DNA of 64,000 bases from Vibrio agarivorans (GTDB lineage Bacteria > Pseudomonadota > Gammaproteobacteria > Enterobacterales > Vibrionaceae): the NCBI RefSeq assembly GCF_030409635.1, contig NZ_JAUFQF010000004.1:1584241-1648240 (forward strand). The letters run 5' to 3'. The position numbers and the translations under genes were made by a program. Positions within the stretch are counted from its first letter, which is position 1; the number at the start of each line of letters is the position of its first letter. Below are positions 1-64,000 of this stretch, in pieces. The notes under the pieces were generated by a model. The model saw only the letters and a list, made by a program, of their open reading frames with translations, was not told where the DNA came from and searched no databases.

Positions 1-1
1 A

Positions 2-601
2 AAGCTTGAGAAGTCGCGCGCAGCATTTATCGAAGAGATGGAGCGATGCGAGCAATTAGGTTTAACGCTATTGAATTTTCATCCGGGTAGTCACCTCAAA
101 CAGATAACGGAAGAAGCGTGTCTCGATCTTATTGCTGAGTCTATAAACTTAGCGCATGAACAGGTGCCAAACGTGGTTGCTGTTATCGAGAATACCGCGG
201 GGCAAGGCTCTAACCTTGGCTGCGATTTTGCGCATCTAGCCTATATTATCGAACGGGTGAAAGATAAAAGCCGAGTTGGGGTCTGCCTTGATACCTGTCA
301 TCTATTTGCTGCGGGTTATGATTTAAGTAGCCATCAAGCGTGTGAAGAGACGTTTGCCGAGTTTGATCGCGTTGTGGGGATGCACTTTCTTAAGGCAATG
401 CACATTAATGATTCAAAAACGCCGCTAGGTAGTCGTGTTGATAGACATCACTCTTTGGGAGAAGGGCATATCGGCTGGGCATGTTTTGATTACATTTCAC
501 AAGATGAACGTTTTGATGAGATGCCGTTAATCCTTGAAACGATTGACTCTGAGCGTTGGCCTCAAGAGATTTGTGCAATACGTGAGGGACGCCAAAATTA
601 A
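2..601 (+). CDS. nfo: Endonuclease IV (AP endonuclease), 3' part only
   Basis: This is the C-terminal 199 residues of a class II apurinic/apyrimidinic endonuclease; the reading frame is open from the left edge, so the start lies outside the window. The enzyme cuts DNA 5' of abasic sites during base-excision repair and uses three zinc ions. Visible metal-ligand motifs in order are [48 protein letters not shown] and LILET, matching the histidine, aspartate and glutamate ligands of the family. Compared with the roughly 285-residue E. coli protein, about 85 N-terminal residues are missing here because of the window edge, not a lesion. The next large gene, ung, is also a base-excision repair enzyme. 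Confidence 0.95.
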
Positions 602-713
602 TTTTTGTGTGGTGCGCTAAAGTTGGCATTGTTCTTTCATCTCTTTTTGTGAACTAGAAAGTGAGTGTGCATCTCAGCACTCAAAACGCCACTGTTATTT
701 AGGAGAGAGTAGT

Positions 714-833
714 ATGACAGCAGCCAGATTTTCTTCACCACGCACCACATCTTCAATGCACCGAGTGGCGGTGCCTAACCGTCAAGTTACCGGTCGCGGT
801 CACTACCGTACTCCACAGCGTTCAAGGCGATAA
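714..833 (+). CDS. Small basic hypothetical protein (39 aa)
   Basis: A short ORF starts at an ATG preceded by a strong Shine-Dalgarno stretch (TAGGAGAGAG, ending a few bases before the start). It encodes 39 residues rich in Arg, Ser and Thr, starting MTAARFSSPRTT and ending QRSRR, with no membrane segment. I do not recognise a family. It sits between nfo and ung with no overlap. The RBS and clean start argue for a real gene, but the length is too short for a coding-bias argument, so it could be a leader peptide or a chance ORF. Confidence 0.45.
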   Translation: MTAARFSSPRTTSSMHRVAVPNRQVTGRGHYRTPQRSRR

Positions 834-956
834 GCCGACTTGTTTGGCATAACACAATCATTCAGCGACTCTCTGTATTTGATACTGTCTAGGCAATGAT
901 TTGCTCGGCGCTTCGCGTTACAATTCGCTTTAGAATTGAACACACGAAGGATCAGC

Positions 957-1652
957 ATGACGACCTGGACAGAGATTATTGATGGTGAAAAACAGCAGCC
1001 GTATTTTCAACAAATAGTAGAGTTTGTTGATAAGGAGCGTAGCGCGGGTAAAGCTATCTTTCCGCCATCAGACGAGGTATTTAGCGCCTTTACAGCGACG
1101 CCGTTTACCAACATTAAGGTTGTGATATTAGGACAAGACCCTTATCACGGCCCGAATCAAGCTCATGGTCTCTGCTTTTCGGTGCTACCTGGGGTTAAAA
1201 CGCCGCCATCTCTTGTCAATATCTATAAAGAGTTGGCGCAGGATATCGACGGCTTTGAGACGCCGCAGCATGGTTATCTCCAGAGCTGGGCTGAACAAGG
1301 TGTTTTGCTTATGAATACCGTGCTTACGGTTGAGCAGGGCAAGGCGCACTCTCACGCGAAATGTGGCTGGGAGACCTTTACTGATAAGGTGATTGAGGCG
1401 ATTAATCAGCAGCAAAGCGGTGTCGTGTTCTTGCTTTGGGGGGCCCATGCACAGAAAAAAGGGCGCTTTATTGATACCGATAAGCATCATGTGTTGTGTG
1501 CGCCTCATCCGTCACCTCTTTCGGCACATCGAGGGTTCTTGGGATGTCAGCATTTTTCTAAGGCCAACGCATTACTTGAGCAGCAAGGTAAAGTAGCAGT
1601 GAATTGGCTCTTACCTTTCTCTCTTGATGAGCAACTTAGTCTGGGGTTCTGA
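957..1652 (+). CDS. ung: Uracil-DNA glycosylase
   Basis: Family 1 uracil-DNA glycosylase of 231 residues (E. coli 229). It removes uracil from DNA after dUMP misincorporation or cytosine deamination. The water-activating motif [13 protein letters not shown] is at about residues 59-71, with the catalytic Asp61, and the DNA-intercalation motif [11 protein letters not shown] lies near residue 185. The ATG at 957 is chosen because GAAGGA sits just upstream and MTTWTEII fits the family N-terminus; an in-frame TTG at 936 would add seven atypical residues. It follows nfo, another base-excision repair gene, but a roughly 350-bp gap with a small ORF separates them, so co-transcription is uncertain. 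Confidence 0.96.
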
Positions 1653-1757
1653 CCCTTCACATTGCCCGAACGAATTGTGCAAATATTGAACGCAGTCAAT
1701 CAAAAGTTGTCTACACCCTTATATACTTACTAAAAGTAGGTGTTAAGGAGAGACATC

Positions 1758-2309
1758 ATGATGATTGAACGAATCAGGCGTGAGCATGGCTACATGATAC
1801 GCCTGTTAGCCATGTTACGTAGAAAGCTGGTTGCCCTAAAGGAAGAGCAGTCGGTCAATTATAGCCTTATCAGAGAAATAGTGGATTACCTTGCAAACCA
1901 CTCTAACTCGATTCACCATCCCAAAGAGGACATTTTGTACCACTACTATATGGAGCATTATGGCCATAAGCAGGAGATGGAGAACTTGGAGCAGGACCAC
2001 GCGATACTTGCAGAGAAGTCGCATGCGTTCTTGGATACGCTAGAGATGATTCTGGCTGACGCGGTGATACCGCAAGATGTGTTTATCGCACAGTTAGAAG
2101 ATTTCTTGGATACTCAGCGTAAGCATTTGGAGTTTGAAGAGCACTCTATCCTGCCTTTGATCGCAAACTCGTTTACTGCTCAAGACTGGCAAGCTGTTGA
2201 GAGTCAGTGGGATAGAGAGGAGAGCGACCCAGTGTTTGGTGACACCATTGCAGATGAATATATGCTTTTGGCTGATCGTGTGCGTCGAGGGGAAAGAGAG
2301 TGCGTGTAG
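1758..2309 (+). CDS. Hemerythrin HHE-domain protein
   Basis: A 183-residue all-helical protein with hemerythrin-like (HHE cation-binding) character. Likely di-iron ligands are REHGYM (His10), HHPKEDIL (His54/Glu57), EQDHAIL (His81) and a C-terminal HLEFEEHSILP segment. Such cytosolic proteins bind a non-haem di-iron centre and are linked to oxygen, NO or iron-sulfur stress responses; the exact role here is not visible. AAGGAGA at 1745-1751 decides for the ATG at 1758 over an in-frame GTG at 1740. A hairpin terminator follows at 2373-2401. It is probably a single-gene unit. Confidence 0.85.
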   Translation: MMIERIRREHGYMIRLLAMLRRKLVALKEEQSVNYSLIREIVDYLANHSNSIHHPKEDILYHYYMEHYGHKQEMENLEQDHAILAEKSHAFLDTLEMILADAVIPQDVFIAQLEDFLDTQRKHLEFEEHSILPLIANSFTAQDWQAVESQWDREESDPVFGDTIADEYMLLADRVRRGERECV

Positions 2310-2372
2310 CCCCCGCAGACGAGCTACCACATTAAACGCTCATTCTTGAATAAAAGCGCATTAGCGTTGAAA

Positions 2373-2401
2373 GCAAAAAGGCACCAAAGGTGCCTTTTTG
2401 C
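2373..2401. terminator. Bidirectional rho-independent terminator
   Basis: GCAAAAAGGCACC and GGTGCCTTTTTGC form a perfect stem around AAA, with A and T tracts on both sides. It lies between the convergent hemerythrin gene and the DUF3545 gene and can serve both. Confidence 0.9.
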
Positions 2402-2407
2402 GTTTAA

Positions 2408-2587
2408 TCAGTAGTCGAGTTCTTCGATGTCGAAAGAAATATCCATATCAATCAACTCTTTTTGTAGACGCTGCCTATCTTTAATGGCTTCGATCTCGCG
2501 CCATTTTCTCTTGATGGGTTTAGAGCGTGACGCCTTTACTACTGGGATTTCAATATCTAGCTGTTCATCAAATTGCAAGCCTTCCAT
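2408..2587 (-). CDS. DUF3545 family small protein (59 aa)
   Basis: A 59-residue acidic/basic protein whose start MEGLQFDEQLDIEIP, central KRKWREIEAIKDRQRLQKEL helix and acidic tail ISFDIEELDY match the pattern of the DUF3545 family of small gammaproteobacterial proteins. No function is established for the family. The start is supported by AGAGG upstream on the minus strand. The central region should be helical or coiled-coil and there is no membrane segment. It is convergent with the hemerythrin gene and shares the terminator at 2373-2401. Confidence 0.8.
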   Translation of the reverse strand: MEGLQFDEQLDIEIPVVKASRSKPIKRKWREIEAIKDRQRLQKELIDMDISFDIEELDY

Positions 2588-3355
2588 ATGCTACCTCTGA
2601 CGTTGTTCCTAGCGAATGTTGTATTCAATCAACAAAATGATGTGCTGAGTGGCTCTAATAGTCAGTATCACTCAAGCGACAATAACGATATATCACGAAC
2701 ATCCCCAAGCTAACTTTGATTTATTTCTCATTTGTTTCGCTAGGATGAAAGTTTTAAGACGCTTTTGATGGTGAATTCACACAATTTTGTCTTTTTCATG
2801 GCAGCAGAACATGAAAATTTGAGCATCAAATCTATCTGTAATACCGGTTTGTTGAGTGTTTTTTAAACACTTGAACGTTTGCTCGAAAAAAAAATCAATG
2901 CAACTACCATGTTAAATGGCAGTAGGGATTTTGTGCGTTAGGTACTGAAGCACGTCTTTTTTTGCTTTGAGATGAAATATCAAACATAGATTTATGAGCT
3001 ATTTTATATTCTAGCGTGAAGCTAGATGTGTTCGGGGGTCATCGTACTCTGTGCCGCTTTTTGAAAAGGGATAATTTCTGATTCGATACTAAATCACCGA
3101 AGAGATGAAAAATATAGATGTAATTCGTCACTTATATGTGACTTGTTTGTAATTTTAATGTGTGATTTGGCGTGGTGCGCAACCTTTTGCGTATTGATTT
3201 TTGTGGTGGGTAGGCGCATTATCGCGCCGTCAAAAATTCTACAAATATAAACTCATATCGCATGAATATGCGCTAATGACAGGGAAATCAGCGTTGATGT
3301 CGAGCTATCTTGCATGGAACTTCATCGCCGTATGCCGACCCTATGAGAGGTTACA
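2588..3355. other. Long A+T-rich intergenic/leader region before the AGCS symporter
   Basis: About 770 bp without a convincing gene. It must hold the promoter of the DUF3545 gene on the minus strand and the promoter and leader of the symporter on the plus strand. Several short inverted repeats are visible: AGTGTTT/AAACACT at 2855-2871, TCTAGC/GCTAGA at 3010-3026, a near-palindrome GTCACTTATATGTGAC at 3127-3142, GGCGC/GCGCC at 3213-3228 and CGCAT/ATGCG at 3259-3272. A glycine riboswitch, which precedes one Vibrio AGCS gene, was looked for and not found. Confidence 0.6.
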
Positions 3356-4798
3356 GTGACAGACATAATCAATTTGATGAATGATCTCCTTTGGGGCTCA
3401 ATTCTCGTTTATCTTCTTGTTGGCGTGGGTATCTACTTTACCGTTCGACTGGGCTTTATCCAGTTCCGCCACTTCCGCCACATGTTCTCGGTTCTGCGCA
3501 ATAGCCGCAAATCAGACCAAGCTGGTATCTCATCTTTCCAAGCACTTTGTACCAGTCTTGCTGCTCGTGTCGGTACCGGTAACATGGCAGGCGTAGCCGT
3601 TGCGCTTACTGTGGGTGGTCCTGGTGCGATTTTCTGGATGTGGTTGATTGCGATGCTCGGCATGGCGACATCATTTGCAGAGAGTACACTAGCTCAGTTA
3701 TACAAAACCAAAGATGACGATGGAAACTATCGCGGTGGTCCGGCCTACTACATGGAGAAAGGTCTCGGTATGCGCTGGATGGGGGTTCTATTCTCAATCT
3801 TCCTAATCATCGCTTTCGGTTTAGTTTTCAACGCAGTACAAGCTAACTCTATTGCAAGTGCAATGAACACGGCTTTTGGCTGGGATGAAATGTACGTGGG
3901 TATTGCTGTTGTCGCACTATCTGCCGTAGTTATTTTCGGTGGCATTAAGCGCATTGCACGCACAGCCGAGCTGATTGTTCCGGTGATGGCGTTGGCATAC
4001 TTGCTTCTTGCGATGTTTATCATGCTTACCAATCTTGAGAAGCTACCAGACGTACTGATGTTGATTTTCAAGAGTGCATTTGGTCTGCAAGAAGCGGCAG
4101 CGGGTGGTTTAGGCTATGCGATTGCTCAAGCAATGATTAACGGTATTAAACGCGGCCTATTCTCAAACGAAGCAGGTATGGGTTCTGCGCCAAACGCGGC
4201 GGCTTCAGCGACACCGTATCCACCACATCCAGCATCACAAGGTTATGTTCAGATGCTAGGCGTCTTTATGGATACAGTGGTTATCTGTTCTGCAACGGTT
4301 GCGATTATCTTGATGTCAGGCGAGTACCTAGGTACAGAGACCGCTGTGACAGGTATCGAACTGACTCAGCGTGCACTTAGTGCCCAAGTGGGTGAGTGGG
4401 GCGCAATCTTCGTGGCAGTAGCGATTTTCTTCTTTGCCTTTACATCGATCATCGCAAACTACTCGTACGCTGAAACAAACCTGATCTTCCTAGAGCACAA
4501 CCACAAAGCAGGTCTTGGTCTGTTCCGCATTGTTGTGCTGGGTATGGTTATGTTTGGTGCATTGGCTTCACTGCCAGTGGTTTGGGCGCTTGCAGACGTG
4601 TCTATGGGTCTAATGGCTATCGTGAACTTGGTGGCGATTCTATTGCTGTCTGGTATCGTGGTGAAGTTAGCAAAAGACTACAACAAGCAGCTTGCTGAAG
4701 GTAAAGTACCGACCTTTGATGCCAACGAATACCCAGAGCTTCGCTCTCAGCTAGAAGACGGTATTTGGGACAACACCAAAGAGAAACAGCAGTCTTAA
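3356..4798 (+). CDS. AGCS-family sodium:alanine/glycine symporter (YaaJ-like)
   Basis: A 480-residue inner-membrane transporter of the alanine-or-glycine:cation symporter family, with about ten or eleven hydrophobic segments. Signatures include AARVGTGNMAGVAVA near residue 75 and the conserved GLFSNEAGMGSAPNAAAS stretch in the second half, the family hallmark. It should import small neutral amino acids with Na+. The start is GTG, chosen because GAGAGG precedes it by about 6 bases. The next gene, yaaA, is also beside the AGCS gene yaaJ in E. coli, which supports the orthology. The leader is unusually long. Substrate (alanine, glycine or other) cannot be read from sequence. Confidence 0.92.
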   Translation: MTDIINLMNDLLWGSILVYLLVGVGIYFTVRLGFIQFRHFRHMFSVLRNSRKSDQAGISSFQALCTSLAARVGTGNMAGVAVALTVGGPGAIFWMWLIAMLGMATSFAESTLAQLYKTKDDDGNYRGGPAYYMEKGLGMRWMGVLFSIFLIIAFGLVFNAVQANSIASAMNTAFGWDEMYVGIAVVALSAVVIFGGIKRIARTAELIVPVMALAYLLLAMFIMLTNLEKLPDVLMLIFKSAFGLQEAAAGGLGYAIAQAMINGIKRGLFSNEAGMGSAPNAAASATPYPPHPASQGYVQMLGVFMDTVVICSATVAIILMSGEYLGTETAVTGIELTQRALSAQVGEWGAIFVAVAIFFFAFTSIIANYSYAETNLIFLEHNHKAGLGLFRIVVLGMVMFGALASLPVVWALADVSMGLMAIVNLVAILLLSGIVVKLAKDYNKQLAEGKVPTFDANEYPELRSQLEDGIWDNTKEKQQS

Positions 4799-4827
4799 TC
4801 ACTATTAACGATTAAAACGATTGATAA

Positions 4828-4856
4828 AGCCATGCAGACATTGCATGGCTTTTTTT
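4828..4856 (+). terminator. Rho-independent terminator after the AGCS gene
   Basis: AGCCATGCA and TGCATGGCT pair around GACAT and are followed by a run of seven T, 30 bp past the stop codon. Confidence 0.92.
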
Positions 4857-4893
4857 GTACTCTAGCAAAAAAGATTATAAAGGAAGTCTTGTC

Positions 4894-5667
4894 ATGCTTA
4901 TTGTTGTTTCTCCAGCGAAAACGCTCGATTATGAATCCCCGCTCGCGACAGAGCGCTATACTCAACCGGAGTTGGTTGAGCACTCTGCTGAGCTGATCAA
5001 AGAGTGCCGCAAGCTCACTCCAAGCGATGTCTCTGCCCTTATGAAGGTGAGTGACAAAATAGCAGGGCTGAACGTAGCGCGTTTTGAGCAATGGAGCGAG
5101 ACGTTTACCCAAGAGAACGCACGTCAGGCGATATTGGCGTTTAAAGGGGATGTTTACACCGGTCTTGAAGCGGAAAGTTTGGATTACGATGGCTTTGATT
5201 ATGCGCAGAAGCACTTGCGTATGTTGTCGGGCTTGTATGGCCTCTTGAAGCCATTGGATCTCATGCAGCCGTATCGCTTAGAGATGGGCACGCGTTTAGC
5301 CAACGAGCGCGGCACCAACTTGTATCAGTTTTGGGGTGACATCATTACTAACAAACTGAACGAGGCGATTAGCGAGCAAGGTGATAACGTACTTATCAAC
5401 CTAGCATCGAATGAGTACTTCAAAGCGGTGAAGCCAAAGCAGCTCGATGCCACGGTGATCACGCCAGTCTTTAAGGACTGTAAGAACGGTCAATACAAAG
5501 TAATTAGTTTTTATGCCAAGAAGGCACGTGGCATGATGGCGCGCTATATTATTGATAATAAAGTTGACTCAATTGAAGCATTAACGCAGTTTGATGTCGC
5601 AGGTTACTACTTCAGTGAAGAAGAGAGCAGTGACAAAGAGTTGGTGTTTAAACGCGAAGAGCAGTAA
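4894..5667 (+). CDS. yaaA: Peroxide stress protein YaaA
   Basis: A 257-residue protein of the UPF0246/DUF328 family (E. coli YaaA 258 aa). E. coli YaaA is induced by OxyR under peroxide stress and lowers free intracellular iron, limiting Fenton damage. The N-terminus [16 protein letters not shown] is the family signature, and the C-terminal half holds [13 protein letters not shown] typical of the fold. The start at 4894 has AAAGGAAG upstream; an in-frame upstream start at 4855 falls in the preceding terminator and is rejected. It is followed after 36 bp by a small ORF and then tatD, which may be co-transcribed. Confidence 0.95.
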
Positions 5668-5703
5668 TACTCAACACAACTCGCTGACAAAAAGGTGAAC
5701 GCT

Positions 5704-5826
5704 ATGTGGCAATGGTTGAAGAAGTGGCTGGGCAAATACGATCGTTGGTGCGCATCGATGGGATTAACCCCAGAAAATAAACGCAGCTGTGTGCCACATA
5801 GGAAAGATCCTGCCCATGACGAGTGA
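5704..5826 (+). CDS. Small Cys/Trp-containing protein (40 aa), possibly DUF5363
   Basis: A 40-residue ORF starting MWQWLKKWLGKYDRWC and continuing with GLTPENKRSCVPHRKD. The pattern of an aromatic-basic start, KYD, a single Cys, then R-S-C-V-P resembles small DUF5363-type proteins of Pasteurellaceae and Vibrionaceae; the family name is from memory. It starts after an AAAAGGTGAA ribosome binding site and its last 11 bases overlap the start of the TatD-family gene, which suggests translational coupling. Function unknown. Confidence 0.6.
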   Translation: MWQWLKKWLGKYDRWCASMGLTPENKRSCVPHRKDPAHDE

Positions 5827-6589
5827 GGCGCCCCTGTTTGACACCCATTGTCACTTTGATTTTGACGTATTTGCCGACGATTTTGATGCGCAGTTACGTC
5901 AGGCGGTAGAGGTTGGGGTTAAACGAATACTGATCCCTGCGATTGGTGAAGAGAATTGGCACAGACTTGAGCTGCTCTCCGCGCATCACAACGAGATCGA
6001 CTGGGCACTCGGTTGTCACCCATATTTTCTTAATCAAAACACCACACAGCAGGTTGATGACCTGATCGCCTATTATCACCAAACCTCAGTCAAACCTATC
6101 GCGATAGGCGAGTGTGGCCTCGATGCTTTAGTGAGTGTTGAGTTGGGTTTGCAACAACAAATTCTTCAACAGCATATTCAGGTAGCTAACGAACTTGGCC
6201 TTCCGGTTCTGTTGCACTGCCGCAAGGCGTATAACGATCTGTTGCGCAATCTAAAGCAATTTCCCATTCACAATGGTGGTGTGTTACATGGCTTTTCTGG
6301 CAGCTATCAGCAAGCGATGCAATTGTTAGAAAAAGGTATATTGATTGGCGTAGGTGGAGTAATTACTTATCCTAGGGCGAATAAAACCCGCAATGCAATC
6401 AGACGGTTACCTCTTGAAGGTATTTTGCTTGAAACTGACGCACCTGACATGCCACTTAATCATTTTCAGGGTCAGCCTAACCATCCTAAACGATTACCTG
6501 TGATCCTCAGCACACTTTCAGAGCTTAAGCAAATCGAAAGGCAAACGATTGCGCAAAAAATCTGGCAAAATTCCATTTCTCTGTTTTGA
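5816..6589 (+). CDS. yjjV: TatD-family metal-dependent hydrolase (YjjV-like)
   Basis: A 257-residue TIM-barrel metallohydrolase of the TatD family, close in length to E. coli YjjV (259 aa). Metal-ligand motifs are FDTHCHFDF near the start, IGECGLD, LLHCRKA, LHGFSG and ETDAPDMP. Family members show Mg2+-dependent DNase or exonuclease activity. The ATG at 5816 is preceded by AGGAAAG at the right distance and overlaps the upstream small ORF. In E. coli yjjV lies just upstream of deoCABD; here it is separated from deo by nupC and a XapX gene, a conserved neighbourhood. Confidence 0.9.
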   Translation: MTSEAPLFDTHCHFDFDVFADDFDAQLRQAVEVGVKRILIPAIGEENWHRLELLSAHHNEIDWALGCHPYFLNQNTTQQVDDLIAYYHQTSVKPIAIGECGLDALVSVELGLQQQILQQHIQVANELGLPVLLHCRKAYNDLLRNLKQFPIHNGGVLHGFSGSYQQAMQLLEKGILIGVGGVITYPRANKTRNAIRRLPLEGILLETDAPDMPLNHFQGQPNHPKRLPVILSTLSELKQIERQTIAQKIWQNSISLF

Positions 6590-6634
6590 AAATGTGAATT
6601 TTCTCGAAATATTCTGTATCGACAGAATGCTCAT

Positions 6635-6648
6635 TTAAACGTTTGCGT
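6635..6648. promoter_or_regulatory. LacI-family-type operator (PurR/CytR-like) before nupC
   Basis: TTAAACGTTTGCGT contains the palindromic core AAACGTTT and a GCGT arm typical of PurR-type LacI-family operators. The same 14 bases recur at 8205-8218 upstream of xapX-deoC. It overlaps the left edge of a CRP site at 6646-6661. Which LacI-family repressor binds is not determined. Confidence 0.55.
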
Positions 6649-6661
6649 GATCTGTGTCACA
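6646..6661. promoter_or_regulatory. CRP-binding site upstream of nupC
   Basis: CGTGA-TCTGTG-TCACA matches the CRP consensus TGTGA-N6-TCACA at nine of ten positions, about 150 bp before the nupC start. Cyclic-AMP-CRP activation with a LacI-family repressor is the known logic of nucleoside uptake genes in E. coli. Confidence 0.75.
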
Positions 6662-6805
6662 ATATTGAGTGAGTGTGTCATGAATCTTCTCAGAAAGTGT
6701 GAGGGTGGCATTACTTTATACCTTCAGGGATGAGTATAATTGCCCCGCTTTTGAGCTTCATTATCTAATACGCCTAATAAATAACCTATAAGGAAATCAT
6801 AAACT

Positions 6806-8068
6806 ATGAGCCTGTTTATGAGCCTGGTTGGTATGGCAGTGCTACTTGGCATCGCGCTACTACTGTCTGACAACCGCAAAGCTATTAATCTACGAACTGT
6901 TGGTGGCGCTTTCGCTATCCAATTCCTAATCGGTGGTTTCGTTCTTTACGTACCTTGGGGTCGTGACCTACTTGCTGGTTTCTCAGCAGGTGTACAGAAC
7001 GTTATTGACTACGGTAAAGACGGTACAGGTTTCCTATTCGGTAGCCTAGTTAACTTCTCTGTTGACGGTATCGGTTTCATCTTTGCTTTCCAAGTACTAC
7101 CAACACTAATCTTCTTCTCTGCACTTATTTCTGTACTTTACTACGTAGGTATCATGCAGTGGGTCATCAAAGTTCTTGGTGGTGGTCTACAAAAAGCACT
7201 AGGTACCTCACGTGCGGAATCTATGTCTGCAGCAGCAAACATTTTCGTTGGTCAAACTGAAGCACCTCTTGTTGTACGTCCATTCGTACCGCGTATGACT
7301 CAATCTGAGCTATTCGCTGTAATGTGTGGTGGTCTTGCTTCTGTTGCTGGTGGTGTACTAGCAGGTTACGCTTCTATGGGTGTACCTCTAGAGTACCTAG
7401 TTGCAGCATCATTCATGGCAGCACCTGGTGGTCTACTATTCGCTAAGATCATCAAACCTGAAACTGACACGCCAAATGACGATCTAGGCGATGACATCGA
7501 CGGCGGCGAAGACAAGCCTGCTAACGTTATCGACGCTGCAGCTGGCGGTGCGTCTGTTGGTCTACAACTTGCGTTAAACGTTGGTGCAATGCTACTAGCA
7601 TTCATCGGTCTAATCGCTCTAATTAACGGCATCCTTGGTGGCGTTGGTGGTTGGTTCGGTATGGAACACCTAACGCTAGAGCTTCTTCTAGGTTGGATTT
7701 TTGCTCCACTAGCATTCCTTATCGGTGTGCCATGGGAAGAAGCAACAATCGCTGGTTCTTTCATCGGTCAGAAGACGGTTGTAAACGAATTCGTAGCATA
7801 CCTAAACTTTGTACCATACGTTGGTGAAAATGCTCAAGTAGTCGCTGCAACTGGTCAAGTTATGTCTGAGAAGACTCAAGCGATCATCGCATTTGCACTA
7901 TGTGGTTTCGCTAACCTATCTTCTATTGCGATTCTACTCGGTGGTCTAGGTAGCCTAGCTCCTAACCGTCGCCACGACATCGCTCGTATGGGTGTTAAAG
8001 CTGTTATTGCTGGTACGCTATCTAACTTGATGGCAGCAACCATTGCTGGCTTCTTCCTATCTTTCTAA
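6806..8068 (+). CDS. nupC: Concentrative nucleoside transporter (CNT/NupC)
   Basis: A 420-residue inner-membrane nucleoside:cation symporter. The sequence has the nucleoside-binding motif GQTEAPL (Gln150-Thr151-Glu152) and the second binding segment CGFANLSSIAI in the C-terminal half, as in the structurally known V. cholerae Na+-coupled uridine transporter vcCNT. Re-entrant hairpins and about eight transmembrane helices are expected from the hydrophobicity. RBS AAGGAAA precedes the start. It lies between the TatD gene and deoCABD, so imported nucleosides would feed the catabolic enzymes encoded next. Codon use is strongly biased, suggesting high expression. Confidence 0.96.
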   Translation: MSLFMSLVGMAVLLGIALLLSDNRKAINLRTVGGAFAIQFLIGGFVLYVPWGRDLLAGFSAGVQNVIDYGKDGTGFLFGSLVNFSVDGIGFIFAFQVLPTLIFFSALISVLYYVGIMQWVIKVLGGGLQKALGTSRAESMSAAANIFVGQTEAPLVVRPFVPRMTQSELFAVMCGGLASVAGGVLAGYASMGVPLEYLVAASFMAAPGGLLFAKIIKPETDTPNDDLGDDIDGGEDKPANVIDAAAGGASVGLQLALNVGAMLLAFIGLIALINGILGGVGGWFGMEHLTLELLLGWIFAPLAFLIGVPWEEATIAGSFIGQKTVVNEFVAYLNFVPYVGENAQVVAATGQVMSEKTQAIIAFALCGFANLSSIAILLGGLGSLAPNRRHDIARMGVKAVIAGTLSNLMAATIAGFFLSF

Positions 8069-8107
8069 TCAAGTAGAGATAGATTATATAGACGCCATTT
8101 AAATATC

Positions 8108-8142
8108 GCCCCGTAGCATTAGCGTGCTGCGGGGCTTTTTTG
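8108..8142 (+). terminator. Rho-independent terminator after nupC
   Basis: GCCCCGTAGCA pairs with TGCTGCGGGGC and is followed by a T-rich tract, 40 bp past the stop codon. Confidence 0.92.
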
Positions 8143-8204
8143 TTTATGGGGTCTAGACACTGAGTTTAGGTGGGGGTAAACCACAAAAATGACGTGTGTA
8201 TTAG

Positions 8205-8218
8205 TTAAACGTTTGCGT
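8205..8218. promoter_or_regulatory. Second copy of the LacI-family-type operator, before xapX-deo
   Basis: TTAAACGTTTGCGT is identical over 14 bases to the element before nupC (6635-6648). A related motif, CAAACCGTTTGC, lies at 8280-8291. Both are upstream of the XapX gene and the deo genes. Confidence 0.55.
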
Positions 8219-8363
8219 CCTGAGGCCTTATACGAAAAGGCTTCAGCTCAAATGGTTTAAGTGATATTTTTTTGAGATACAAACCGTTTGCTTTTTACGT
8301 CAAACTACAGTCGAGCAACAAAACTCTATACTCTATGAGTATGGAAACAAACAGGTGATACAA

Positions 8364-8534
8364 ATGAACGAAATTATCCTTGCTACCGTTGCTGGATTTG
8401 TTGTGGGAGTACTCTTTACAGCGATTAAACTGCCTATTCCTGCTCCACCAGTGCTTTCTGGTGTGATGGGGATCGTCGGGGTTTATCTTGGCGGTATCTC
8501 ATACCAATGGATCGTGGAACGATTCTTTGGCTAA
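8364..8534 (+). CDS. XapX domain-containing small membrane protein (56 aa)
   Basis: A 56-residue hydrophobic protein with two predicted membrane helices, MNEIILATVAGFVVGVLF and GVMGIVGVYLGG, separated by the IKLPIPAPPVLSG turn. The K-x-P-x-P-A-P-P turn followed by a glycine-rich second helix is characteristic of the XapX (DUF1427) domain, whose biochemical role is unknown. A CAGGTG sequence precedes the start. It stands between nupC and deoC behind the shared operator-like 14-mer, so a link to nucleoside uptake or catabolism is plausible but only inferred. Confidence 0.85.
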   Translation: MNEIILATVAGFVVGVLFTAIKLPIPAPPVLSGVMGIVGVYLGGISYQWIVERFFG

Positions 8535-8740
8535 ACAGACACAGCAATCTTAGATTGTAGTGCCACACAGAAAGCAAACATGCCCTGTGCGGTGAAAAGG
8601 AAATCAATTGGTGAACACAGAAATAATCAAGTTGTGAGCCAAGTCTTCAAGGAACCAAGTCCGTTCATCATTATCAGCAGGTCCTACCTATACTCAATAG
8701 GCACTGTTGAACTAATTTTGAATATTGATCGGAGATAGAA

Positions 8741-9517
8741 ATGAGCGATTTAAACACAGCAGCACTACGTGCATTAAAACTAATGGACCTAACTACGCTG
8801 AATGACAACGATACAGACGCGAAAGTAATTCAACTGTGTCACGATGCAAAAACAGCAGTTGGCAACACTGCAGCTATCTGTATTTACCCACGCTTTATTC
8901 CTATTGCGAAGAAAACACTACGCGAACAAGGTACACCAGATGTACGCATCGCTACGGTAACTAACTTCCCTCATGGTAACGACGACATCGACATTGCCGT
9001 TGCAGAGACAAAAGCAGCGGTGGCTTACGGTGCCGACGAGGTAGATGTAGTATTCCCATACCGTGCACTGATTGCGGGTGATGAAAACGTTGGCTTTGAA
9101 CTGGTTAAGCAGTGTAAAGCAGCGTGTGGTGATGTGTTGTTGAAAGTGATCATCGAAACAGGTGAACTTAAAGAAGAAGCATTGATCAAGAAAGCTTCTC
9201 AAATCTGTATCGAAGCAGGCGCTGACTTCATCAAGACATCAACAGGTAAAGTGCCAGTAAACGCAACGCCAGAATATGCACGCATGATGCTTGAAGTAAT
9301 TCGTGATATGAACGTTGCTGAAACGGTTGGCTTTAAGCCTGCTGGTGGTGTTCGCACGGCAGAAGATGCTGCGCAATATCTAGCAATGGCTGACGAGATC
9401 CTAGGCGACAACTGGGTTGATGCTCGTCACTACCGTTTTGGCGCGTCTAGCTTGCTAACAAACCTTCTAAATACATTAAATGTAACAGACGAAACGGCTG
9501 ATCCTTCAGCTTACTAA
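8741..9517 (+). CDS. deoC: Deoxyribose-phosphate aldolase
   Basis: A 258-residue class I aldolase (E. coli 259 aa) that splits 2-deoxyribose-5-phosphate into glyceraldehyde-3-phosphate and acetaldehyde, the last step of deoxynucleoside catabolism. The Schiff-base Lys165 is in FIKTSTGK, the second catalytic lysine Lys199 is in [11 protein letters not shown], and Asp102 in DEVDVVFP completes the proton relay. RBS CGGAGA precedes the start. It is the first enzyme gene of deoCABD, all on the plus strand with short gaps, and probably shares control by the operator elements upstream of xapX. Confidence 0.97.
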
Positions 9518-9539
9518 TAGCAATAACGTTTGTTCTGAT

Positions 9540-9579
9540 GAGGGGAGTTTTCCCCTCTCTATCGCTTATTTGCGATAGA
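9540..9579 (+). other. Two adjacent hairpins in the deoC-deoA gap
   Basis: GAGGGGA/TCCCCTC (9540-9557, loop GTTT) is directly followed by TCTATCGC/GCGATAGA (9558-9579). Neither has a T tract, so they are more likely mRNA processing or stability elements than terminators. They lie in the 102-bp gap between deoC and deoA. Confidence 0.6.
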
Positions 9580-9619
9580 ACCTCTGATTCTACATCCACG
9601 AGTTACGTGGGAGGCACTG

Positions 9620-10948
9620 ATGTATTTACCTCAAGAAATCATTCGTAAAAAACGTGACGGCGAAGTCCTCACAGACGAAGAGATTCAATTCTTTATTCAA
9701 GGCGTCGCTAACGACAGCGTCTCAGAAGGCCAAATTGCAGCGTTTGCAATGGCGATATTTTTCAATGAAATGACGATGCCTGAGCGTATCGCACTGACCT
9801 GTGCAATGCGTGATTCTGGCATGGTGATTGATTGGGACCACATGAACTTTGGTGGCCCTATTGTCGACAAACACTCTACCGGTGGTGTGGGTGATGTGAC
9901 CTCTCTTATGCTTGGCCCAATGGTGGCAGCATGTGGTGGTTTTGTACCAATGATTTCTGGCCGTGGCCTTGGTCATACTGGCGGAACACTGGATAAGCTA
10001 GAGTCGATTCCTGGCTACAATATTACCCCTACCAACGAGGTGTTTGGTGAAGTAACGAAAGATGCTGGTGTGGCGATCATCGGTCAAACTGGCGATCTTG
10101 CTCCAGCAGACAAGCGTGTTTATGCCACGCGTGATATTACGGCAACCGTAGACAACATCTCTTTGATCACCGCTTCCATTCTATCTAAGAAACTGGCCGC
10201 TGGCCTTGAGTCTCTAGTGATGGATGTCAAAGTGGGATCAGGTGCTTTCATGCCAACGTACGAAGCCTCTGAAGAGCTAGCGCGTTCGATCGTTGCAGTC
10301 GCCAATGGCGCAGGCACAAAAACCACCGCCATTTTAACCGACATGAACCAAGTGTTGGCCTCTTCGGCTGGTAATGCGCTTGAGGTTCGTGAAGCGGTTC
10401 AGTTCCTAACGGGTGAATACCGTAACCCTCGTCTCTACGAAGTGACCATGGCTCTTTGTGCAGAGATGTTGGTACTGGCTAAACTGGCTTCAAACAGTGA
10501 CGTTGCACGTAACAAATTGCAAGCGGTGTTGGATAACGGCAAAGCGGCAGAGTGCTTCGGTAAGATGATTGCGGGCCTTGGTGGTCCAGACGACTTTATC
10601 GAGAACTACGACAACTACCTAGCGAAAGCTGACATCATTCAGCCTGTATTTGCTGACCAAGTGGGCGTCGTGAGTGCGATGGACACACGTGCGATTGGTA
10701 TGGCAGTGGTTGGCATGGGGGGCGGTCGCCGCGTTGCGACAGATAGCATCGATTATGCCGTGGGTTTCGATCAGTTTATTCGCCTAGGCGAAGTTGCCGA
10801 TGAGAACAAGCCATTAGCTATCATTCACGCACGCACCGAAGCGCAGTGGCAAGAGGCGGCACAGGCACTGAAAGCCGCTATTGTGGTAGGCGGTGAATAT
10901 CAGCCCACTCCTGACGTTTATCGACAAATTCGTGCCGAAGACGTATAG
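9620..10948 (+). CDS. deoA: Thymidine phosphorylase
   Basis: A 442-residue class II nucleoside phosphorylase (E. coli 440 aa) that converts thymidine and phosphate to thymine and 2-deoxyribose-1-phosphate in the cytosol. The phosphate-binding motif [11 protein letters not shown] is at about residues 82-92 and the long family signature [16 protein letters not shown] follows near residue 113. RBS GGGAGG is 9 bases before the start. It is followed 40 bp later by deoB, whose product converts the released deoxyribose-1-phosphate to the 5-phosphate used by DeoC. Confidence 0.97.
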
Positions 10949-10988
10949 ATTTTGCTGAGTTGGCTAAGCCAGCTCTAAGGATAATGTT

Positions 10989-12209
10989 ATGAAAAGAGCG
11001 TTTATTTTAGTTCTTGATTCGTTTGGTATCGGCGCTGCTGGTGACGCAGATAAGTTCGGTGATGTGGGCTCAGATACAATGGGACACATTGCGGATGAGT
11101 GCGCTGCAGGTCGCGCAGATAACGATGAGCGTTCAGGCCCATTAACACTACCCAACCTATCAAAGCTAGGTTTGGCTATGGCGCACAAAGAGTCTACGGG
11201 TCGTCTCGCCCCAGGTCTTCGTGACGATATAGAGGTGATTGGTGCTTATGGTCATGCAGCAGAGCTTTCTTCAGGTAAAGACACGCCATCAGGTCACTGG
11301 GAGATCGCGGGTGTCCCAGTGCTGTTTGATTGGGGTTACTTCACCGATAAAGAGAACAGCTTTCCGAAAGAGCTCACTGACCGCATTCTTTCTCGTGCTG
11401 GTCTTGATGGCTTCCTGGGCAACTGTCATGCATCAGGTACTCAGGTGTTGGACGACCTTGGTGAAGAGCACATGCGCACCGGCTTACCTATCTTCTATAC
11501 CTCAGCAGACTCTGTATTCCAGATTGCTTGTCATGAAGAGACGTTTGGTCTTGAACGCTTGCTAGAGCTTTGTCAGATTGCTCGCGAGGAGCTTGAAGAC
11601 CACAACATTGGCCGAGTGATTGCGCGTCCGTTTGTCGGGGCAGGTAAAGGCCAGTTTGAGCGCACAGGTAACCGCCGCGACCTTTCAGTCGAGCCGCCAT
11701 CAGAGACTGTTCTACAGAAACTTGTTGATGAAAAGCAAGGTGAAGTGGTTTCTATCGGTAAAATTGCAGACATCTATGCCAACTGTGGTATCACCAAAAA
11801 AGTGAAAGCGACAGGCATTCCAGCGCTATTTGAAGCAACGCTTGAAGAGATTCAAAAAGCGGGTGACAACACGATAGTGTTCACAAACTTTGTAGACTTT
11901 GATTCAGCTTATGGCCACCGCCGCAACGTTGCAGGCTACGCTGGCGCACTGGAGTACTTTGACGGTCGCATCAATGAAGTGTTAGACATCATGCAAGATG
12001 ATGATGTATTAATTCTGACGGCAGACCACGGTTGTGACCCAACCTGGCCGGGTACGGATCACACTCGTGAGCATATCCCAGTGATTGTTTACGGTAAAAA
12101 AGTACCGGCAGGCTCGTTAGGTTTGCGTGACAGCTTTGCAGACATTGGTCAAACATTGGCGTCTTACTTCGGTACAAGCCCAATGGACTACGGTAAAAAC
12201 TTTCTATAA
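10989..12209 (+). CDS. deoB: Phosphopentomutase
   Basis: A 406-residue alkaline-phosphatase-superfamily enzyme (E. coli 407 aa) that interconverts ribose or deoxyribose 1- and 5-phosphates using two Mn2+ ions. The N-terminal metal motif [14 protein letters not shown], the loop KDTPSGHWE carrying the threonine that is phosphorylated in this family, and the C-terminal metal motifs ADHGCDPTW and [11 protein letters not shown] are all present. It links the phosphorylases DeoA and DeoD to the aldolase DeoC. The start follows TAAGGATAATGTT. Confidence 0.97.
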
Positions 12210-12289
12210 ATCACCCGTGTGAGGCGCTGGCCTCACACCTATAAATTCTTACTCTCTAGAAAACTAGAATCGAAATAAAGGAATAAATA

Positions 12290-13009
12290 ATGGCTACTCC
12301 TCACATTAATGCAGAAATGGGTGCTTTCGCTGACGTTGTTCTAATGCCGGGCGACCCACTACGTGCAAAATACATTGCTGAAACTTTCCTCGATGACGTT
12401 GTTCAAGTTTGTGACGTACGTAATATGTTTGGCTACACAGGTACTTACAAAGGCCGTAAGATATCTGTAATGGGTCACGGTATGGGTATCCCTTCATGCT
12501 CAATCTACGTAACAGAACTGATCAAAGATTTTGGTGTCAAGAAAGTCATTCGTGTAGGTAGCTGTGGTGCAGTGCGTGACGATGTGAATCTGCGTGATGT
12601 TGTGATTGGTATGGGTGCATGTACCGACTCTAAAGTAAACCGCATTCGTTTCAAAGATCATGACTTCGCGGCTATCGCTGACTACGACATGGTTCGTAAC
12701 GCAGAAAAAGCAGCAAAAGCTCGCGGTATCGATGTGAAAATCGGTAACCTATTCTCAGCTGAGTTGTTCTACACACCAGATCCAGAAATGTTCGACGTAA
12801 TGGACAAATACGGCATCCTAGGTGTAGAGATGGAAGCGGCAGGTATCTACGGTATCGCAGCGGAATATGGTGCTAAAGCTCTGGCTATTTGTACTGTATC
12901 GGACCACATCAAACGTGGCGAACAAACCACTTCTGATGAGCGTCAAACCACATTCAATGAGATGATGGAAATTGCACTAGATTCTGTTCTTCTTGGTGAT
13001 GAAGAGTAA
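12290..13009 (+). CDS. deoD: Purine nucleoside phosphorylase DeoD
   Basis: A 239-residue high-molecular-mass (hexameric type) purine nucleoside phosphorylase, the same length as E. coli DeoD. It phosphorolyses purine (deoxy)nucleosides to base and sugar-1-phosphate. Visible motifs are [12 protein letters not shown] near residue 20 (phosphate site), [18 protein letters not shown] and [10 protein letters not shown] with the catalytic Asp. It is the last gene of deoCABD and is followed by a strong terminator. RBS AAGGAAT precedes the start. Confidence 0.97.
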
Positions 13010-13051
13010 TCTTATCTAGTGATGCTTTGAGTGATTAAAGCTTAGATAAAA

Positions 13052-13083
13052 CAAAGCCCGAGAAGTGAGAACTTTCGGGCTTT
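13052..13083. terminator. Bidirectional terminator between deoD and the TRIC-channel gene
   Basis: CAAAGCCCGA and TCGGGCTTTG pair around a GAAGTGAGAACT-type loop. It lies between convergent deoD and the minus-strand operon end at 13100 and can stop both transcripts. Confidence 0.85.
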
Positions 13084-13099
13084 GTCGTATTTGGATGGG

Positions 13100-13738
13100 C
13101 TAGTTTTGCGGCTTAATGGCAAAGGTTGGCAGAGATAAGTGCCAACGAATTGCACCTAGGCGAATAATCAGTGTAGAACTCACGCCGGCAGCTAACGCGG
13201 TGGTTGTGTCGTAACCCAGCGCTAAAGCACCTGTGTGGAACATACCACCTAAAATACACGCAGTGGCGTAAACTTCGCTTCGAAGCACCATTGGTATCTC
13301 ACGGGCGAGTACATCACGAATGATGCCGCCGCCGCAGCCAGTGATTACCCCCATGATGATCGCCACCATGTAAGAGTCTTGGAACATCAATGCTTTTTCA
13401 ACACCAATACTCACAAACACCGCTAAACCAATCGCATCGCTGACAGGAAGCACCCACCAAGGAAGCCTTTTCGGTCTGCGCACCACTAGCATAGTGAGAA
13501 TACACGTCACCAAAATGACGGTCAGATAGGTGGTATCGCCAATCCAAAAAACCGGGGTTGCACCCAGCGCCATATCTCGAATGGTGCCGCCACCGATCGC
13601 CGTTACACTTCCTAGTACAATCACGCCGAAAGGATCCATTTTCAGACGTCCCGCTAGTAGAACTCCCGAGACTGCAAAGACTGCAGTTCCGAACAGATCT
13701 ACTGTATACAAAAGTAGAGTGTCCATAGCTGTGAACAT
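13100..13738 (-). CDS. Trimeric intracellular cation channel family protein (YadS/UPF0126)
   Basis: A 212-residue membrane protein with about seven hydrophobic helices made of two similar halves. The repeated glycine motifs AIGGGTIRDMALG and GCGGGIIRDVLARE are the hallmark of the prokaryotic TRIC (UPF0126) family of K+-permeable channels. In E. coli the homologue yadS follows mtn and btuF, the same order as here, so it is the last gene of the mtn-cbiB-like-btuF-yadS operon. The start is not well decided: the ATG at 13738 and one four codons later both lack a clear ribosome binding site. Confidence 0.85.
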   Translation of the reverse strand: MFTAMDTLLLYTVDLFGTAVFAVSGVLLAGRLKMDPFGVIVLGSVTAIGGGTIRDMALGATPVFWIGDTTYLTVILVTCILTMLVVRRPKRLPWWVLPVSDAIGLAVFVSIGVEKALMFQDSYMVAIIMGVITGCGGGIIRDVLAREIPMVLRSEVYATACILGGMFHTGALALGYDTTTALAAGVSSTLIIRLGAIRWHLSLPTFAIKPQN

Positions 13739-13794
13739 AATAACTAACAGAGAATGAGGCGGATTGTACGCAGTTTAAGGAGCTTAGAAAAGCG

Positions 13795-14652
13795 CTATGG
13801 CAAACGTTTTCTGCGCACCTGATCCAGATATTGGCAAACTTGCTCTATCGCTAATAAAGTTCTTTCTGTTGGGCGGTTGATCCAGTCCGCAGTGAGTGTC
13901 CAAATATGCTGATTTTTGACCGCTGGGACTTGGTTCTCCCAAGGTTTCCACAGCGCAACATCATAAATGTCGTGATAGGACGTAAAAAGCACTTCAGGCT
14001 GCGCAACAACAACTTGCTCTAGCCCGACCTGTGGGTAGGGGACACTGCTGTGAGCGAATATGTTTTCTCCACCACATAGCGCAAAGACTTCGGCAGGCCA
14101 ATTGCCATCTGATACGGTGATGATAGGCGCGGCGCTGAGTTGATAAAAATAGCGAACAGGCTGCTGCTGTTGGTTGTGCGCTTTGATGGACTGTAACTGT
14201 TGAGTAAAGTTCTCGGCTTTTTTAATGCCAACCTCAGGGTTCTCTGAATATTGGCTAAGTTCGGCAATCACACGAGGAATGTCTTCAATGGCTTTGCTAT
14301 CCGTATAATAGACAGTAAAACCAAGCGCTTTAAGCTGCTCTAATGGCTTTTGAGGATTGCCTGCACGCCATGCAAGAATGAGATCCGGCTTGAGTGCCAC
14401 GATACGCTCTACATTAATGCTTTTATAGTTCGCTACGCGCTCCAAGCCTTTGGCTTGCTCAGGGTAATCACTGTATTCACTAACGGCCAATAATTTATCG
14501 CCCAAACCTGCACTATATGCTAGCTCAGTGGAAGAGGGGGCAAGGGAAATAACTCGCTGCGCAGCGTTGGGGTTTGCTTCATCTTGTTGAGCCAATACTT
14601 GAAGCGGAACAAGCAGGTAGAAAAGGGAGAAGCATAACAATATCTTAAACAT
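13795..14652 (-). CDS. btuF: Vitamin B12 ABC transporter substrate-binding protein
   Basis: A 285-residue periplasmic binding protein for cobalamin (E. coli BtuF 266 aa). It starts with a signal peptide (hydrophobic residues 2-20, then LAQQDEA) and continues with RVISLAPSSTELAYSAG, typical of BtuF, then SEYSDYP, a long linking helix in the middle and WINRPTERTLLAIEQVC near the C-terminus. It would deliver B12 to BtuCD, which is not in the window. Its place between mtn and a yadS homologue is the conserved E. coli arrangement, here with a CbiB-like gene inserted. Confidence 0.92.
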   Translation of the reverse strand: MFKILLCFSLFYLLVPLQVLAQQDEANPNAAQRVISLAPSSTELAYSAGLGDKLLAVSEYSDYPEQAKGLERVANYKSINVERIVALKPDLILAWRAGNPQKPLEQLKALGFTVYYTDSKAIEDIPRVIAELSQYSENPEVGIKKAENFTQQLQSIKAHNQQQQPVRYFYQLSAAPIITVSDGNWPAEVFALCGGENIFAHSSVPYPQVGLEQVVVAQPEVLFTSYHDIYDVALWKPWENQVPAVKNQHIWTLTADWINRPTERTLLAIEQVCQYLDQVRRKRLP

Positions 14653-14713
14653 AATAGTCCTAATAGCATTCAGGGCTCTTTATCAAGCTGAGGGGGAGCG
14701 GTTGCTGCTAACG

Positions 14714-15664
14714 TCACAGCCCCTGATGAATCACACTCAAGAGTAAGCTAGAGCCCAGAATCCAAATGATAAGGCGTGAGAAAATTAGCTGGCGTAGTTG
14801 CGATAAGTGAATGGCGGCAGGGGCAATGCGCCCGCCAATTTTGGCTCTGACACTTTTTCTCGCATCATAAATTGCTGGCCCACCGAGTGACAGTTCATAC
14901 TTAGCTGCGCTTGAGATCAATAACCAACTTGGGCCGGGCAATGGCCAAGATTTATGCTGAACCTGAAGAAGTGCAACGCTCTGTTTGGCGCGGTGGCCAC
15001 ACAGAATCAAAAGGCTAAACAGCTTGAGCGGGATGTAATCAAGCACAGCGGTCAAGCGCGTTGCTGCACGGCCAAACGCGAAATAATTTTGCCGTGAGGG
15101 AGACCAGACTCGAGCCAGTTCCACCGTCAAGCGATAGATAAATGCGCCAATGCCGCCGAGTAAGCAATACCAAAAAAGCACAGCAATCACACCACGCCCC
15201 ATTGCGAGCAAGTAGGTTTCAGCGCCAGCTTTACCAAGTCCAAGTAGGGAGAGGGAATCGGTTTCACGGTTTACCCACGGCTTTAGCAATTGACGAGCCT
15301 GGGTTTTGTCCTCATTGGCCATAGCTAGGCTGAGTTGACGTATCAAGGCGTCTGAGTTGCGCCAATCGAGAGCGAGTAACAGTAGTGCGAGTTGATATAA
15401 CTCGTTTTGCCAAACCAAAGGTTGCAGAGCAATGAGTATGGTGACGGCAGGGAGCAGCATCAGCATTACAGACAGCCACCCCGCGAGCATCGCTTGGTTT
15501 GGGTTGGTGCTGTTTACTTTGTCTGATAGCTGTACGGCAAAGCGGCGCCACAGTTCCATTGGGTGGCTTTGCCGAGGAATAGGAACGAGCAGTTGTAATA
15601 CGATGGCGCCCCACATAATGAGCACCATCCCATTGCCATATAGCTGTTCGATAACGTCTTCCAT
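14714..15664 (-). CDS. CbiB/CobD-like cobalamin biosynthesis membrane protein
   Basis: A 316-residue integral membrane protein resembling adenosylcobinamide-phosphate synthase (CbiB/CobD), with SHPMELWRRF near residue 35, GKAGAETYLLAMGRGVIAVLFW in pieces near residue 135, GGIGAFIYR, and SYELSLGGPAIYDARK-like features towards the C-terminus. CbiB joins aminopropanol phosphate to cobyric acid in B12 assembly. It lies between mtn and btuF, so a role in cobamide remodelling next to B12 uptake is likely, but no other cob genes are in the window. The start at 15664 has AAGG upstream; a longer frame would overlap mtn. Confidence 0.78.
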   Translation of the reverse strand: MEDVIEQLYGNGMVLIMWGAIVLQLLVPIPRQSHPMELWRRFAVQLSDKVNSTNPNQAMLAGWLSVMLMLLPAVTILIALQPLVWQNELYQLALLLLALDWRNSDALIRQLSLAMANEDKTQARQLLKPWVNRETDSLSLLGLGKAGAETYLLAMGRGVIAVLFWYCLLGGIGAFIYRLTVELARVWSPSRQNYFAFGRAATRLTAVLDYIPLKLFSLLILCGHRAKQSVALLQVQHKSWPLPGPSWLLISSAAKYELSLGGPAIYDARKSVRAKIGGRIAPAAIHLSQLRQLIFSRLIIWILGSSLLLSVIHQGL

Positions 15665-15683
15665 GACAACCTTCTTCAGGAGA

Positions 15684-16379
15684 TTACTTGAGTAATTCAA
15701 CCATCTTAATCACCATCTCAGAAGAGCTTTGCGCCGCAAGCGGTAAGAACTCTTCGAAACTCATTGGTGACTCTTTGTCTGCTACATCAGAGATAGCGCG
15801 AACCACGACAAATGGTGTGTTGAACTGATGACAGGCTTGAGCAATGGCAGCCGCTTCCATCTCAACCGCGATAACGCTTGGGAAGTGAGTGCGAATGAAG
15901 GCTTGGCGCTCTGGTGTGCAAACAAAGGCATCACCCGTACAGATAAGGCCACGAACGGCGTGCTTGTCTTCCATTTGCTGCAAGGCTTGCTCTGCAATTT
16001 TCATCAGCTTTTCATCTGATTTGAATGCAGCAGGTTGGCCAGCCATTTGACCAATTTCGTAACCGAAAGCCGTTACGTCCGCATCATGGTGGCGAACTTC
16101 TGTTGAGATAACCACATCACCTAGGTTCAGCGTAGAATCAAAACCACCTGCAGAGCCAGTGTTAATAACAACATCTGGTTGATATTCATCTAGAAGGATT
16201 GCAGTACCTACCGCCGCAGCTACTTTACCGATACCAGATTGCAGTAGTACCACATCAACGCCATTCAACTCACCTGAGAAGAAAGAACAGCCGCCTTTTT
16301 CTGCATGTTCAAGATTAATAAGCGCGTTTTTTAGGATAGAAACTTCTTGTTCCATCGCACCGATGATGCCGATTTTCAT
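15684..16379 (-). CDS. mtn: 5'-methylthioadenosine/S-adenosylhomocysteine nucleosidase
   Basis: A 231-residue nucleosidase (E. coli Pfs/Mtn 232 aa) that cleaves adenine from MTA, SAH and 5'-deoxyadenosine. It supports methionine recycling and makes S-ribosylhomocysteine, the precursor used by LuxS for autoinducer-2. The N-terminal [13 protein letters not shown] carries catalytic Glu12, the nucleoside-binding segment is [10 protein letters not shown], and [10 protein letters not shown] holds the catalytic Asp198. It is the first gene of the minus-strand operon leading to btuF. Confidence 0.97.
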
Positions 16380-16681
16380 ATTGGGGTTCCAAGTGTCTGG
16401 GATGAAATAATAGTGAGGGTAAGAATACCAGAGAAGGCCAATTGAGTTCTATTGTTGTTCACGTAAATCAATAGTAGTTGTTGGTTTATGGTAACTAAAA
16501 TGCTGAAAGTATGAGTGTATTTCTTTGGGGGCGTGTTATCTCGTTTCAGCGTACAGCAATTTTTTGTGAAGCAAAATCACACCGTAAGTTACGTGCTAGA
16601 AGTTGAAATACTTGCTTAACAAAAGTGTCATTTATTCCATCTACCTTGCCCCTCAATTATCCTTCACCACTGAGAAGTAAG

Positions 16682-18832
16682 ATGAAATTAAGAGCTGTAT
16701 CTCTTGCCGTTTTAGGTGCATTAGCACTTGCAGGCTGCAATTCTGAATCAAGTAATGATGACCAATCACCAGCAGTACCTCTTGAGGGGCTAAAAGTTGC
16801 GTTTATGCCAGACATCCATTTTCATGATGTTTATGGTGTGTTTGAAGACGGGTCATTTGACGGCTTGCCTAACAGTATTTCTGGTAAGAATGCCACTATT
16901 CGTACCATGCAGGCACAGATGAACTCGACTCGTCTATTTAACGAAAACTACTTTGCCATCATAGCGGCTCTCGATGACGTGGTTGCTCGTGGAATTAAAT
17001 ATGTTGCACTTCCTGGTGACTTTAGCGATGACGGTCAGCCTATCCATATGCGTGGTCTCGTTAGTATCTTTGATGAATACCGTGAAAAGCACGGCCTTGA
17101 GTTCTTTGCTGCGCCGGGTAACCACGACCCTGTTCGTCCATTTACGATTGATGCAGGTAAAGGTGGTCCAACTAGCGGTGGAGACGGTGGTTTCCTTGGT
17201 GAAGATGGTAAAGAAATCCGTATTTTCTCTACAGGGCATAAGGTCTGTACTGATGAAGATGTTGATGATAGCGAAATGCAAACCATCTGTACCGATGAGA
17301 TGCAGGAGTGGGGTTACTTTGAGATTATGGATATCTTAGGTCACCATGGTTTCTTCCCTCAGCCTGAGTATGTTTACTTCGAAACGCCTTATAGCTCAGA
17401 TGAAGCGCGTGAAAACTACTCACTCGCACTTGCTCAAGAAGAAGCCGCCTTTGAAAAGCGTCAGTATGAGATTTGTCACCAAGGCTCTGGTGGTGAATAC
17501 AAAGAAGATGACTTTACGGATTGTTCTTATATTCCAGACTCCACTTATCTGGTTGAGCCGGTAGAAGGTCTGTGGTTGATGGCGATTGATGCCAATGTTT
17601 ACAAGCCAAAAGCGGGCTCGGGTGAAGGTTCAACTGACGGCAATGATTTCGATGGCAGTTCAAATGCGGGCTACAACATGATGTTAACGCATAAAAAACA
17701 CGTTATCGACTGGATCGAAGATACGGTTAAAGCGGCTAAAGAGCAGAACAAAGTTCTATTCTCATTCAGTCACTTTCCAATGACAGATTTCTACAACGGA
17801 GCCTCTGAAGAGATTGAAGATATCTTCGGTGAAGGCAACTTCCAGTTGGGTCGTGAGCCTGAAGATGATACGAGTAAAGCGTTGGCACAAACGGGTTTGA
17901 GCATTCACGTAGGCGGTCACATGCACTTCAACGACACGGGTATGAAGCAGTATGCTATCGATGGTGAAACTTACACCCTGTTTAATATTCAAGCGCCGTC
18001 ATTGGCGGGCTATATCCCAGCTTATAAAATCTTGGAAGTTAAGCCGGATAATCAAGTGGAAGTAGAAACCGCTATCATCGAAGACGTGCCACGCTTTGAC
18101 GAGTTATTTGAGCACTACGCTGAAGAGCAAGCGCACCTGCAAGCAATTGATAAAGAAGATCGTTGGAATGCAGATATCCTAACGGCTGAAACCTATTATG
18201 AGCTGACTGACTGGCATATTCGTGAATTAACACGTCTTCGCTTCCTTCCAAAGGAGTGGCCAGAAGACATTAAAACCATGTTGTTTAACATGGATGGTGA
18301 CCAAATGTTGACGCTATCTCAGCTTGAAACTGATATTTCGGTTTGTCAGCTACGCTATGCACTAAGCGAAATCTCTGATATCGAACCTTGCGTTGAATTA
18401 ACCGATAGCGAAGAGACCCTTGAGCAGTTTATGCGCGAATGGGCAATTGCTAAGCTTAAAGCGCGTGACTTGGCTCGTAGTGAGGGGTTAACTCTGGCTC
18501 ACTTTGCTCTATGGAATGGTAGAGACCTAGCGGAAGATTTCTACCGTCTACGTAATGCAGATGAGCTGGCTTTCCGTGACATTGAAGCAGACCGCCTGAC
18601 TCAGTATAAGCTATTGAGTGAGACGCTTTCTGAGATGGAAATTGATGTCTCGCTTGAAGATGAAGACGCGGGTGACACCACTGTGGGCGATGTGTTCAAA
18701 GTGCGCTTTGGGACGCTGTTCTACGTGATTGACCGCTTCGCAACGGGTCAAGCGTCTGACAACTTCTTGATTGATGTTGAAAAAGGTGAACTGTACGACC
18801 TGAAAACAGTTTACGATCGCGATAGCTTATAA
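16682..18832 (+). CDS. Calcineurin-like metallophosphoesterase lipoprotein
   Basis: A 716-residue predicted lipoprotein: MKLRAVSLAVLGALALAGC has a clear lipobox (LAGC) with the acylated Cys19 followed by Asn. Metallophosphoesterase motifs appear in order as MPDIHFHD, PGDFSDDG, APGNHDP, FSHFPM and VGGHMHFND, so the two-metal site looks complete. The enzyme should act on phosphoesters in the periplasm or on the outer membrane; the substrate is unknown. The acidic C-terminal third (residues 500-716) has no domain I recognise. The ATG at 16682 is chosen because it begins the signal peptide; an in-frame GTG at 16625 would add 19 residues before it. Confidence 0.85.
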   Translation: MKLRAVSLAVLGALALAGCNSESSNDDQSPAVPLEGLKVAFMPDIHFHDVYGVFEDGSFDGLPNSISGKNATIRTMQAQMNSTRLFNENYFAIIAALDDVVARGIKYVALPGDFSDDGQPIHMRGLVSIFDEYREKHGLEFFAAPGNHDPVRPFTIDAGKGGPTSGGDGGFLGEDGKEIRIFSTGHKVCTDEDVDDSEMQTICTDEMQEWGYFEIMDILGHHGFFPQPEYVYFETPYSSDEARENYSLALAQEEAAFEKRQYEICHQGSGGEYKEDDFTDCSYIPDSTYLVEPVEGLWLMAIDANVYKPKAGSGEGSTDGNDFDGSSNAGYNMMLTHKKHVIDWIEDTVKAAKEQNKVLFSFSHFPMTDFYNGASEEIEDIFGEGNFQLGREPEDDTSKALAQTGLSIHVGGHMHFNDTGMKQYAIDGETYTLFNIQAPSLAGYIPAYKILEVKPDNQVEVETAIIEDVPRFDELFEHYAEEQAHLQAIDKEDRWNADILTAETYYELTDWHIRELTRLRFLPKEWPEDIKTMLFNMDGDQMLTLSQLETDISVCQLRYALSEISDIEPCVELTDSEETLEQFMREWAIAKLKARDLARSEGLTLAHFALWNGRDLAEDFYRLRNADELAFRDIEADRLTQYKLLSETLSEMEIDVSLEDEDAGDTTVGDVFKVRFGTLFYVIDRFATGQASDNFLIDVEKGELYDLKTVYDRDSL

Positions 18833-18863
18833 TTCGACACTGTATTAATAAAGTGTTGAACTC

Positions 18864-18890
18864 AAAGCCAGTCTAACGTGACTGGCTTTA
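18864..18890 (+). terminator. Terminator after the metallophosphoesterase gene
   Basis: AAAGCCAGT and ACTGGCTTT pair around CTAACGTG. The T tract is short. Confidence 0.75.
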
Positions 18891-18915
18891 TTCGTTATCT
18901 GCAATCAAATAGCGG

Positions 18916-18944
18916 TTGCTAACCCTAGAGGGTTCGCATATAAT
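18916..18944 (+). promoter_or_regulatory. Sigma-70 promoter of rpsO
   Basis: TTGCTA and a perfect TATAAT are spaced by exactly 17 bp, about 75 bp before the rpsO start. The GCGC following the -10 box fits a stringent-type discriminator of ribosomal genes. Confidence 0.75.
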
Positions 18945-19017
18945 TCGCGCTCCTCGTACCGGCTGAATCAGAGATTGGCGGTACAAATATTAACCTTACT
19001 CTTATTAGGAGAGAATT

Positions 19018-19287
19018 ATGTCTCTGAATGCAGAAACTAAAGCAGCAATCGTTGCAGAATACGCGCGCACTGAAGGCGACACTGGTTCACCAGAAGTTCA
19101 AGTAGCTCTACTTACAGCTTCTATCAACCACCTACAAGGTCACTTCAAAGCTCACAAAGGCGATCACCACAGCCGTCGTGGTCTTCTACGTATGGTTTCT
19201 AGCCGTCGTAAGCTTCTAGACTACCTAAAAGGTAAAGATCTAGGTCGCTACCAAGAGCTAATCAAACGTCTAGGCCTACGTCGCTAA
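19018..19287 (+). CDS. rpsO: 30S ribosomal protein S15
   Basis: An 89-residue protein, the usual length for bacterial S15, which binds the central domain of 16S rRNA and bridges to the 50S subunit. Conserved segments [33 protein letters not shown] and [12 protein letters not shown] are all present. RBS TAGGAGAG precedes the start. Codon use is highly biased as expected. A terminator separates it from pnp, as in E. coli where rpsO and pnp are partly co-transcribed. Confidence 0.99.
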
Positions 19288-19312
19288 TCAGCGTCTGCAT
19301 AGAATAGTTTGT

Positions 19313-19339
19313 AAAAAAGGGGCTTATAGCCCCTTTTTT
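19313..19339. terminator. Terminator between rpsO and pnp
   Basis: AAAAAAGGGGC and GCCCCTTTTTT pair around TTATA. This corresponds in position to the E. coli rpsO terminator through which some transcription reaches pnp. Confidence 0.93.
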
Positions 19340-19449
19340 GTTGTCTAAATTTAGCCAAACCTCATTTATGCCGTTATACTACGGGCGGCAAATCCTGATT
19401 AGGATTTTCAATTAGCTCATTGCATTACAATTGCCATATGTGCCAGTCA

Positions 19450-19517
19450 TAGAATTTAGTTTCCAGCTTCTCACCGATAACTTAGCCCTTGGGTTGGGAG
19501 TTAGAAACTAAACTCTA
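19450..19517 (+). promoter_or_regulatory. pnp leader stem-loop (likely RNase III target)
   Basis: TAGA-A-TTTAGTTTC at 19450-19463 pairs with GAAACTAAA-C-TCTA at 19504-19517, giving a 13-bp stem with one internal mismatch and a 40-nt apical part. In E. coli a long leader hairpin before pnp is cut by RNase III and allows PNPase to destabilise its own mRNA. Position and shape here fit that role. Confidence 0.7.
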
Positions 19518-19603
19518 GATTGTTTAATTCGTAATGCCTTGAGTCTTAATCCACTCTTTTTAGGTTTCGCAACACGGCGTGAACCTAGACACAAGGAATA
19601 ACA

Positions 19604-21721
19604 ATGTTCGAAAAACCAGTTGTTAAAACGTTCCAGTACGGTAACCACACAGTTACTCTAGAAACTGGCGTTATTGCACGTCAAGCTACGGCTGCAGTTA
19701 TGGTTACTATGGACGATACAGCAGTATTCGTTTCTGTAGTTGGTAAAAAAGAAGCGGTTGAAGGTCAAGACTTCTTCCCTCTAACAGTAAACTACCAAGA
19801 GCGTACTTACGCGGCAGGTAAAATCCCTGGTGGTTTCTTCAAGCGTGAAGGTCGTCCTTCTGAAGGTGAAACGCTAACGGCTCGTCTAATCGACCGTCCA
19901 ATCCGTCCACTATTCCCAGACGCATTCAAAAACGAAGTACAAGTTATCGCGACAGTAATGTCTGTAAACCCAGACGTTCAACCTGACATGGTAACAATGA
20001 TCGGTACTTCAGCAGCACTGGCTATCTCTGGTATCCCGTTCAACGGCCCTATCGGTGCAGCACGTGTTGGTCACATCGATGGGCAGCTCGTTCTTAACCC
20101 AAGCAACACAGAGCTAGAAACATCTAAGCTTGACCTTGTTGTTTCTGGTACTGAAGGCGCTGTTCTTATGGTTGAGTCTGAAGCAGACAACCTAACAGAA
20201 GAAGAGATGCTATCTGCAGTTGTATTTGGTCACGAACAACAGCAAGTTGTGATCAACGCAATCAACGAGTTTGCAGCTGAAGTTGCTACTCCAGCATGGG
20301 ATTGGGTTGCTCCAGAAGAGAATACTGCGCTTGTAAACAAGATTGCAGAACTTGCAGAAGCTAAACTAGTAGAAGCTTACCAAATCACTGAAAAGATGGC
20401 GCGTTACGACCGTATCCACGCTATCGCAGGTGAAGTAAACGATGTTCTGCTTGCTGAAGATCCAGAAGCAAACACGAAAGAAATCCACACTATCTTCCAC
20501 GATCTAGAGAAGACAGTGGTACGTCGCAGCATCATTGCGGGCAACCCACGTATCGATGGTCGTGAAAAAGACATGGTTCGTGCGCTAGACGTACGTACAG
20601 GTGTTCTTCCACGTACACACGGCTCTTCACTATTCACTCGTGGTGAAACTCAAGCGGTTGTTACGGCGACTCTTGGCACACAGCGTGATGCTCAAATCAT
20701 TGACGAGCTAACGGGTGAGCGTAAAGATCACTTCCTACTACACTACAACTTCCCTCCATACTGTGTAGGTGAGACTGGTTTTGTCGGTTCTCCGAAGCGT
20801 CGTGAAATCGGCCACGGTAAACTAGCTAAGCGTGGTATTGCTGCGGTAATGCCATCAGTAGACGAGTTCCCATACACTGTACGTGTTGTATCAGAAATCA
20901 CAGAGTCTAACGGTTCTTCCTCAATGGCTTCTGTATGTGGTACGTCTCTAGCTCTTATGGACGCTGGTGTACCAATTAAATCTTCTGTTGCGGGTATCGC
21001 AATGGGTCTTGTTAAAGAAGGCGACGATTTCGTTGTTCTTTCTGACATCCTTGGTGACGAAGACCACCTAGGTGACATGGACTTTAAAGTAGCAGGTACT
21101 AACACTGGTATTACTGCACTTCAGATGGATATCAAGATTGAAGGTATCACTAAAGAGATCATGCAAATTGCTCTTAACCAAGCGCAAGGTGCACGTAAGC
21201 ACATCCTATCTGTAATGGATGAAGCTATCTCTGGTGCTCGTGAAGATATCTCTGAGTTCGCTCCGCGTATTCACACTATGAAGATCAGCGCTGAGAAGAT
21301 CAAAGACGTTATCGGTAAAGGTGGTGCAGTTATCCGTGCTCTAACTGAAGAGACAGGTACAACTATCGAAATCGAAGACGACGGTACAATCAAGATTGCT
21401 GCAACTGAAGGTACAGCTGCGAAAGAAGCAATCCGTCGTATCGAAGAGATCACTGCAGAAGTTGAAGTGGGCCGTATCTACACAGGTAAAGTTGCTCGCC
21501 TAGCTGACTTCGGTGCATTCGTGACTGTACTTCCAGGTAAAGACGGTCTAGTACACATCTCTCAAATCGCTGACAAGCGTGTAGAGAAAGTGTCTGACTA
21601 CCTAACTGAAGGTCAAGAAGTGAAAGTTAAAGTTCTTGAAATTGACCGTCAAGGCCGTGTACGTCTAAGCATGAAAGAAGCGGTTGAGTCTACTGAAGCA
21701 CCAGCAGCTGACGCAGAATAA
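19604..21721 (+). CDS. pnp: Polyribonucleotide nucleotidyltransferase (PNPase)
   Basis: A 705-residue 3'-5' phosphorolytic exoribonuclease (E. coli 711 aa), a trimer and part of the RNA degradosome. The sequence shows two RNase PH-like domains (the second containing [15 protein letters not shown] and [19 protein letters not shown] with catalytic residues), a KH domain around [19 protein letters not shown], and a C-terminal S1 domain ([19 protein letters not shown]). Complete with no lesions. RBS AAGGAATAAC precedes the start. It is followed by nlpI, as in E. coli. Confidence 0.98.
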
Positions 21722-21768
21722 GTTATTGAGTGTCGGCTAAATTAGCCGAACGCACTCAAGCGTGATAT

Positions 21769-21797
21769 AAAAGGGGGCATTGATGCCCCCTTTTTTT
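21769..21797 (+). terminator. Terminator after pnp
   Basis: AAAAGGGGGCA and TGCCCCCTTTTTTT pair around TTGA. A smaller hairpin TCGGCTAA/TTAGCCGA precedes it at 21733-21749. Confidence 0.94.
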
Positions 21798-21894
21798 AAT
21801 CGTACCCACACCAGCTTAGGCTCGGTTTTGATGATGGAAGCTCTGCTATGCTTAATCGGCATTATGGCTTTCGGGTATACAAGGAGTTTTCTAC

Positions 21895-22800
21895 GTGAAA
21901 TGGTTTAAAACGGCGACATTAGGCGTTGCGCTAGCGCTACTTGGCGGCTGTGCGTCAATGGAGTCGGAGAGCGAGAATCAAAGCCAGTGGATGTACCCTC
22001 CGATGGCTGTGCCGTTACAGGCGAGTGTCCAGCAAGAGGTGCAGATAGCTCGATTAAGTCAGCTGCTACTTCGTGCTGATTTGAGCGATGAGGTTCGCGC
22101 GAAAATGCTTTACGAGCGTGGTAACTACTACGACAGTGTAGGCTTGCGTGATTTAGCTCGTTTAGATTTCAATCAGTCTTTGAGCCTCAACCCAGCTCAG
22201 CCAGATATCTTTAATCTGCTTGGTGTGTACTACACTCAGATTGCCGAGTTTGATGCTGCATACGAAGCGTTTGACTCGACGTTAGAGCTTGATCCGACTA
22301 ATAGCTATGCAACGCGTAACCGCGCGATTGCACTCTATTACGGTGGGCGAGTTGATCTCGCTCTTGAGGATATGCAAGCCCACTTTGATGAAGACCCGAA
22401 TGACTCTTTCCGTGCTTTGTGGCTTTACATCATCAAAAGTGAAGTTGAACCTGAGCAGGCGCGTGCAGAGCTGATGGCGCGTTATCAAGATCGTGATGAA
22501 CAGTGGGGTTGGGTGCTTGTTGCCTTGATGCTCAATGAAGTTTCAGAAGAGCAAGCTTTTAAGGTGATTTACTCAACTAGCACTGACAACATGGTGTTAG
22601 CCGAACAGCTGACGGAAGCGTATTTCTATTTAGCGAAACGCTACCAGCAAGAGAAAAAGTATGCTGATGCGATCTCGCTCTACAAGCTAGCGATGTCGTT
22701 CAATGTGTATGAATATGTTGAACATCGCTACTCTTTCTTAGAGCTTGGACGGATTTATAATCAGCTGCGTCAAGAGCAGCAACAAGCGCAAGTAAATTAA
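21895..22800 (+). CDS. nlpI: Lipoprotein NlpI
   Basis: A 301-residue outer-membrane lipoprotein (E. coli 294 aa). The signal MKWFKTATLGVALALLGGC has an LGGC lipobox. The mature part contains tetratricopeptide repeats, visible as LARLDFNQSLSLNPAQPDIF and AAYEAFDSTLELDPTNSYA blocks. In E. coli NlpI is an adaptor for the protease Prc and scaffolds peptidoglycan hydrolases such as MepS. The start is GTG, with AAGGAG 10 bases upstream. Its place after pnp is conserved across enterics and vibrios. Confidence 0.94.
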   Translation: MKWFKTATLGVALALLGGCASMESESENQSQWMYPPMAVPLQASVQQEVQIARLSQLLLRADLSDEVRAKMLYERGNYYDSVGLRDLARLDFNQSLSLNPAQPDIFNLLGVYYTQIAEFDAAYEAFDSTLELDPTNSYATRNRAIALYYGGRVDLALEDMQAHFDEDPNDSFRALWLYIIKSEVEPEQARAELMARYQDRDEQWGWVLVALMLNEVSEEQAFKVIYSTSTDNMVLAEQLTEAYFYLAKRYQQEKKYADAISLYKLAMSFNVYEYVEHRYSFLELGRIYNQLRQEQQQAQVN

Positions 22801-22827
22801 ACGTGAGCAACATACTCTGCTTACTAC

Positions 22828-22852
22828 AAAAACCGCCTCAGGGCGGTTTTTT
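22828..22852 (+). terminator. Terminator after nlpI
   Basis: AAAACCGCC and GGCGGTTTTTT pair around TCAG, 28 bp past the stop codon. Confidence 0.9.
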
Positions 22853-22900
22853 GATATATGTAAAATAATAATTGCCAATTAAAAGATAGATAATTAATAT

Positions 22901-22913
22901 AGTTAGCCTAACT
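22901..22913. promoter_or_regulatory. Palindrome before the MarR gene (operator candidate)
   Basis: AGTTAG-C-CTAACT is a perfect inverted repeat 18 bp upstream of the MarR start. A related palindrome (AGTTAGCCTTGCTAAC) lies before the adjacent MATE gene. MarR proteins typically bind such sites to repress themselves and a neighbouring efflux gene. Confidence 0.6.
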
Positions 22914-22931
22914 AACAAAGGTGGCTAGTCA

Positions 22932-23345
22932 ATGTCTTTAGAAGCAAGGCTGATCGAATTAGAAAGTTACAGCGCAAAAGCTTGGCGACGCTATGCCGCG
23001 CAAGATGCGTTACTAAACTTGAGCTTCAACGAGTTTGATTACTTAAGAGTGGTTAAAGAATCTGGGGCTGAAGGGGTTCGCATAACAGACCTAGCGCTTG
23101 AGATGAGCGTGACTAAGCCTTCTGCATCGAATATGGTGGCAAAGCTCGAAAAGAAGGGCCTAGTTGCTCGGGCATCTTGTCCTGAAGATGCTCGTTCAAA
23201 GCGGATTGTATTGAGCAGTGAGGTGATAGAGAGTTGGGCACTAGAGAATGTCGTCTACCGCGATATCGCACAGAAAATCCGAGCGAAGCTGACTCATAGT
23301 GAAGCGCAGCAGTTGGAAGTCTTATTGAAAAAATCCCTCAGCTAG
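22932..23345 (+). CDS. MarR-family transcriptional regulator
   Basis: A 137-residue winged-helix protein with MarR features: a dimerising N-terminal helix, the recognition segment ITDLALEMSVTKPSASNMVAKLEKKG at about residues 55-80 and the wing LVARASCPEDARSKRIVLS. MarR proteins are dimeric DNA-binding repressors that usually release DNA on binding phenolic or toxic compounds. It lies 67 bp before a MATE efflux gene on the same strand, and matching palindromes stand before both, so it probably regulates itself and the pump. Confidence 0.88.
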   Translation: MSLEARLIELESYSAKAWRRYAAQDALLNLSFNEFDYLRVVKESGAEGVRITDLALEMSVTKPSASNMVAKLEKKGLVARASCPEDARSKRIVLSSEVIESWALENVVYRDIAQKIRAKLTHSEAQQLEVLLKKSLS

Positions 23346-23384
23346 CCGCACTGTACATATTCACTATCAACATTTATCCATTTA

Positions 23385-23399
23385 GTTAGCCTTGCTAAC
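23385..23399. promoter_or_regulatory. Palindrome before the MATE gene (operator candidate)
   Basis: GTTAGC-CTT-GCTAAC is a perfect inverted repeat 13 bp upstream of the MATE start, sharing AGTTAGCC with the palindrome before the MarR gene. Confidence 0.6.
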
Positions 23400-23412
23400 A
23401 GAGTAATACGTT

Positions 23413-24744
23413 ATGAGTTCACAAGTCACACGCCAGTTTTGGCGCTATACCATTCCGACTGTTGCAGCCATGCTGGTTAACGGGCTCTATCAAGTGGTGG
23501 ATGGTATTTTTATCGGTCGATATGTTGGGGCTGATGGTTTAGCAGGTATCAATGTCGCTTGGCCGTTGATAGGCACTATTTTAGGGCTTGGCATGCTGGT
23601 GGGGGTTGGTACTGGCGCATTGGCCTCAATTAAACAGGGCGAAAACAATACGCCGCAAGCCAAGCGTATTTTGGTCACAGGACTAATGCTACTGGTGCTG
23701 ATTTCTCCTGTTATCGCCGTGAGCTTGCACTTCTTGGCGGATGACTTCTTGCGTCTGCAGGGGGCACAAGGACGGGTATTTGACCTTGGTTGGCAGTATG
23801 TTTCGATCTTGATTTATAGCTGTGTGTTTTCGCTGGGATCGATCGCTGTGCCTTTTTTATTGCGCAACGATAATAGTCCCAACCTTGCCACGTTGCTCAT
23901 GGTGATTGGTGCCATAGCCAACATCCTATTCGACTACCTCTTTATTGCCTGGCTAGGGTGGGAGCTTCAAGGGGCAGCGATAGCGACTGCACTCGCACAA
24001 ATGATCGTGACGGTACTTGGCGTGTGTTACTTTTTCTCGAGTCGGGCAACCTTGAAAATATCATTGCGTGACCTACGAATTGAATGGCCGATTGTTCCAC
24101 AGATCGCAGCCATTGGTACATCAAGCTTCTTCATGTACGCCTATGGGTCAATGATGGTAGCGCTACACAATGGTCTGTTCGCTAGCTATGGTAGCCCGGT
24201 GCTCATTGGAGCCTATGCGATTTTAGGCTACATCGTTACTGTCTATTATCTAACAGCAGAAGGTGTCGCTAATGGTATGCAGCCATTGGTGAGTTATAAC
24301 CACGGCGCCGGAAACCAACAAAATATACGAACCTTGCTGAGAGTTGCGATGACCACTTCAGTGGTGTTGGGTGTGCTGTTTGTCGTTGTACTGAATGCAT
24401 TCCCGTATCAGTTTGTCGCAATCTTTAATAGCGAAGATCAGGCGCTTTTAGATGGGGCGGTAATGGGAATTCGTTTACATATGTTTGCGCTGTTTCTTGA
24501 CGGATTTTTAGTGGTTGCAGGCGCATATTATCAAGCGATAAACAAAGGCAGCAAAGCGATGTTTGTGACCATCGGCAATATGCTTATTCAGTTGCCATTT
24601 TTGTATATCATGCCAAAGATTTGGGGCGTGACTGGGATCTGGCTAGCTTTCCCGCTATCGAATATTGCTCTAAGTTGCGTGGTGGGGTGGATGCTGTGGA
24701 AAGATGTAAAACGGACATTGCTCTATAAGCCAGTGGCAGCTTAA
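23413..24744 (+). CDS. MATE-family multidrug efflux transporter
   Basis: A 443-residue inner-membrane protein with about twelve hydrophobic helices in two similar halves. The N-terminal half has GLYQVVDGIFIGRYVGADGLAG in parts, a typical MATE start, and the second half has GVANGMQPLVSYNHGAGN, the mirrored motif. MATE pumps export cationic drugs or metabolites in exchange for Na+ or H+. The substrate is not predictable. It follows a MarR regulator and probably shares its control. Confidence 0.92.
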   Translation: MSSQVTRQFWRYTIPTVAAMLVNGLYQVVDGIFIGRYVGADGLAGINVAWPLIGTILGLGMLVGVGTGALASIKQGENNTPQAKRILVTGLMLLVLISPVIAVSLHFLADDFLRLQGAQGRVFDLGWQYVSILIYSCVFSLGSIAVPFLLRNDNSPNLATLLMVIGAIANILFDYLFIAWLGWELQGAAIATALAQMIVTVLGVCYFFSSRATLKISLRDLRIEWPIVPQIAAIGTSSFFMYAYGSMMVALHNGLFASYGSPVLIGAYAILGYIVTVYYLTAEGVANGMQPLVSYNHGAGNQQNIRTLLRVAMTTSVVLGVLFVVVLNAFPYQFVAIFNSEDQALLDGAVMGIRLHMFALFLDGFLVVAGAYYQAINKGSKAMFVTIGNMLIQLPFLYIMPKIWGVTGIWLAFPLSNIALSCVVGWMLWKDVKRTLLYKPVAA

Positions 24745-24772
24745 TGCCCCTATTCAAATAGTTAAATAGACA

Positions 24773-24795
24773 AAGAGCCTCATGATGAGGCTCTT
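24773..24795. terminator. Inverted repeat between MATE and ubiV
   Basis: AAGAGCCTC and GAGGCTCTT pair around ATGAT. It lies between convergent genes; the T tract is short in both directions. Confidence 0.7.
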
Positions 24796-24829
24796 AACAT
24801 TAAATACAGGTGAGCAAGTGCTCTTCACT

Positions 24830-25708
24830 TTAGATGTTTTTCACATCAAGCCCCGCTAATTGGTGCCAATAGCCATTACATTGGCGGTCTGCGATCTTCT
24901 GTGGATGTTGACCTGTTTCATTGTTACGGAACTGCTCAAGCTCTGAGAAGGTGCTCACGCCAAGTGGACTTAGGCGCACGACATCGACTAGGCCCTTCAT
25001 TCCCGGTAGATCGTTCACTAGGTTATAGCAGTAACCAGACTGCGTTTGGATACCGTTAAGGTTAAACACCTCTTGTCCTTCTTGGCTGCGAACCTGAATA
25101 CCGGTTGGGTATTTGATACAGCAAGTTTCACAGTCGTCTTTTGAGCGGTTCTCTGCGCGAGCTGTAAAGCAGCGAGCAGAGTAAGCTAAAGGTAGATAGC
25201 CATGGCTGAACACTTCTACTTCGAAATCGCCACGAATCCCGAGCTCATCACACTGATTCAGGGTGTTATTGAGCCAATCGCGTGATAGCTCAACCGGCAT
25301 GCACCAGCGGATCATGCCCTGCTTACGGAACAGTTTTAGTGTATGGGCGTTGTAGGTGTTGACGGCTGGGCCCACGACAAACGGCACCTTGTTTTCACTT
25401 GCCAACTGAATAGCTGAAACATCATTGGCTTCAATCGCAAAGTCGCCATTGTCGATGTATTTCTTCATAACACTGACTTCGCTTGGCGCTTCAAGCAGAG
25501 CCATCGTCGAGATCACCACTTGCTTGCCAGCTGAAGAAAGCTCTTTGGCTATGTCGAACCAGTGGTTTACCTTCAGCTCACGGCGTTTTGAACAGACGGA
25601 TTCGCCAAGATAAACGATATCCGCAGTGCTGTTCATCGCTTGCTGATAAAAAGCTTCCACATCTTGCTTAGGCCAAAAGTACAGCAGGGGTCCTAGCGCG
25701 TATTTCAT
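24830..25708 (-). CDS. ubiV: Ubiquinone biosynthesis protein UbiV (U32 family)
   Basis: A 292-residue member of the peptidase U32-like family, formerly YhbV. With UbiU it forms an iron-sulfur heterodimer needed for oxygen-independent hydroxylation in ubiquinone synthesis. The four cluster-ligand cysteines known from E. coli are at the same positions: Cys39 (GESVCSKRR), Cys180 (SARCF), Cys193 and Cys197 (DDCETCCIKYP). The start at 25708 has GAGGAAA upstream. It follows ubiU by 11 bp, so the two are co-transcribed. Confidence 0.95.
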   Translation of the reverse strand: MKYALGPLLYFWPKQDVEAFYQQAMNSTADIVYLGESVCSKRRELKVNHWFDIAKELSSAGKQVVISTMALLEAPSEVSVMKKYIDNGDFAIEANDVSAIQLASENKVPFVVGPAVNTYNAHTLKLFRKQGMIRWCMPVELSRDWLNNTLNQCDELGIRGDFEVEVFSHGYLPLAYSARCFTARAENRSKDDCETCCIKYPTGIQVRSQEGQEVFNLNGIQTQSGYCYNLVNDLPGMKGLVDVVRLSPLGVSTFSELEQFRNNETGQHPQKIADRQCNGYWHQLAGLDVKNI

Positions 25709-25719
25709 TGGGTTTTCCT

Positions 25720-26733
25720 CTATTGCCATTTGCGGTGGTATGCACCAAGCGTTGTTTGTGAGCCTTCTGAGACATTGGCCAGCGCCGCATCCCAAGCAGG
25801 CTCAACGGTATAGCCTTCAGGGTTAGCAAGGTAGCGGTCAATGGCAGCACGCCACGTTCGAGTCACTTGCTCGACATAAGCTGGGCTGCGTTGGCGACCT
25901 TCGATCTTCACTGAAGCGACATTGGCTTTGAATAGCTCTGGTAGCATAGACAGCGTATTGAGGCTCGTAGGCTCCTCTAAAGCATGGTAGCGCTTTTGCT
26001 CGCCTGCAAGGTCAGTGGTGAATCGACCTTTACACAGTGTCGGATACCCCGCATTTTCACCATCTGCATAACGGTCAATCAGGATATCGTTGAGGCGAGA
26101 CTCAAGACCATTGTCTGTCTCTTGCCAACGTACGTATTTTGCTGGAGAGCAAGCACCAACCGTATTCGGTGATTCCCCTGTCATATAAGACGATAGGTAG
26201 CAGCGACCTTCAGCCATGATACACAGGCTACCAAAAGCAAACACTTCAAGCTCAACATCGCTGGTGATGTTGCGAGACAGCTGTTTCACTTGGTGAATCG
26301 AAAGAACACGAGGTAGTACGACACGTTTTACGTTGAAGTTCTGTTTATAGAAATCAATCGCCGCAATATTGGTCGCAGAGGCTTGCACCGAAAGGTGCAG
26401 TTCAAGATGAGGGTATTTATTGGCTGCGTATTCCAGTACTGCGATATCCGCAACAATCAACGCATCAACGCCTAACTGTGCTGCTTGATCAACCGCGTCG
26501 GTCCAGCGAGCAAAGCCATCGGGGTGAGCAAAGGTATTCAATGCCACATGGATTTTCTTGTTGCGGTCATGTACATATTGCACCGCTTTATCTAGCTTCT
26601 TTCCTGTGAAGTTGAGGCCAGCAAAATGACGAGCATTTGTGTCATCTTTAAAGCCGATATAAACCGCATCGGCACCGCAGTCTATAGCGGTCTTCAAGGC
26701 AGGTAAGTTACCTGCAGGGCATAGTAATTCCAT
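25720..26733 (-). CDS. ubiU: Ubiquinone biosynthesis protein UbiU (U32 family)
   Basis: A 337-residue U32-family protein (E. coli UbiU 331 aa, formerly YhbU), partner of UbiV in the anaerobic ubiquinone pathway. The N-terminus MELLCPAGNLPALKTAIDCG is typical, and cluster cysteines stand at 171 and 178 (LCIMAEGRCYLSS), 195 (GACSPAKY) and 234 (LCKGRF), a constant +2 shift from E. coli. A TTGAT half-site at 26796-26800 upstream gives only a weak FNR-box resemblance. Confidence 0.95.
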   Translation of the reverse strand: MELLCPAGNLPALKTAIDCGADAVYIGFKDDTNARHFAGLNFTGKKLDKAVQYVHDRNKKIHVALNTFAHPDGFARWTDAVDQAAQLGVDALIVADIAVLEYAANKYPHLELHLSVQASATNIAAIDFYKQNFNVKRVVLPRVLSIHQVKQLSRNITSDVELEVFAFGSLCIMAEGRCYLSSYMTGESPNTVGACSPAKYVRWQETDNGLESRLNDILIDRYADGENAGYPTLCKGRFTTDLAGEQKRYHALEEPTSLNTLSMLPELFKANVASVKIEGRQRSPAYVEQVTRTWRAAIDRYLANPEGYTVEPAWDAALANVSEGSQTTLGAYHRKWQ

Positions 26734-26880
26734 TGCTCTGTATCTTTCTGTATTCGAGAGTTCAGCGATTTTATGAAGAAATATGAACGGTAGATTTGAT
26801 GTAAGGCAGTTTTCAGGTAACTAATCTGTAAATACTCCATAAGAAGTAGGTAAACAGAACAGTTACCATAGGGTTATCAC

Positions 26881-28917
26881 TTAATTCTTGTGGCGGCGAT
26901 TTTGCGCGAACAGCTCTTCGACCTCTTGCTTAGGCTGAGGTCTGTAGAAATGGAAACCTTGGATAGAGTGACAGTTCAGGTTGGAAAGCAGCGTTGCTTG
27001 TTGCTGTGTCTCGACACCTTCTGCGACCACGGTGAGATCGAGTGATTTGCCGAGGTTGATGATGTTCTCGATCACCGTCACTTGCTTTGGTAACTCATCA
27101 ATATCATTGATAAATGCACGGTCGATTTTCAGCTCATCAATCGGGAAGCGAGCAAGGTATGACAGAGACGAATAACCGGTACCAAAGTCATCAATCGACA
27201 ATGAGAAGCCCAGCTTCTTGATGGCTCTTAGCATTTGGATGGTGTGTTCACCGTCACTCATTACGGCACTTTCAGTCAGCTCAAACGTGATGCAACTTGA
27301 ATCAAGCCCCGTTGATTTTAGAAGTTTCTCCATATAATCGATGAGCTTAGGGTTGCCAAACTGTTCTGGCGAAAGGTTGATCGCGACACGACCCGGCAAA
27401 ATGCCCTGCATGCGCCAGCGCTTTACTGTACTGAACACCTCACGCATAACGACTCGGCCAAGCTGTTCAATCAACCCTGCTTTCTCTGCGACAGGGATAA
27501 ACGAGCCTGGGCTGATGTAACCCTCGACAGGGTGTTTCCAGCGGATCAGTGCTTCGGCACCATTGATGCTGAAGTCTTTCGCACTCACTTTAGGTTGATA
27601 CCACACCTCAAGACCGTTTTGCTGCAGTGCTTTTTGTAACTCAATCTCTAACCAGAGGCGCATACGCGCTTCTTTGTTCATTTGGTCGTTAAATTTAATC
27701 AGTCGGTTACGACCACGATCTTTCGCCTCATACATGGCCGTATCAGCGTTTTGTAGCAAAATTCGAGCATCATTACCGTCACCAGGGTAGGCGACACTGC
27801 CAATCGAACAGGCTAGGCGCTTACTAAAGTGGTGTAGATCAAAAGGTTGGTTGATGAGGTTAATGATGCGTTCTGCTAGTGACTCAACGACGACACTGTT
27901 TTCTGGTTCTGGCAGGATGATACCAAACTCATCCCCCCCTAAATGCCCGAGTGTGGCATGTTGGGGCAGTAAGCGTTTAAGGCGTGATGATACCTCTTTG
28001 ATGACCTTGTCGCCGATGTGGTGGCCAAGTGAGTCGTTGATATTTTTAAAGTTATCAATATCTAGGTAGAGCATCACCAAAGGTGTTTCATTGGCGATGT
28101 AGTGCTCAAGCCTTTTAGTGAAGCCAAATCGATTGAACAGGCCGGTTAGAGAATCGATATTTGAGAAGGTCTGTGTTTGAGTCGGTAACTTCTCAGTCTG
28201 ATCTGCGTCTTGCATGATAACAATGTGCGACGGACTGCCTAAAATATGGAGCGTGTCACTGTAGAGCCTAATTTTTCGCTCAAGGTTGCAGCGTGGGCCA
28301 CTTAAGCAGACTAAAGGTGATTTGGTAAGAATATGCTCAAGCTTTTGGTTGAAGACCGCCTTGGTTTTTTGGTCGACAAACAGACGTGACAGCTCTTCAC
28401 CAAGCAGCTCGGAGTGAGAGCTAAATCCAAGTAGGCTCGCGGCGGCATCATTGGCGGAGATGATATGGTCATCTTCAACAATCAGCAGCCCTTCAGGGAT
28501 CAGGTTAGAAATCTTGTTGAACTTGTCTTCGGACTCTTCAAGCGAGCGTGCAAGAATCTGTTTTTCCGAGGTATCGACAGCATGGAAAATAATATGTTCG
28601 ATGCTTTGTCCGTTAAAAAGAGGCGACAAACTAAAATGCAGACTGGTTTCAGTGTCCGCCAAACTCAGCGTCAGTTCCGTTTCTATCTGCTCACCGGAAA
28701 AGGCGCGTTCATAATAGGGTTTGAGGTGTTGATAAACGTGAGTACCCAATACATCAGAGTCGCTTAATCCGACGAGGCTTTCACTATCTAAACCGGAGAT
28801 CTCGCAATAGCGGGAGTTCACGGTAATATATCGGTGCTCGTTATCCAGAACTGCAAAATAGAATGGACTATTTGACGTAAATTTGGAGAACCAATTTGTT
28901 AATTCTGAGGTAGGCAT
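26881..28917 (-). CDS. PAS-GGDEF-EAL cyclic-di-GMP signalling protein
   Basis: A 678-residue cytosolic protein with no membrane segment. Two PAS-like sensory regions (about 10-120 and 135-240) are followed by a GGDEF domain with intact GGDEF at 327-331 and an EAL domain with EALIRW at 455-460. The EAL active-site motifs NLSPEQF, FELTES, IDDFGTGYSSLSYL and VVAEGVETQ are present, so phosphodiesterase activity is plausible; no RxxD inhibitory site precedes GGDEF. It sits between ubiU and ubiT, which in E. coli are neighbours. ATG at 28917 is chosen over a preceding TTG; neither has a strong ribosome binding site. Confidence 0.92.
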   Translation of the reverse strand: MPTSELTNWFSKFTSNSPFYFAVLDNEHRYITVNSRYCEISGLDSESLVGLSDSDVLGTHVYQHLKPYYERAFSGEQIETELTLSLADTETSLHFSLSPLFNGQSIEHIIFHAVDTSEKQILARSLEESEDKFNKISNLIPEGLLIVEDDHIISANDAAASLLGFSSHSELLGEELSRLFVDQKTKAVFNQKLEHILTKSPLVCLSGPRCNLERKIRLYSDTLHILGSPSHIVIMQDADQTEKLPTQTQTFSNIDSLTGLFNRFGFTKRLEHYIANETPLVMLYLDIDNFKNINDSLGHHIGDKVIKEVSSRLKRLLPQHATLGHLGGDEFGIILPEPENSVVVESLAERIINLINQPFDLHHFSKRLACSIGSVAYPGDGNDARILLQNADTAMYEAKDRGRNRLIKFNDQMNKEARMRLWLEIELQKALQQNGLEVWYQPKVSAKDFSINGAEALIRWKHPVEGYISPGSFIPVAEKAGLIEQLGRVVMREVFSTVKRWRMQGILPGRVAINLSPEQFGNPKLIDYMEKLLKSTGLDSSCITFELTESAVMSDGEHTIQMLRAIKKLGFSLSIDDFGTGYSSLSYLARFPIDELKIDRAFINDIDELPKQVTVIENIINLGKSLDLTVVAEGVETQQQATLLSNLNCHSIQGFHFYRPQPKQEVEELFAQNRRHKN

Positions 28918-29021
28918 CAACTACAACCAACTCGCATTTTCATCAACGTCCTTTAAGGTAATTCCTGTACTATACCGCGCTATTATGGCAGATAAAAGTA
29001 CTTGCCCAAATGTGGGTTTTC

Positions 29022-29035
29022 TTGATACACAACAG
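29022..29035. promoter_or_regulatory. Weak FNR-like site before ubiT
   Basis: TTGAT-ACAC-AACAG matches the FNR consensus TTGAT-N4-ATCAA at eight of ten positions, about 65 bp before the ubiT start. ubiT is used in anaerobic ubiquinone synthesis, so FNR control would make sense. The match is imperfect. Confidence 0.3.
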
Positions 29036-29098
29036 GAATCATGAAATTTATCTCTCTTACTATAGAGAGCAGTGAAGACAAATTAACGGAAAAGACGC

Positions 29099-29620
29099 GT
29101 GATTAACAAGATTCGCACTCAATTAGTTCAAAATGCAGCTTCGATTTTGAGATCTCCGATCCACTTATTGCCACAAACTGTACAAAAAAAAGCCCTTCTT
29201 GAAGGCCTTAAAATGGTTTTCCAAGAAGCACTGGAAGATGGCGATTTCGAGTTTCTTGAAGATAAATGGCTGAAGGTTTCCGTATCCGACTTGGGCGTGA
29301 GCTGGTTAATTAGCTATCAAGATGAGAAGTTAGTGGTTGCAGACCAACCTGTTCAAGAAGACGTCAGCTTTAGCGGCAACTTGAACGACTTAGTTTTGAT
29401 TGCCGGTCGTAAAGAGGATCCGGATACCTTGTTCTTCCAACGTCGCCTGTCTATTGAAGGGGACACTGAGCTCGGCCTTGAAGTGAAAAACTTAATGGAC
29501 AGTATCGATCTGGACTCTTTGCCAAAAGCGATGCAGGTGATGTTGAATCAACTGGCTGACTTTGTTCAAAAAGGTCTCACTGAAGCTCAAGCGCCGAAAG
29601 AGGTAAGCAATGCTTATTAG
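29099..29620 (+). CDS. ubiT: Ubiquinone biosynthesis accessory factor UbiT (SCP2 domain)
   Basis: A 173-residue protein with an SCP2-like lipid-binding domain, formerly YhbT. It is thought to carry ubiquinone intermediates in the oxygen-independent pathway with UbiUV. Features are the N-terminal MINKIRTQLVQNAASIL, the SCP2 core VSVSDLGVSWLISYQDEKL and FSGNLNDLVLIAGRKEDPD with FFQRRLSIEGDTELG. The start is GTG. It lies divergent from the ubiUV strand and overlaps the following yhbS gene by 11 bp. Confidence 0.92.
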   Translation: MINKIRTQLVQNAASILRSPIHLLPQTVQKKALLEGLKMVFQEALEDGDFEFLEDKWLKVSVSDLGVSWLISYQDEKLVVADQPVQEDVSFSGNLNDLVLIAGRKEDPDTLFFQRRLSIEGDTELGLEVKNLMDSIDLDSLPKAMQVMLNQLADFVQKGLTEAQAPKEVSNAY

Positions 29621-30113
29621 AACAGAAGCACCGGCTGATATGCTGGTGATTGGTCAATTGCTTCGTGAAACCTTCCCGACGGAAGCGGAAGCGAACCTAG
29701 TGCAGACCTTACGCGAAAATGGCCGAAACACACTCTCTTTAGTCGCATGTACCGATGAGGGGCAAATTGTTGGGCACCTTCTCTTTACGCCAGTCGAAAT
29801 CGATGGACACGATGTGACTTGGCAGGGCTTAGCGCCGCTGTGTGTGCACCCTGATTATCAGCAGCAAGGTATCGCTCGTTTATTGATCGAAGAAGGCTTT
29901 GTCTCACTGCCAGAGCTAGGCTATGCGGGGTGTGTGGTTTTAGGCGATCCAGCACTGTACGGCAAGTTTGGTTTTGAGTCAGCGAGTGCTCATGGCCTAA
30001 GTTGCCAATGGGATGTGCCTGAAGGCGCATTTCAAATCAAGCCGTTAATTGAGGGCGCTTTTGATAATCACCAAGGTGTGATTCGTTACTGTCCAGAGTT
30101 TAGCGAGCTTTAA
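29610..30113 (+). CDS. yhbS: GNAT-family N-acetyltransferase YhbS
   Basis: A 167-residue GNAT acetyltransferase. The acetyl-CoA-binding motif is LCVHPDYQQQGIARLLI (V-x-x-x-Q/R-x-x-G-x-A), followed by VVLGDPALYGKFGF, a typical YhbS segment. It overlaps the end of ubiT by 11 bp, the same pairing as yhbT-yhbS in E. coli, so translation is probably coupled. The acceptor substrate is unknown. Confidence 0.92.
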   Translation: MLIRTEAPADMLVIGQLLRETFPTEAEANLVQTLRENGRNTLSLVACTDEGQIVGHLLFTPVEIDGHDVTWQGLAPLCVHPDYQQQGIARLLIEEGFVSLPELGYAGCVVLGDPALYGKFGFESASAHGLSCQWDVPEGAFQIKPLIEGAFDNHQGVIRYCPEFSEL

Positions 30114-30197
30114 TCGGTCGAGAGTGGAGATATTAGCCTGCCTTTGCTAGTATCTCCTCGCACAAAGCCAATGGCTAAATCAATCACAGTTCATACC

Positions 30198-30608
30198 ATG
30201 ACAAACCTCACTCAAACCCAACGTGATGCAGCTTATCTTGCAGAGATGGGTATCACTCAATGGAACCTCACTCACCCAGAGCGATTGCAAGGTGTAGAGA
30301 GTCAACAACATGCACTCGACGAGTCGTGCCGCTTGTTATTAGTTGCTCCCCAGTGCCCTCAGGGTAAATTAGCTGAGTTCTTAGAGAAGGTTCTAAAGGC
30401 GATGAATTTATCGCTAGAGCAAGTGCAGCACATTGAGCCTCAACACTGGTCTCAAGTCAATCATCAGCACATTGAGTGGGTGTGGTTTTCTGGTTGTGAC
30501 AAGCAAGAGACCGCCGCGAAATCATTGATTAGCCCTGTGTTAGAACACATTGATGGTAACAATCAACAGCGCCGTGCGCTGTGGTCTCAGATTCAATCTC
30601 AACAATAA
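30198..30608 (+). CDS. holD: DNA polymerase III psi subunit
   Basis: A 136-residue protein with the short conserved HolD core AAYLAEMGITQWNLTHPERL near the N-terminus and LLLVAPQCP. Psi joins chi to the clamp-loader complex and helps the polymerase deal with SSB. E. coli psi is 137 residues, which favours the ATG at 30198; earlier in-frame starts (30171 ATG or 30144 TTG) would give longer N-termini, and none has a good ribosome binding site. It is followed directly by rimI, the E. coli order. Confidence 0.88.
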   Translation: MTNLTQTQRDAAYLAEMGITQWNLTHPERLQGVESQQHALDESCRLLLVAPQCPQGKLAEFLEKVLKAMNLSLEQVQHIEPQHWSQVNHQHIEWVWFSGCDKQETAAKSLISPVLEHIDGNNQQRRALWSQIQSQQ

Positions 30609-30615
30609 GTATCGT

Positions 30616-31065
30616 ATGTCTAATCTCTCTGTTGTCGCGCTAGAAGCGACACATCTTGCGGCGATTTATCGTATCGAATCACTGGCACACACTCACCCAT
30701 GGAGTGAAAAACTGCTCAGTGATATCAACAGTCGCGGTGCAGACCATCACGTGCTATTGGTGGATAATGCCGTGGTCGGTTACTTCTACGCCCAAAATAT
30801 TGTGGGTGAGGTGACGCTACTCAATATTGCTATTGACCCGAGTCATCAGGGGAAAGGGTTTGGTAAGCATTTGTTGAACGCCTTTCTTGACCGATGTGAA
30901 GCGAGCAATGCTGAAAGTGCTTGGCTGGAAGTTCGAGAGAGTAATACTCGCGCCTTTGAACTTTATCAAGCGGAAGGCTTCAACGAGGTCGATCGTCGCC
31001 GAAACTACTACCCAACAGAGAATGGTAAAGAAGACGCCATTATCATGAGCTTTCTTTTCCTATAA
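30616..31065 (+). CDS. rimI: Ribosomal protein S18-alanine N-acetyltransferase
   Basis: A 149-residue GNAT enzyme (E. coli 148 aa) that acetylates the N-terminal alanine of ribosomal protein S18. The motifs TLLNIAIDPSHQGKGFGKHL (acetyl-CoA loop) and ARAFELYQAEGFNEVDRRRNYY-type C-terminal segment are present and close to known RimI proteins. The ATG at 30616 is seven bases past the holD stop codon, consistent with coupled translation in holD-rimI. Confidence 0.95.
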   Translation: MSNLSVVALEATHLAAIYRIESLAHTHPWSEKLLSDINSRGADHHVLLVDNAVVGYFYAQNIVGEVTLLNIAIDPSHQGKGFGKHLLNAFLDRCEASNAESAWLEVRESNTRAFELYQAEGFNEVDRRRNYYPTENGKEDAIIMSFLFL

Positions 31066-31145
31066 CTCATCGCCATAAAGTCATTGGCTATAAATAGTCG
31101 CGAACAAAGCGACTTTTCTGTATAATCCGCGCACAAAATTTTAAG

Positions 31146-31171
31146 GTAGAGAGTGTCATGAGACTCTCTAC
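31146..31171 (+). other. Hairpin in the prfC leader
   Basis: GTAGAGAGT and ACTCTCTAC pair perfectly around GTCATGAG, 33 bp before the prfC start. A TATAAT box at 31121-31126 suggests the hairpin is near the 5' end of the mRNA. No T tract follows. A 22-codon ORF (31158-31226) begins in its loop and runs into prfC in another frame. Confidence 0.6.
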
Positions 31172-31204
31172 GCTTTCACTCATGAATGACAGCAAAGGGC
31201 GTTT

Positions 31205-32785
31205 ATGTCTTTTCAACAAGAAGTAAGCAAACGTAGAACGTTTGCGATTATCTCTCACCCGGATGCGGGTAAAACCACCATCACAGAAAAGGTTCTTTTA
31301 TTCGGAAACGCGATTCAAAAAGCGGGTACGGTAAAAGGTCGTGGTTCAGCACAGCACGCTAAATCAGACTGGATGGAGATGGAAAAAGAGCGTGGTATCT
31401 CGGTAACGACCTCGGTAATGCAGTTTCCATATAATGACTGCCTAGTAAACCTACTCGATACTCCTGGACACGAAGACTTCTCGGAAGATACATACCGTAC
31501 TTTGACGGCTGTAGACTCATGTCTGATGGTTATCGATGCCGCGAAAGGTGTCGAGGATCGTACTCGTAAGCTTATGGAAGTAACGCGTCTACGTGATACG
31601 CCAATCGTAACTTTCATGAACAAATTGGACCGTGACGTTCGCGACCCAATGGAAGTTCTGGACGAAGTAGAAAGCGAGCTAGGCATGGCGTGTGCGCCAA
31701 TCTCTTGGCCTATCGGTTGTGGTAAAGAGTTTAAGGGTGTTTACCACATTCACCGCGACGAAACGATCCTATACGAATCAGGTCACGGGCACGAGATCCA
31801 AGAAGTTCGTATCATTAAAGGTCTAGACAACCCAGAGCTAGACGAAAAAGTCGGTGCTGACCTAGCAGAAAGTGTACGTGAAGAGCTTGAGCTAGTAATG
31901 GGCGCGTGTCCAGAGTTCGATCTAGAGCTATTCCTAGCGGGTGAGCTGACCCCTGTTTACTTTGGTACCGCATTGGGTAACTTCGGTGTTGACCATATGC
32001 TAGATGGCCTGACGAAGTGGGCTCCAGCGCCTAAAACGCGTCAAGCGGTTGAGCGTGACGTTGAAGCGACGGAAGAAGATTTCTCTGGTTTTGTGTTTAA
32101 GATCCAAGCCAATATGGACCCTAAGCACCGTGACCGTATTGCGTTTATGCGTATTGTATCTGGCACTTATAAGCAGGGTATGAAGATGAATCATGTTCGT
32201 ACTGGCAAGAAAGTGAGCATTTCAGATGCGGTTACTTTCATGGCGGGCGATCGTTCTCGTGCTGAAAATGCGTTTGCAGGTGACATTATTGGTCTGCATA
32301 ACCACGGCACCATCCAGATCGGTGATACCTTCACTCAAGGTGAAGCGTTGAAGTTCTCTGGTATTCCAAACTTTGCACCGGAGCTGTTCCGTCGTATTCG
32401 CCTAAAAGATCCATTGAAGCAGAAGCAGTTGCTTAAAGGTCTGGTTCAGCTTTCTGAAGAGGGTGCTGTTCAGGTATTCCGTCCTCTGCAAAACAATGAC
32501 TTGATCGTTGGCGCAGTCGGTGTGCTTCAGTTTGATGTGGTTGTGGCGCGTCTGAAAGCAGAATACAACGTAGAGGCAATCTACGAAGGCGTTAACGTTG
32601 CGACAGCACGTTGGGTTGAGTGTGGTGATGAGAAGAAACTCGAAGAGTTCAAGCGTAAGAACCAAGCGAACCTTGCACTGGATGGTGGCGATAACCTGTC
32701 ATACATCGCTCCAACCATGGTGAACTTGAACCTAGCTCAAGAACGCTTCCCTGACGTAGACTTCCGCGCTACTCGCGAACACTAA
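31205..32785 (+). CDS. prfC: Peptide chain release factor 3
   Basis: A 526-residue translational GTPase (E. coli RF3 529 aa) that removes RF1 or RF2 from the ribosome after termination. GTPase motifs are [13 protein letters not shown] (G1), [11 protein letters not shown] (G2), DTPGHEDFS (G3) and FMNKLDRD (G4). The C-terminal EF-G-like domains are complete. prfB, encoding RF2, lies about 4 kb downstream. The start [20 protein letters not shown] fits the family. Confidence 0.97.
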
Positions 32786-32981
32786 TTGGCAACGATTATC
32801 GCCCCTGATAGCGTTACCCTGATTCAGTTCAGGGTTTATCACTAGCATGCTTTTAGTTTATTGGCGCCTTTGAGTAGATATTGAAACAAGTTCAATATGA
32901 CACTCTGGGAGCCAGTATGCCGTGTTAAGAGCCAATGTCACGCTCTGGGCTAATATGATGTGCGAGGGCTATTGTCGCCGA

Positions 32982-33025
32982 ATATGCCCACGATTGGGTC
33001 ATCATATGCCGACTATTGAGTCATC
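32982..33025. repeat. Tandem 22-bp repeat (two copies)
   Basis: Copy 1 (32982-33003) and copy 2 (33004-33025) start ATATGCC and end GTCATC, with three mismatches in 22 positions. More diverged ATATG-containing units precede them. Confidence 0.7.
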
Positions 33026-33043
33026 CTGAATTTATTTCAGGAT
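33023..33043. repeat. Short palindromic element (TCCTGAA...TTCAGGA type)
   Basis: ATCCTGAA and TTCAGGAT pair around TTTAT. The form resembles short dispersed palindromes in Vibrio intergenic DNA; that comparison is from memory and only one copy is in this window. Confidence 0.5.
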
Positions 33044-33085
33044 CTACTTTAAGCGCACTGAAGACTCAATATTCGCTCAATAATA

Positions 33086-33116
33086 AAAATGCCACTTCAA
33101 CTGAAGTGGCATTTTT
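33086..33116. terminator. Bidirectional terminator between prfC region and srmB
   Basis: AAAAATGCCACTTCA and TGAAGTGGCATTTTT form a near-perfect stem with A/T tracts on both sides; it serves srmB on the minus strand. Confidence 0.9.
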
Positions 33117-33138
33117 GAATCTGAATGAGCAGAGAAAA

Positions 33139-34365
33139 TTACTTTTTCTTCTTAGTCACTTTCTTCTTAACGCTCTTCTTCTCTACTTTCTTTTTGTTCT
33201 TTTTCTTGAACGTTGGCTTTTTGTGCTTTGGACGAAGCTCTTTAATAAAGCGCTCTTTGATGTCTTCTTTCACATAGCGAGCGACACGGTCCATCATTGG
33301 TTGGTCGTGCATTTCAATCAAAGAAATAGCATTACCTTTCTTACCTGCACGCGCAGTACGTCCGATACGGTGTAAGTAAACATCGGCAGTACGCGGCATA
33401 TCATAGTTAATGACGTGACTCACATCAGGAAGGTCGATACCACGCGCTGCTACATCGGTTGCAAGCAGTACGTTGACAGTGCCATCTCTAAAACGGGCAA
33501 TTGCGTTGTTACGGCGGTCTTGCGGCATCTCACCTTGGATCCATGAGCATGGGATCTGGGCACTTTCAAGTTGTGCACGCAGTTCAGCAAGGCGCTCGCG
33601 GGTTTTGAGGAAGATGATACTGCGCTCTGCCTGCTCTGTGATGATCACTTTAAGTAGGGCCAGTTTATGCTCCATATCATCAGCACGGTGATACCACTGA
33701 GAGATCTTCTTACGTTCACGACGTGATGGCTCGGCATTGACTTCTGCTGGGTCTTTAAGCAGGTCAGCAGTGAAGCCCTCAACACCACGGCCCTCTAGTG
33801 TTGCAGAGAATAGAAGTGTCTGTTTACGCCAGCGGCACTCACCAGAGAGGCGGTCAACCGTAGGTCCAAAGCCCATGTCGAGCATTCGGTCTGCTTCATC
33901 AAGGATTAACCACTCAATTGCACGGCAATCGAAACGCTCTGCATTGATGTATTCCATCAAACGGCCTGGTGTCGCTACCACGATATCTTGAGTTGTCTTC
34001 AAAATATCAGCGTGCTCTTCATATTGAACACCACCAGTGATAGTGAAGATATTGAGTTTGGTGTTTTTCGCCAACGCACGTGCTTGGTCAGCAACTTGCA
34101 TAGCGAGCTCGCGAGTAGGCGTAAGAATCAAAACACGCGCAGGGCCTGCTTTTTTGCGAGGAAAGTCCTGCAAATATTGCAGAGCGGGAATAACGAACGC
34201 AGCGGTTTTACCTGTTCCCGTTGGCGCGGATGCTAAGACATCACGCCCTTCAAGCGCTTGTGGAATCGCTTCTGCTTGAACTTGCGTAGGGCGAGAAAAG
34301 CCCATTTCCTCAATAGCCTCTAGCAGGTTAGGGTCTAGTTCTAAATCTGCAAACGTTTTAATCAC
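33139..34365 (-). CDS. srmB: ATP-dependent RNA helicase SrmB
   Basis: A 408-residue DEAD-box helicase that helps early 50S ribosome assembly. The Q motif is at FADLELD...SRPTQVQAEAIPQ, Walker A APTGTGKT at 47-54, LDEADRMLDMGF is the DEAD motif, SATLEGRGVE is motif III with the SrmB-type SATLEG, and HRIGRTARAGKKG is motif VI. The C-terminus is a lysine-rich tail (KKKVEKKSVKKKVTKKKK) likely to bind RNA. It is divergent from nothing but lies head-to-tail 108 bp after trmN on the minus strand; srmB and trmN are also neighbours in E. coli. A TATAAT box on the minus strand (34411-34406) gives it its own promoter. Confidence 0.95.
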   Translation of the reverse strand: MIKTFADLELDPNLLEAIEEMGFSRPTQVQAEAIPQALEGRDVLASAPTGTGKTAAFVIPALQYLQDFPRKKAGPARVLILTPTRELAMQVADQARALAKNTKLNIFTITGGVQYEEHADILKTTQDIVVATPGRLMEYINAERFDCRAIEWLILDEADRMLDMGFGPTVDRLSGECRWRKQTLLFSATLEGRGVEGFTADLLKDPAEVNAEPSRRERKKISQWYHRADDMEHKLALLKVIITEQAERSIIFLKTRERLAELRAQLESAQIPCSWIQGEMPQDRRNNAIARFRDGTVNVLLATDVAARGIDLPDVSHVINYDMPRTADVYLHRIGRTARAGKKGNAISLIEMHDQPMMDRVARYVKEDIKERFIKELRPKHKKPTFKKKNKKKVEKKSVKKKVTKKKK

Positions 34366-34473
34366 AGTGGTTTCTCCACAAGCAGGGTAAAAGTAAAGGG
34401 CGCATATTATATACTCTGTCGATCTAAGAAGCGAGCGTAGTGATCTAGATCACTCAAAGATGTGCTTTCGTGC

Positions 34474-35217
34474 TTACATTTTAAGATAGAACTCTCGTGT
34501 CAGCTCAACAAATGCATCGCTATATTGGCCGTTATCCATAATGACTAGCTCACTATCAATACACTGGTGGCTTGAACTGTTTTTTTCATGTTGAAGCTCG
34601 ATAAGCAGCCTTGATGCAGGCTTACTCTTTGTCGATTTTACACGGCACAATCGAGTCGGCGTAAGTTGGAATTGCTGGGCAAGTTCGATGAACTGTTTAC
34701 CTTCTACTAGAGGCAAGATTAGACTGGCTCTCCCTTCGGTTGTCATCAGTATTGAAATATGACGCGCGAGATCTTCGTGGCTAAGGGTGTGGGTATGACG
34801 AGCTGTGGCTCTTTGCTCACTGCCAGCTGTTTCACCGCTATTAAAGTACGGAGGGTTACAAATTATCGTAGCAAATTGACTACTCGGGTACGCATAGTAG
34901 AACTTCCCGAGTGACAGATGTTTTACCTCAATACGATCGCTCCAAGGAGAGGCTCTGACATTGTTGGATGCCGCAACAAAGGCCTGATGGTCAATATCAA
35001 TCGCGGTAATACGTGTATTGGAGTAGCGCTGTGCGCACATAAGGCTTAATAGCCCTGTCCCCGTCCCAATATCCAAAATATTGCTTTGGGCATGACAATC
35101 GCTCCATGCGCCTAATAACACCCCATCAGTGCTGACGGCCATGCCTGCATAGCCGCCATCGATGCTAAATTGTTTAAATCTAAAGCTTTTTGTCTTATTT
35201 GTCTTATGCTGAGTCAT
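34474..35217 (-). CDS. trmN: tRNA1(Val) (adenine(37)-N6)-methyltransferase
   Basis: A 247-residue SAM-dependent methyltransferase (YfiC/TrmN6). SAM-binding motif I is NILDIGTGTGLLSLM (about 47-61) and the amino-methyltransferase motif IICNPPYFN is at about 118-126. The N-terminal FKQFSIDGGYAGMAVSTDGVL matches the family. It modifies A37 of tRNA1(Val). It is adjacent to srmB, as in E. coli. Upstream is an A+T-rich 335-bp gap to brnQ. Confidence 0.93.
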   Translation of the reverse strand: MTQHKTNKTKSFRFKQFSIDGGYAGMAVSTDGVLLGAWSDCHAQSNILDIGTGTGLLSLMCAQRYSNTRITAIDIDHQAFVAASNNVRASPWSDRIEVKHLSLGKFYYAYPSSQFATIICNPPYFNSGETAGSEQRATARHTHTLSHEDLARHISILMTTEGRASLILPLVEGKQFIELAQQFQLTPTRLCRVKSTKSKPASRLLIELQHEKNSSSHQCIDSELVIMDNGQYSDAFVELTREFYLKM

Positions 35218-35552
35218 GGCTTATATGCAGTGAATTGTATTTTAATGTTAACTGTTGTTGGTTAATGATGCTGAATTGTAAATGCAGCTTGTCGAAAATG
35301 ACAAGTTAAATTCACTGGCTTTCTGTCTTTTATATAGTGAATTTGACTGCCTTTTGATTCCAAATTTGGTTTTATATGGTGTTTTTGTCTATTCGCTTGA
35401 ATGTAACATTTTGATTGTACATTATCCTCTCATTCAGAAGAATGTGATCTTAGTCTGTCTTTCGGTGCAAATTCGATAACAAAAGCATCAACGATAATCG
35501 CAGTCTCGTCATTGGAATCCTAAAAGGATTCAAACAACACGAGGAATACGTT
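35218..35552. other. A+T-rich divergent gap between trmN and brnQ
   Basis: This holds the promoters of trmN (minus) and brnQ (plus). A small hairpin GAATCCT/AGGATTC lies at 35515-35531, just before the brnQ ribosome binding site. A 65-codon ORF at 35282-35479 has no ribosome binding site and unlikely composition and is not called. Confidence 0.5.
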
Positions 35553-36866
35553 GTGAATCAAAATTTAAAATTAGCCGACATTATAGCGGTTGGCTTTATG
35601 CTCTTTGCCTTCTTTTTAGGCGCAGGAAACATTATTTTCCCACCAATCGCGGGTCAGCTGGCTGGCGAGAACTTAATGCCGGCTATGCTGGGCTTTCTAC
35701 TCACTGCGGTAGGCCTACCTTTGATTACCGTGATTGCTTTGGCTTTCGCTGGTGGTAGTTGGCAGCACATGACAAGAGATCTTCCAAAAGGTGTTGCAAC
35801 ACTGATTACGGTGCTGATCTTTATTATCATTGGTCCTGCGTTTGCTGCGCCGCGTACCGGTCTTGTGGCATACGAAATGGCCTTCCGTCCTTTCCTAGCC
35901 GACGCACAGCAGTTCCACTTGACACTATTTTCAGTCTTCTTCTTCTGTGTCGCCATGTTTTTTGCATGGTCACAAGGCAAGCTTATCGACATTATCGGTA
36001 AGTTTCTGACACCAGCACTGTTTATTGGTCTTATGGTGTTGGCATTCGCTGTATTTGTTGACCCTCAAGGTGTTGCAATTGCTGCACAGGGCGATTATGC
36101 GACTCAACCTTTAACGACTGGCTTTCTTGAAGGTTACAACACTATGGATACCTTCGGTGCACTGATGTTCGGCATGCTGATTGTCGATGCGATTCGTAGC
36201 AAAGGCATCACAGATAGCGCAGCAACTAAAAAGTATTTGGTGAGCGCAGCCGTTATTGCAGCAGTTGGCCTGACTTTTGTTTACGTATCACTGTTTTATC
36301 TTGGTGCAACCAGTGCTTCTGTCGCGGCTGGTGCAGATAACGGGGGCGCGATTTTAAGTCAGTATGTACAAGCTTTGTTTGGTCCATCTGGCCAACTGGT
36401 TCTGTCTGTTATTGTGTTGCTTGCTTGTTTAACTACAGCGATTGGTTTGATTTCGGCATGTTCTGATTATTTCGCTTCTTTGACGTCTATTTCTTACAAA
36501 AAATGGGTCATTATTAATGGTGCTGCATGTGCGGTGGTCGCCAATATCGGTCTGTCTCAGCTGATTGCTTTGTCTGTTCCGGTACTGTTTGCGCTCTACC
36601 CCGTTGCAATCGCATTAGTTGCATTGGCATTTATTCGTCCATTTTTACCTCATCCAAAAGCAGCCTCACGTATTATCGTTGCAGTTGCGCTGCTATTTGC
36701 ATTGATTGATGCAGCAAAAGTGGCTGGGGTGGATGTGTCTATGTTTGACTCATTGCCACTATTCAGTGTGGGAATGGGCTGGGTGCTACCAACATTGACA
36801 GCGGTAATTGCAGGTTTCTTTATTTCTGGCCCAACAGCGACACAGGGTACAAAAGAAGCGGCGTAA
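35553..36866 (+). CDS. brnQ: Branched-chain amino acid transporter BrnQ (LIVCS family)
   Basis: A 437-residue inner-membrane transporter (E. coli 439 aa) with about twelve hydrophobic helices that imports leucine, isoleucine and valine with Na+. The start NLKLADIIAVGFMLFAFFLGAGNIIFPP in pieces, including FFLGAGNIIFPP, is the LIVCS signature, and GPAFAAPRTGLVAYE follows. The start is GTG with ACGAGGAAT upstream. A single-gene unit with its own terminator. Confidence 0.95.
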   Translation: MNQNLKLADIIAVGFMLFAFFLGAGNIIFPPIAGQLAGENLMPAMLGFLLTAVGLPLITVIALAFAGGSWQHMTRDLPKGVATLITVLIFIIIGPAFAAPRTGLVAYEMAFRPFLADAQQFHLTLFSVFFFCVAMFFAWSQGKLIDIIGKFLTPALFIGLMVLAFAVFVDPQGVAIAAQGDYATQPLTTGFLEGYNTMDTFGALMFGMLIVDAIRSKGITDSAATKKYLVSAAVIAAVGLTFVYVSLFYLGATSASVAAGADNGGAILSQYVQALFGPSGQLVLSVIVLLACLTTAIGLISACSDYFASLTSISYKKWVIINGAACAVVANIGLSQLIALSVPVLFALYPVAIALVALAFIRPFLPHPKAASRIIVAVALLFALIDAAKVAGVDVSMFDSLPLFSVGMGWVLPTLTAVIAGFFISGPTATQGTKEAA

Positions 36867-36889
36867 TTGAAAAATATCTAGGTTTTATG

Positions 36890-36918
36890 AAGCTGGCTGC
36901 ATGGCCAGCTTTTTTTTT
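36890..36918 (+). terminator. Terminator after brnQ
   Basis: AGCTGGC and GCCAGCT pair around a short TGCAT-type loop and are followed by eight or nine T. Confidence 0.93.
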
Positions 36919-37029
36919 GAGTGTGTTTTCGATATGACTATGCATATTGGAGATGATTTTTTCTGTATCTTCGTCACATTTTTGAGTACACTTTCGCGGT
37001 TAAATTCTATTCTAAAATGTTGAGCCAAC

Positions 37030-38128
37030 ATGTTTGAAATCAATCCTATTAAAAACCGTCTGAAGGACGTGACTGAGCGCACGAATGTCCTTAGGGGGTA
37101 TCTTTGACTATGACGCCAAGAAAGAGCGTCTAGAAGAAGTTAATGCAGAGCTAGAACAACCGGATGTATGGAACGAACCGGAGCGTGCGCAAGCACTAGG
37201 TAAAGAACGTGCTTCCCTAGAAGCGGTTGTTGAAACTATCGACTTGCTTGACCAAGGTGTAGAGGACGTTGATGGTCTTCTTGAACTTGCTGTCGAAGAA
37301 GAAGATCAAGAGACCTTTGATGAAGTTGAGCCAGAACTTGCTGAGCTAGAAGCGAAGCTAGAAAAGCTTGAGTTCCGTCGTATGTTCTCTGGTGATCACG
37401 ATGAGTCAGATTGCTATATCGACCTTCAGTCGGGTTCTGGTGGTACAGAAGCTCAAGACTGGACTTCAATGATGTTGCGCATGTACTTGCGTTGGGCTGA
37501 GGCAAAAGGCTTTAAGACCGAGGTGATTGAAGTATCTGAGGGTGAAGTTGCTGGCCTTAAGGGAGCAACGGTACGAATTTCAGGTGAGTACGCTTATGGC
37601 TGGCTACGCACAGAAACAGGTGTTCACCGTCTGGTTCGTAAGTCTCCATTTGACTCAAGTGGTCGTCGTCATACTTCGTTCGCGTCTGCATTTATTTACC
37701 CAGAGATTGATGACAACATTCAGATTGACATTAACCCTGCTGATCTACGCATTGACGTATACCGCGCCTCTGGTGCGGGTGGTCAGCACGTAAACACCAC
37801 GGAATCGGCGGTTCGTATTACTCACGTTCCAACCAATACTGTGGTGCAATGTCAGAATGACCGTTCTCAGCATAAGAACAAAGACCAAGCGATGAAGCAG
37901 CTTCGTGCAAAACTGTTTGAATTAGAGATTCAAAAGCAGAACGCAGAGAAGCAAGCCAATGAAGATGCTAAATCTGACATCGGTTGGGGTAGCCAAATCC
38001 GCTCTTACGTACTGGATGACTCGCGCATCAAAGACTTACGTACTGGCGTTGAAAACCGCAATACTCAAGCGGTTCTTGATGGCGACCTAGACAAATTTAT
38101 CGAAGCTAGCCTGAAATCAGGTCTGTAA
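37030..38128 (+). CDS. prfB: Peptide chain release factor 2, with programmed +1 frameshift
   Basis: RF2 (365 residues after frameshifting, the same as E. coli) reads UAA and UGA stop codons. Translation starts at ATG 37030, runs 25 codons to CTT and meets in-frame TGA at 37105-37107; a +1 shift skips T37105 and continues at GAC from 37106 to the stop at 38128. The classical signal is intact: internal Shine-Dalgarno AGGGGG at 37093-37098, slippery CTT and TGAC. The codon-recognition motif SPF is in [12 protein letters not shown] and the catalytic GGQ in [15 protein letters not shown]. lysS follows 50 bp downstream, the usual operon. Confidence 0.98.
37093..37108 (+). promoter_or_regulatory. 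RF2 programmed frameshift site
   Basis: AGGGGG-TAT-CTT-TGAC: the internal Shine-Dalgarno sequence pairs with 16S rRNA and the CTT codon slips by +1 when RF2 is limiting, so RF2 autoregulates its own synthesis. Confidence 0.97.
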
Positions 38129-38178
38129 GCTTTTCACCGAAAAACAATTTTCACAAAGAAAGACAGGATACATCGAAA

Positions 38179-39696
38179 ATGACTGATGCTGTTCAAAACG
38201 AAAACGCACAAGAAGAGAATAAGCTGATCGCAGAGCGTCGTAGCAAGCTGGATCATATCCGCAAGAGCTGCAAAGCAAACGGTCACCCAAATGATTTCCG
38301 TCGTGAGCACCTAGCTGGCGATCTTCAAGCGGAATTCGGTGAAAAGACGAAAGAAGAGCTAGAAGAGTTAAACCACGTTGTTGCAATCGCTGGCCGTGTA
38401 ATGGCTAAGCGTGGTCCATTCCTAGCTATTCAAGAAACATCTGGCCGTATCCAAGCATACGCTGCAAAAGATGTTCAAAAAGAGCTTAAAGAGAAATACC
38501 AAGGCCTAGATATCGGTGACATCATCGGTGTTAAAGGTGCGCTTCACAAGTCAGGTAAAGGCGACCTTTACGTGAACATGGAGTCTTACGAGCTGCTAAC
38601 TAAAGCACTTCGTCCGCTTCCAGAGAAGTTCCACGGCCTGACTGATCAAGAGATGCGTTACCGTCAGCGTTACGTTGACCTAATCGTGAACGAAGACTCT
38701 CGCAACGCATTCATCGTGCGCTCTAAGCTTGTGTCTTCAATCCGTAACTTCATGAGCTCAAAAGGCTACCTAGAAGTTGAAACGCCAATGATGCACGTGA
38801 TCCCTGGTGGTGCAACGGCTCGTCCATTCATCACTCACCACAATGCACTAGATATCGACATGTACCTACGTGTTGCACCTGAGCTTTACCTGAAGCGTCT
38901 AGTCGTGGGTGGTTTTGACCGTGTATTTGAGATCAACCGTAACTTCCGTAACGAAGGTCTTTCTCCACGTCACAACCCAGAATTCACAATGATGGAATTC
39001 TACCAAGCGTACTCTGACTACAAAGATCTTATGGATCTAACAGAAGAGATGCTAAGCACAGCAGCGATGGACGTTCTTGGTTCGACTTCTATGCCTTACG
39101 GTGACGAGACTGTAGAGTTCGGTGGTAAATACGCTCGCATGAGCATGTTCGATGCGATCAAGCACTACAACCCTGAGCACGCTGAGATTCAAGCACTAAC
39201 TGAAGCAGACCTACAAGATCGTGACAAGATGGTAGCTATCGCGAAATCTGTACACGTAGAAGTAGAGACGTTCTGGACATGTGGTCAGCTTCTTGAAGAG
39301 ATCTTTGGTGAAACGGCTGAGCCTCAGCTAATTCAACCAACGTTCATCACTGGCTACCCTGCAGACATCTCACCACTTGCACGTCGTAGCGATGAAAACC
39401 CGTTCTTCACAGACCGTTTTGAGTTCTTCATCGGTGGCCGTGAAGTTGCAAACGGCTTCTCAGAGCTTAACGATGCACAAGACCAAGATGAGCGTTTCAA
39501 GGCGCAAGTTAACGCGAAAGACGCGGGTGATGATGAGGCTATGTACTACGATGCAGACTACATCACAGCCCTAGAGCACGGCTTACCGCCAACAGCAGGT
39601 CAAGGTATTGGTATCGATCGTCTAGCGATGCTATTTACTAACACGCACACTATTCGTGACGTTATTCTATTCCCAGCGATGCGCCCGCAAGCGTAA
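38179..39696 (+). CDS. lysS: Lysyl-tRNA synthetase (class II)
   Basis: A 505-residue class IIb synthetase, the same length as E. coli LysS. An N-terminal OB-fold anticodon-binding domain (about 60-150) precedes the catalytic core with motif 2 [19 protein letters not shown] and motif 3 [15 protein letters not shown]. It is co-transcribed with prfB and ends at a strong terminator. Complete, with strongly biased codon use. Confidence 0.98.
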
Positions 39697-40047
39697 TTGA
39701 CAATAAATATCGTCTAATCTTCAAAGAGTTGCTTTCGAGCAACTCTTTTTTTATGCATCGAGTATAGCCTGATTCGTTTCGAGCTTGAGGAAAATGAACA
39801 CTTTGGTTTGAATTTATATTTATTGTACTAACTTATTAATATCAGCCAGTACGAAAGACTAAAAAGAGTGACGAATGCGTTGAGTGGCATATTTTTCGAC
39901 TTAATTCGAAAAATTGAGTGAATTTCACGATGGCCTAACTAGAATGTTACATTTTGTTACGTTAGTCTTAATACTGATACTTGATATGTTTTATCGTCTC
40001 AAGGTTCACGTTTGTTTGTATTTGGATAAGTAATAAAAGGAAAGGAC
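39697..40047. other. Intergenic region before vpsR
   Basis: After the lysS terminator the sequence is A+T-rich and holds the vpsR promoter. A direct GTTAC-type repeat (GTTACATTTTGTTACG, about 39945-39961) is the only pattern noted. AAAGGAAAGG precedes the vpsR start. Confidence 0.5.
39723..39752 (+). terminator. Terminator after lysS
   Basis: AAAGAGTTGCT and AGCAACTCTTTTTTT pair around TTCG. Confidence 0.94.
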
Positions 40048-41379
40048 ATGGGCTCTCATTTTAGACAGGACTCTATCCCCGGATCACTAATAGTGGTCGG
40101 TGGTACACCTGAGCCTTGGTTGAAGGTGTTAGAAAGCGCCGGTTGGAGTTGTACTATCAGCGGTGACCTTCGCAAAGCAGATGTGTTATTTAATGAGACA
40201 GGGCCGTGTATCGGTATTGTTGATTTGAGTCACGATGAGTTCTCGCTAAATGGCATTGCGAGTTTAGTGAGTCAGCATAAACACGTTCGTTGGATGGCGT
40301 TGATTCGAGAGTCTCAACTAAAATCTGACACTATCTGCCAGTTCATTGTGAACTTCTGCATCGATTTCTTTACCTCTCCTATCCCAGATACCCAGTTACT
40401 GAGTACGATTGGCCATCAACTTGGTATGCTCAAACTAGAGATGAAAGTGTGGCCGCATTTTGGTAGCAACAACGACATGGGCCTTGTGGGTGAGTCTATG
40501 CCGATGAAGCGTCTTCGTGACCAAATCAAACGTATAGGCCCAACAGACGTGAGTATCCTCATTTATGGTGAGAGTGGCTCGGGCAAAGAGAAGGTCGCGA
40601 GAGCGATTCATAAAACGTCTTCACGCTCGCAGCGTGAGTTTATCTCTGTCAACTGTCGTGCGCTTTCTGAGAATAGCCTCGAAACAGAGCTGTTTGGCAT
40701 AGGACTTGAACCTGGGGCAAAGTCTATGCTAGAGCGCGCTGACGGCGGCACAATTCTTCTCAACGATATCCTGACCTTACCCAAATCACAGCAATTGAAT
40801 TTACTGCGCTTCTTACAAGAGGGAACCGTAGATACTGCTGAAGGCTCGAAAAAGGTCGATGTGCGTATTTTGGCGGCAAATTCGATGGACATCGAGAAAG
40901 CACTTATTGATGGAGACTTTAATGAAGACCTTTATCATTATATTAATGTGCTGCGTATTAATGTCCCAAGCTTAAAAGAACGCTCAGGTGATATAGCGCT
41001 GTTGGCGCGTCATTTCTTGCAAGTGTATGCCAAAGATTACAATGCTCAAGCTCGCAGTTATAGTGAGGAGTCAATTAAGGCACTGGCACGTTATCATTGG
41101 CCGGGTAATGTTCGTGAATTAATGAACCTAATTAAACGCGTTGTATTAATGTCGGAACAGCCCATTATTGAAGAAGGGCAGTTGGAGTTACCCAAACGAA
41201 ATAATGGAAAACGCAGTTTGAAGAGTATTCGTGAGCGCAGTGAGCGAGACGCATTAATGTTGGTGCTCGAATCTCATGATGGTCAAGTGTCTCAGGCTGC
41301 TAAAGAGCTGGGTGTTTCGCGAGCCACTATGTATCGCTTGCTGAATAAACATAATCTGATCAGTGAAAACTCGATCTAA
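40048..41379 (+). CDS. vpsR: Cyclic-di-GMP-responsive biofilm regulator VpsR
   Basis: A 443-residue response-regulator-like protein of the NtrC family, close in length and sequence pattern to V. cholerae VpsR, which binds c-di-GMP and activates polysaccharide and biofilm genes. The atypical receiver contains Asp59 (CIGIVDLSHDEFS), the AAA+ domain has Walker A GESGSGKE at 174-181, and the C-terminus is a Fis-type helix-turn-helix (SQAAKELGVSRATMYRLL). The GAFTGA loop needed for sigma-54 contact is missing (ELFGIGLEPGAKS) and Walker B is altered to GGTILLNDI, in line with VpsR working with sigma-70. It follows lysS, as in V. cholerae. Confidence 0.94.
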   Translation: MGSHFRQDSIPGSLIVVGGTPEPWLKVLESAGWSCTISGDLRKADVLFNETGPCIGIVDLSHDEFSLNGIASLVSQHKHVRWMALIRESQLKSDTICQFIVNFCIDFFTSPIPDTQLLSTIGHQLGMLKLEMKVWPHFGSNNDMGLVGESMPMKRLRDQIKRIGPTDVSILIYGESGSGKEKVARAIHKTSSRSQREFISVNCRALSENSLETELFGIGLEPGAKSMLERADGGTILLNDILTLPKSQQLNLLRFLQEGTVDTAEGSKKVDVRILAANSMDIEKALIDGDFNEDLYHYINVLRINVPSLKERSGDIALLARHFLQVYAKDYNAQARSYSEESIKALARYHWPGNVRELMNLIKRVVLMSEQPIIEEGQLELPKRNNGKRSLKSIRERSERDALMLVLESHDGQVSQAAKELGVSRATMYRLLNKHNLISENSI

Positions 41380-41714
41380 TTATTGTCACTGATTCATTCA
41401 TCAAATAATAAGAGCAACCCTAGGGTTGCTCTTATTATTTGCTATTTATGACATGGTACGTGAACGAAGCATCAAGAAATGACATTACAGCACAGTAAGG
41501 GTCAGACGTGGCGGAATATGTTATTGAAGTGGCAAGAAGGGAGTAGTTATTAGAGAATTATTTTCTTTTTATCGAATAAAAAACAATCAGGTTGAAATAC
41601 TCACCTTGTTGAGTAAGAATTAACCACAAGTCGCAAGACTTACTACAAAGCTTGGCTCACTGACGAGCTAAATTACCATTTCAATTCAGGAACTTATTTA
41701 GCTAGGAGGCTCAT
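41380..41714. other. Intergenic region after vpsR
   Basis: Contains the 40-bp palindrome at 41402-41441 and an inverted repeat TACTCA/TGAGTA at about 41599-41616. The rest is A+T-rich without a visible gene; it probably holds the promoter for the small genes that follow. Confidence 0.5.
41402..41441. terminator. Perfect 40-bp palindrome, vpsR terminator
   Basis: CAAATAATAAGAGCAACCCT is followed immediately by its exact reverse complement, with no loop bases. The GC-rich centre with flanking A/T arms acts as a bidirectional terminator hairpin just after vpsR. Confidence 0.8.
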
Positions 41715-41843
41715 ATGATTACCGTCAAAACGTTTGATTGCGTATGGGCTATGCATGCCGATTTTTCAGCAGATAAACACTTTGCCACAGCGGCCAAGTG
41801 TTCGCTGAAACACATGCCCGCACGAAGCACTTTCGCTAAATAA
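41715..41843 (+). CDS. Small hypothetical protein (42 aa)
   Basis: A 42-residue ORF beginning MITVKTFDCVWAMHADFSAD and ending MPARSTFAK, with three His, two Cys and no membrane segment. The start is preceded by an excellent GCTAGGAGG Shine-Dalgarno sequence with optimal spacing, which supports translation. No family recognised. It lies 104 bp upstream of the DUF1127-like gene on the same strand, so the two may share a transcript. Confidence 0.5.
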   Translation: MITVKTFDCVWAMHADFSADKHFATAAKCSLKHMPARSTFAK

Positions 41844-41947
41844 CCGTTCCGTAGTCTTTAAATAGCTGCGGTTAACTGCAGCTCATACCTAAGCTCGTAT
41901 TTTTATTTGCTGCCGTTTTCCGCGTCACTTAACTCATTAGGAGAACG

Positions 41948-42202
41948 ATGATGCGTCATTCAATTTATCTAAAACTTGCAGCATGGTGTGTAGTTGCCGA
42001 TCTAAAACAAGAAGAGCGAGCATGGAAGAGACGAGTACGTCAAAGCGCCCATGAGCTTCCTTTCCATAGCGAGCATCTACTTCGAGATGTTGGTTTAGAC
42101 GCGACAGGACGCCCTCTAGGTCGCACTGAAGCACCGAAAGCTACAGCGGGTCGCCGCGTGAGACATCTTAGAAGGATATTACAATCTAGAATGATCACGT
42201 AA
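41948..42202 (+). CDS. DUF1127-like small basic protein (84 aa)
   Basis: An 84-residue Arg-rich protein. The segment LKQEERAWKRRVRQSAHEL...SEHLLRDVGLDATGRPLG resembles the DUF1127 (YjiS-like) pattern of a basic helix followed by L-L-R-D-[IV]-G-L. DUF1127 proteins in other bacteria act in RNA turnover or phosphate and carbon metabolism; no role is shown here. TAGGAGAACG precedes two adjacent ATG codons (41948 and 41951), so the exact start may be one codon later. A terminator follows at 42208-42233. Confidence 0.7.
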   Translation: MMRHSIYLKLAAWCVVADLKQEERAWKRRVRQSAHELPFHSEHLLRDVGLDATGRPLGRTEAPKATAGRRVRHLRRILQSRMIT

Positions 42203-42207
42203 TGCGT

Positions 42208-42233
42208 AAGGGGAGGGAGTAACACCTCCCCTT
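42208..42233 (+). terminator. Terminator after the DUF1127-like gene
   Basis: AAGGGGAGG and CCTCCCCTT pair around GAGTAACA; T content downstream is modest (AATTCTCTTT). Confidence 0.75.
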
Positions 42234-42412
42234 AATTCTCTTTGCGGTGTGGGTTGCAGGGTTATTGCTATCGAACTTTGGTTTATTGACCGAATAATGC
42301 GCCCAAATTTGTCGCAATTCATAGACACTTTCATCACTACTGCACAAGATAATGGGATGAAAAACAATAGCACCGGGATCCTTGACTACAATTTCAAAGA
42401 TGGAGGTGCACA

Positions 42413-42724
42413 ATGCAAAGAAGACAACTAGATAAATGGTTGCACGGTTATCACAAAGAGACGTACCGCACTCCTAAGGTCTTTGTGATTGGATGTGCTG
42501 ACCTAGCAAAATATCAACTCGCGGTGGAATATAAACATAAACTTGAGCCTGTCACGGTCGACAATGAGCCGGTTCACTACGACTCATTGGAGTTGGTCAA
42601 AGAGGATTTGACCCGATTGGGTTTTGACAAAGCCTATTTGCGCTTGCACAACGCTTATGACGAGTGTGGTGCTGAGTCAGCGATTGGCTATAGCGATATT
42701 GAACTCTCTTTGGTCACTCATTAG
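42413..42724 (+). CDS. DUF6482-like protein (103 aa)
   Basis: A 103-residue soluble protein beginning MQRRQLDKWLHGYHKE and containing VIGCADLAKYQLAVEYKHKLEPV. The D/A-x-x-x-Y-x-x-x-V-E-Y core followed by a helical C-terminus with a single Cys suggests the DUF6482 family of small Vibrio and Shewanella proteins; this assignment is from memory. Start supported by GGAGGTGC upstream. Convergent with mutH. Function unknown. Confidence 0.65.
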   Translation: MQRRQLDKWLHGYHKETYRTPKVFVIGCADLAKYQLAVEYKHKLEPVTVDNEPVHYDSLELVKEDLTRLGFDKAYLRLHNAYDECGAESAIGYSDIELSLVTH

Positions 42725-42745
42725 AGGCATCGACTGATTAATGTC

Positions 42746-43414
42746 TTATGATGCGTAATGATCGTTGAGAATAGACGCTGTAAATTGAGTGCGTAGATAG
42801 AAACCTCTTGGGCGCGTTTTAATGATTTTTCCACTAGAACCATACGCTTCAGTTAGCGCTTTGCCATTGGCAGCTTTAGGGCGCAGCTGAAGCATCTCTC
42901 CGTGCCTAGCGGTTATCTTTTCAATATCCCCAAGGACAATCATCTCCATTAACTCTTCCCAGTCTTGACGCAGTTGTTTCTCTTGCTCAGGGCTCGGCGA
43001 CCATATTAATGGCGCTCCCACTTTACGCTCCGCCAATGGAATTTCTCTTTCTCCTTCGATAGGCACCCACAAGACACGTGACATTTTATTGCGAACGTGG
43101 CTGTTCTCCCAAGTGAGCCCATGAACGCCCAGCAGAGGTGCTACACAGACAAATGTGGTTTCAAGTGGCTTGCCCTGATAGCTAATCGGAATAGTTTTGA
43201 GTTCTATCCCCAGCTGTTCAAAATCTTGTTGCGGCTTGCTTCCCGCTGTTGCACCGAGGTGCCACTCTATGAGTTGTCCAACCCAGCCTTTATCTCGCGT
43301 GAGATCGTTTGGCACTGACATTGATGCCTCTTGCGCGAGTTGAGCAAAGGTCATGCCGGCAATTTGCCAGGCTCTATCAAGGAGTTCTTGTTCTGTTTCT
43401 GGTTCAGCTTTCAT
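42746..43414 (-). CDS. mutH: DNA mismatch repair endonuclease MutH
   Basis: A 222-residue (E. coli 229) GATC-specific nickase that cuts the unmethylated strand during methyl-directed mismatch repair. The catalytic DxnExK motif is visible as [12 protein letters not shown] with Asp64, Glu71 and Lys73, and the C-terminal [16 protein letters not shown] is typical. Its presence implies Dam methylation in this organism. It is divergent from rppH across a 671-bp gap with a cluster of DnaA boxes. Confidence 0.96.
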
Positions 43415-43570
43415 CGTGTCTTGTTGCGTGGGTACATAACTGGAAATTGAGAGTATCGGTGTTTTCTGAGTCGATTGATGTTGATTCTAGCAGATGATGC
43501 AGGTGTAACGGCACTGCTTATCGGTTGTTGTTGCTCTTTAATATTGAGTAAAAAGTCATTTAAGTTCAAC

Positions 43571-44050
43571 TTATCCACAGAAAGCGAGCCCAAAAAGAGC
43601 GAGAGCTAAAGGTATGTATGAATAAACAGGGGTTTTGAGTGCAATAAATGGTTGAAAAACTAGACTAAGTTCTAATATTAACTTTTTAGTGTGGATAACG
43701 TTACGGATGGTTGATCTTTGACCAGTTTGGTTTTGGTTGGATTTAATAACGGTAAGGTTAGACGAGGTATTCTTTGTTTTTGTATTAAGTGGCTGAAATG
43801 TGGTGTTATTTTCCTATTTTTCTGACTTTGTGTGTGATTGGTTTTCGATTGGGTGTTGAGTTTTTGATCTAATTGGTGACTATTTTGCACATGGTTATTC
43901 ACAGAAAAGGTGAATAAATGTGGGCTGTGTCTCACTCTAATGTTGATAAGTTCTAGTGTGGCGAAAAGTTATCCATAAAGACGGGCTTCTTGCACAAATC
44001 ATGCATTAATCACACTTGTAGGTTTGCTAGTGCTGGGGATATGTGGAAAA
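43571..44050. promoter_or_regulatory. DnaA-box cluster between mutH and rppH (DARS2-like candidate)
   Basis: Matches to TTWTNCACA are: TTATCCACA at 43571-43579 (+), TGTGGATAA at 43690-43698 (-), TTTTGCACA at 43883-43891 (+), TTATTCACA at 43895-43903 (+) and TGTGGAAAA at 44042-44050 (-). One-mismatch copies are GGTGAATAA at 43909-43917 (-), TTATCCATA at 43969-43977 (+) and TCTTGCACA at 43988-43996 (+). The three at 43883-43917 form a tight core of two direct copies and one inverted. E. coli carries the DnaA-reactivating sequence DARS2 next to mutH. The region is A+T-rich and has no credible gene. Confidence 0.65.
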
Positions 44051-44085
44051 ATCACGGCATTAAAGAATTTATTTGAGGTCGGCCA

Positions 44086-44604
44086 GTGATCGATGGCGAT
44101 GGTTACCGCTTGAATGTCGGTATTGTGATTTGTAACAACCATGGTCAGGTATTCTGGGCTAAACGATTCGGACAACACTCATGGCAATTTCCTCAAGGGG
44201 GCATTGATGAAGGCGAGACACCTGAAGAAGCCATGTACCGTGAGTTATACGAGGAAGTCGGCTTAAAAAAACATGAAGTGAAGATCGTTGCGACGAGTCG
44301 TCATTGGCTGAGATATAAGCTCCCCAAACGACTCGTTCGATGGGATTCAAAGCCGGTCTGTATTGGCCAAAAACAGAAATGGTTTCTGCTGCGATTAGAC
44401 TGTGATGAGTCACGAATTAATATGCAGCGCGGAAACATGCCTGAATTTGATGGGTGGCGCTGGGTGAGTTATTGGTATCCAGTGAGACAAGTAGTGTCTT
44501 TTAAGCGCGATGTGTATCGTCGTGCGATGAAAGAGTTTGCCTCAGCGGCGATGCCTTTCCACGAGCGCAAGTTGAAATCTAAGCGCAAGCATAAAAGAGG
44601 ATAG
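44086..44604 (+). CDS. rppH: RNA pyrophosphohydrolase RppH
   Basis: A 172-residue Nudix hydrolase (E. coli 176) that removes pyrophosphate from the 5' end of mRNA and starts RNase E-dependent decay. The Nudix box spans about residues 38-60 ([17 protein letters not shown] then YEEVG). The start is GTG with TTTGAGG upstream. ptsP begins two bases after its stop codon, so the two are co-transcribed, as in E. coli. A DnaA-box cluster lies in its upstream region. Confidence 0.97.
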
Positions 44605-44606
44605 GA

Positions 44607-46850
44607 ATGCTCTCTCAACTAAGGGACATAGTTGAACAAGTATCTAGGGTTGATGATCTGCATCAGGCGTTGTCGATCTTGGTGAAACAAACCTGTAGCG
44701 CAATGAACACGGAGTGCTGCACGGTTTACCTTGCCAATGAAGAAATGCAGCGCCTTGAGTTGATGGCGACACAAGGCCTGACCTTCAAAGGTGATAGCAT
44801 TCATATCCGCTTCACTGAGGGGCTAGTAGGACGTGTAAAGCGCACCGCTGAACCTATCAATGTGGCGGAAGCCTCAAAGCATCCTAATTTTAAATTTTTC
44901 CCTGAGCTCGGTGAGCAGGTTTATCAGAGCTTTCTTGGTACACCCATTATTCACCGTAAAAAAGTGCTTGGGGTGCTGGTGGTTCAGCAAAAGACGCCAC
45001 GTTTGTTCGATGAATCGGAAGAGTCCTTTCTTGTGACTCTCTCTGCCCAATTAGCGGTGTTGATTGCTCATGGGCAAACCTTAGGCCACTGGCTACCCAA
45101 CCATCACTCACGTACCTTAATCGGTGTTCCTGCTTCATCAGGTGTGGCTATAGGTCGATTTTGGCTCGACAATACGCAGCCGAACCTTACTGAGGTAGCG
45201 CCGGCTTCGACGGTTGATGTCGAGCAAGAACAAGAGCGTTTAGCCATGGCGATGGAAGCCGCGCAAGCAGACTTTCGCCGCATGCGTAAGAAGCTTGAAG
45301 GTGAGTTAACATCGGATGCAAAGGGGATCTTTGATCTCTTTACGCACTTACTCAATGATCCGATGCTCAAGAATGATCTCAAAAAGCAAATTCAGCAGTA
45401 TGACCGTGCTGAGTGGGCATTGCGCCAAGTGATAGAGTCTTACTCTAGCCGTTTTGCAAAAATGTCGGACCCTTACTTGCGCGAACGTGCGCAAGACTTC
45501 CGTGAGCTTGGACAGCGTTTATTGTTCTTTTTGCACAACACAGAGCAAGAGCAGCAAGTGATCGAAAAACCGATCATCATGGTGGTGCAAGAGTTAACCG
45601 CATCGATTTTGGCTTCAGTGCCAAAAGACAAACTGTTGGCCGTAGTGTCAATCGAGGGGGCTGCCAACTCTCACGCGGCTATTTTGTCTCGCGCCTTGGG
45701 TATTCCAGCCATTATGGGGTTGGAGTGTGATATCACTCAGCTCAGTGGTCTAGCAGGCATCGTTGATGGCTACAGCGGCAAGCTTTTCGTTTCTCCTAGC
45801 CGCCAACTACTGCAAGAGTATCGTGGCCTGTTGCACGAAGAGAAAGAACTCACTCGTATGGTGAGTCGCCACTCTGATAAACCTGCAGTCACACTTGACG
45901 GTCTCGGTGTTGATATCATGCTTAACTCAGGCCTTAGTGCTGACAGTAGCATTGCTATTAATCAGGGCGTGGATGGTGTCGGCTTGTACCGTACAGAGAT
46001 CTCATTCTTATTGCAGCATCGCTTTCCGTCAGAGGATGAGCAAGTCGGTCAGTATCAATCGGTTCTTGCTTCTTATCCGAATAAAAACGTGGTTATGCGT
46101 ACCCTAGATGTTGGTGGCGACAAAGCACTCCCTTACTTCCCAATCGAAGAAGAAAACCCCTTCTTAGGCTGGCGAGGTATTCGCTTTACACTGGACCACC
46201 CCGATATCTTTCTTATTCAGTTACGCGCCATGCTTAGAGCGAGTCAAGGTAATGACAATCTAAGTATCTTGTTGCCGATGGTTTCGAATGTGCAAGAGTT
46301 GGATGATGCACTGAGGCTATTTGAACAGGCGTATCAAGAGGTCAGTGAGTTCTGTCGCTTGAAAAGGCCGACTATCGGTGTGATGGTTGAGGTGCCTTCA
46401 ATGCTGTACCTGCTGCCGCATATTGCTAACAAAATAGATTTTGTTTCTGTCGGTACCAATGACTTGACGCAATATTTATTGGCAGTTGACCGCAATAACA
46501 GCCGTGTTTCTACTTTGTACGAAACTATGCATCCGGCGGTGCTTTCTGCTTTGAAACACATCAAGGTGATTTGTGAGTCGGTGAATCTTCCTGTTTGTGT
46601 ATGTGGTGAGCTTGCGGGCGATCCAATGGGAGCCCTACTTTTAGTCGGAATGGGTTATCGCTCATTGAGTATGAACACCTCCAATGTCGCTAAAGTGAAA
46701 TATTTATTGTGTCATAGTGAGCTTGAGGAATTAGAGCAGTTAGCTGAGTACGCGTTAGGGCAATCCTATGCTCAATCTATCTATGATATGATGCTCAGCC
46801 ATTTTGAATCGAAAGAGTTTGCTGGCTTTATCCGCGCTGGTAAACACTAA
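44607..46850 (+). CDS. ptsP: Phosphoenolpyruvate-protein phosphotransferase PtsP (EI-Ntr)
   Basis: A 747-residue enzyme I of the nitrogen phosphotransferase system (E. coli 748). An N-terminal GAF domain (about 5-150, NTECCTVYLANEE...) is followed by the EI domains: the phosphorylated histidine in AANSHAAILSRALGIPAIMG near residue 355 and the PEP-binding C-terminal part with VGTNDLTQYLLAVDR and CGELAGDP. It passes phosphate to NPr and then EIIA-Ntr, linked to nitrogen and potassium status. Translationally coupled to rppH. Confidence 0.97.
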   Translation: MLSQLRDIVEQVSRVDDLHQALSILVKQTCSAMNTECCTVYLANEEMQRLELMATQGLTFKGDSIHIRFTEGLVGRVKRTAEPINVAEASKHPNFKFFPELGEQVYQSFLGTPIIHRKKVLGVLVVQQKTPRLFDESEESFLVTLSAQLAVLIAHGQTLGHWLPNHHSRTLIGVPASSGVAIGRFWLDNTQPNLTEVAPASTVDVEQEQERLAMAMEAAQADFRRMRKKLEGELTSDAKGIFDLFTHLLNDPMLKNDLKKQIQQYDRAEWALRQVIESYSSRFAKMSDPYLRERAQDFRELGQRLLFFLHNTEQEQQVIEKPIIMVVQELTASILASVPKDKLLAVVSIEGAANSHAAILSRALGIPAIMGLECDITQLSGLAGIVDGYSGKLFVSPSRQLLQEYRGLLHEEKELTRMVSRHSDKPAVTLDGLGVDIMLNSGLSADSSIAINQGVDGVGLYRTEISFLLQHRFPSEDEQVGQYQSVLASYPNKNVVMRTLDVGGDKALPYFPIEEENPFLGWRGIRFTLDHPDIFLIQLRAMLRASQGNDNLSILLPMVSNVQELDDALRLFEQAYQEVSEFCRLKRPTIGVMVEVPSMLYLLPHIANKIDFVSVGTNDLTQYLLAVDRNNSRVSTLYETMHPAVLSALKHIKVICESVNLPVCVCGELAGDPMGALLLVGMGYRSLSMNTSNVAKVKYLLCHSELEELEQLAEYALGQSYAQSIYDMMLSHFESKEFAGFIRAGKH

Positions 46851-46859
46851 GGAAACCTT

Positions 46860-47654
46860 GTGTCCATAGAACTAATATTTGTCTTGTGCCTGCTGGGCGG
46901 CTTTGTTGGCATGATGGCGGGGTTGTTGGGCATAGGGGGCGGACTCATTGTTGTCCCAGCGTTGACGTTTATCTTACCCTTAATTGAAGTACCTTCTGAA
47001 AACATCATGCCGATGGCACTTGGCACCTCATTAGCGACTATTATCATTACCTCAGGCTCGTCGGCATTCAATCACTTAAGACTTGGTAATATCGATTTTT
47101 TTGCAGTGAAATGGCTCATGCCGGGCGTCGTTGTAGGTGGTTTTTTAGGGGCGTTTATCGTGGAGTTTATCCCTGCAGAATACCTACCCCGCGTGTTTGG
47201 TGTGATTGTGGTTTGTTTGGCGTTACAAATGTTGTTTTCATCACGCAGTCATAAGGTCTATCCGATGCCCTCGAGACCTGCTACGCTCGCAACAGGCTCC
47301 GCTATTGGGGTCGTATCTAGCTTGGCCGGGATCGGTGGTGGTTCGCTTTCGGTGCCTTTTCTCAATCGTCATGGTGTAGAAATGCGCCGTGCTGTGGGGT
47401 CATCCTCTGTCTGCGGTTGTGTTCTTGCGATAGCGGGCATGTTGGGCTTTGTTTTAAGTGGTGTCAGCGCCGATAACCTACCGCAATACAGCTTAGGCTA
47501 TGTCTATCTTCCGGCACTTATTGCGATTTCTTTGGTCTCAGCATTTACAACACGTTTTGGCGCACTGATGGCAACGAGTATGCCGACCGTGCGTTTGAAG
47601 CGTGTTTTTGCCTTATTTTTGTTTTTTGTAGCAGGTATCATGCTACTTAAGTAG
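46860..47654 (+). CDS. TauE/SafE-family membrane permease
   Basis: A 264-residue inner-membrane protein with about eight hydrophobic segments. The repeated glycine-rich motifs [21 protein letters not shown] near residue 13 in parts and [19 protein letters not shown] in the second half are the two-fold signature of the TauE/SafE (DUF81) family, whose members export or import sulfonates, sulfite or related anions. The start is GTG with AAGGAAA upstream. It lies nine bases after ptsP and 26 before lgt in the same direction, so it probably belongs to an rppH-ptsP-permease-lgt-thyA transcript. Substrate unknown. Confidence 0.88.
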
Positions 47655-47680
47655 TTCTATACCCAATTAGAGAAAGTATT

Positions 47681-48508
47681 ATGTCTCAAGGATTTATTGA
47701 GTTTCCAAACATCGATCCTGTGCTGTTCAGCTTAGGGCCACTATCAGTCCGCTGGTACGGACTGATGTATCTTGTTGGTTTTGTGTTCGCACTTTGGCTG
47801 GCAAATCGTCGTGCAGACACGAAGGGCAGTGGTTGGACTCGTGAACAAGTGTCTGACTTGCTATTTGCAGGCTTTTTAGGCGTGGTGATCGGTGGCCGAG
47901 TCGGCTACGTGATCTTCTACAACTTTGACCTCTTCATTCAAGAACCGCTCTATCTCTTCAAAGTCTGGACAGGCGGCATGTCTTTCCATGGCGGTCTATT
48001 GGGCGTGATTGCCGCAATGTTCTGGTACGCAAAAAAGAATGGGCGAACCTTCTTTGGTGTAGCCGACTTTATAGCACCTTTGGTGCCGTTTGGTTTAGGT
48101 ATGGGACGTCTGGGCAACTTCATGAACAGTGAGCTTTGGGGACGTGTGACTGATGCGCCATGGGGCGTTGTATTCCCGAACGGTGGCCCACTACCTCGCC
48201 ATCCATCGCAACTTTATGAGATGGCGCTTGAGGGTATTGTTCTGTTCTTTATTTTGAACTGGTTCATCAAAAAACCGCGCCCACTTGGATCTGTATCAGG
48301 TCTTTTCCTATTGGGGTATGGTACCTTCCGCTTCCTAGTCGAATACGTGCGTGAGCCGGATGCTCATTTAGGCTTATTTGGTGACTTTATTTCGATGGGG
48401 CAGATCCTGTCTCTTCCTATGATTATTATTGGCGGACTCATGATGGTGTGGGCATACAAGCGCGGCCATTTTTCTGACCAATCAAACGCAAAAAAGAGTG
48501 AATCGTGA
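47681..48508 (+). CDS. lgt: Prolipoprotein diacylglyceryl transferase
   Basis: A 275-residue inner-membrane enzyme that transfers diacylglycerol from phosphatidylglycerol to the lipobox cysteine of prolipoproteins. Family motifs [22 protein letters not shown] with the essential histidine, and [13 protein letters not shown] (the Lgt signature) are present, with about seven membrane segments. Its stop overlaps the thyA start (ATGA at 48505-48508), as in E. coli lgt-thyA. Confidence 0.97.
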
Positions 48509-49356
48509 AACAGTATTTAGATTTATGTCAGCGCATCGTTGACCAAGGTACGTGGATTGAAAATGAGCGAACAGGCAAGCGCTGCCTAACCGTGATCAAC
48601 GCCGACCTGACTTACGATGTTGCCAACAACCAGTTCCCTCTTGTAACGACGCGTAAAAGTTTTTGGAAAGCGGCAGTAGCAGAGCTGCTTGGTTATATCC
48701 GTGGCTATGATAATGCGGAAGATTTCCGCAAGTTGGGAACAAAAACCTGGGATGCAAATGCCAACCTGAATGAAGCGTGGCTGAACAACCCTTACCGCAA
48801 GGGTGACGATGACATGGGGCGCGTTTATGGCGTTCAAGGCCGAGCTTGGGCTAAGCCTGATGGTGGCCACATCGATCAACTGCGTAAGATTGTTGATGAT
48901 TTAACTCGTGGCGTGGATGACCGTGGTGAAATTCTTAATTTCTACAACCCGGGTGAGTTCCATATGGGGTGCTTACGTCCATGTATGTACAGCCATCACT
49001 TTTCGCTATTGGGCGATACGCTGTATTTGAACAGTACGCAACGCTCATGTGACGTTCCACTTGGTCTGAACTTTAACATGGTTCAGGTGTATGTATTCTT
49101 GGCGATCATGGCACAAATTACGGGTAAAAAGCCGGGTGTGGCTTATCACAAGATCGTCAATGCGCATATTTACGAAGACCAACTTGAACTGATGCGTGAT
49201 GTGCAGCTTAAGCGTGAGCCATTGGCCGCACCTCAGTTTAAGATTAACCCTAAGATTCAGTCACTAGAAGACTTGGAAACATGGGTGACACTAGATGATT
49301 TTGAAGTGATTGGTTACGAATCTCATGAGCCGATTCGTTATCCATTTTCAGTGTAA
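48505..49356 (+). CDS. thyA: Thymidylate synthase
   Basis: A 283-residue thymidylate synthase that methylates dUMP to dTMP with methylenetetrahydrofolate. The catalytic Cys160 is in [23 protein letters not shown] binds the nucleotide phosphate, and the folate-site elements are present. It is about 19 residues longer than E. coli ThyA, mainly through a longer small-domain region, as in other Vibrio copies. Translationally coupled to lgt by an ATGA overlap. Confidence 0.97.
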
Positions 49357-49397
49357 CTTGCTGAAAATTTAGCGCATACAAATAGCGTTTCTGAAAC

Positions 49398-49432
49398 GAA
49401 AAGAGGATAGCCATTCGGTCTATCCTCTTTTT
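49398..49432. terminator. Terminator between thyA and smp
   Basis: AAAAGAGGATAG and CTATCCTCTTTTT pair around CCATTCGGT; useful for both convergent transcripts. Confidence 0.93.
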
Positions 49433-49461
49433 AATTCTAAATGAACTCTGAACTCTGAACT

Positions 49462-50064
49462 CTAAAGCCCTTTTAACAATAGGTTCTCGCCTTTTTTCTT
49501 CGGCTTACGCTTGAGAAGTATCACCATCAACAACCCACACAAGAAGCTCAAAGCGATGAGCCCATACATATAGCGGTCACTCTTACGATAGAAGTGGTCA
49601 GACACCGCAGTGACTCGGCCTGTTTCAAAGGTGATGCGCACAAAGCCAACAATAGACCCATCATTGATGACGGGCTCGACCAGCTGTTGTCTGCCGATTC
49701 GTGCGGTTGCCAATGGTGTATCTAACCCGAGAACTTCACGTGCACTCAATGCATCGTCACTGGCGGCTAACTTAATGCCTTCGGCATCATAAACGGTGGC
49801 ATCGAATACTAGGCGGTCTTGAGCTAACTGATTGGTCAATGCGAGAAGTCGCTCTTGATCTTCTTGTTCAATCATTTCACTTGCCGACAGTGAGGCTTGC
49901 GATATCAATATCTTGGTCAGTGTTTCCAACTGATTTGCCTGAATGCGTTCATTTTCTTTACTGATCCGCAGACTGTTAACCGCTATCACTGCAACCATGA
50001 TCGTGAGCAACGCAAAGCCGACAATTTTCAACGCATTACGGAAGGAAAACAGAGATTCGTTCAT
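49462..50064 (-). CDS. AhpA/YtjB (Smp) family inner-membrane protein
   Basis: A 200-residue protein with an N-terminal membrane helix (about 12-35, ALKIVGFALLTIMVAVIAV), a periplasmic-type domain with EMIEQEDQERLLALTNQLA, and a second helix near residues 168-188 before a basic KRKPKKKGE tail. This layout and the divergent position before serB fit the YtjB/Smp (AhpA) family of unknown function found next to serB in E. coli and Haemophilus. Confidence 0.85.
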   Translation of the reverse strand: MNESLFSFRNALKIVGFALLTIMVAVIAVNSLRISKENERIQANQLETLTKILISQASLSASEMIEQEDQERLLALTNQLAQDRLVFDATVYDAEGIKLAASDDALSAREVLGLDTPLATARIGRQQLVEPVINDGSIVGFVRITFETGRVTAVSDHFYRKSDRYMYGLIALSFLCGLLMVILLKRKPKKKGENLLLKGL

Positions 50065-50164
50065 TACCTATGCTCATGAATTATTCTAATTTGTGCCATA
50101 TTGAGACTTGCGTTTATAAAAAGCAATAGGTTAACGTTACTGAAACTTAGACAGGACGAGAAAC

Positions 50165-51142
50165 ATGGATTTGTTACATAAACTGCCCATTCACAGACAC
50201 ACTTCGCTGCTATTACGTTTTCCTGAAGTATTGGATAGTTCGCAACTCGATAAGAACAAAGCAAACTGGGTTATCTTTGGTCGAACACTGGCCTGCAGTC
50301 AGCTTGAGGATATCGATTTCTATACCGGCTTTTACAATCATATTGTCGATGTTTGGCAAGTTGGCCCTTATGAAGTTGCCCTGATGAGCGGTGAATTGAC
50401 CGCAGAGCACAAGGCGATTCTTGCTGAGTTGGATTTAGAGTATGCCCATTTACAAGATGTCCCGGACCTCTCCAAGCCAGGGCTTATCGTGTTCGATATG
50501 GACTCAACTGCGATTCAAATTGAGTGTATTGATGAGATAGCGAAGTTGGCTGGTGTTGGGGAAGAGGTTTCTGCTGTGACTGAACGTGCGATGCAAGGTG
50601 AGCTCGACTTTGAACAAAGTCTGCGTCAGCGTGTCTCCAAACTCAAAGGGGCGGATGAGTCGATCCTAGAGTCTGTACGCAGCACATTGCCACTAATGCC
50701 TGATTTGACCGCATTGATTAACGCACTGCAAGGCTTTGGCTGGAAGACGGCTATTGCCTCTGGTGGATTCACCTATTTTTCTGACTACCTCAAAGAGACT
50801 TTGAATCTAGACTACGCTCGCTCTAATCAGCTAAAGATTGTTGATGGCAAGCTAACGGGAGAGGTATTAGGCGAGGTGGTTTCTGCTCAAACAAAAGCGG
50901 ATATCGTACTCGAGTTGGCAGAAGAGTATGACATTGAGCTACACAACACTGTCGCCGTGGGTGATGGCGCGAACGATCTAGTGATGATGAGAGCGGCTGG
51001 TTTAGGTATCGCTTTTCATGCTAAGCCTAAGGTTGAGCAGGAAGCGCAAACGGCAATCCGTCATGTTGGTTTAGGTGGGGTGCTTTGTATTTTGTCTGCG
51101 CAGTACGCCAAGCAAGGCAAGGTGAGCTGGAAAAGAACCTAA
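50165..51142 (+). CDS. serB: Phosphoserine phosphatase
   Basis: A 325-residue HAD-superfamily phosphatase (E. coli 322) that makes serine from phosphoserine. The nucleophile motif FDMDSTAI has Asp111 and Asp113, IASGGFTYFS is motif II and VGDGANDLVMM is the C-terminal metal motif. An N-terminal regulatory-type domain precedes the HAD core. It is divergent from the smp gene with about 100 bp between them. Confidence 0.97.
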   Translation: MDLLHKLPIHRHTSLLLRFPEVLDSSQLDKNKANWVIFGRTLACSQLEDIDFYTGFYNHIVDVWQVGPYEVALMSGELTAEHKAILAELDLEYAHLQDVPDLSKPGLIVFDMDSTAIQIECIDEIAKLAGVGEEVSAVTERAMQGELDFEQSLRQRVSKLKGADESILESVRSTLPLMPDLTALINALQGFGWKTAIASGGFTYFSDYLKETLNLDYARSNQLKIVDGKLTGEVLGEVVSAQTKADIVLELAEEYDIELHNTVAVGDGANDLVMMRAAGLGIAFHAKPKVEQEAQTAIRHVGLGGVLCILSAQYAKQGKVSWKRT

Positions 51143-51156
51143 TCGCATTAAATCTC

Positions 51157-51184
51157 AATCATGACCGTCTTTGCGGTCATGATT
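51157..51184. terminator. Terminator between serB and plzC
   Basis: AATCATGACCG and CGGTCATGATT pair around TCTTTG, followed by ACTTTT on the plus strand. Confidence 0.9.
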
Positions 51185-51226
51185 ACTTTTAGTTAGAGAG
51201 TGTCTCTTTTTGCGGTGCGAAAGTTT

Positions 51227-53569
51227 CTAGCGGGTGAGCTCTAATCGAACCAGCACCTCATCGGTGATATCCACAACTTCGCTGTAGCCCACAATACCAA
51301 TAATCTCTTTTTCCAGATTGCGCGCTTGAGTCAGGCTGATGGACATCAGTTCATTGAGGTCTTGACGTAATAGACTGGTGATAGGGTCAAAGACCGGAGT
51401 AGATGAGACTCGCAGAGCGAAAAAGCGGCCAACCGTCTGTGCTTTCTTGATGAACTGGATACGGTCTTTAAGTGATTCAAACTCAGTGGATAAATGAGTT
51501 TGCACTCTCTGCGTGCGCTCATTCAATAGCATTGAGTTGATATAGATTTCAAAATAGTGCGGACCTATGCCATCAATACGCTTCATAGGCTGGGCGATCA
51601 AGGTATTGGTGCGACCTTTAAAAATCGGGTCTAGGGTAAATTTATGATCACTCCCTAAGCGAGCAAATGGTATCAGGCAGTCGGCGAGCGGTTGATTGAC
51701 CCCAATCACTTTTGGCTTGATGTTGGTCTTTTGTTTTTCAAAAAATAGCGGCACGCTGACTATTTTATCGAGCAATATATTGTGTAAGCCTTCTAAAATC
51801 TCGGTGCTCGGCAGGATCTCATTCTTTTCAATCAGCTTACCTTCGTTATGACGAATCACCTTTTCAAAGAAGGCGGCAACACGGCTGTTATCGCTGATGT
51901 GCTCAAGCTTTAATTGTAGCTGCTTGCCCGTTGCGCCAATACGAATCGCTTGATAACTCACTTTATTGAGAGGCACGCTCTTGTCATACAGCTGCAGCTC
52001 TTTAAAGTTGATATGACACATATCCTCGGCAATCAGATTGATCGGATCCTTGAGGATAACGCCCAGTCCATGTTTAGAGATGTCGGTGGTGACACCTTCG
52101 ACTTGCTGCCCCGACTTCGTTGTCACAATGATAGGTGAGCGAAGCTTGTAGCGAGGTTCACGTCGACGCGTACACGCGTCAAAATAGAGGGAAAGTACAC
52201 GGTTGTCAGTCGCTCTCGATTGACGAAATTTGTTCAACACTTTGCTGTCGAGCTGTGGCTTTTCCGTCAATAAGTAATCGCTGGCAGATTGTGTGTCAGC
52301 CAATTCTTGCAAAATACCACAGTGTGTGAGCTCTCGAGCATCGAGACCGAGTTCATTCGCATGTCGTTCAAGCTCTTCGCGCTCCTCTGCTTTTAGTTCA
52401 AATACGTGCAGTTTGAATGCTTTCCAGCTTGGGCGCCGGGCGCCAATATGCCAAAACAGCTTACGCTCATCGCGACTCGCCTCCGGTACCATCATTGAAT
52501 AGAACAGTGACTTGTCTTGGTGAGCATGCTTAAATGAATAGAGGATATTGCTGGTGGATTTCACCCCAGTTTGCGCCATAAGTGACATGCGCTCTTTGTG
52601 AAATAGAGAGCTTAGCGCCTGTTGATTGCGTTCATCCTGCCAGTATTGCCAAATCGCCTTATTGTTCTCCGTCATAAGCACTAACTTCAGTTCATGCTGA
52701 CTGAAAAACACCGGCAGGTTACAGGTGTGCTTTAGGAAGGTATGTTCATAGCCACGAGTGCGAGCGCGAATGATCTTATCTTGGTTGTCATGTCGGACAC
52801 GTTGACTGGTGTTTTTTAAGGCTTCTTGAATGATGCGCTCAGGGAGATCGCTTTCTGATAGTTTAATCGTGCGCAGATACTTTACCGCATCATTCTCGTA
52901 ACAGAGATCAATACCGACGACACGGTAGCAGAGGTCGCTCGTCACATCTTCAATCTTTGAGCCTTTAGCAAGTTCCACATAGCGTACGTCAACCACTTCA
53001 CCTAATTTATAGTTGAACGCGGCAGGGACCTTGAATTTTGCCCCAGAAGCGGATAAATCGACGGTAACAGCGTGAATTTGCTGGCCTTTGGAGAGCTTCA
53101 TCTCGACTTGAGATGCGACTTTTAGGCGATTTTCTTTACGTTTTAGGTCGTACCCTAATAATACTGGCTCGACGCAAAACTGGTGCTCTTCATTCCCAGC
53201 TTGGGCTGCTGCGCCGTTACGCTGCTTCATAACACGATAGTTATTGCGTGTATTAACCAACGCTTCCCAAACGCCTTCCGTGTAGCTGCCGTATTTTTCA
53301 ACGTTCTTGTGGTAAGCATTGAAAGCAACATCATCAAGCCAGTGCTGAATGCCATCGAGGGTAAACTCACGACACTCGCCTTGCACCCGACCTCGGAGGT
53401 CGATTTTTTTTGTACAAGTGGCCATTTGACGATTCATTTCCATTTTAACCAGTAACTTAGCTGTTGGTGAATACTCACTAACAACTTGGTCTAAAACGGT
53501 CTCAAAATCCGCCGCATGATAGGCAGGGAGAAGGCGTTCAACTATGGAAAGAATTTCGGCTTGTTGCAT
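51227..53569 (-). CDS. plzC: PilZ-domain protein PlzC-like
   Basis: A 780-residue cytosolic protein with two PilZ-type regions: RKENR at 144-148 with DLSASG at 171-176, and RREPR at 469-473 with DISKHG at 496-501. RxxxR plus D/NxSxxG is the c-di-GMP-binding signature. The size and neighbourhood (next to serB, before radA and fusA) match V. cholerae PlzC. It likely transmits c-di-GMP levels to motility or biofilm functions, like VpsR encoded 10 kb upstream. The mature roles of the N- and C-terminal regions are not known. Confidence 0.9.
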   Translation of the reverse strand: MQQAEILSIVERLLPAYHAADFETVLDQVVSEYSPTAKLLVKMEMNRQMATCTKKIDLRGRVQGECREFTLDGIQHWLDDVAFNAYHKNVEKYGSYTEGVWEALVNTRNNYRVMKQRNGAAAQAGNEEHQFCVEPVLLGYDLKRKENRLKVASQVEMKLSKGQQIHAVTVDLSASGAKFKVPAAFNYKLGEVVDVRYVELAKGSKIEDVTSDLCYRVVGIDLCYENDAVKYLRTIKLSESDLPERIIQEALKNTSQRVRHDNQDKIIRARTRGYEHTFLKHTCNLPVFFSQHELKLVLMTENNKAIWQYWQDERNQQALSSLFHKERMSLMAQTGVKSTSNILYSFKHAHQDKSLFYSMMVPEASRDERKLFWHIGARRPSWKAFKLHVFELKAEEREELERHANELGLDARELTHCGILQELADTQSASDYLLTEKPQLDSKVLNKFRQSRATDNRVLSLYFDACTRRREPRYKLRSPIIVTTKSGQQVEGVTTDISKHGLGVILKDPINLIAEDMCHINFKELQLYDKSVPLNKVSYQAIRIGATGKQLQLKLEHISDNSRVAAFFEKVIRHNEGKLIEKNEILPSTEILEGLHNILLDKIVSVPLFFEKQKTNIKPKVIGVNQPLADCLIPFARLGSDHKFTLDPIFKGRTNTLIAQPMKRIDGIGPHYFEIYINSMLLNERTQRVQTHLSTEFESLKDRIQFIKKAQTVGRFFALRVSSTPVFDPITSLLRQDLNELMSISLTQARNLEKEIIGIVGYSEVVDITDEVLVRLELTR

Positions 53570-53654
53570 GTTTTTTTGTTAAACTTCGGGCTTGGTAATA
53601 CTATCGGCAATAAAGCATTAATCTTTAAAGCGATTCCATAGTGCACTCTCAAAT

Positions 53655-53764
53655 AGATAAGGCATCAGTTCAAAGCCTTATCTCAAGACTTGGGCACTAT
53701 AGTAATGTCACTGCCCAAGTATGTCAGTGAGATGGGTCGTCATTGATAACAATCGTCACTGACA
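53655..53764. other. Three consecutive hairpins between plzC and radA
   Basis: AGATAAGGC/GCCTTATCT (53655-53683), ACTTGGGCA/TGCCCAAGT (53688-53720) and TGTCAGTGA/TCACTGACA (53722-53764) are perfect 9-bp stems placed one after another in the divergent gap. No T tract follows them. They could be part of the plzC or radA 5' leader or a small RNA. Confidence 0.6.
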
Positions 53765-53833
53765 ATAATGCAAAGCCTTAAAAGGCAGTTCGATAGTATC
53801 ATTTATATTGTTTAAATTATCAAATAGGGTGTT

Positions 53834-55210
53834 ATGGCTAAGGCAAAACGCGCATACGTATGTAATGACTGCGGCGCAGACTTCCCTCGTTGGCAGGGGC
53901 AGTGTAATGCGTGTGGTTCGTGGAACACTATCTCAGAGGTGCGTATGGCGGCCTCACCGACAGTGGCTCGCAATGAACGACTATCGGGTTATGCTGGCGC
54001 GGCAGATGCTCAAGTACAAACTCTTTCAGAGATCGATCTGCAAGAAGTTCCGCGTTTCTCAAGCGGCTTTAAAGAACTTGATCGTGTGTTAGGTGGGGGG
54101 ATTGTGCCGGGGGCGGCCATTTTGATTGGTGGTAACCCAGGAGCAGGTAAATCAACCTTGTTGCTGCAAACGATGTGTTTACTCGCAAGCCAAATGCCGA
54201 CATTGTATGTCACAGGCGAAGAGTCGCTACAGCAAGTAGCTCTGCGCGCATCACGCTTAGGCTTACCAAAAGACAGTTTGAAAATGCTGTCTGAAACCAA
54301 CGTTGATCGCATCTGCCAAATCGCCGAAAAAGAGCAGCCTAAACTCATGGTTATTGACTCGATACAGGTGATGCACGTTTCTGATGTTCAGTCATCTCCG
54401 GGCAGTGTTGCGCAGGTTCGAGAAGCGGCGACTGCACTGACTCGTTACGCGAAACAGAACAATGTTGCGGTGTTTATTGTCGGTCACGTAACTAAAGACG
54501 GCACTCTGGCGGGCCCTAAAGTGCTTGAGCACATTATTGACTGTTCGGTCTTGCTTGATGGTGGCACAGACAGCCGCTTTAGAACCCTACGAAGCCACAA
54601 AAACCGTTTTGGTGCGGTGAATGAGCTCGGTGTCTTCGCCATGACAGGTCAGGGGCTAAGAGAGGTAAGTAACCCCTCCGCTATTTTTCTCTCGCGTGGA
54701 GAAGAAGAAACCTCAGGCAGCTCGGTCATGGTTGTATGGGAAGGCACACGCCCATTGCTGGTGGAGATCCAGGCTCTGGTTGATTACTCACAGCTGGCTA
54801 ACCCACGACGCGTGGCCGTTGGCCTAGAGCAAAACCGACTGTCTTTATTACTCGCTGTACTGCACAAGCATGGTGGCTTGCAAATGGCTGACCAAGATGT
54901 TTTCGTTAATGTGGTTGGTGGTGTGAAGGTAACAGAGACCAGTGCAGACCTAGCACTTGTCATGGCGCTGCTCTCTAGCTTTAGAGATCGCCCTCTGCCT
55001 AAAGATGTCGTTGTGTTTGGTGAAGTGGGGCTTGCTGGAGAGATTCGCCCAGTGCCAAGTGGTCAAGAGCGATTAAACGAAGCATTTAAACATGGCTTCA
55101 AGCGTGCTATTGTGCCCGCAGCAAATATGCCGAAAGGTGGCATTGAAGGGATGCAAATACACGGAGTTAAGAAACTATCCGAAGCGATTAGCGCATTTGA
55201 TGAGCTGTAA
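53834..55210 (+). CDS. radA: DNA repair protein RadA
   Basis: A 458-residue branch-migration and recombination protein (E. coli 460). The four-cysteine zinc finger is at residues 10-27 (YVCNDCGADF...QCNACGSW), Walker A GGNPGAGKST at 99-108, the RadA-specific KNRFG motif lies in SHKNRFGAVNELGVF, and a Lon-protease-like C-terminal domain follows. It helps process recombination intermediates. A terminator lies between it and fusA. Confidence 0.97.
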   Translation: MAKAKRAYVCNDCGADFPRWQGQCNACGSWNTISEVRMAASPTVARNERLSGYAGAADAQVQTLSEIDLQEVPRFSSGFKELDRVLGGGIVPGAAILIGGNPGAGKSTLLLQTMCLLASQMPTLYVTGEESLQQVALRASRLGLPKDSLKMLSETNVDRICQIAEKEQPKLMVIDSIQVMHVSDVQSSPGSVAQVREAATALTRYAKQNNVAVFIVGHVTKDGTLAGPKVLEHIIDCSVLLDGGTDSRFRTLRSHKNRFGAVNELGVFAMTGQGLREVSNPSAIFLSRGEEETSGSSVMVVWEGTRPLLVEIQALVDYSQLANPRRVAVGLEQNRLSLLLAVLHKHGGLQMADQDVFVNVVGGVKVTETSADLALVMALLSSFRDRPLPKDVVVFGEVGLAGEIRPVPSGQERLNEAFKHGFKRAIVPAANMPKGGIEGMQIHGVKKLSEAISAFDEL

Positions 55211-55239
55211 CAGACCGCTCAGAACTTCCTGAAAGTAGC

Positions 55240-55284
55240 GCTAGGTGTCGGTAAAATTTGTACAAATACAAATTTTCACCTAGC
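55240..55284. other. Long hairpin after radA
   Basis: GCTAGGTG and AAAATTTGT on one side pair with ACAAATTTT and CACCTAGC on the other, a 17-bp stem with one 5-nt bulge around ACAAAT. It precedes the radA terminator at 55307-55342. Confidence 0.6.
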
Positions 55285-55306
55285 TTTTACCTACCAGACC
55301 GAATAA

Positions 55307-55342
55307 AAAGCACGGCCTTTCTTGGCTGTGTGACTTTTTTTT
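55307..55342 (+). terminator. Terminator between radA and fusA
   Basis: CACGGCC and GGCTGTG pair (with a G-U pair) around TTTCTT, followed by TGAC and eight T. Confidence 0.8.
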
Positions 55343-55427
55343 CACCCAACCGCTCGCAGGGCTATGAGTTTTAACCGAATGTGCTATACTCTGCGCGCAC
55401 TTTATACCTTATTAACAGAGTAAGACA

Positions 55428-57515
55428 ATGGCAGATTTATCGAAATACAGAAACATTGGTATTTTCGCGCACGTTGATGCGGGTAAAACAACTACCACTG
55501 AGCGTATCCTAAAGCTAACAGGTCAGATCCACAAAACTGGTGAGGTTCACGATGGTGAATCTACTACTGACTTCATGGAGCAGGAAGCTGAGCGTGGTAT
55601 CACAATCCAGTCAGCTGCTGTAAGCTGTTTCTGGAACGGTCACCGTCTAAACGTTATCGATACTCCGGGACACGTTGACTTCACAGTAGAAGTTTACCGT
55701 TCTCTTAAAGTACTTGATGGCGGTATCGGTGTATTCTGTGGTTCTGGTGGTGTTGAACCACAATCAGAAACTAACTGGCGCTACGCTAACGAATCAGAAG
55801 TATCTCGTCTGATCTTCGTTAACAAACTAGACCGTATGGGTGCAGACTTCTTTAACGTTGTTGACCAAGTTAAAAACGTTCTAGGTGCTAACCCTCTAGT
55901 TATGGTTCTTCCAATCGGTCGTGAAGACGACTTCGTTGGTGTTGTTGACCTACTAAGCCGTAAAGCTTACGTATGGGATGACTCTGGTCTTCCAGAAAAC
56001 TACGAAGTACTAGACGTACCAGCTGACATGGTTGACGACGTAGAACAGTACCGTGAAGAGCTAATCGAGACTGCTGTAGAGCAAGACGATGACCTAATGG
56101 AAGCTTACATGGAAGGTGAAGAGCCTTCTATCGAAGACCTTAAGCGTTGTATCCGTAAAGGTACACGTGACCTAGCATTCTTCCCAACATTCTGTGGTTC
56201 TGCGTTCAAGAACAAGGGTGTTCAGCTAGTACTAGACGCTGTTGTAGATTACCTACCAGCGCCAACTGAAGTTGAACCTCAGCCGCTAACAGATCCTGAA
56301 ACAGGTGAGCCAACAGGCGAAGTTGCTACAGTTTCTGCTGATGAGCCACTAAAAGCGCTAGCATTCAAAATCATGGATGACCGCTTTGGTGCACTAACGT
56401 TCATTCGTATCTACTCAGGTGTTATGAACAAGGGTGATACAATCCTTAACTCTGCAACAGGTAAAACTGAGCGTATCGGCCGTATGGTTGAGATGCAAGC
56501 AGACGAGCGTAACGAACTAACAACTGCACAAGCGGGTGACATCATCGCTGTAGTTGGTATGAAGAACGTTCAAACTGGTCACACTCTATGTGATCCTAAG
56601 CACGAATGTACTCTAGAGCCAATGATCTTCCCAGAACCAGTAATCTCTATTGCTGTATCTCCAAAAGACAAAGGTTCTACTGAGAAGATGGGTATCGCTA
56701 TCGGTAAGATGGTTGCAGAAGATCCATCTTTCCAAGTTGAGACTGATGAAGAGTCAGGCGAAACTATCCTGAAAGGTATGGGTGAACTTCACCTAGACAT
56801 CAAGGTAGACATCCTTAAGCGTACTTACGGCGTTGAGCTAGAAGTAGGAGCTCCTCAGGTAGCTTACCGTGAAACTATCACTCAAGCAGTTGAAGATAGC
56901 TACACGCACAAGAAGCAGTCTGGTGGTTCTGGTCAGTTCGGTAAGATCGACTACCGTATCAAACCAGGTGAGCCAAACTCTGGCTTCACGTTCTCTTCAA
57001 CAGTTGTTGGTGGTAACGTACCTAAAGAATTCTGGCCTGCAGTTGAGAAAGGCTTTGCGTCAATGATGGACAACGGTGTTCTAGCTGGCTTCCCTACGCT
57101 AGACGTAGAAGTTGAGCTATTCGACGGTGGCTTCCACGCAGTTGACTCATCAGCAATCGCTTACGAAATCGCTGCTAAAGGCGCATTCCGTCAGTCTATG
57201 CCAAAAGCTGGCGCGCAACTTCTTGAGCCAATCATGAACGTTGACGTGTTCACTCCAGAAGACAACGTTGGTGACGTTATCGGTGACCTTAACCGTCGTC
57301 GTGGTATGATCAAAGACCAACAAGCTGGTACTACTGGTGTTCGTATTAAAGCTGACGTACCTCTATCAGAGATGTTCGGCTACATCGGTCACCTACGTAC
57401 TATCACTTCTGGTCGTGGTCAGTTCTCTATGGAGTTCGGTCAATACTCAGCTTGTCCAGCAAACGTTGCTGAGCAAGTAATTGCAGAAGTTAAAGAGCGT
57501 AACGCGAAGAAGTAA
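55428..57515 (+). CDS. fusA: Elongation factor G, stand-alone copy
   Basis: A 695-residue translational GTPase that drives ribosomal translocation. G motifs are [16 protein letters not shown] (G1), [12 protein letters not shown] (G2), DTPGHVDFT (G3) and NKLDRMG (G4), with EF-G domains II-V complete. No rpsL, rpsG or tuf gene lies nearby, so this is not the str-operon copy. Vibrio genomes have a second EF-G in this radA-linked position, so it is probably EF-G2. Codon use is strongly biased, suggesting high expression. It ends at its own terminator. Confidence 0.93.
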
Positions 57516-57542
57516 TTCTTTTTAAACGCTAGATAGCTTTAT

Positions 57543-57576
57543 AAAAGCCCCGTTAGTGAAAGCTAGCGGGGCTTTT
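57543..57576 (+). terminator. Terminator after fusA
   Basis: AAAGCCCCGTTAG and CTAGCGGGGCTTTTT pair around TGAAAG. Confidence 0.93.
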
Positions 57577-57626
57577 TGTATGTAAAGAACAATGTGTATT
57601 TAAAGAGTCATGGTTTTATAAGCTAT

Positions 57627-57653
57627 GAAAAAACCGCCAAACGGCGGTTTCAA
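57627..57653 (-). terminator. Terminator of the acyl-CoA ligase gene
   Basis: Read on the minus strand, AAACCGCCG and GGCGGTTTTTT form a stem followed by a T tract, 23 bp after the ligase stop codon. Confidence 0.88.
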
Positions 57654-57675
57654 AACAACAAATAGTGCGCAGAAG

Positions 57676-59367
57676 TTACATATCTTCTTCCCACTGCACC
57701 AACACGCCTTTCGGCCAGTTGTGCCCAATATCGTGGTACTTTTGTTCGAGTACATGACGTTTGATTTTCAATGTCGGAGTAAGAATCCCATTCTCGATAC
57801 TCCAAGGGTCTTGGATCATCAATACCCCTTTAATCTGCTCATGTGACTCTAATTGAGCGTTCATCTTAGCCACCACCTTATGGGTGGTGCGCTCATAACG
57901 CGCCTTATCGAAATTCGGGAAATCATGTGGTACGACTAGCAGAATCGGGCCGGGAAGGCCAAGACCAATCAAACACATCATCTCGACGCGACTATATTCA
58001 AACAGCTTTTTCTCGATAGGTACTGGAGCAACAAACTTACCCTTAGAGGTTTTGAAAGTGTCTTTTTTGCGCCCTTGAATGGTCAAATAACCTTCACTAT
58101 CGATAAATCCGATGTCTCCTGTGTGCAACCACCCGTCCTCGTTGAAAGACTCTTGGGTCGCAATATCATTTTTGTAATAACCAGAGAACAACCCTTGTCC
58201 ACGAACAAGAATCTCTTCATCTTCGGCGATCTTCATCTCTATGCCGGGGCCAGCTTTACCTACTGAGCCAATCTTATCAGCACGGAATGGGTAGTTCAGG
58301 GTGCTATAGGCAAATGACTCTGTCATGCCCCAAGCTTCTGTAATATTGAGCCCAACACTGTGATACCACTCAAGCAAGGCGGGTGAAACGGGTGCAGAGC
58401 CACAGCCCAAGACACGCGCCTGATCCAGCCCTAAACCATCAGCAAGCTTTTTCTTAATCAGAGAATTTACAAACGGAATTTTGAGCAAGATATTGAGTTT
58501 TTTCTGTGGCAACTTGTCTTGAATACGCTGCTGGAAAAGTGTCCAAAGTCTTGGTACAGAGATAAATAGCGTTGGGCGGTGCATTTTGACATCTTCGATA
58601 AAGGTATCGAGAGATTCAGGGAATGCAGTGCACACTCCGCCGGCAATCGATGAGCCGTAGATATACACACGCTCAGTAATGTGCGCGAGTGGCAAATAGG
58701 AGAACAGACGATCGCCGTCTTCAATGCCGATTAAAGTCTTCAATTGCTCTACTGACCAACTGAAAGCGCCATAGGTCAACATCGCCCCTTTGGGTAGACC
58801 CGATGTACCGGATGTGTAGACGAGTGACATTACTTTATCGTCATAATGTTCAGGTCGATTTTGGGTGGGTTCATTCTGTTCAATCAAGGTCGAGAACAGA
58901 TGTTGGCAGTTCGGTGCAGTATCGTACGGGAGTGCAACAGAAATCAAAGCAGGGTTGTTGTCGATCACTTCTTGGGTAGCGGCTGGATCATCGAGCTTGC
59001 CGGCCAACAAAATTTTACTTTCACTGTGGGTAATACAGTACTCAATGGTGTCTGCCGCTGCGGTAGGGAAAATCGGAACGCTGACGAAATCGCCTAAAGT
59101 CATCGCTAAGTCACAAATAAACCACTCTGCACAGTTTTTAGAGATCAGAGCGACTCTATCCCCAGGTTTAGCCCCGAGGTTTTGTAATGCAGAGGCGAGG
59201 CGCAAGGCTTTGTCAGCCACTTCCCCGTAGGTGAACTCGACAAACTGTCGGTTAATAATTTGCTTGAGGTACACCTCATTAGGACGCTCATCTGCCCACT
59301 TGAGAATCAATTCATTCGGCGGGAGGAGAGTGCAAGGTTGTTGGGCTACGAAGTTAGGCTGAGTCAT
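57676..59367 (-). CDS. AMP-binding long-chain fatty acyl-CoA ligase-like enzyme
   Basis: A 563-residue adenylate-forming enzyme. The AMP-binding signature SLVYTSGTSGLPKGAML is near residue 180, ITEAWGMTESFAYSTLN is motif A5, GWLHTGDIGFIDSEGYL is motif A7 and TIQGRKKDTFKTSKGKFVAP carries the C-terminal lysine region. Close relatives activate long-chain fatty acids with CoA (FadD15/FAA1 type). It has no obvious fad gene neighbours. The same type of gene follows fusA in V. cholerae. Confidence 0.88.
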   Translation of the reverse strand: MTQPNFVAQQPCTLLPPNELILKWADERPNEVYLKQIINRQFVEFTYGEVADKALRLASALQNLGAKPGDRVALISKNCAEWFICDLAMTLGDFVSVPIFPTAAADTIEYCITHSESKILLAGKLDDPAATQEVIDNNPALISVALPYDTAPNCQHLFSTLIEQNEPTQNRPEHYDDKVMSLVYTSGTSGLPKGAMLTYGAFSWSVEQLKTLIGIEDGDRLFSYLPLAHITERVYIYGSSIAGGVCTAFPESLDTFIEDVKMHRPTLFISVPRLWTLFQQRIQDKLPQKKLNILLKIPFVNSLIKKKLADGLGLDQARVLGCGSAPVSPALLEWYHSVGLNITEAWGMTESFAYSTLNYPFRADKIGSVGKAGPGIEMKIAEDEEILVRGQGLFSGYYKNDIATQESFNEDGWLHTGDIGFIDSEGYLTIQGRKKDTFKTSKGKFVAPVPIEKKLFEYSRVEMMCLIGLGLPGPILLVVPHDFPNFDKARYERTTHKVVAKMNAQLESHEQIKGVLMIQDPWSIENGILTPTLKIKRHVLEQKYHDIGHNWPKGVLVQWEEDM

Positions 59368-59471
59368 TGTTGTGCTCCACGTTATGCGTGTTCAGTTATA
59401 GTTATATGTTAAATTCTTGTTAACATTAGCACAGGGATGCATAAAGTAAAAAGCCAACTGTGTGATAACGT

Positions 59472-60209
59472 TCAATATTGTTGACGATAACTGGCTGGGG
59501 TGAGTCCGGTTTTCTTTTTGAAGATGCGGGAGAAGTAGGAAACGTCTTTATAGCCGCATTGATACGCGACCACTGCGACTTTTGAGTACTTGTCTTCAAC
59601 GAGCATCTGCTTGGCTAAAGAGATGCGCTTTGACATTACGTAGTCTCTAAAGCTTACCCCCATTGTTTTTCTAAATAGCTTTGAGAAATAAGTGACAGAA
59701 TAATGGCAATGGTCGGCCAGCTCCTCCTCTCTAAGGGGGCTTGGCAGGTTGGAATCGATATACTTAACGACCTCGCTAATCTCTGGGTTTGGTTTGGCTG
59801 AAGTTGGTTTAGCGGATTTTAACTCTGTAGAAAACGAATGGCTTGAGTAGTCGAGTCTTATATTGAGATTAAGACTGGTCACCCAGGTATCGACATCTTC
59901 ACTCTTCGTTGAGAAAGAGGAGTAAATGTAGCGAGTCGCCGAGGTGATGGTGGAATTTATTCCTCCGGAATGTATAACGATCATTTTTTTATCGAGGTTT
60001 TTGCATAACCGCGTCAAGGACTGAAAAAGTTTTATATCTCCGTTATCGTTGAAATAAAAGAAACACAATTCAATGTCAGGCTCACTCAATACCGAGATAT
60101 CTTGCCCACACTCAATAATTTTAAAATAGTTAGTTAGTTCATATCTGAGTGGTTCTGGCATTTCAAGTGGGCTAGAGCCAAACCAATAGCCCTTGTGAAG
60201 TAACTTCAT
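59472..60209 (-). CDS. AraC-family regulator divergent from Tad pilus genes
   Basis: A 245-residue protein whose C-terminal 100 residues are an AraC/XylS double helix-turn-helix (EEELADHCHYSVTYFSKLFR, then VAYQCGYKDVSYFSRIFKKKTG). The N-terminal 140 residues (CFFYFNDNGDIKLF, MIVIHSGG) look like a degenerate receiver-type alpha/beta domain rather than a cupin; this is inference. GGGGA before the ATG at 60209 supports the start; an upstream in-frame start at 60392 would add 61 atypical hydrophobic residues. It is divergent from the flp genes and may regulate them. Confidence 0.8.
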   Translation of the reverse strand: MKLLHKGYWFGSSPLEMPEPLRYELTNYFKIIECGQDISVLSEPDIELCFFYFNDNGDIKLFQSLTRLCKNLDKKMIVIHSGGINSTITSATRYIYSSFSTKSEDVDTWVTSLNLNIRLDYSSHSFSTELKSAKPTSAKPNPEISEVVKYIDSNLPSPLREEELADHCHYSVTYFSKLFRKTMGVSFRDYVMSKRISLAKQMLVEDKYSKVAVVAYQCGYKDVSYFSRIFKKKTGLTPASYRQQY

Positions 60210-60723
60210 ATCATCCCCAAATACAACAAATAAAACAAAGTACGGCAGTTCTACAAAGCTTAGGAGAGAGAGTGGGGCATGTAAACTAAATGATGAGTTT
60301 GGGGAGATAATGTCGATGGAATGGTGATTGTGATTTAACTCTAATGGGGTAAATATGAATCTTATTTTTATACAACACCTTGAAAGTAGCATCGTCTCAA
60401 AAATTAGAGAGTGATGTATACGTGCCCTTTGTTTTAATGGTTCAATCTACTTTAAGGGCAGTTAAAAAATTGTTTTTAATTATAGATTTAATCGAAGAAA
60501 GTTATGATCTTAATAATTAGAAAATAAAATTGGTTGCATATTAGATGCGCGTTCTAACCTGTTGATTTAAAGTCAATACTCAATTAAAAGTGGCAAAAAA
60601 GTACCAATAATAATCAAGAAAGTCCTAACTCCTAAGTTTATTCAATCCTAAATTTTCAATTAATCACTGGCGCAACTTCACGGAACTGAGTGTGGTTGTG
60701 AATTTAACGAAGGAGAGGACGTC
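60210..60723. other. A+T-rich divergent region between the AraC gene and flp
   Basis: About 510 bp with no gene. It must contain the promoters of the AraC-type gene and of the flp pilin operon. No clear operator palindrome was seen. AAGGAGAGG lies just before the first pilin. Confidence 0.5.
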
Positions 60724-60888
60724 ATGAGACATCTAGTTAACAACATTAAAGCGTTTATGAACGATGAAGAAGGCCTAACCGTAGTGGAATACGTTGTGGG
60801 TGCAGGCCTACTTGTAGCGGCGTTAGCCGTAGTGTTCACCGGTTGGGGGGCAATTATCCAGGCTGAGCTTGCAGCCGTATTTGCTTAA
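60724..60888 (+). CDS. flp: Flp-type pilin subunit 1 (54 aa)
   Basis: A 54-residue Flp/Fap pilin. It has the short leader, DEEGLTVVEYVVGAGLLVAA with the conserved Gly-x4-Glu-Tyr cleavage/processing pattern (after Gly, before LTVVEY), then a single hydrophobic helix. Flp pilins are polymerised by the Tad secretion system into adhesive type IVb pili. RBS GAAGGAGAGG precedes the start. The second pilin and the prepilin peptidase gene follow. Confidence 0.92.
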   Translation: MRHLVNNIKAFMNDEEGLTVVEYVVGAGLLVAALAVVFTGWGAIIQAELAAVFA

Positions 60889-60989
60889 GCCAAATTTGCT
60901 TGGTAATTGTGCAAACAAGACACCGGTTAGCGCAGGGAAGCACTTGGGATTTCTGTTTAGTGAGCCTTGTAACCGTGGAAGGGCATGAT

Positions 60990-61145
60990 ATGTGGCAATT
61001 CGCGCGAACATTTTTAAGCGACGATGAAGGTTTAGCTTCAGTGGAGTATGTTGTAGGTGCAGGCTTACTAGCCGTTGTACTTATTTTAGTCTTCACCAAT
61101 TGGGGGAACTTGCTTCTGCAAGAGGTGCAAACCGTCCTCAGTTGA
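60990..61145 (+). CDS. Flp-type pilin subunit 2 (51 aa)
   Basis: A 51-residue second pilin, starting MWQFARTFLSDDEGLASVEY and continuing with VVGAGLLAVVLILVF. It is clearly similar to the first Flp: the same DEG-x4-EYVVGAGLL pattern, so the pair likely arose by tandem duplication. The ATG at 60990 has GGAAGGG upstream; a longer TTG-started frame from 60900 has no family support. Whether it is the main pilin or a minor or tip subunit is unknown. Confidence 0.88.
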   Translation: MWQFARTFLSDDEGLASVEYVVGAGLLAVVLILVFTNWGNLLLQEVQTVLS

Positions 61146-61206
61146 ACCGTTCAATGTAAGAGCAATGCCACTGCCATGCAAAAATCAAGTGTATGGAGTG
61201 GCATTT

Positions 61207-61710
61207 ATGTTTCTGCTGATATGCGCGTGGACCGTGCTGTTCTTGATTGGGTTGTTTGATGCCCGTGAGAACCGAATTCCAAACAGCCTTGTTCTTTCGC
61301 TAGCCCTAATTGGTATGGCTTATCAGTGGCAAGTGAGCGGTGAAGTGAACTCAGCGCTACTCAGTGCATCATGTGGGGCGTTGATGTTTTTGGGTGGGCT
61401 TGTGTTTTACTTTCTGAAGTTAATGGCACCTGGCGATGTCAAGTTGATGGGCGCGGTGGGGTGTTTTGTAGGTTGGTCCAGCATTGGGTCGGCAATTGTT
61501 TGGATTGCTGTCGCAACTGTGTTGATAGGGACCTTATACATAACTTATTTCCGTTCATTGCAGCTTTCAAGAGCGCGATCTTCACTGTTATTCACGTCAT
61601 CAGCTGGGGTTAACCAAAGTGTCAGCAGGACGCTTCCCAATGAGCGGTTGCTGATGCCCTTTGCGCCAGTTGTCGTCGTTGGTGTTGCTTTGAGCAGTTA
61701 TTTTAATTAG
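61207..61710 (+). CDS. tadV: TadV-type prepilin peptidase (A24 family)
   Basis: A 167-residue inner-membrane aspartic peptidase of the A24 family (CpaA/TadV) that cleaves the Flp leader. The two catalytic aspartates are in DARENRIPN near the N-terminus and in GDVKLMG in the middle, with six or so hydrophobic helices. The ATG at 61207 has GGAG eight bases upstream and is preferred over 61165, where the Shine-Dalgarno spacing is too short. It stands in the usual position between the flp genes and rcpC, but an AAA+ gene intervenes. Confidence 0.88.
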   Translation: MFLLICAWTVLFLIGLFDARENRIPNSLVLSLALIGMAYQWQVSGEVNSALLSASCGALMFLGGLVFYFLKLMAPGDVKLMGAVGCFVGWSSIGSAIVWIAVATVLIGTLYITYFRSLQLSRARSSLLFTSSAGVNQSVSRTLPNERLLMPFAPVVVVGVALSSYFN

Positions 61711-61723
61711 GGAATAATAGATT

Positions 61724-63073
61724 ATGGCTGAGTTGATGAGTGAGCTAACCTTTGAGTCAAGGCAAAATGTCTTAATCGCAGCACCCAGTGTACCAACGTC
61801 GTTTGATGAGGTTGATGTTCCTCGAGTGGTGCTAGATAACTTGATGCTCAAGCATTTGTCTGCCTATCCAAAATCAGACGTCCTTGAACTCACCAAGGCG
61901 ATCGGCCTTAACAGTCATCTTGTTGAGGAAATACTCGCAGGCCTCAAGAGAAAGGCTTTGATAGAGGTGTTTCAAGCAGAAAGTCGCTCCCCTCTACACC
62001 AAGGCGTTGGGCATGTTCGCTTTGGTTTGTCTGAATCAGGTACATCTGAAGCCGAAGCGGCATTTTCAAAAGATGCCTATTTGGGGCCAGCCCCCGTGTC
62101 AGCGAAACAGTATGAACAAATAGTCAAGGCACAAGATGTTCGTCACCATCTTATTTCAAAAGAAGACGTAACACGTGCTCTATCTGACGTGGTTGGAGCA
62201 AACCGGATTGTTGGTCTTTTGGGGCCAGCTATCAACTCCGGTCGAGCTTTGTTGCTGTATGGAGATGCAGGGACTGGGAAGACCTACGTTGCGACCCGAA
62301 TTTTAGATTCACTCAACTCTTCGGTATTCATTCCTTACGCTGTTTATTCCTCTGGCAATATTATTCGCGTGATTACCCCGCAGCACCATCAAATTTTAGA
62401 TGATGGCGGTTCTACGGAAAGCTTAGTTTTTAAAGAGCAATTTGACCGTCGCTGGGCCTTATGTCTGAGACCGAACATTCAAGTGGGTGGAGAGCTCACC
62501 ATGGAAATGTTAGAGGTGAATCATTGCTCACATAGTCGAGTGTGGATGGCACCCCTACAGATGATGGCGAATAATGGTGTGCTGGTCATCGATGATCTCG
62601 GGCGACAAGCAATATCAGTCGAGCGTCTTCTTAACCGTTGGATAGTCCCTATGGAGTATCGGTTCGATCAATTTCCTCTACCCAACGGGCAACAGATGAC
62701 GATACCTTTCGTTCTCACTCTTGCTTTTTCCACCAATTTAGACCCAAACGCCATCGGCGACCCGGCTTTTTTACGACGCCTTGGCTACAAGATTCAATTT
62801 ACACCGCTAGCTAAAAATGACTATCTCGAATTGTGGGATAGCGTAGTGGGCGGCTTGCAGATTGGTGTTCAACCATCTGCGCTACAAAAACTGCTGACTC
62901 TGCACCAAGAGCGTGGAGTCGGTTACTACCCATGTTTGCCAAAAGATCTTGCAGGAATCAGTAGTGACATCATTACTTTCGAGCAAATAGATCGAACCAT
63001 AACACCAGAAATACTCGCTAGAGCATGGGAAGTTTACTTTACTGCCGAAGGCAAGGGAGGAGATGCGCAATGA
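61724..63073 (+). CDS. AAA+ ATPase inserted in the Tad locus
   Basis: A 449-residue AAA+ protein. Walker A GDAGTGKT is at 180-187, Walker B GVLVIDDLGRQ at 285-295, sensor-1 AFSTNLDP with Asn338 and a RRLG arginine pair at 351-352. Residues about 38-85 (LKHLSAYPKSDVLELTKAIG...AGLKRKAL) look like a winged helix-turn-helix. It has no membrane segment. It lies 13 bp after tadV and overlaps rcpC by four bases (ATGA), so it is a fixed part of the operon, but it is not among the standard Tad genes (tadZABCDEFG, rcpABC). A regulatory or chaperone-type role in pilus assembly is inferred only. Confidence 0.85.
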   Translation: MAELMSELTFESRQNVLIAAPSVPTSFDEVDVPRVVLDNLMLKHLSAYPKSDVLELTKAIGLNSHLVEEILAGLKRKALIEVFQAESRSPLHQGVGHVRFGLSESGTSEAEAAFSKDAYLGPAPVSAKQYEQIVKAQDVRHHLISKEDVTRALSDVVGANRIVGLLGPAINSGRALLLYGDAGTGKTYVATRILDSLNSSVFIPYAVYSSGNIIRVITPQHHQILDDGGSTESLVFKEQFDRRWALCLRPNIQVGGELTMEMLEVNHCSHSRVWMAPLQMMANNGVLVIDDLGRQAISVERLLNRWIVPMEYRFDQFPLPNGQQMTIPFVLTLAFSTNLDPNAIGDPAFLRRLGYKIQFTPLAKNDYLELWDSVVGGLQIGVQPSALQKLLTLHQERGVGYYPCLPKDLAGISSDIITFEQIDRTITPEILARAWEVYFTAEGKGGDAQ

Positions 63074-63819
63074 GTCGGAGTCAGGTCATATTACTATTTG
63101 TTCTGTCCATTATTCTGGGGTTGGCTGCGGTATTTTTTGCTAAGAAGTGGATGGATAGACAAGTTCAGCCACAGGTTGAGGTTGAAGTTGTGGAGCGCGA
63201 ACCGGTGGTGGTTGCTTCACAAGAAATCCTCATAGGTACGGTGATTACCAGTCAGCACCTTACTACCAAGTTGATTGAGAAAGACTGGCGGTCAGAAGAT
63301 CAGTTTTCTTCAGAAGATGACATTGTGGGTCTGATTGCTGACGCCGTAATGTTTCCTGATGAGATTGTCGTCAAGCAGCGATTAGCTCAACCGGGAGAGG
63401 GCGCGACGCTTGCGGCATTGATTCCCGATAAAAAGCGAGCCGTTACGATTCGCGTTAATGATGTTATTGGTGTCGCGGGTTTCCTTCTACCCGGCAATAA
63501 AGTCGATGTGTTGAATACGATTCAGTACAGCAAGACCTCAGCAAATACGTCGACTATTTTGCGTGATATAGAAGTGCTTGCTGTAGACCAAACCGCCAAA
63601 ACGGATGACAACAAGCCGGTGATTGTCCGAGCCGTAACTTTAGCAGTAAGCCCGACTGAGGCAGAAAAATTGATGACGGCTCAGAGCCGAGGAGAGCTTC
63701 AATTGGCTCTGCGCAACCCCCATGATAAGCACAAACCCGTTGCTAAGAAGCGTTACGTTGCACCGAGTGTGACGATTATTAAGGGAACGGAATCTTCTAA
63801 TATTCGAGTTCGCAACTGA
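63070..63819 (+). CDS. cpaB: Flp pilus assembly protein RcpC/CpaB
   Basis: A 249-residue protein with an N-terminal membrane anchor (about 5-24, VILLFVLSIILGLAAVFFA) and a periplasmic SAF-type domain: VVVASQEILIGTVITSQHL, VGLIADAVMFPDEIV, IRVNDVIGVAGFLLPGNKVD, which match the CpaB/RcpC family that works with the secretin in Tad pilus export. Start at 63070 has GGGAGGAG upstream and an ATGA overlap with the AAA+ gene; longer upstream frames are not supported. Confidence 0.92.
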   Translation: MSRSQVILLFVLSIILGLAAVFFAKKWMDRQVQPQVEVEVVEREPVVVASQEILIGTVITSQHLTTKLIEKDWRSEDQFSSEDDIVGLIADAVMFPDEIVVKQRLAQPGEGATLAALIPDKKRAVTIRVNDVIGVAGFLLPGNKVDVLNTIQYSKTSANTSTILRDIEVLAVDQTAKTDDNKPVIVRAVTLAVSPTEAEKLMTAQSRGELQLALRNPHDKHKPVAKKRYVAPSVTIIKGTESSNIRVRN

Positions 63820-63827
63820 GGTGACAT

Positions 63828-64000
63828 ATGAAAACAATAATGACGTTATTGTTCACCCTATTGATGTTTAGCAGTGGCAGTGTATTCGCTGCAACCCAAA
63901 CGGGGCAGGTGGTCACAGTGCCACAGCATAAATCTATCCAAGTAACTTTGCCGGGGCGCGCTAAGAGAGTGTCTTTAGGTGACCCAAACATTTTGGATAT
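63828..64000 (+). CDS. cpaC: RcpA/CpaC-type secretin, 5' part only
   Basis: The first 57 codons of a gene that runs off the window. It starts with a signal peptide (MKTIMTLLFTLLMFSSGSVFA, then ATQTG) followed by VVTVPQHKSIQVTLPGRAKR and SLGDPNIL, typical of the N-terminal domain of CpaC/RcpA secretins that form the outer-membrane pore of the Tad system. GAGGTGA precedes the ATG. It is eight bases downstream of cpaB. Confidence 0.88.
   Translation, partial: MKTIMTLLFTLLMFSSGSVFAATQTGQVVTVPQHKSIQVTLPGRAKRVSLGDPNILD

Follow-up and report, generated by a model that had tools for sequence, protein, structure and literature searches.

Within the window (the whole 64 kb stretch of DNA analyzed here), mutH and rppH lie on either side of a gap of 671 bp (43415-44085) that has a G+C content of 37.6%. 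Its left border is mutH on the minus strand (42746..43414; NCBIfam MutH model, E 1.4e-114) and its right border is rppH on the plus strand (44086..44604; NCBIfam RppH model, E 3.3e-100), an arrangement that makes the gap a divergent promoter region. Five exact DnaA boxes of the form TTWTNCACA are found in it, at 43571(+), 43690(-), 43883(+), 43895(+) and 44042(-). The first two are outer boxes, TTATCCACA on the plus strand (43571..43579) and an inverted TTATCCACA on the minus strand (43690..43698). The next two, TTTTGCACA (43883..43891, plus strand) and TTATTCACA (43895..43903, plus strand), form boxes III and II of a tight core, in the box nomenclature of PMC5742627, and the fifth, TTTTCCACA (44042..44050, minus strand), stands 35 bp before the rppH start. 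Box I, an inverted one-mismatch box TTATTCACC on the minus strand (43909..43917), makes up a DARS core with boxes II and III, and the 43883-43917 stretch reads TTTTGCACA, 3 bp, TTATTCACA, 5 bp, inverted GGTGAATAA, a 9-3-9-5-9 layout. An earlier, sequence-only reading had reported five TTWTNCACA matches, all of which we located, and a tight core with spacers of 3 and 5 bp, which is exactly as described. Its count of three single-mismatch copies was too low; the gap has seven (at 43545, 43617, 43909, 43941, 43969, 43988 and 44006), six of them within 43571-44050.

The density of boxes lies far above what a composition-matched null delivers. When the gap was shuffled 5000 times with its dinucleotides preserved, exact boxes averaged 0.175 per shuffle and numbered 3 at most; no shuffle reached five exact boxes, none reached twelve boxes at one mismatch or fewer, and none contained the 9-3-9-5-9 core. 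The remainder of the window and the genome-wide rate served as the other nulls for the box count. Across the 4.9 Mb genome TTWTNCACA occurs 389 times, hardly more often than its reversed control (370 times), and at the genome-wide rate 0.038 exact boxes would be expected per 480 bp. The 64 kb window as a whole has no box excess (7 exact matches versus 7.2 expected), and outside the gap it holds two exact boxes and no copy of the core. Enrichment on the scale of the window or of the genome was accordingly not used as an argument; with no excess at either scale, the clustering is itself the signal. The core pattern at zero mismatches has a single occurrence in the 4.9 Mb genome.

E. coli MG1655 has its DARS2 between the same gene pair, mutH and rppH, in the same relative orientation as in the window. 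Both DARS1 and DARS2 of E. coli share core boxes I-III with the same spacing and with box I opposite (PMC5742627), a 3 bp spacing is also described for the E. coli DARS2 double box (PMC11317965), and the order, orientation and 3 and 5 bp spacing of the window's three boxes are those of both E. coli sites. Letter by letter, E. coli DARS2 has TTCTTCACA-act-CTATCCACA-gaaaa-GGTGAATAA where the window has TTTTGCACA-tgg-TTATTCACA-gaaaa-GGTGAATAA; boxes II and III are exact consensus in the window, whereas each carries one mismatch in E. coli.

The likeness extends beyond the core. In an alignment of the window, E. coli and 15 of 118 gaps from relatives, in which the same blocks are visible throughout, the outer boxes fall at matching or nearly matching offsets: the box at 43571 aligns with an E. 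coli outer box and the inverted box at 43690 with an E. coli inverted box, 119 bp apart in both species. From the start of the inverted box to GATCTTT there are 23 bp in window and E. coli alike, the inverted outer box stands 193 bp from the core in the window versus 185 bp in E. coli, and from the core start to rppH the distances are 203 and 192 bp. A conserved block, GGTTGATCTTTGACCA (43709..43724, plus strand), which contains this GATCTTT, is by alignment a putative Fis site FBS2-3, and an IHF-like stretch, TAAGTGGCTGAAA (43786..43798, plus strand), aligned to E. coli TAATGCATTGACT, is a putative IHF site placed by the alignment together with what we take to be the IHF consensus. The match of this stretch to that consensus is weak, which counts against a reading of the gap as DARS2. 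The stretch precedes core box III by 97 bp, compared with 87 bp in E. coli, and the 10 bp extra amount to about one helical turn. The exact box 35 bp before rppH is present in the window and absent from E. coli DARS2; read by eye, 11 of the 12 aligned Vibrionaceae sequences have an exact box at this place.

For conservation among relatives we assembled 130 loci, 80 by scan, 30 by family search (150 genomes) and 20 further. Divergent mutH beside rppH was present in 119 of these and absent from 11 within the stretches examined. Excluding L092, which is the window's own genome, leaves 118 gaps, of which Vibrionaceae contribute 82 (78 distinct) and other Gammaproteobacteria 36. Box order and spacing are conserved among the vibrios: of the 78 distinct Vibrionaceae gaps, 75 contain the core at one mismatch or fewer per box. 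So do 28 of the 36 gaps from the other Gammaproteobacteria. The core is absent or degraded in three Vibrionaceae gaps (L032, L128 and L145), which counts against the DARS2 reading, and in 8 of the 36 gaps outside the family (L055, L058, L060, L069, L079, L080, L082 and L088). Exact boxes number 0 to 6 per distinct Vibrionaceae gap, with a median of 4, so the window's five are usual.

The offsets are kept as well. With a looser pattern, which recovers 77 Vibrionaceae gaps (the window included and up to 4 duplicates kept in), core box III starts 202-206 bp before rppH in all 77, and the two outer boxes were both found in 70 of them, at a distance of 118-120 bp, but not both in the other 7. Of 67 Vibrionaceae gaps, 49 have GATCTTT 23 bp from the inverted box and 16 have it at 51 bp, and GATCTTT lies 139-142 bp from the core, instead of about 170 bp, in at least 16 of 72, which counts against the DARS2 reading. 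Among the loci without mutH beside rppH, L013 and L037 are truncated near a contig end, L129 has a core that is degraded at best, and L130 (G021:C5:163000-165000) has an intact core before rppH and no mutH match in the 1.4 kb upstream. The rppH of L130 carries an in-frame stop near its end. Seven loci from Providencia, Photorhabdus and Arsenophonus (L051, L056, L059, L068, L070 and L085, which are Providencia and Photorhabdus loci, and L081) have neither mutH nor the core upstream of rppH.

The chromosomal position of the site also resembles that of DARS2. Sites resembling dif were sought throughout with what we take to be the dif pattern. If contig C4 is taken as the whole of chromosome 1, which fits with a dif-like site at 0.99 of the half chromosome on C4, the 688 kb from dnaA to the site correspond to 0.46 of the half chromosome. 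E. coli DARS2 stands at 0.41, on coordinates from PMC11317965 and the E. coli genome length. The site therefore shows a location between mutH and rppH, a three-box core of fixed spacing with box I opposed to II and III, as in the definition of PMC5742627, and a place about midway between origin and terminus. The sequence-only reading had proposed a candidate DARS2-like locus beside mutH, and the core, the offsets and the gene pair support a closer description than "DARS2-like": judged by these features, the gap is the syntenic Vibrio orthologue of DARS2. The orthology is directly apparent in sequence, architecture, synteny, conservation and mid-arm position.

In E. coli, ADP-DnaA molecules gather on the core and, once bound IHF and Fis activate the site, lose their ADP; the resulting apo-DnaA takes ATP (PMC4245941, PMC5742627). 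It is highly probable, in our estimation, that the Vibrio orthologue acts by this mechanism to recharge DnaA and time the chromosome 1 origin, and we infer protein binding, nucleotide exchange and timing at the Vibrio site by analogy. ADP-DnaA molecules would bind the three core boxes, and the DnaA pair on boxes I and II, head to head, would help ADP to leave; apo-DnaA would be released and then take up ATP. This reaction would be switched on by IHF and Fis at sites lying between core and outer boxes, and the outcome would be more ATP-DnaA and a chromosome 1 origin that fires on time. The Fis sites FBS2-3 are needed for activation of E. coli DARS2, a shift of IBS1-2 by 10 bp towards FBS2-3 left the site moderately effective and one of 5 bp only partially so, and representative species with a similarly placed DARS2 core show high conservation of both IBS1-2 and FBS2-3 (PMC4245941). 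In the same study the outer boxes IV-VI, among whose counterparts we take the Vibrio outer boxes to be, were dispensable in a plasmid assay.

Alternatively, the boxes may be operators through which DnaA controls transcription of rppH and mutH, with no part in nucleotide exchange. The divergent promoter region, the exact box at 44042 so close to rppH and kept in most aligned Vibrionaceae gaps, and the DnaA-bound sites reported upstream of several E. coli genes (PMC11317965) are what such operators would lead one to expect. An operator role does not account for a DARS-type inverted third box at fixed spacing, however. The core is also some 200 bp away from rppH and some 470 bp away from mutH, and G021 retains the core where mutH is not detectable; we therefore consider an operator role very unlikely. 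The cluster might instead only titrate DnaA or, like datA, promote ATP hydrolysis, as its densely packed boxes would allow; datA, which we weighed from its description in PMC5742627, is likewise a box cluster with an IHF site. Yet DnaA pairing head to head on boxes I and II is described as prominent in DARS sites (PMC5742627), and a spacing fixed over this phylogenetic range is not needed for titration alone, which makes either version highly improbable. Chance clustering, for which the AT-richness of the gap might be invoked, is refuted by the shuffles and by the conservation of the core across Vibrionaceae, and its probability is negligible.

The identification of the gap as DARS2 places it in a known class. 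V. cholerae is among the species with DARS2-homologous sequences in the Figure 8 legend of PMC8682772, and DARS-like sequences with the same localization in V. cholerae are noted in PMC6090056, citing Fujimitsu 2009. As a V. cholerae DARS2 is already in print, the mutH-rppH site is a further case of a known site type. Our comparisons indicate that Vibrio retains the E. coli system for DnaA recharging with even the box spacing preserved, outer boxes included, and this degree of conservation makes a fast-growing laboratory Vibrio a sound place to study it.

With up to two mismatches allowed, a genome-wide search for the core pattern finds three places (that in the window, C4:76629 and C1:634031), with 0 matches for the control. 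The C4 place is the counterpart of DARS1 (G000:C4:76629-76659; L123:1501-1531), about 355 bp before uvrB. Like E. coli DARS1, it has a three-box core with the same spacing as in the window; it differs from the window's DARS2 in adjoining uvrB and in being one base off the core pattern, in box III. On its far side we named, by eye, a tRNA-like stretch and an rsxA-like frame. Chromosome 1 also carries a perfect inverted pair, TTATCCACA-5-TGTGGATAA (G000:C4:2937467-2937489; L270 position 1568), which we examined in 12 Vibrio stretches (L270-L281). The own-genome copy lacks, by eye, a third box at 3 bp on either side, and the frames neighbouring similar pairs in other Vibrio differ in size and strand between groups, as judged without homology. 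With no third box and with differing frame contexts, we do not count this pair as a DARS core.

The remaining place holds a DARS-shaped triple DnaA-box element of 37 bp (G000:C1:634028-634064; L124:1498-1534), whose letters are TTATCCAAA-act-TTATCCACC-gtttt-TGTGGATAA. It has the 9-3-9-5-9 layout, the orientation and the inverted box I of the window's DARS2. It differs in box II, where the last base is C, T or G rather than A, and in its surroundings, as the genes usually found beside it have no relation to mutH or uvrB. Exact cores at zero mismatches are found in 164 of 369 genomes of the class (0 matches for the control), with two or more in several genomes and five in one; a third core alone would thus not be unusual. 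About 0.2 such places are expected by chance at two mismatches, on a rough estimate, so that the element in one genome proves nothing; conservation does.

A query of 262 bp around this chromosome 2 element matched 24 of 41 genomes, that is, its own and, among the 24 further genomes of the genus, 23; it matched none of the 16 genomes outside the genus. One of these 23 genus matches (G529, L206) is the uvrB-side site; G529 still matches the narrower pattern, at an unlisted place. At three mismatches or fewer the pattern of the element occurs in 227 of 329 Vibrionaceae genomes, nearly always once, with 0 matches for the control. By hand count, 209 of these genomes lie in its own genus (227 genomes) and 18 among the 102 genomes of other genera; the pattern was found in none of the 52 genomes of g8, the 14 of g11 or the 8 of g10. 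In the plasmid collection, five records appear, four Vibrio replicons of 1.8-2.1 Mb and one from Pantoea.

For base frequencies we used 36 ungapped rows, representing 35 genomes (L190 and L228 are one place), with the weaker g3, g6 and g7 forms excluded. The mean frequency of the commonest base is 0.93 in the 37 bp element versus 0.50 and 0.47 in the 60 bp flanks, although picking the rows for their likeness to the element gives the element an advantage over its flanks. All three boxes are within one mismatch of TTWTNCACA in 16 of the 35 distinct genomes, our own among them, whereas box III has at least two mismatches in 19, which counts against a DARS role. An inverted exact box lies 71-75 bp before the start of the element in 20 of the 35 genomes and another 123-126 bp after it in 10; in their place, our own genome carries an exact box in direct orientation, 16 bp ahead of the element. 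In genera g3 and g7 (L209-L221, L224 and L225), box III and the inverted box both show TTACCC while box II stays TTATCC, and two of the three boxes have thus changed in matching fashion.

The assignment of the element to chromosome 2 follows its company. The rctB gene is on the element-bearing contig in all 27 relatives tabulated (G025, whose element has an unlisted place, was searched and excluded from the table). Our own genome has rctB and the element on separate contigs, C2 (0.50 Mb) and C1 (1.26 Mb) respectively, which we take to be two parts of chromosome 2. A dif-like site is on the element's contig in 23 of the 27 relatives, at distances of 16-195 kb (median 22 kb), and the element is within 60 kb of it in 21 of these 23, the exceptions being G130 (134 kb) and G595 (195 kb). 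On the 13 contigs of known length the element stands at 0.79-0.99 of the half circle from rctB, and in our own genome it is 39 kb from a dif-like site with two mismatches. Genus g3 departs from this pattern, with the dif-like site a long way from the element (about 515 kb in G055 and about 447 kb in G026), and these distances limit the link with the terminus to the Vibrio genus.

The usual neighbours of the element are genes for an FAD-oxidoreductase and an FtsX-like permease, named by eye from sequence, and the element might be no more than an operator of the former or a terminator of the latter. This explanation is weakened by the persistence of the element where one or both neighbour matches are missing. 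In tblastn comparisons of about 1.5 kb on each side, it is kept without the FAD neighbour in L226 and L230, without the FtsX neighbour in L197, L208 and L222, and without either in L209-L221 and the weaker matches L223-L225. At L197 (G526:C2:246300-249300) an integrase-like open frame, identified by eye, takes the place of the FtsX-like neighbour. What lies at the chromosome 2 place is thus a DARS-shaped DnaA-box element, present as a rule in one copy and retained where the adjoining genes change, and this retention speaks for a site with a cis function of its own.

It is possible, although we regard it as rather doubtful and offer it tentatively, that Vibrio possess a third DnaA-reactivating site on chromosome 2, near the terminus, where ATP-DnaA would be made at the end of that chromosome and its state could thereby influence when the chromosome 1 origin next fires. 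Reactivation of DnaA by this element, and the feedback, are speculation. We found no report of a DARS-type site on chromosome 2 in the portions of the open-licence literature available to us, including those of the V. cholerae replication papers PMC6090056, PMC3937223, PMC6284228 and PMC8826520. The point of the element is its position together with its conservation, and, if the proposal holds, it matters more than the mutH-rppH site. In two-chromosome bacteria the known crtS signal runs from chromosome 1 to chromosome 2. If our proposal is true, the chromosome 2 element would provide a return signal, from chromosome 2 to chromosome 1, in the reverse direction to crtS and by a testable route.
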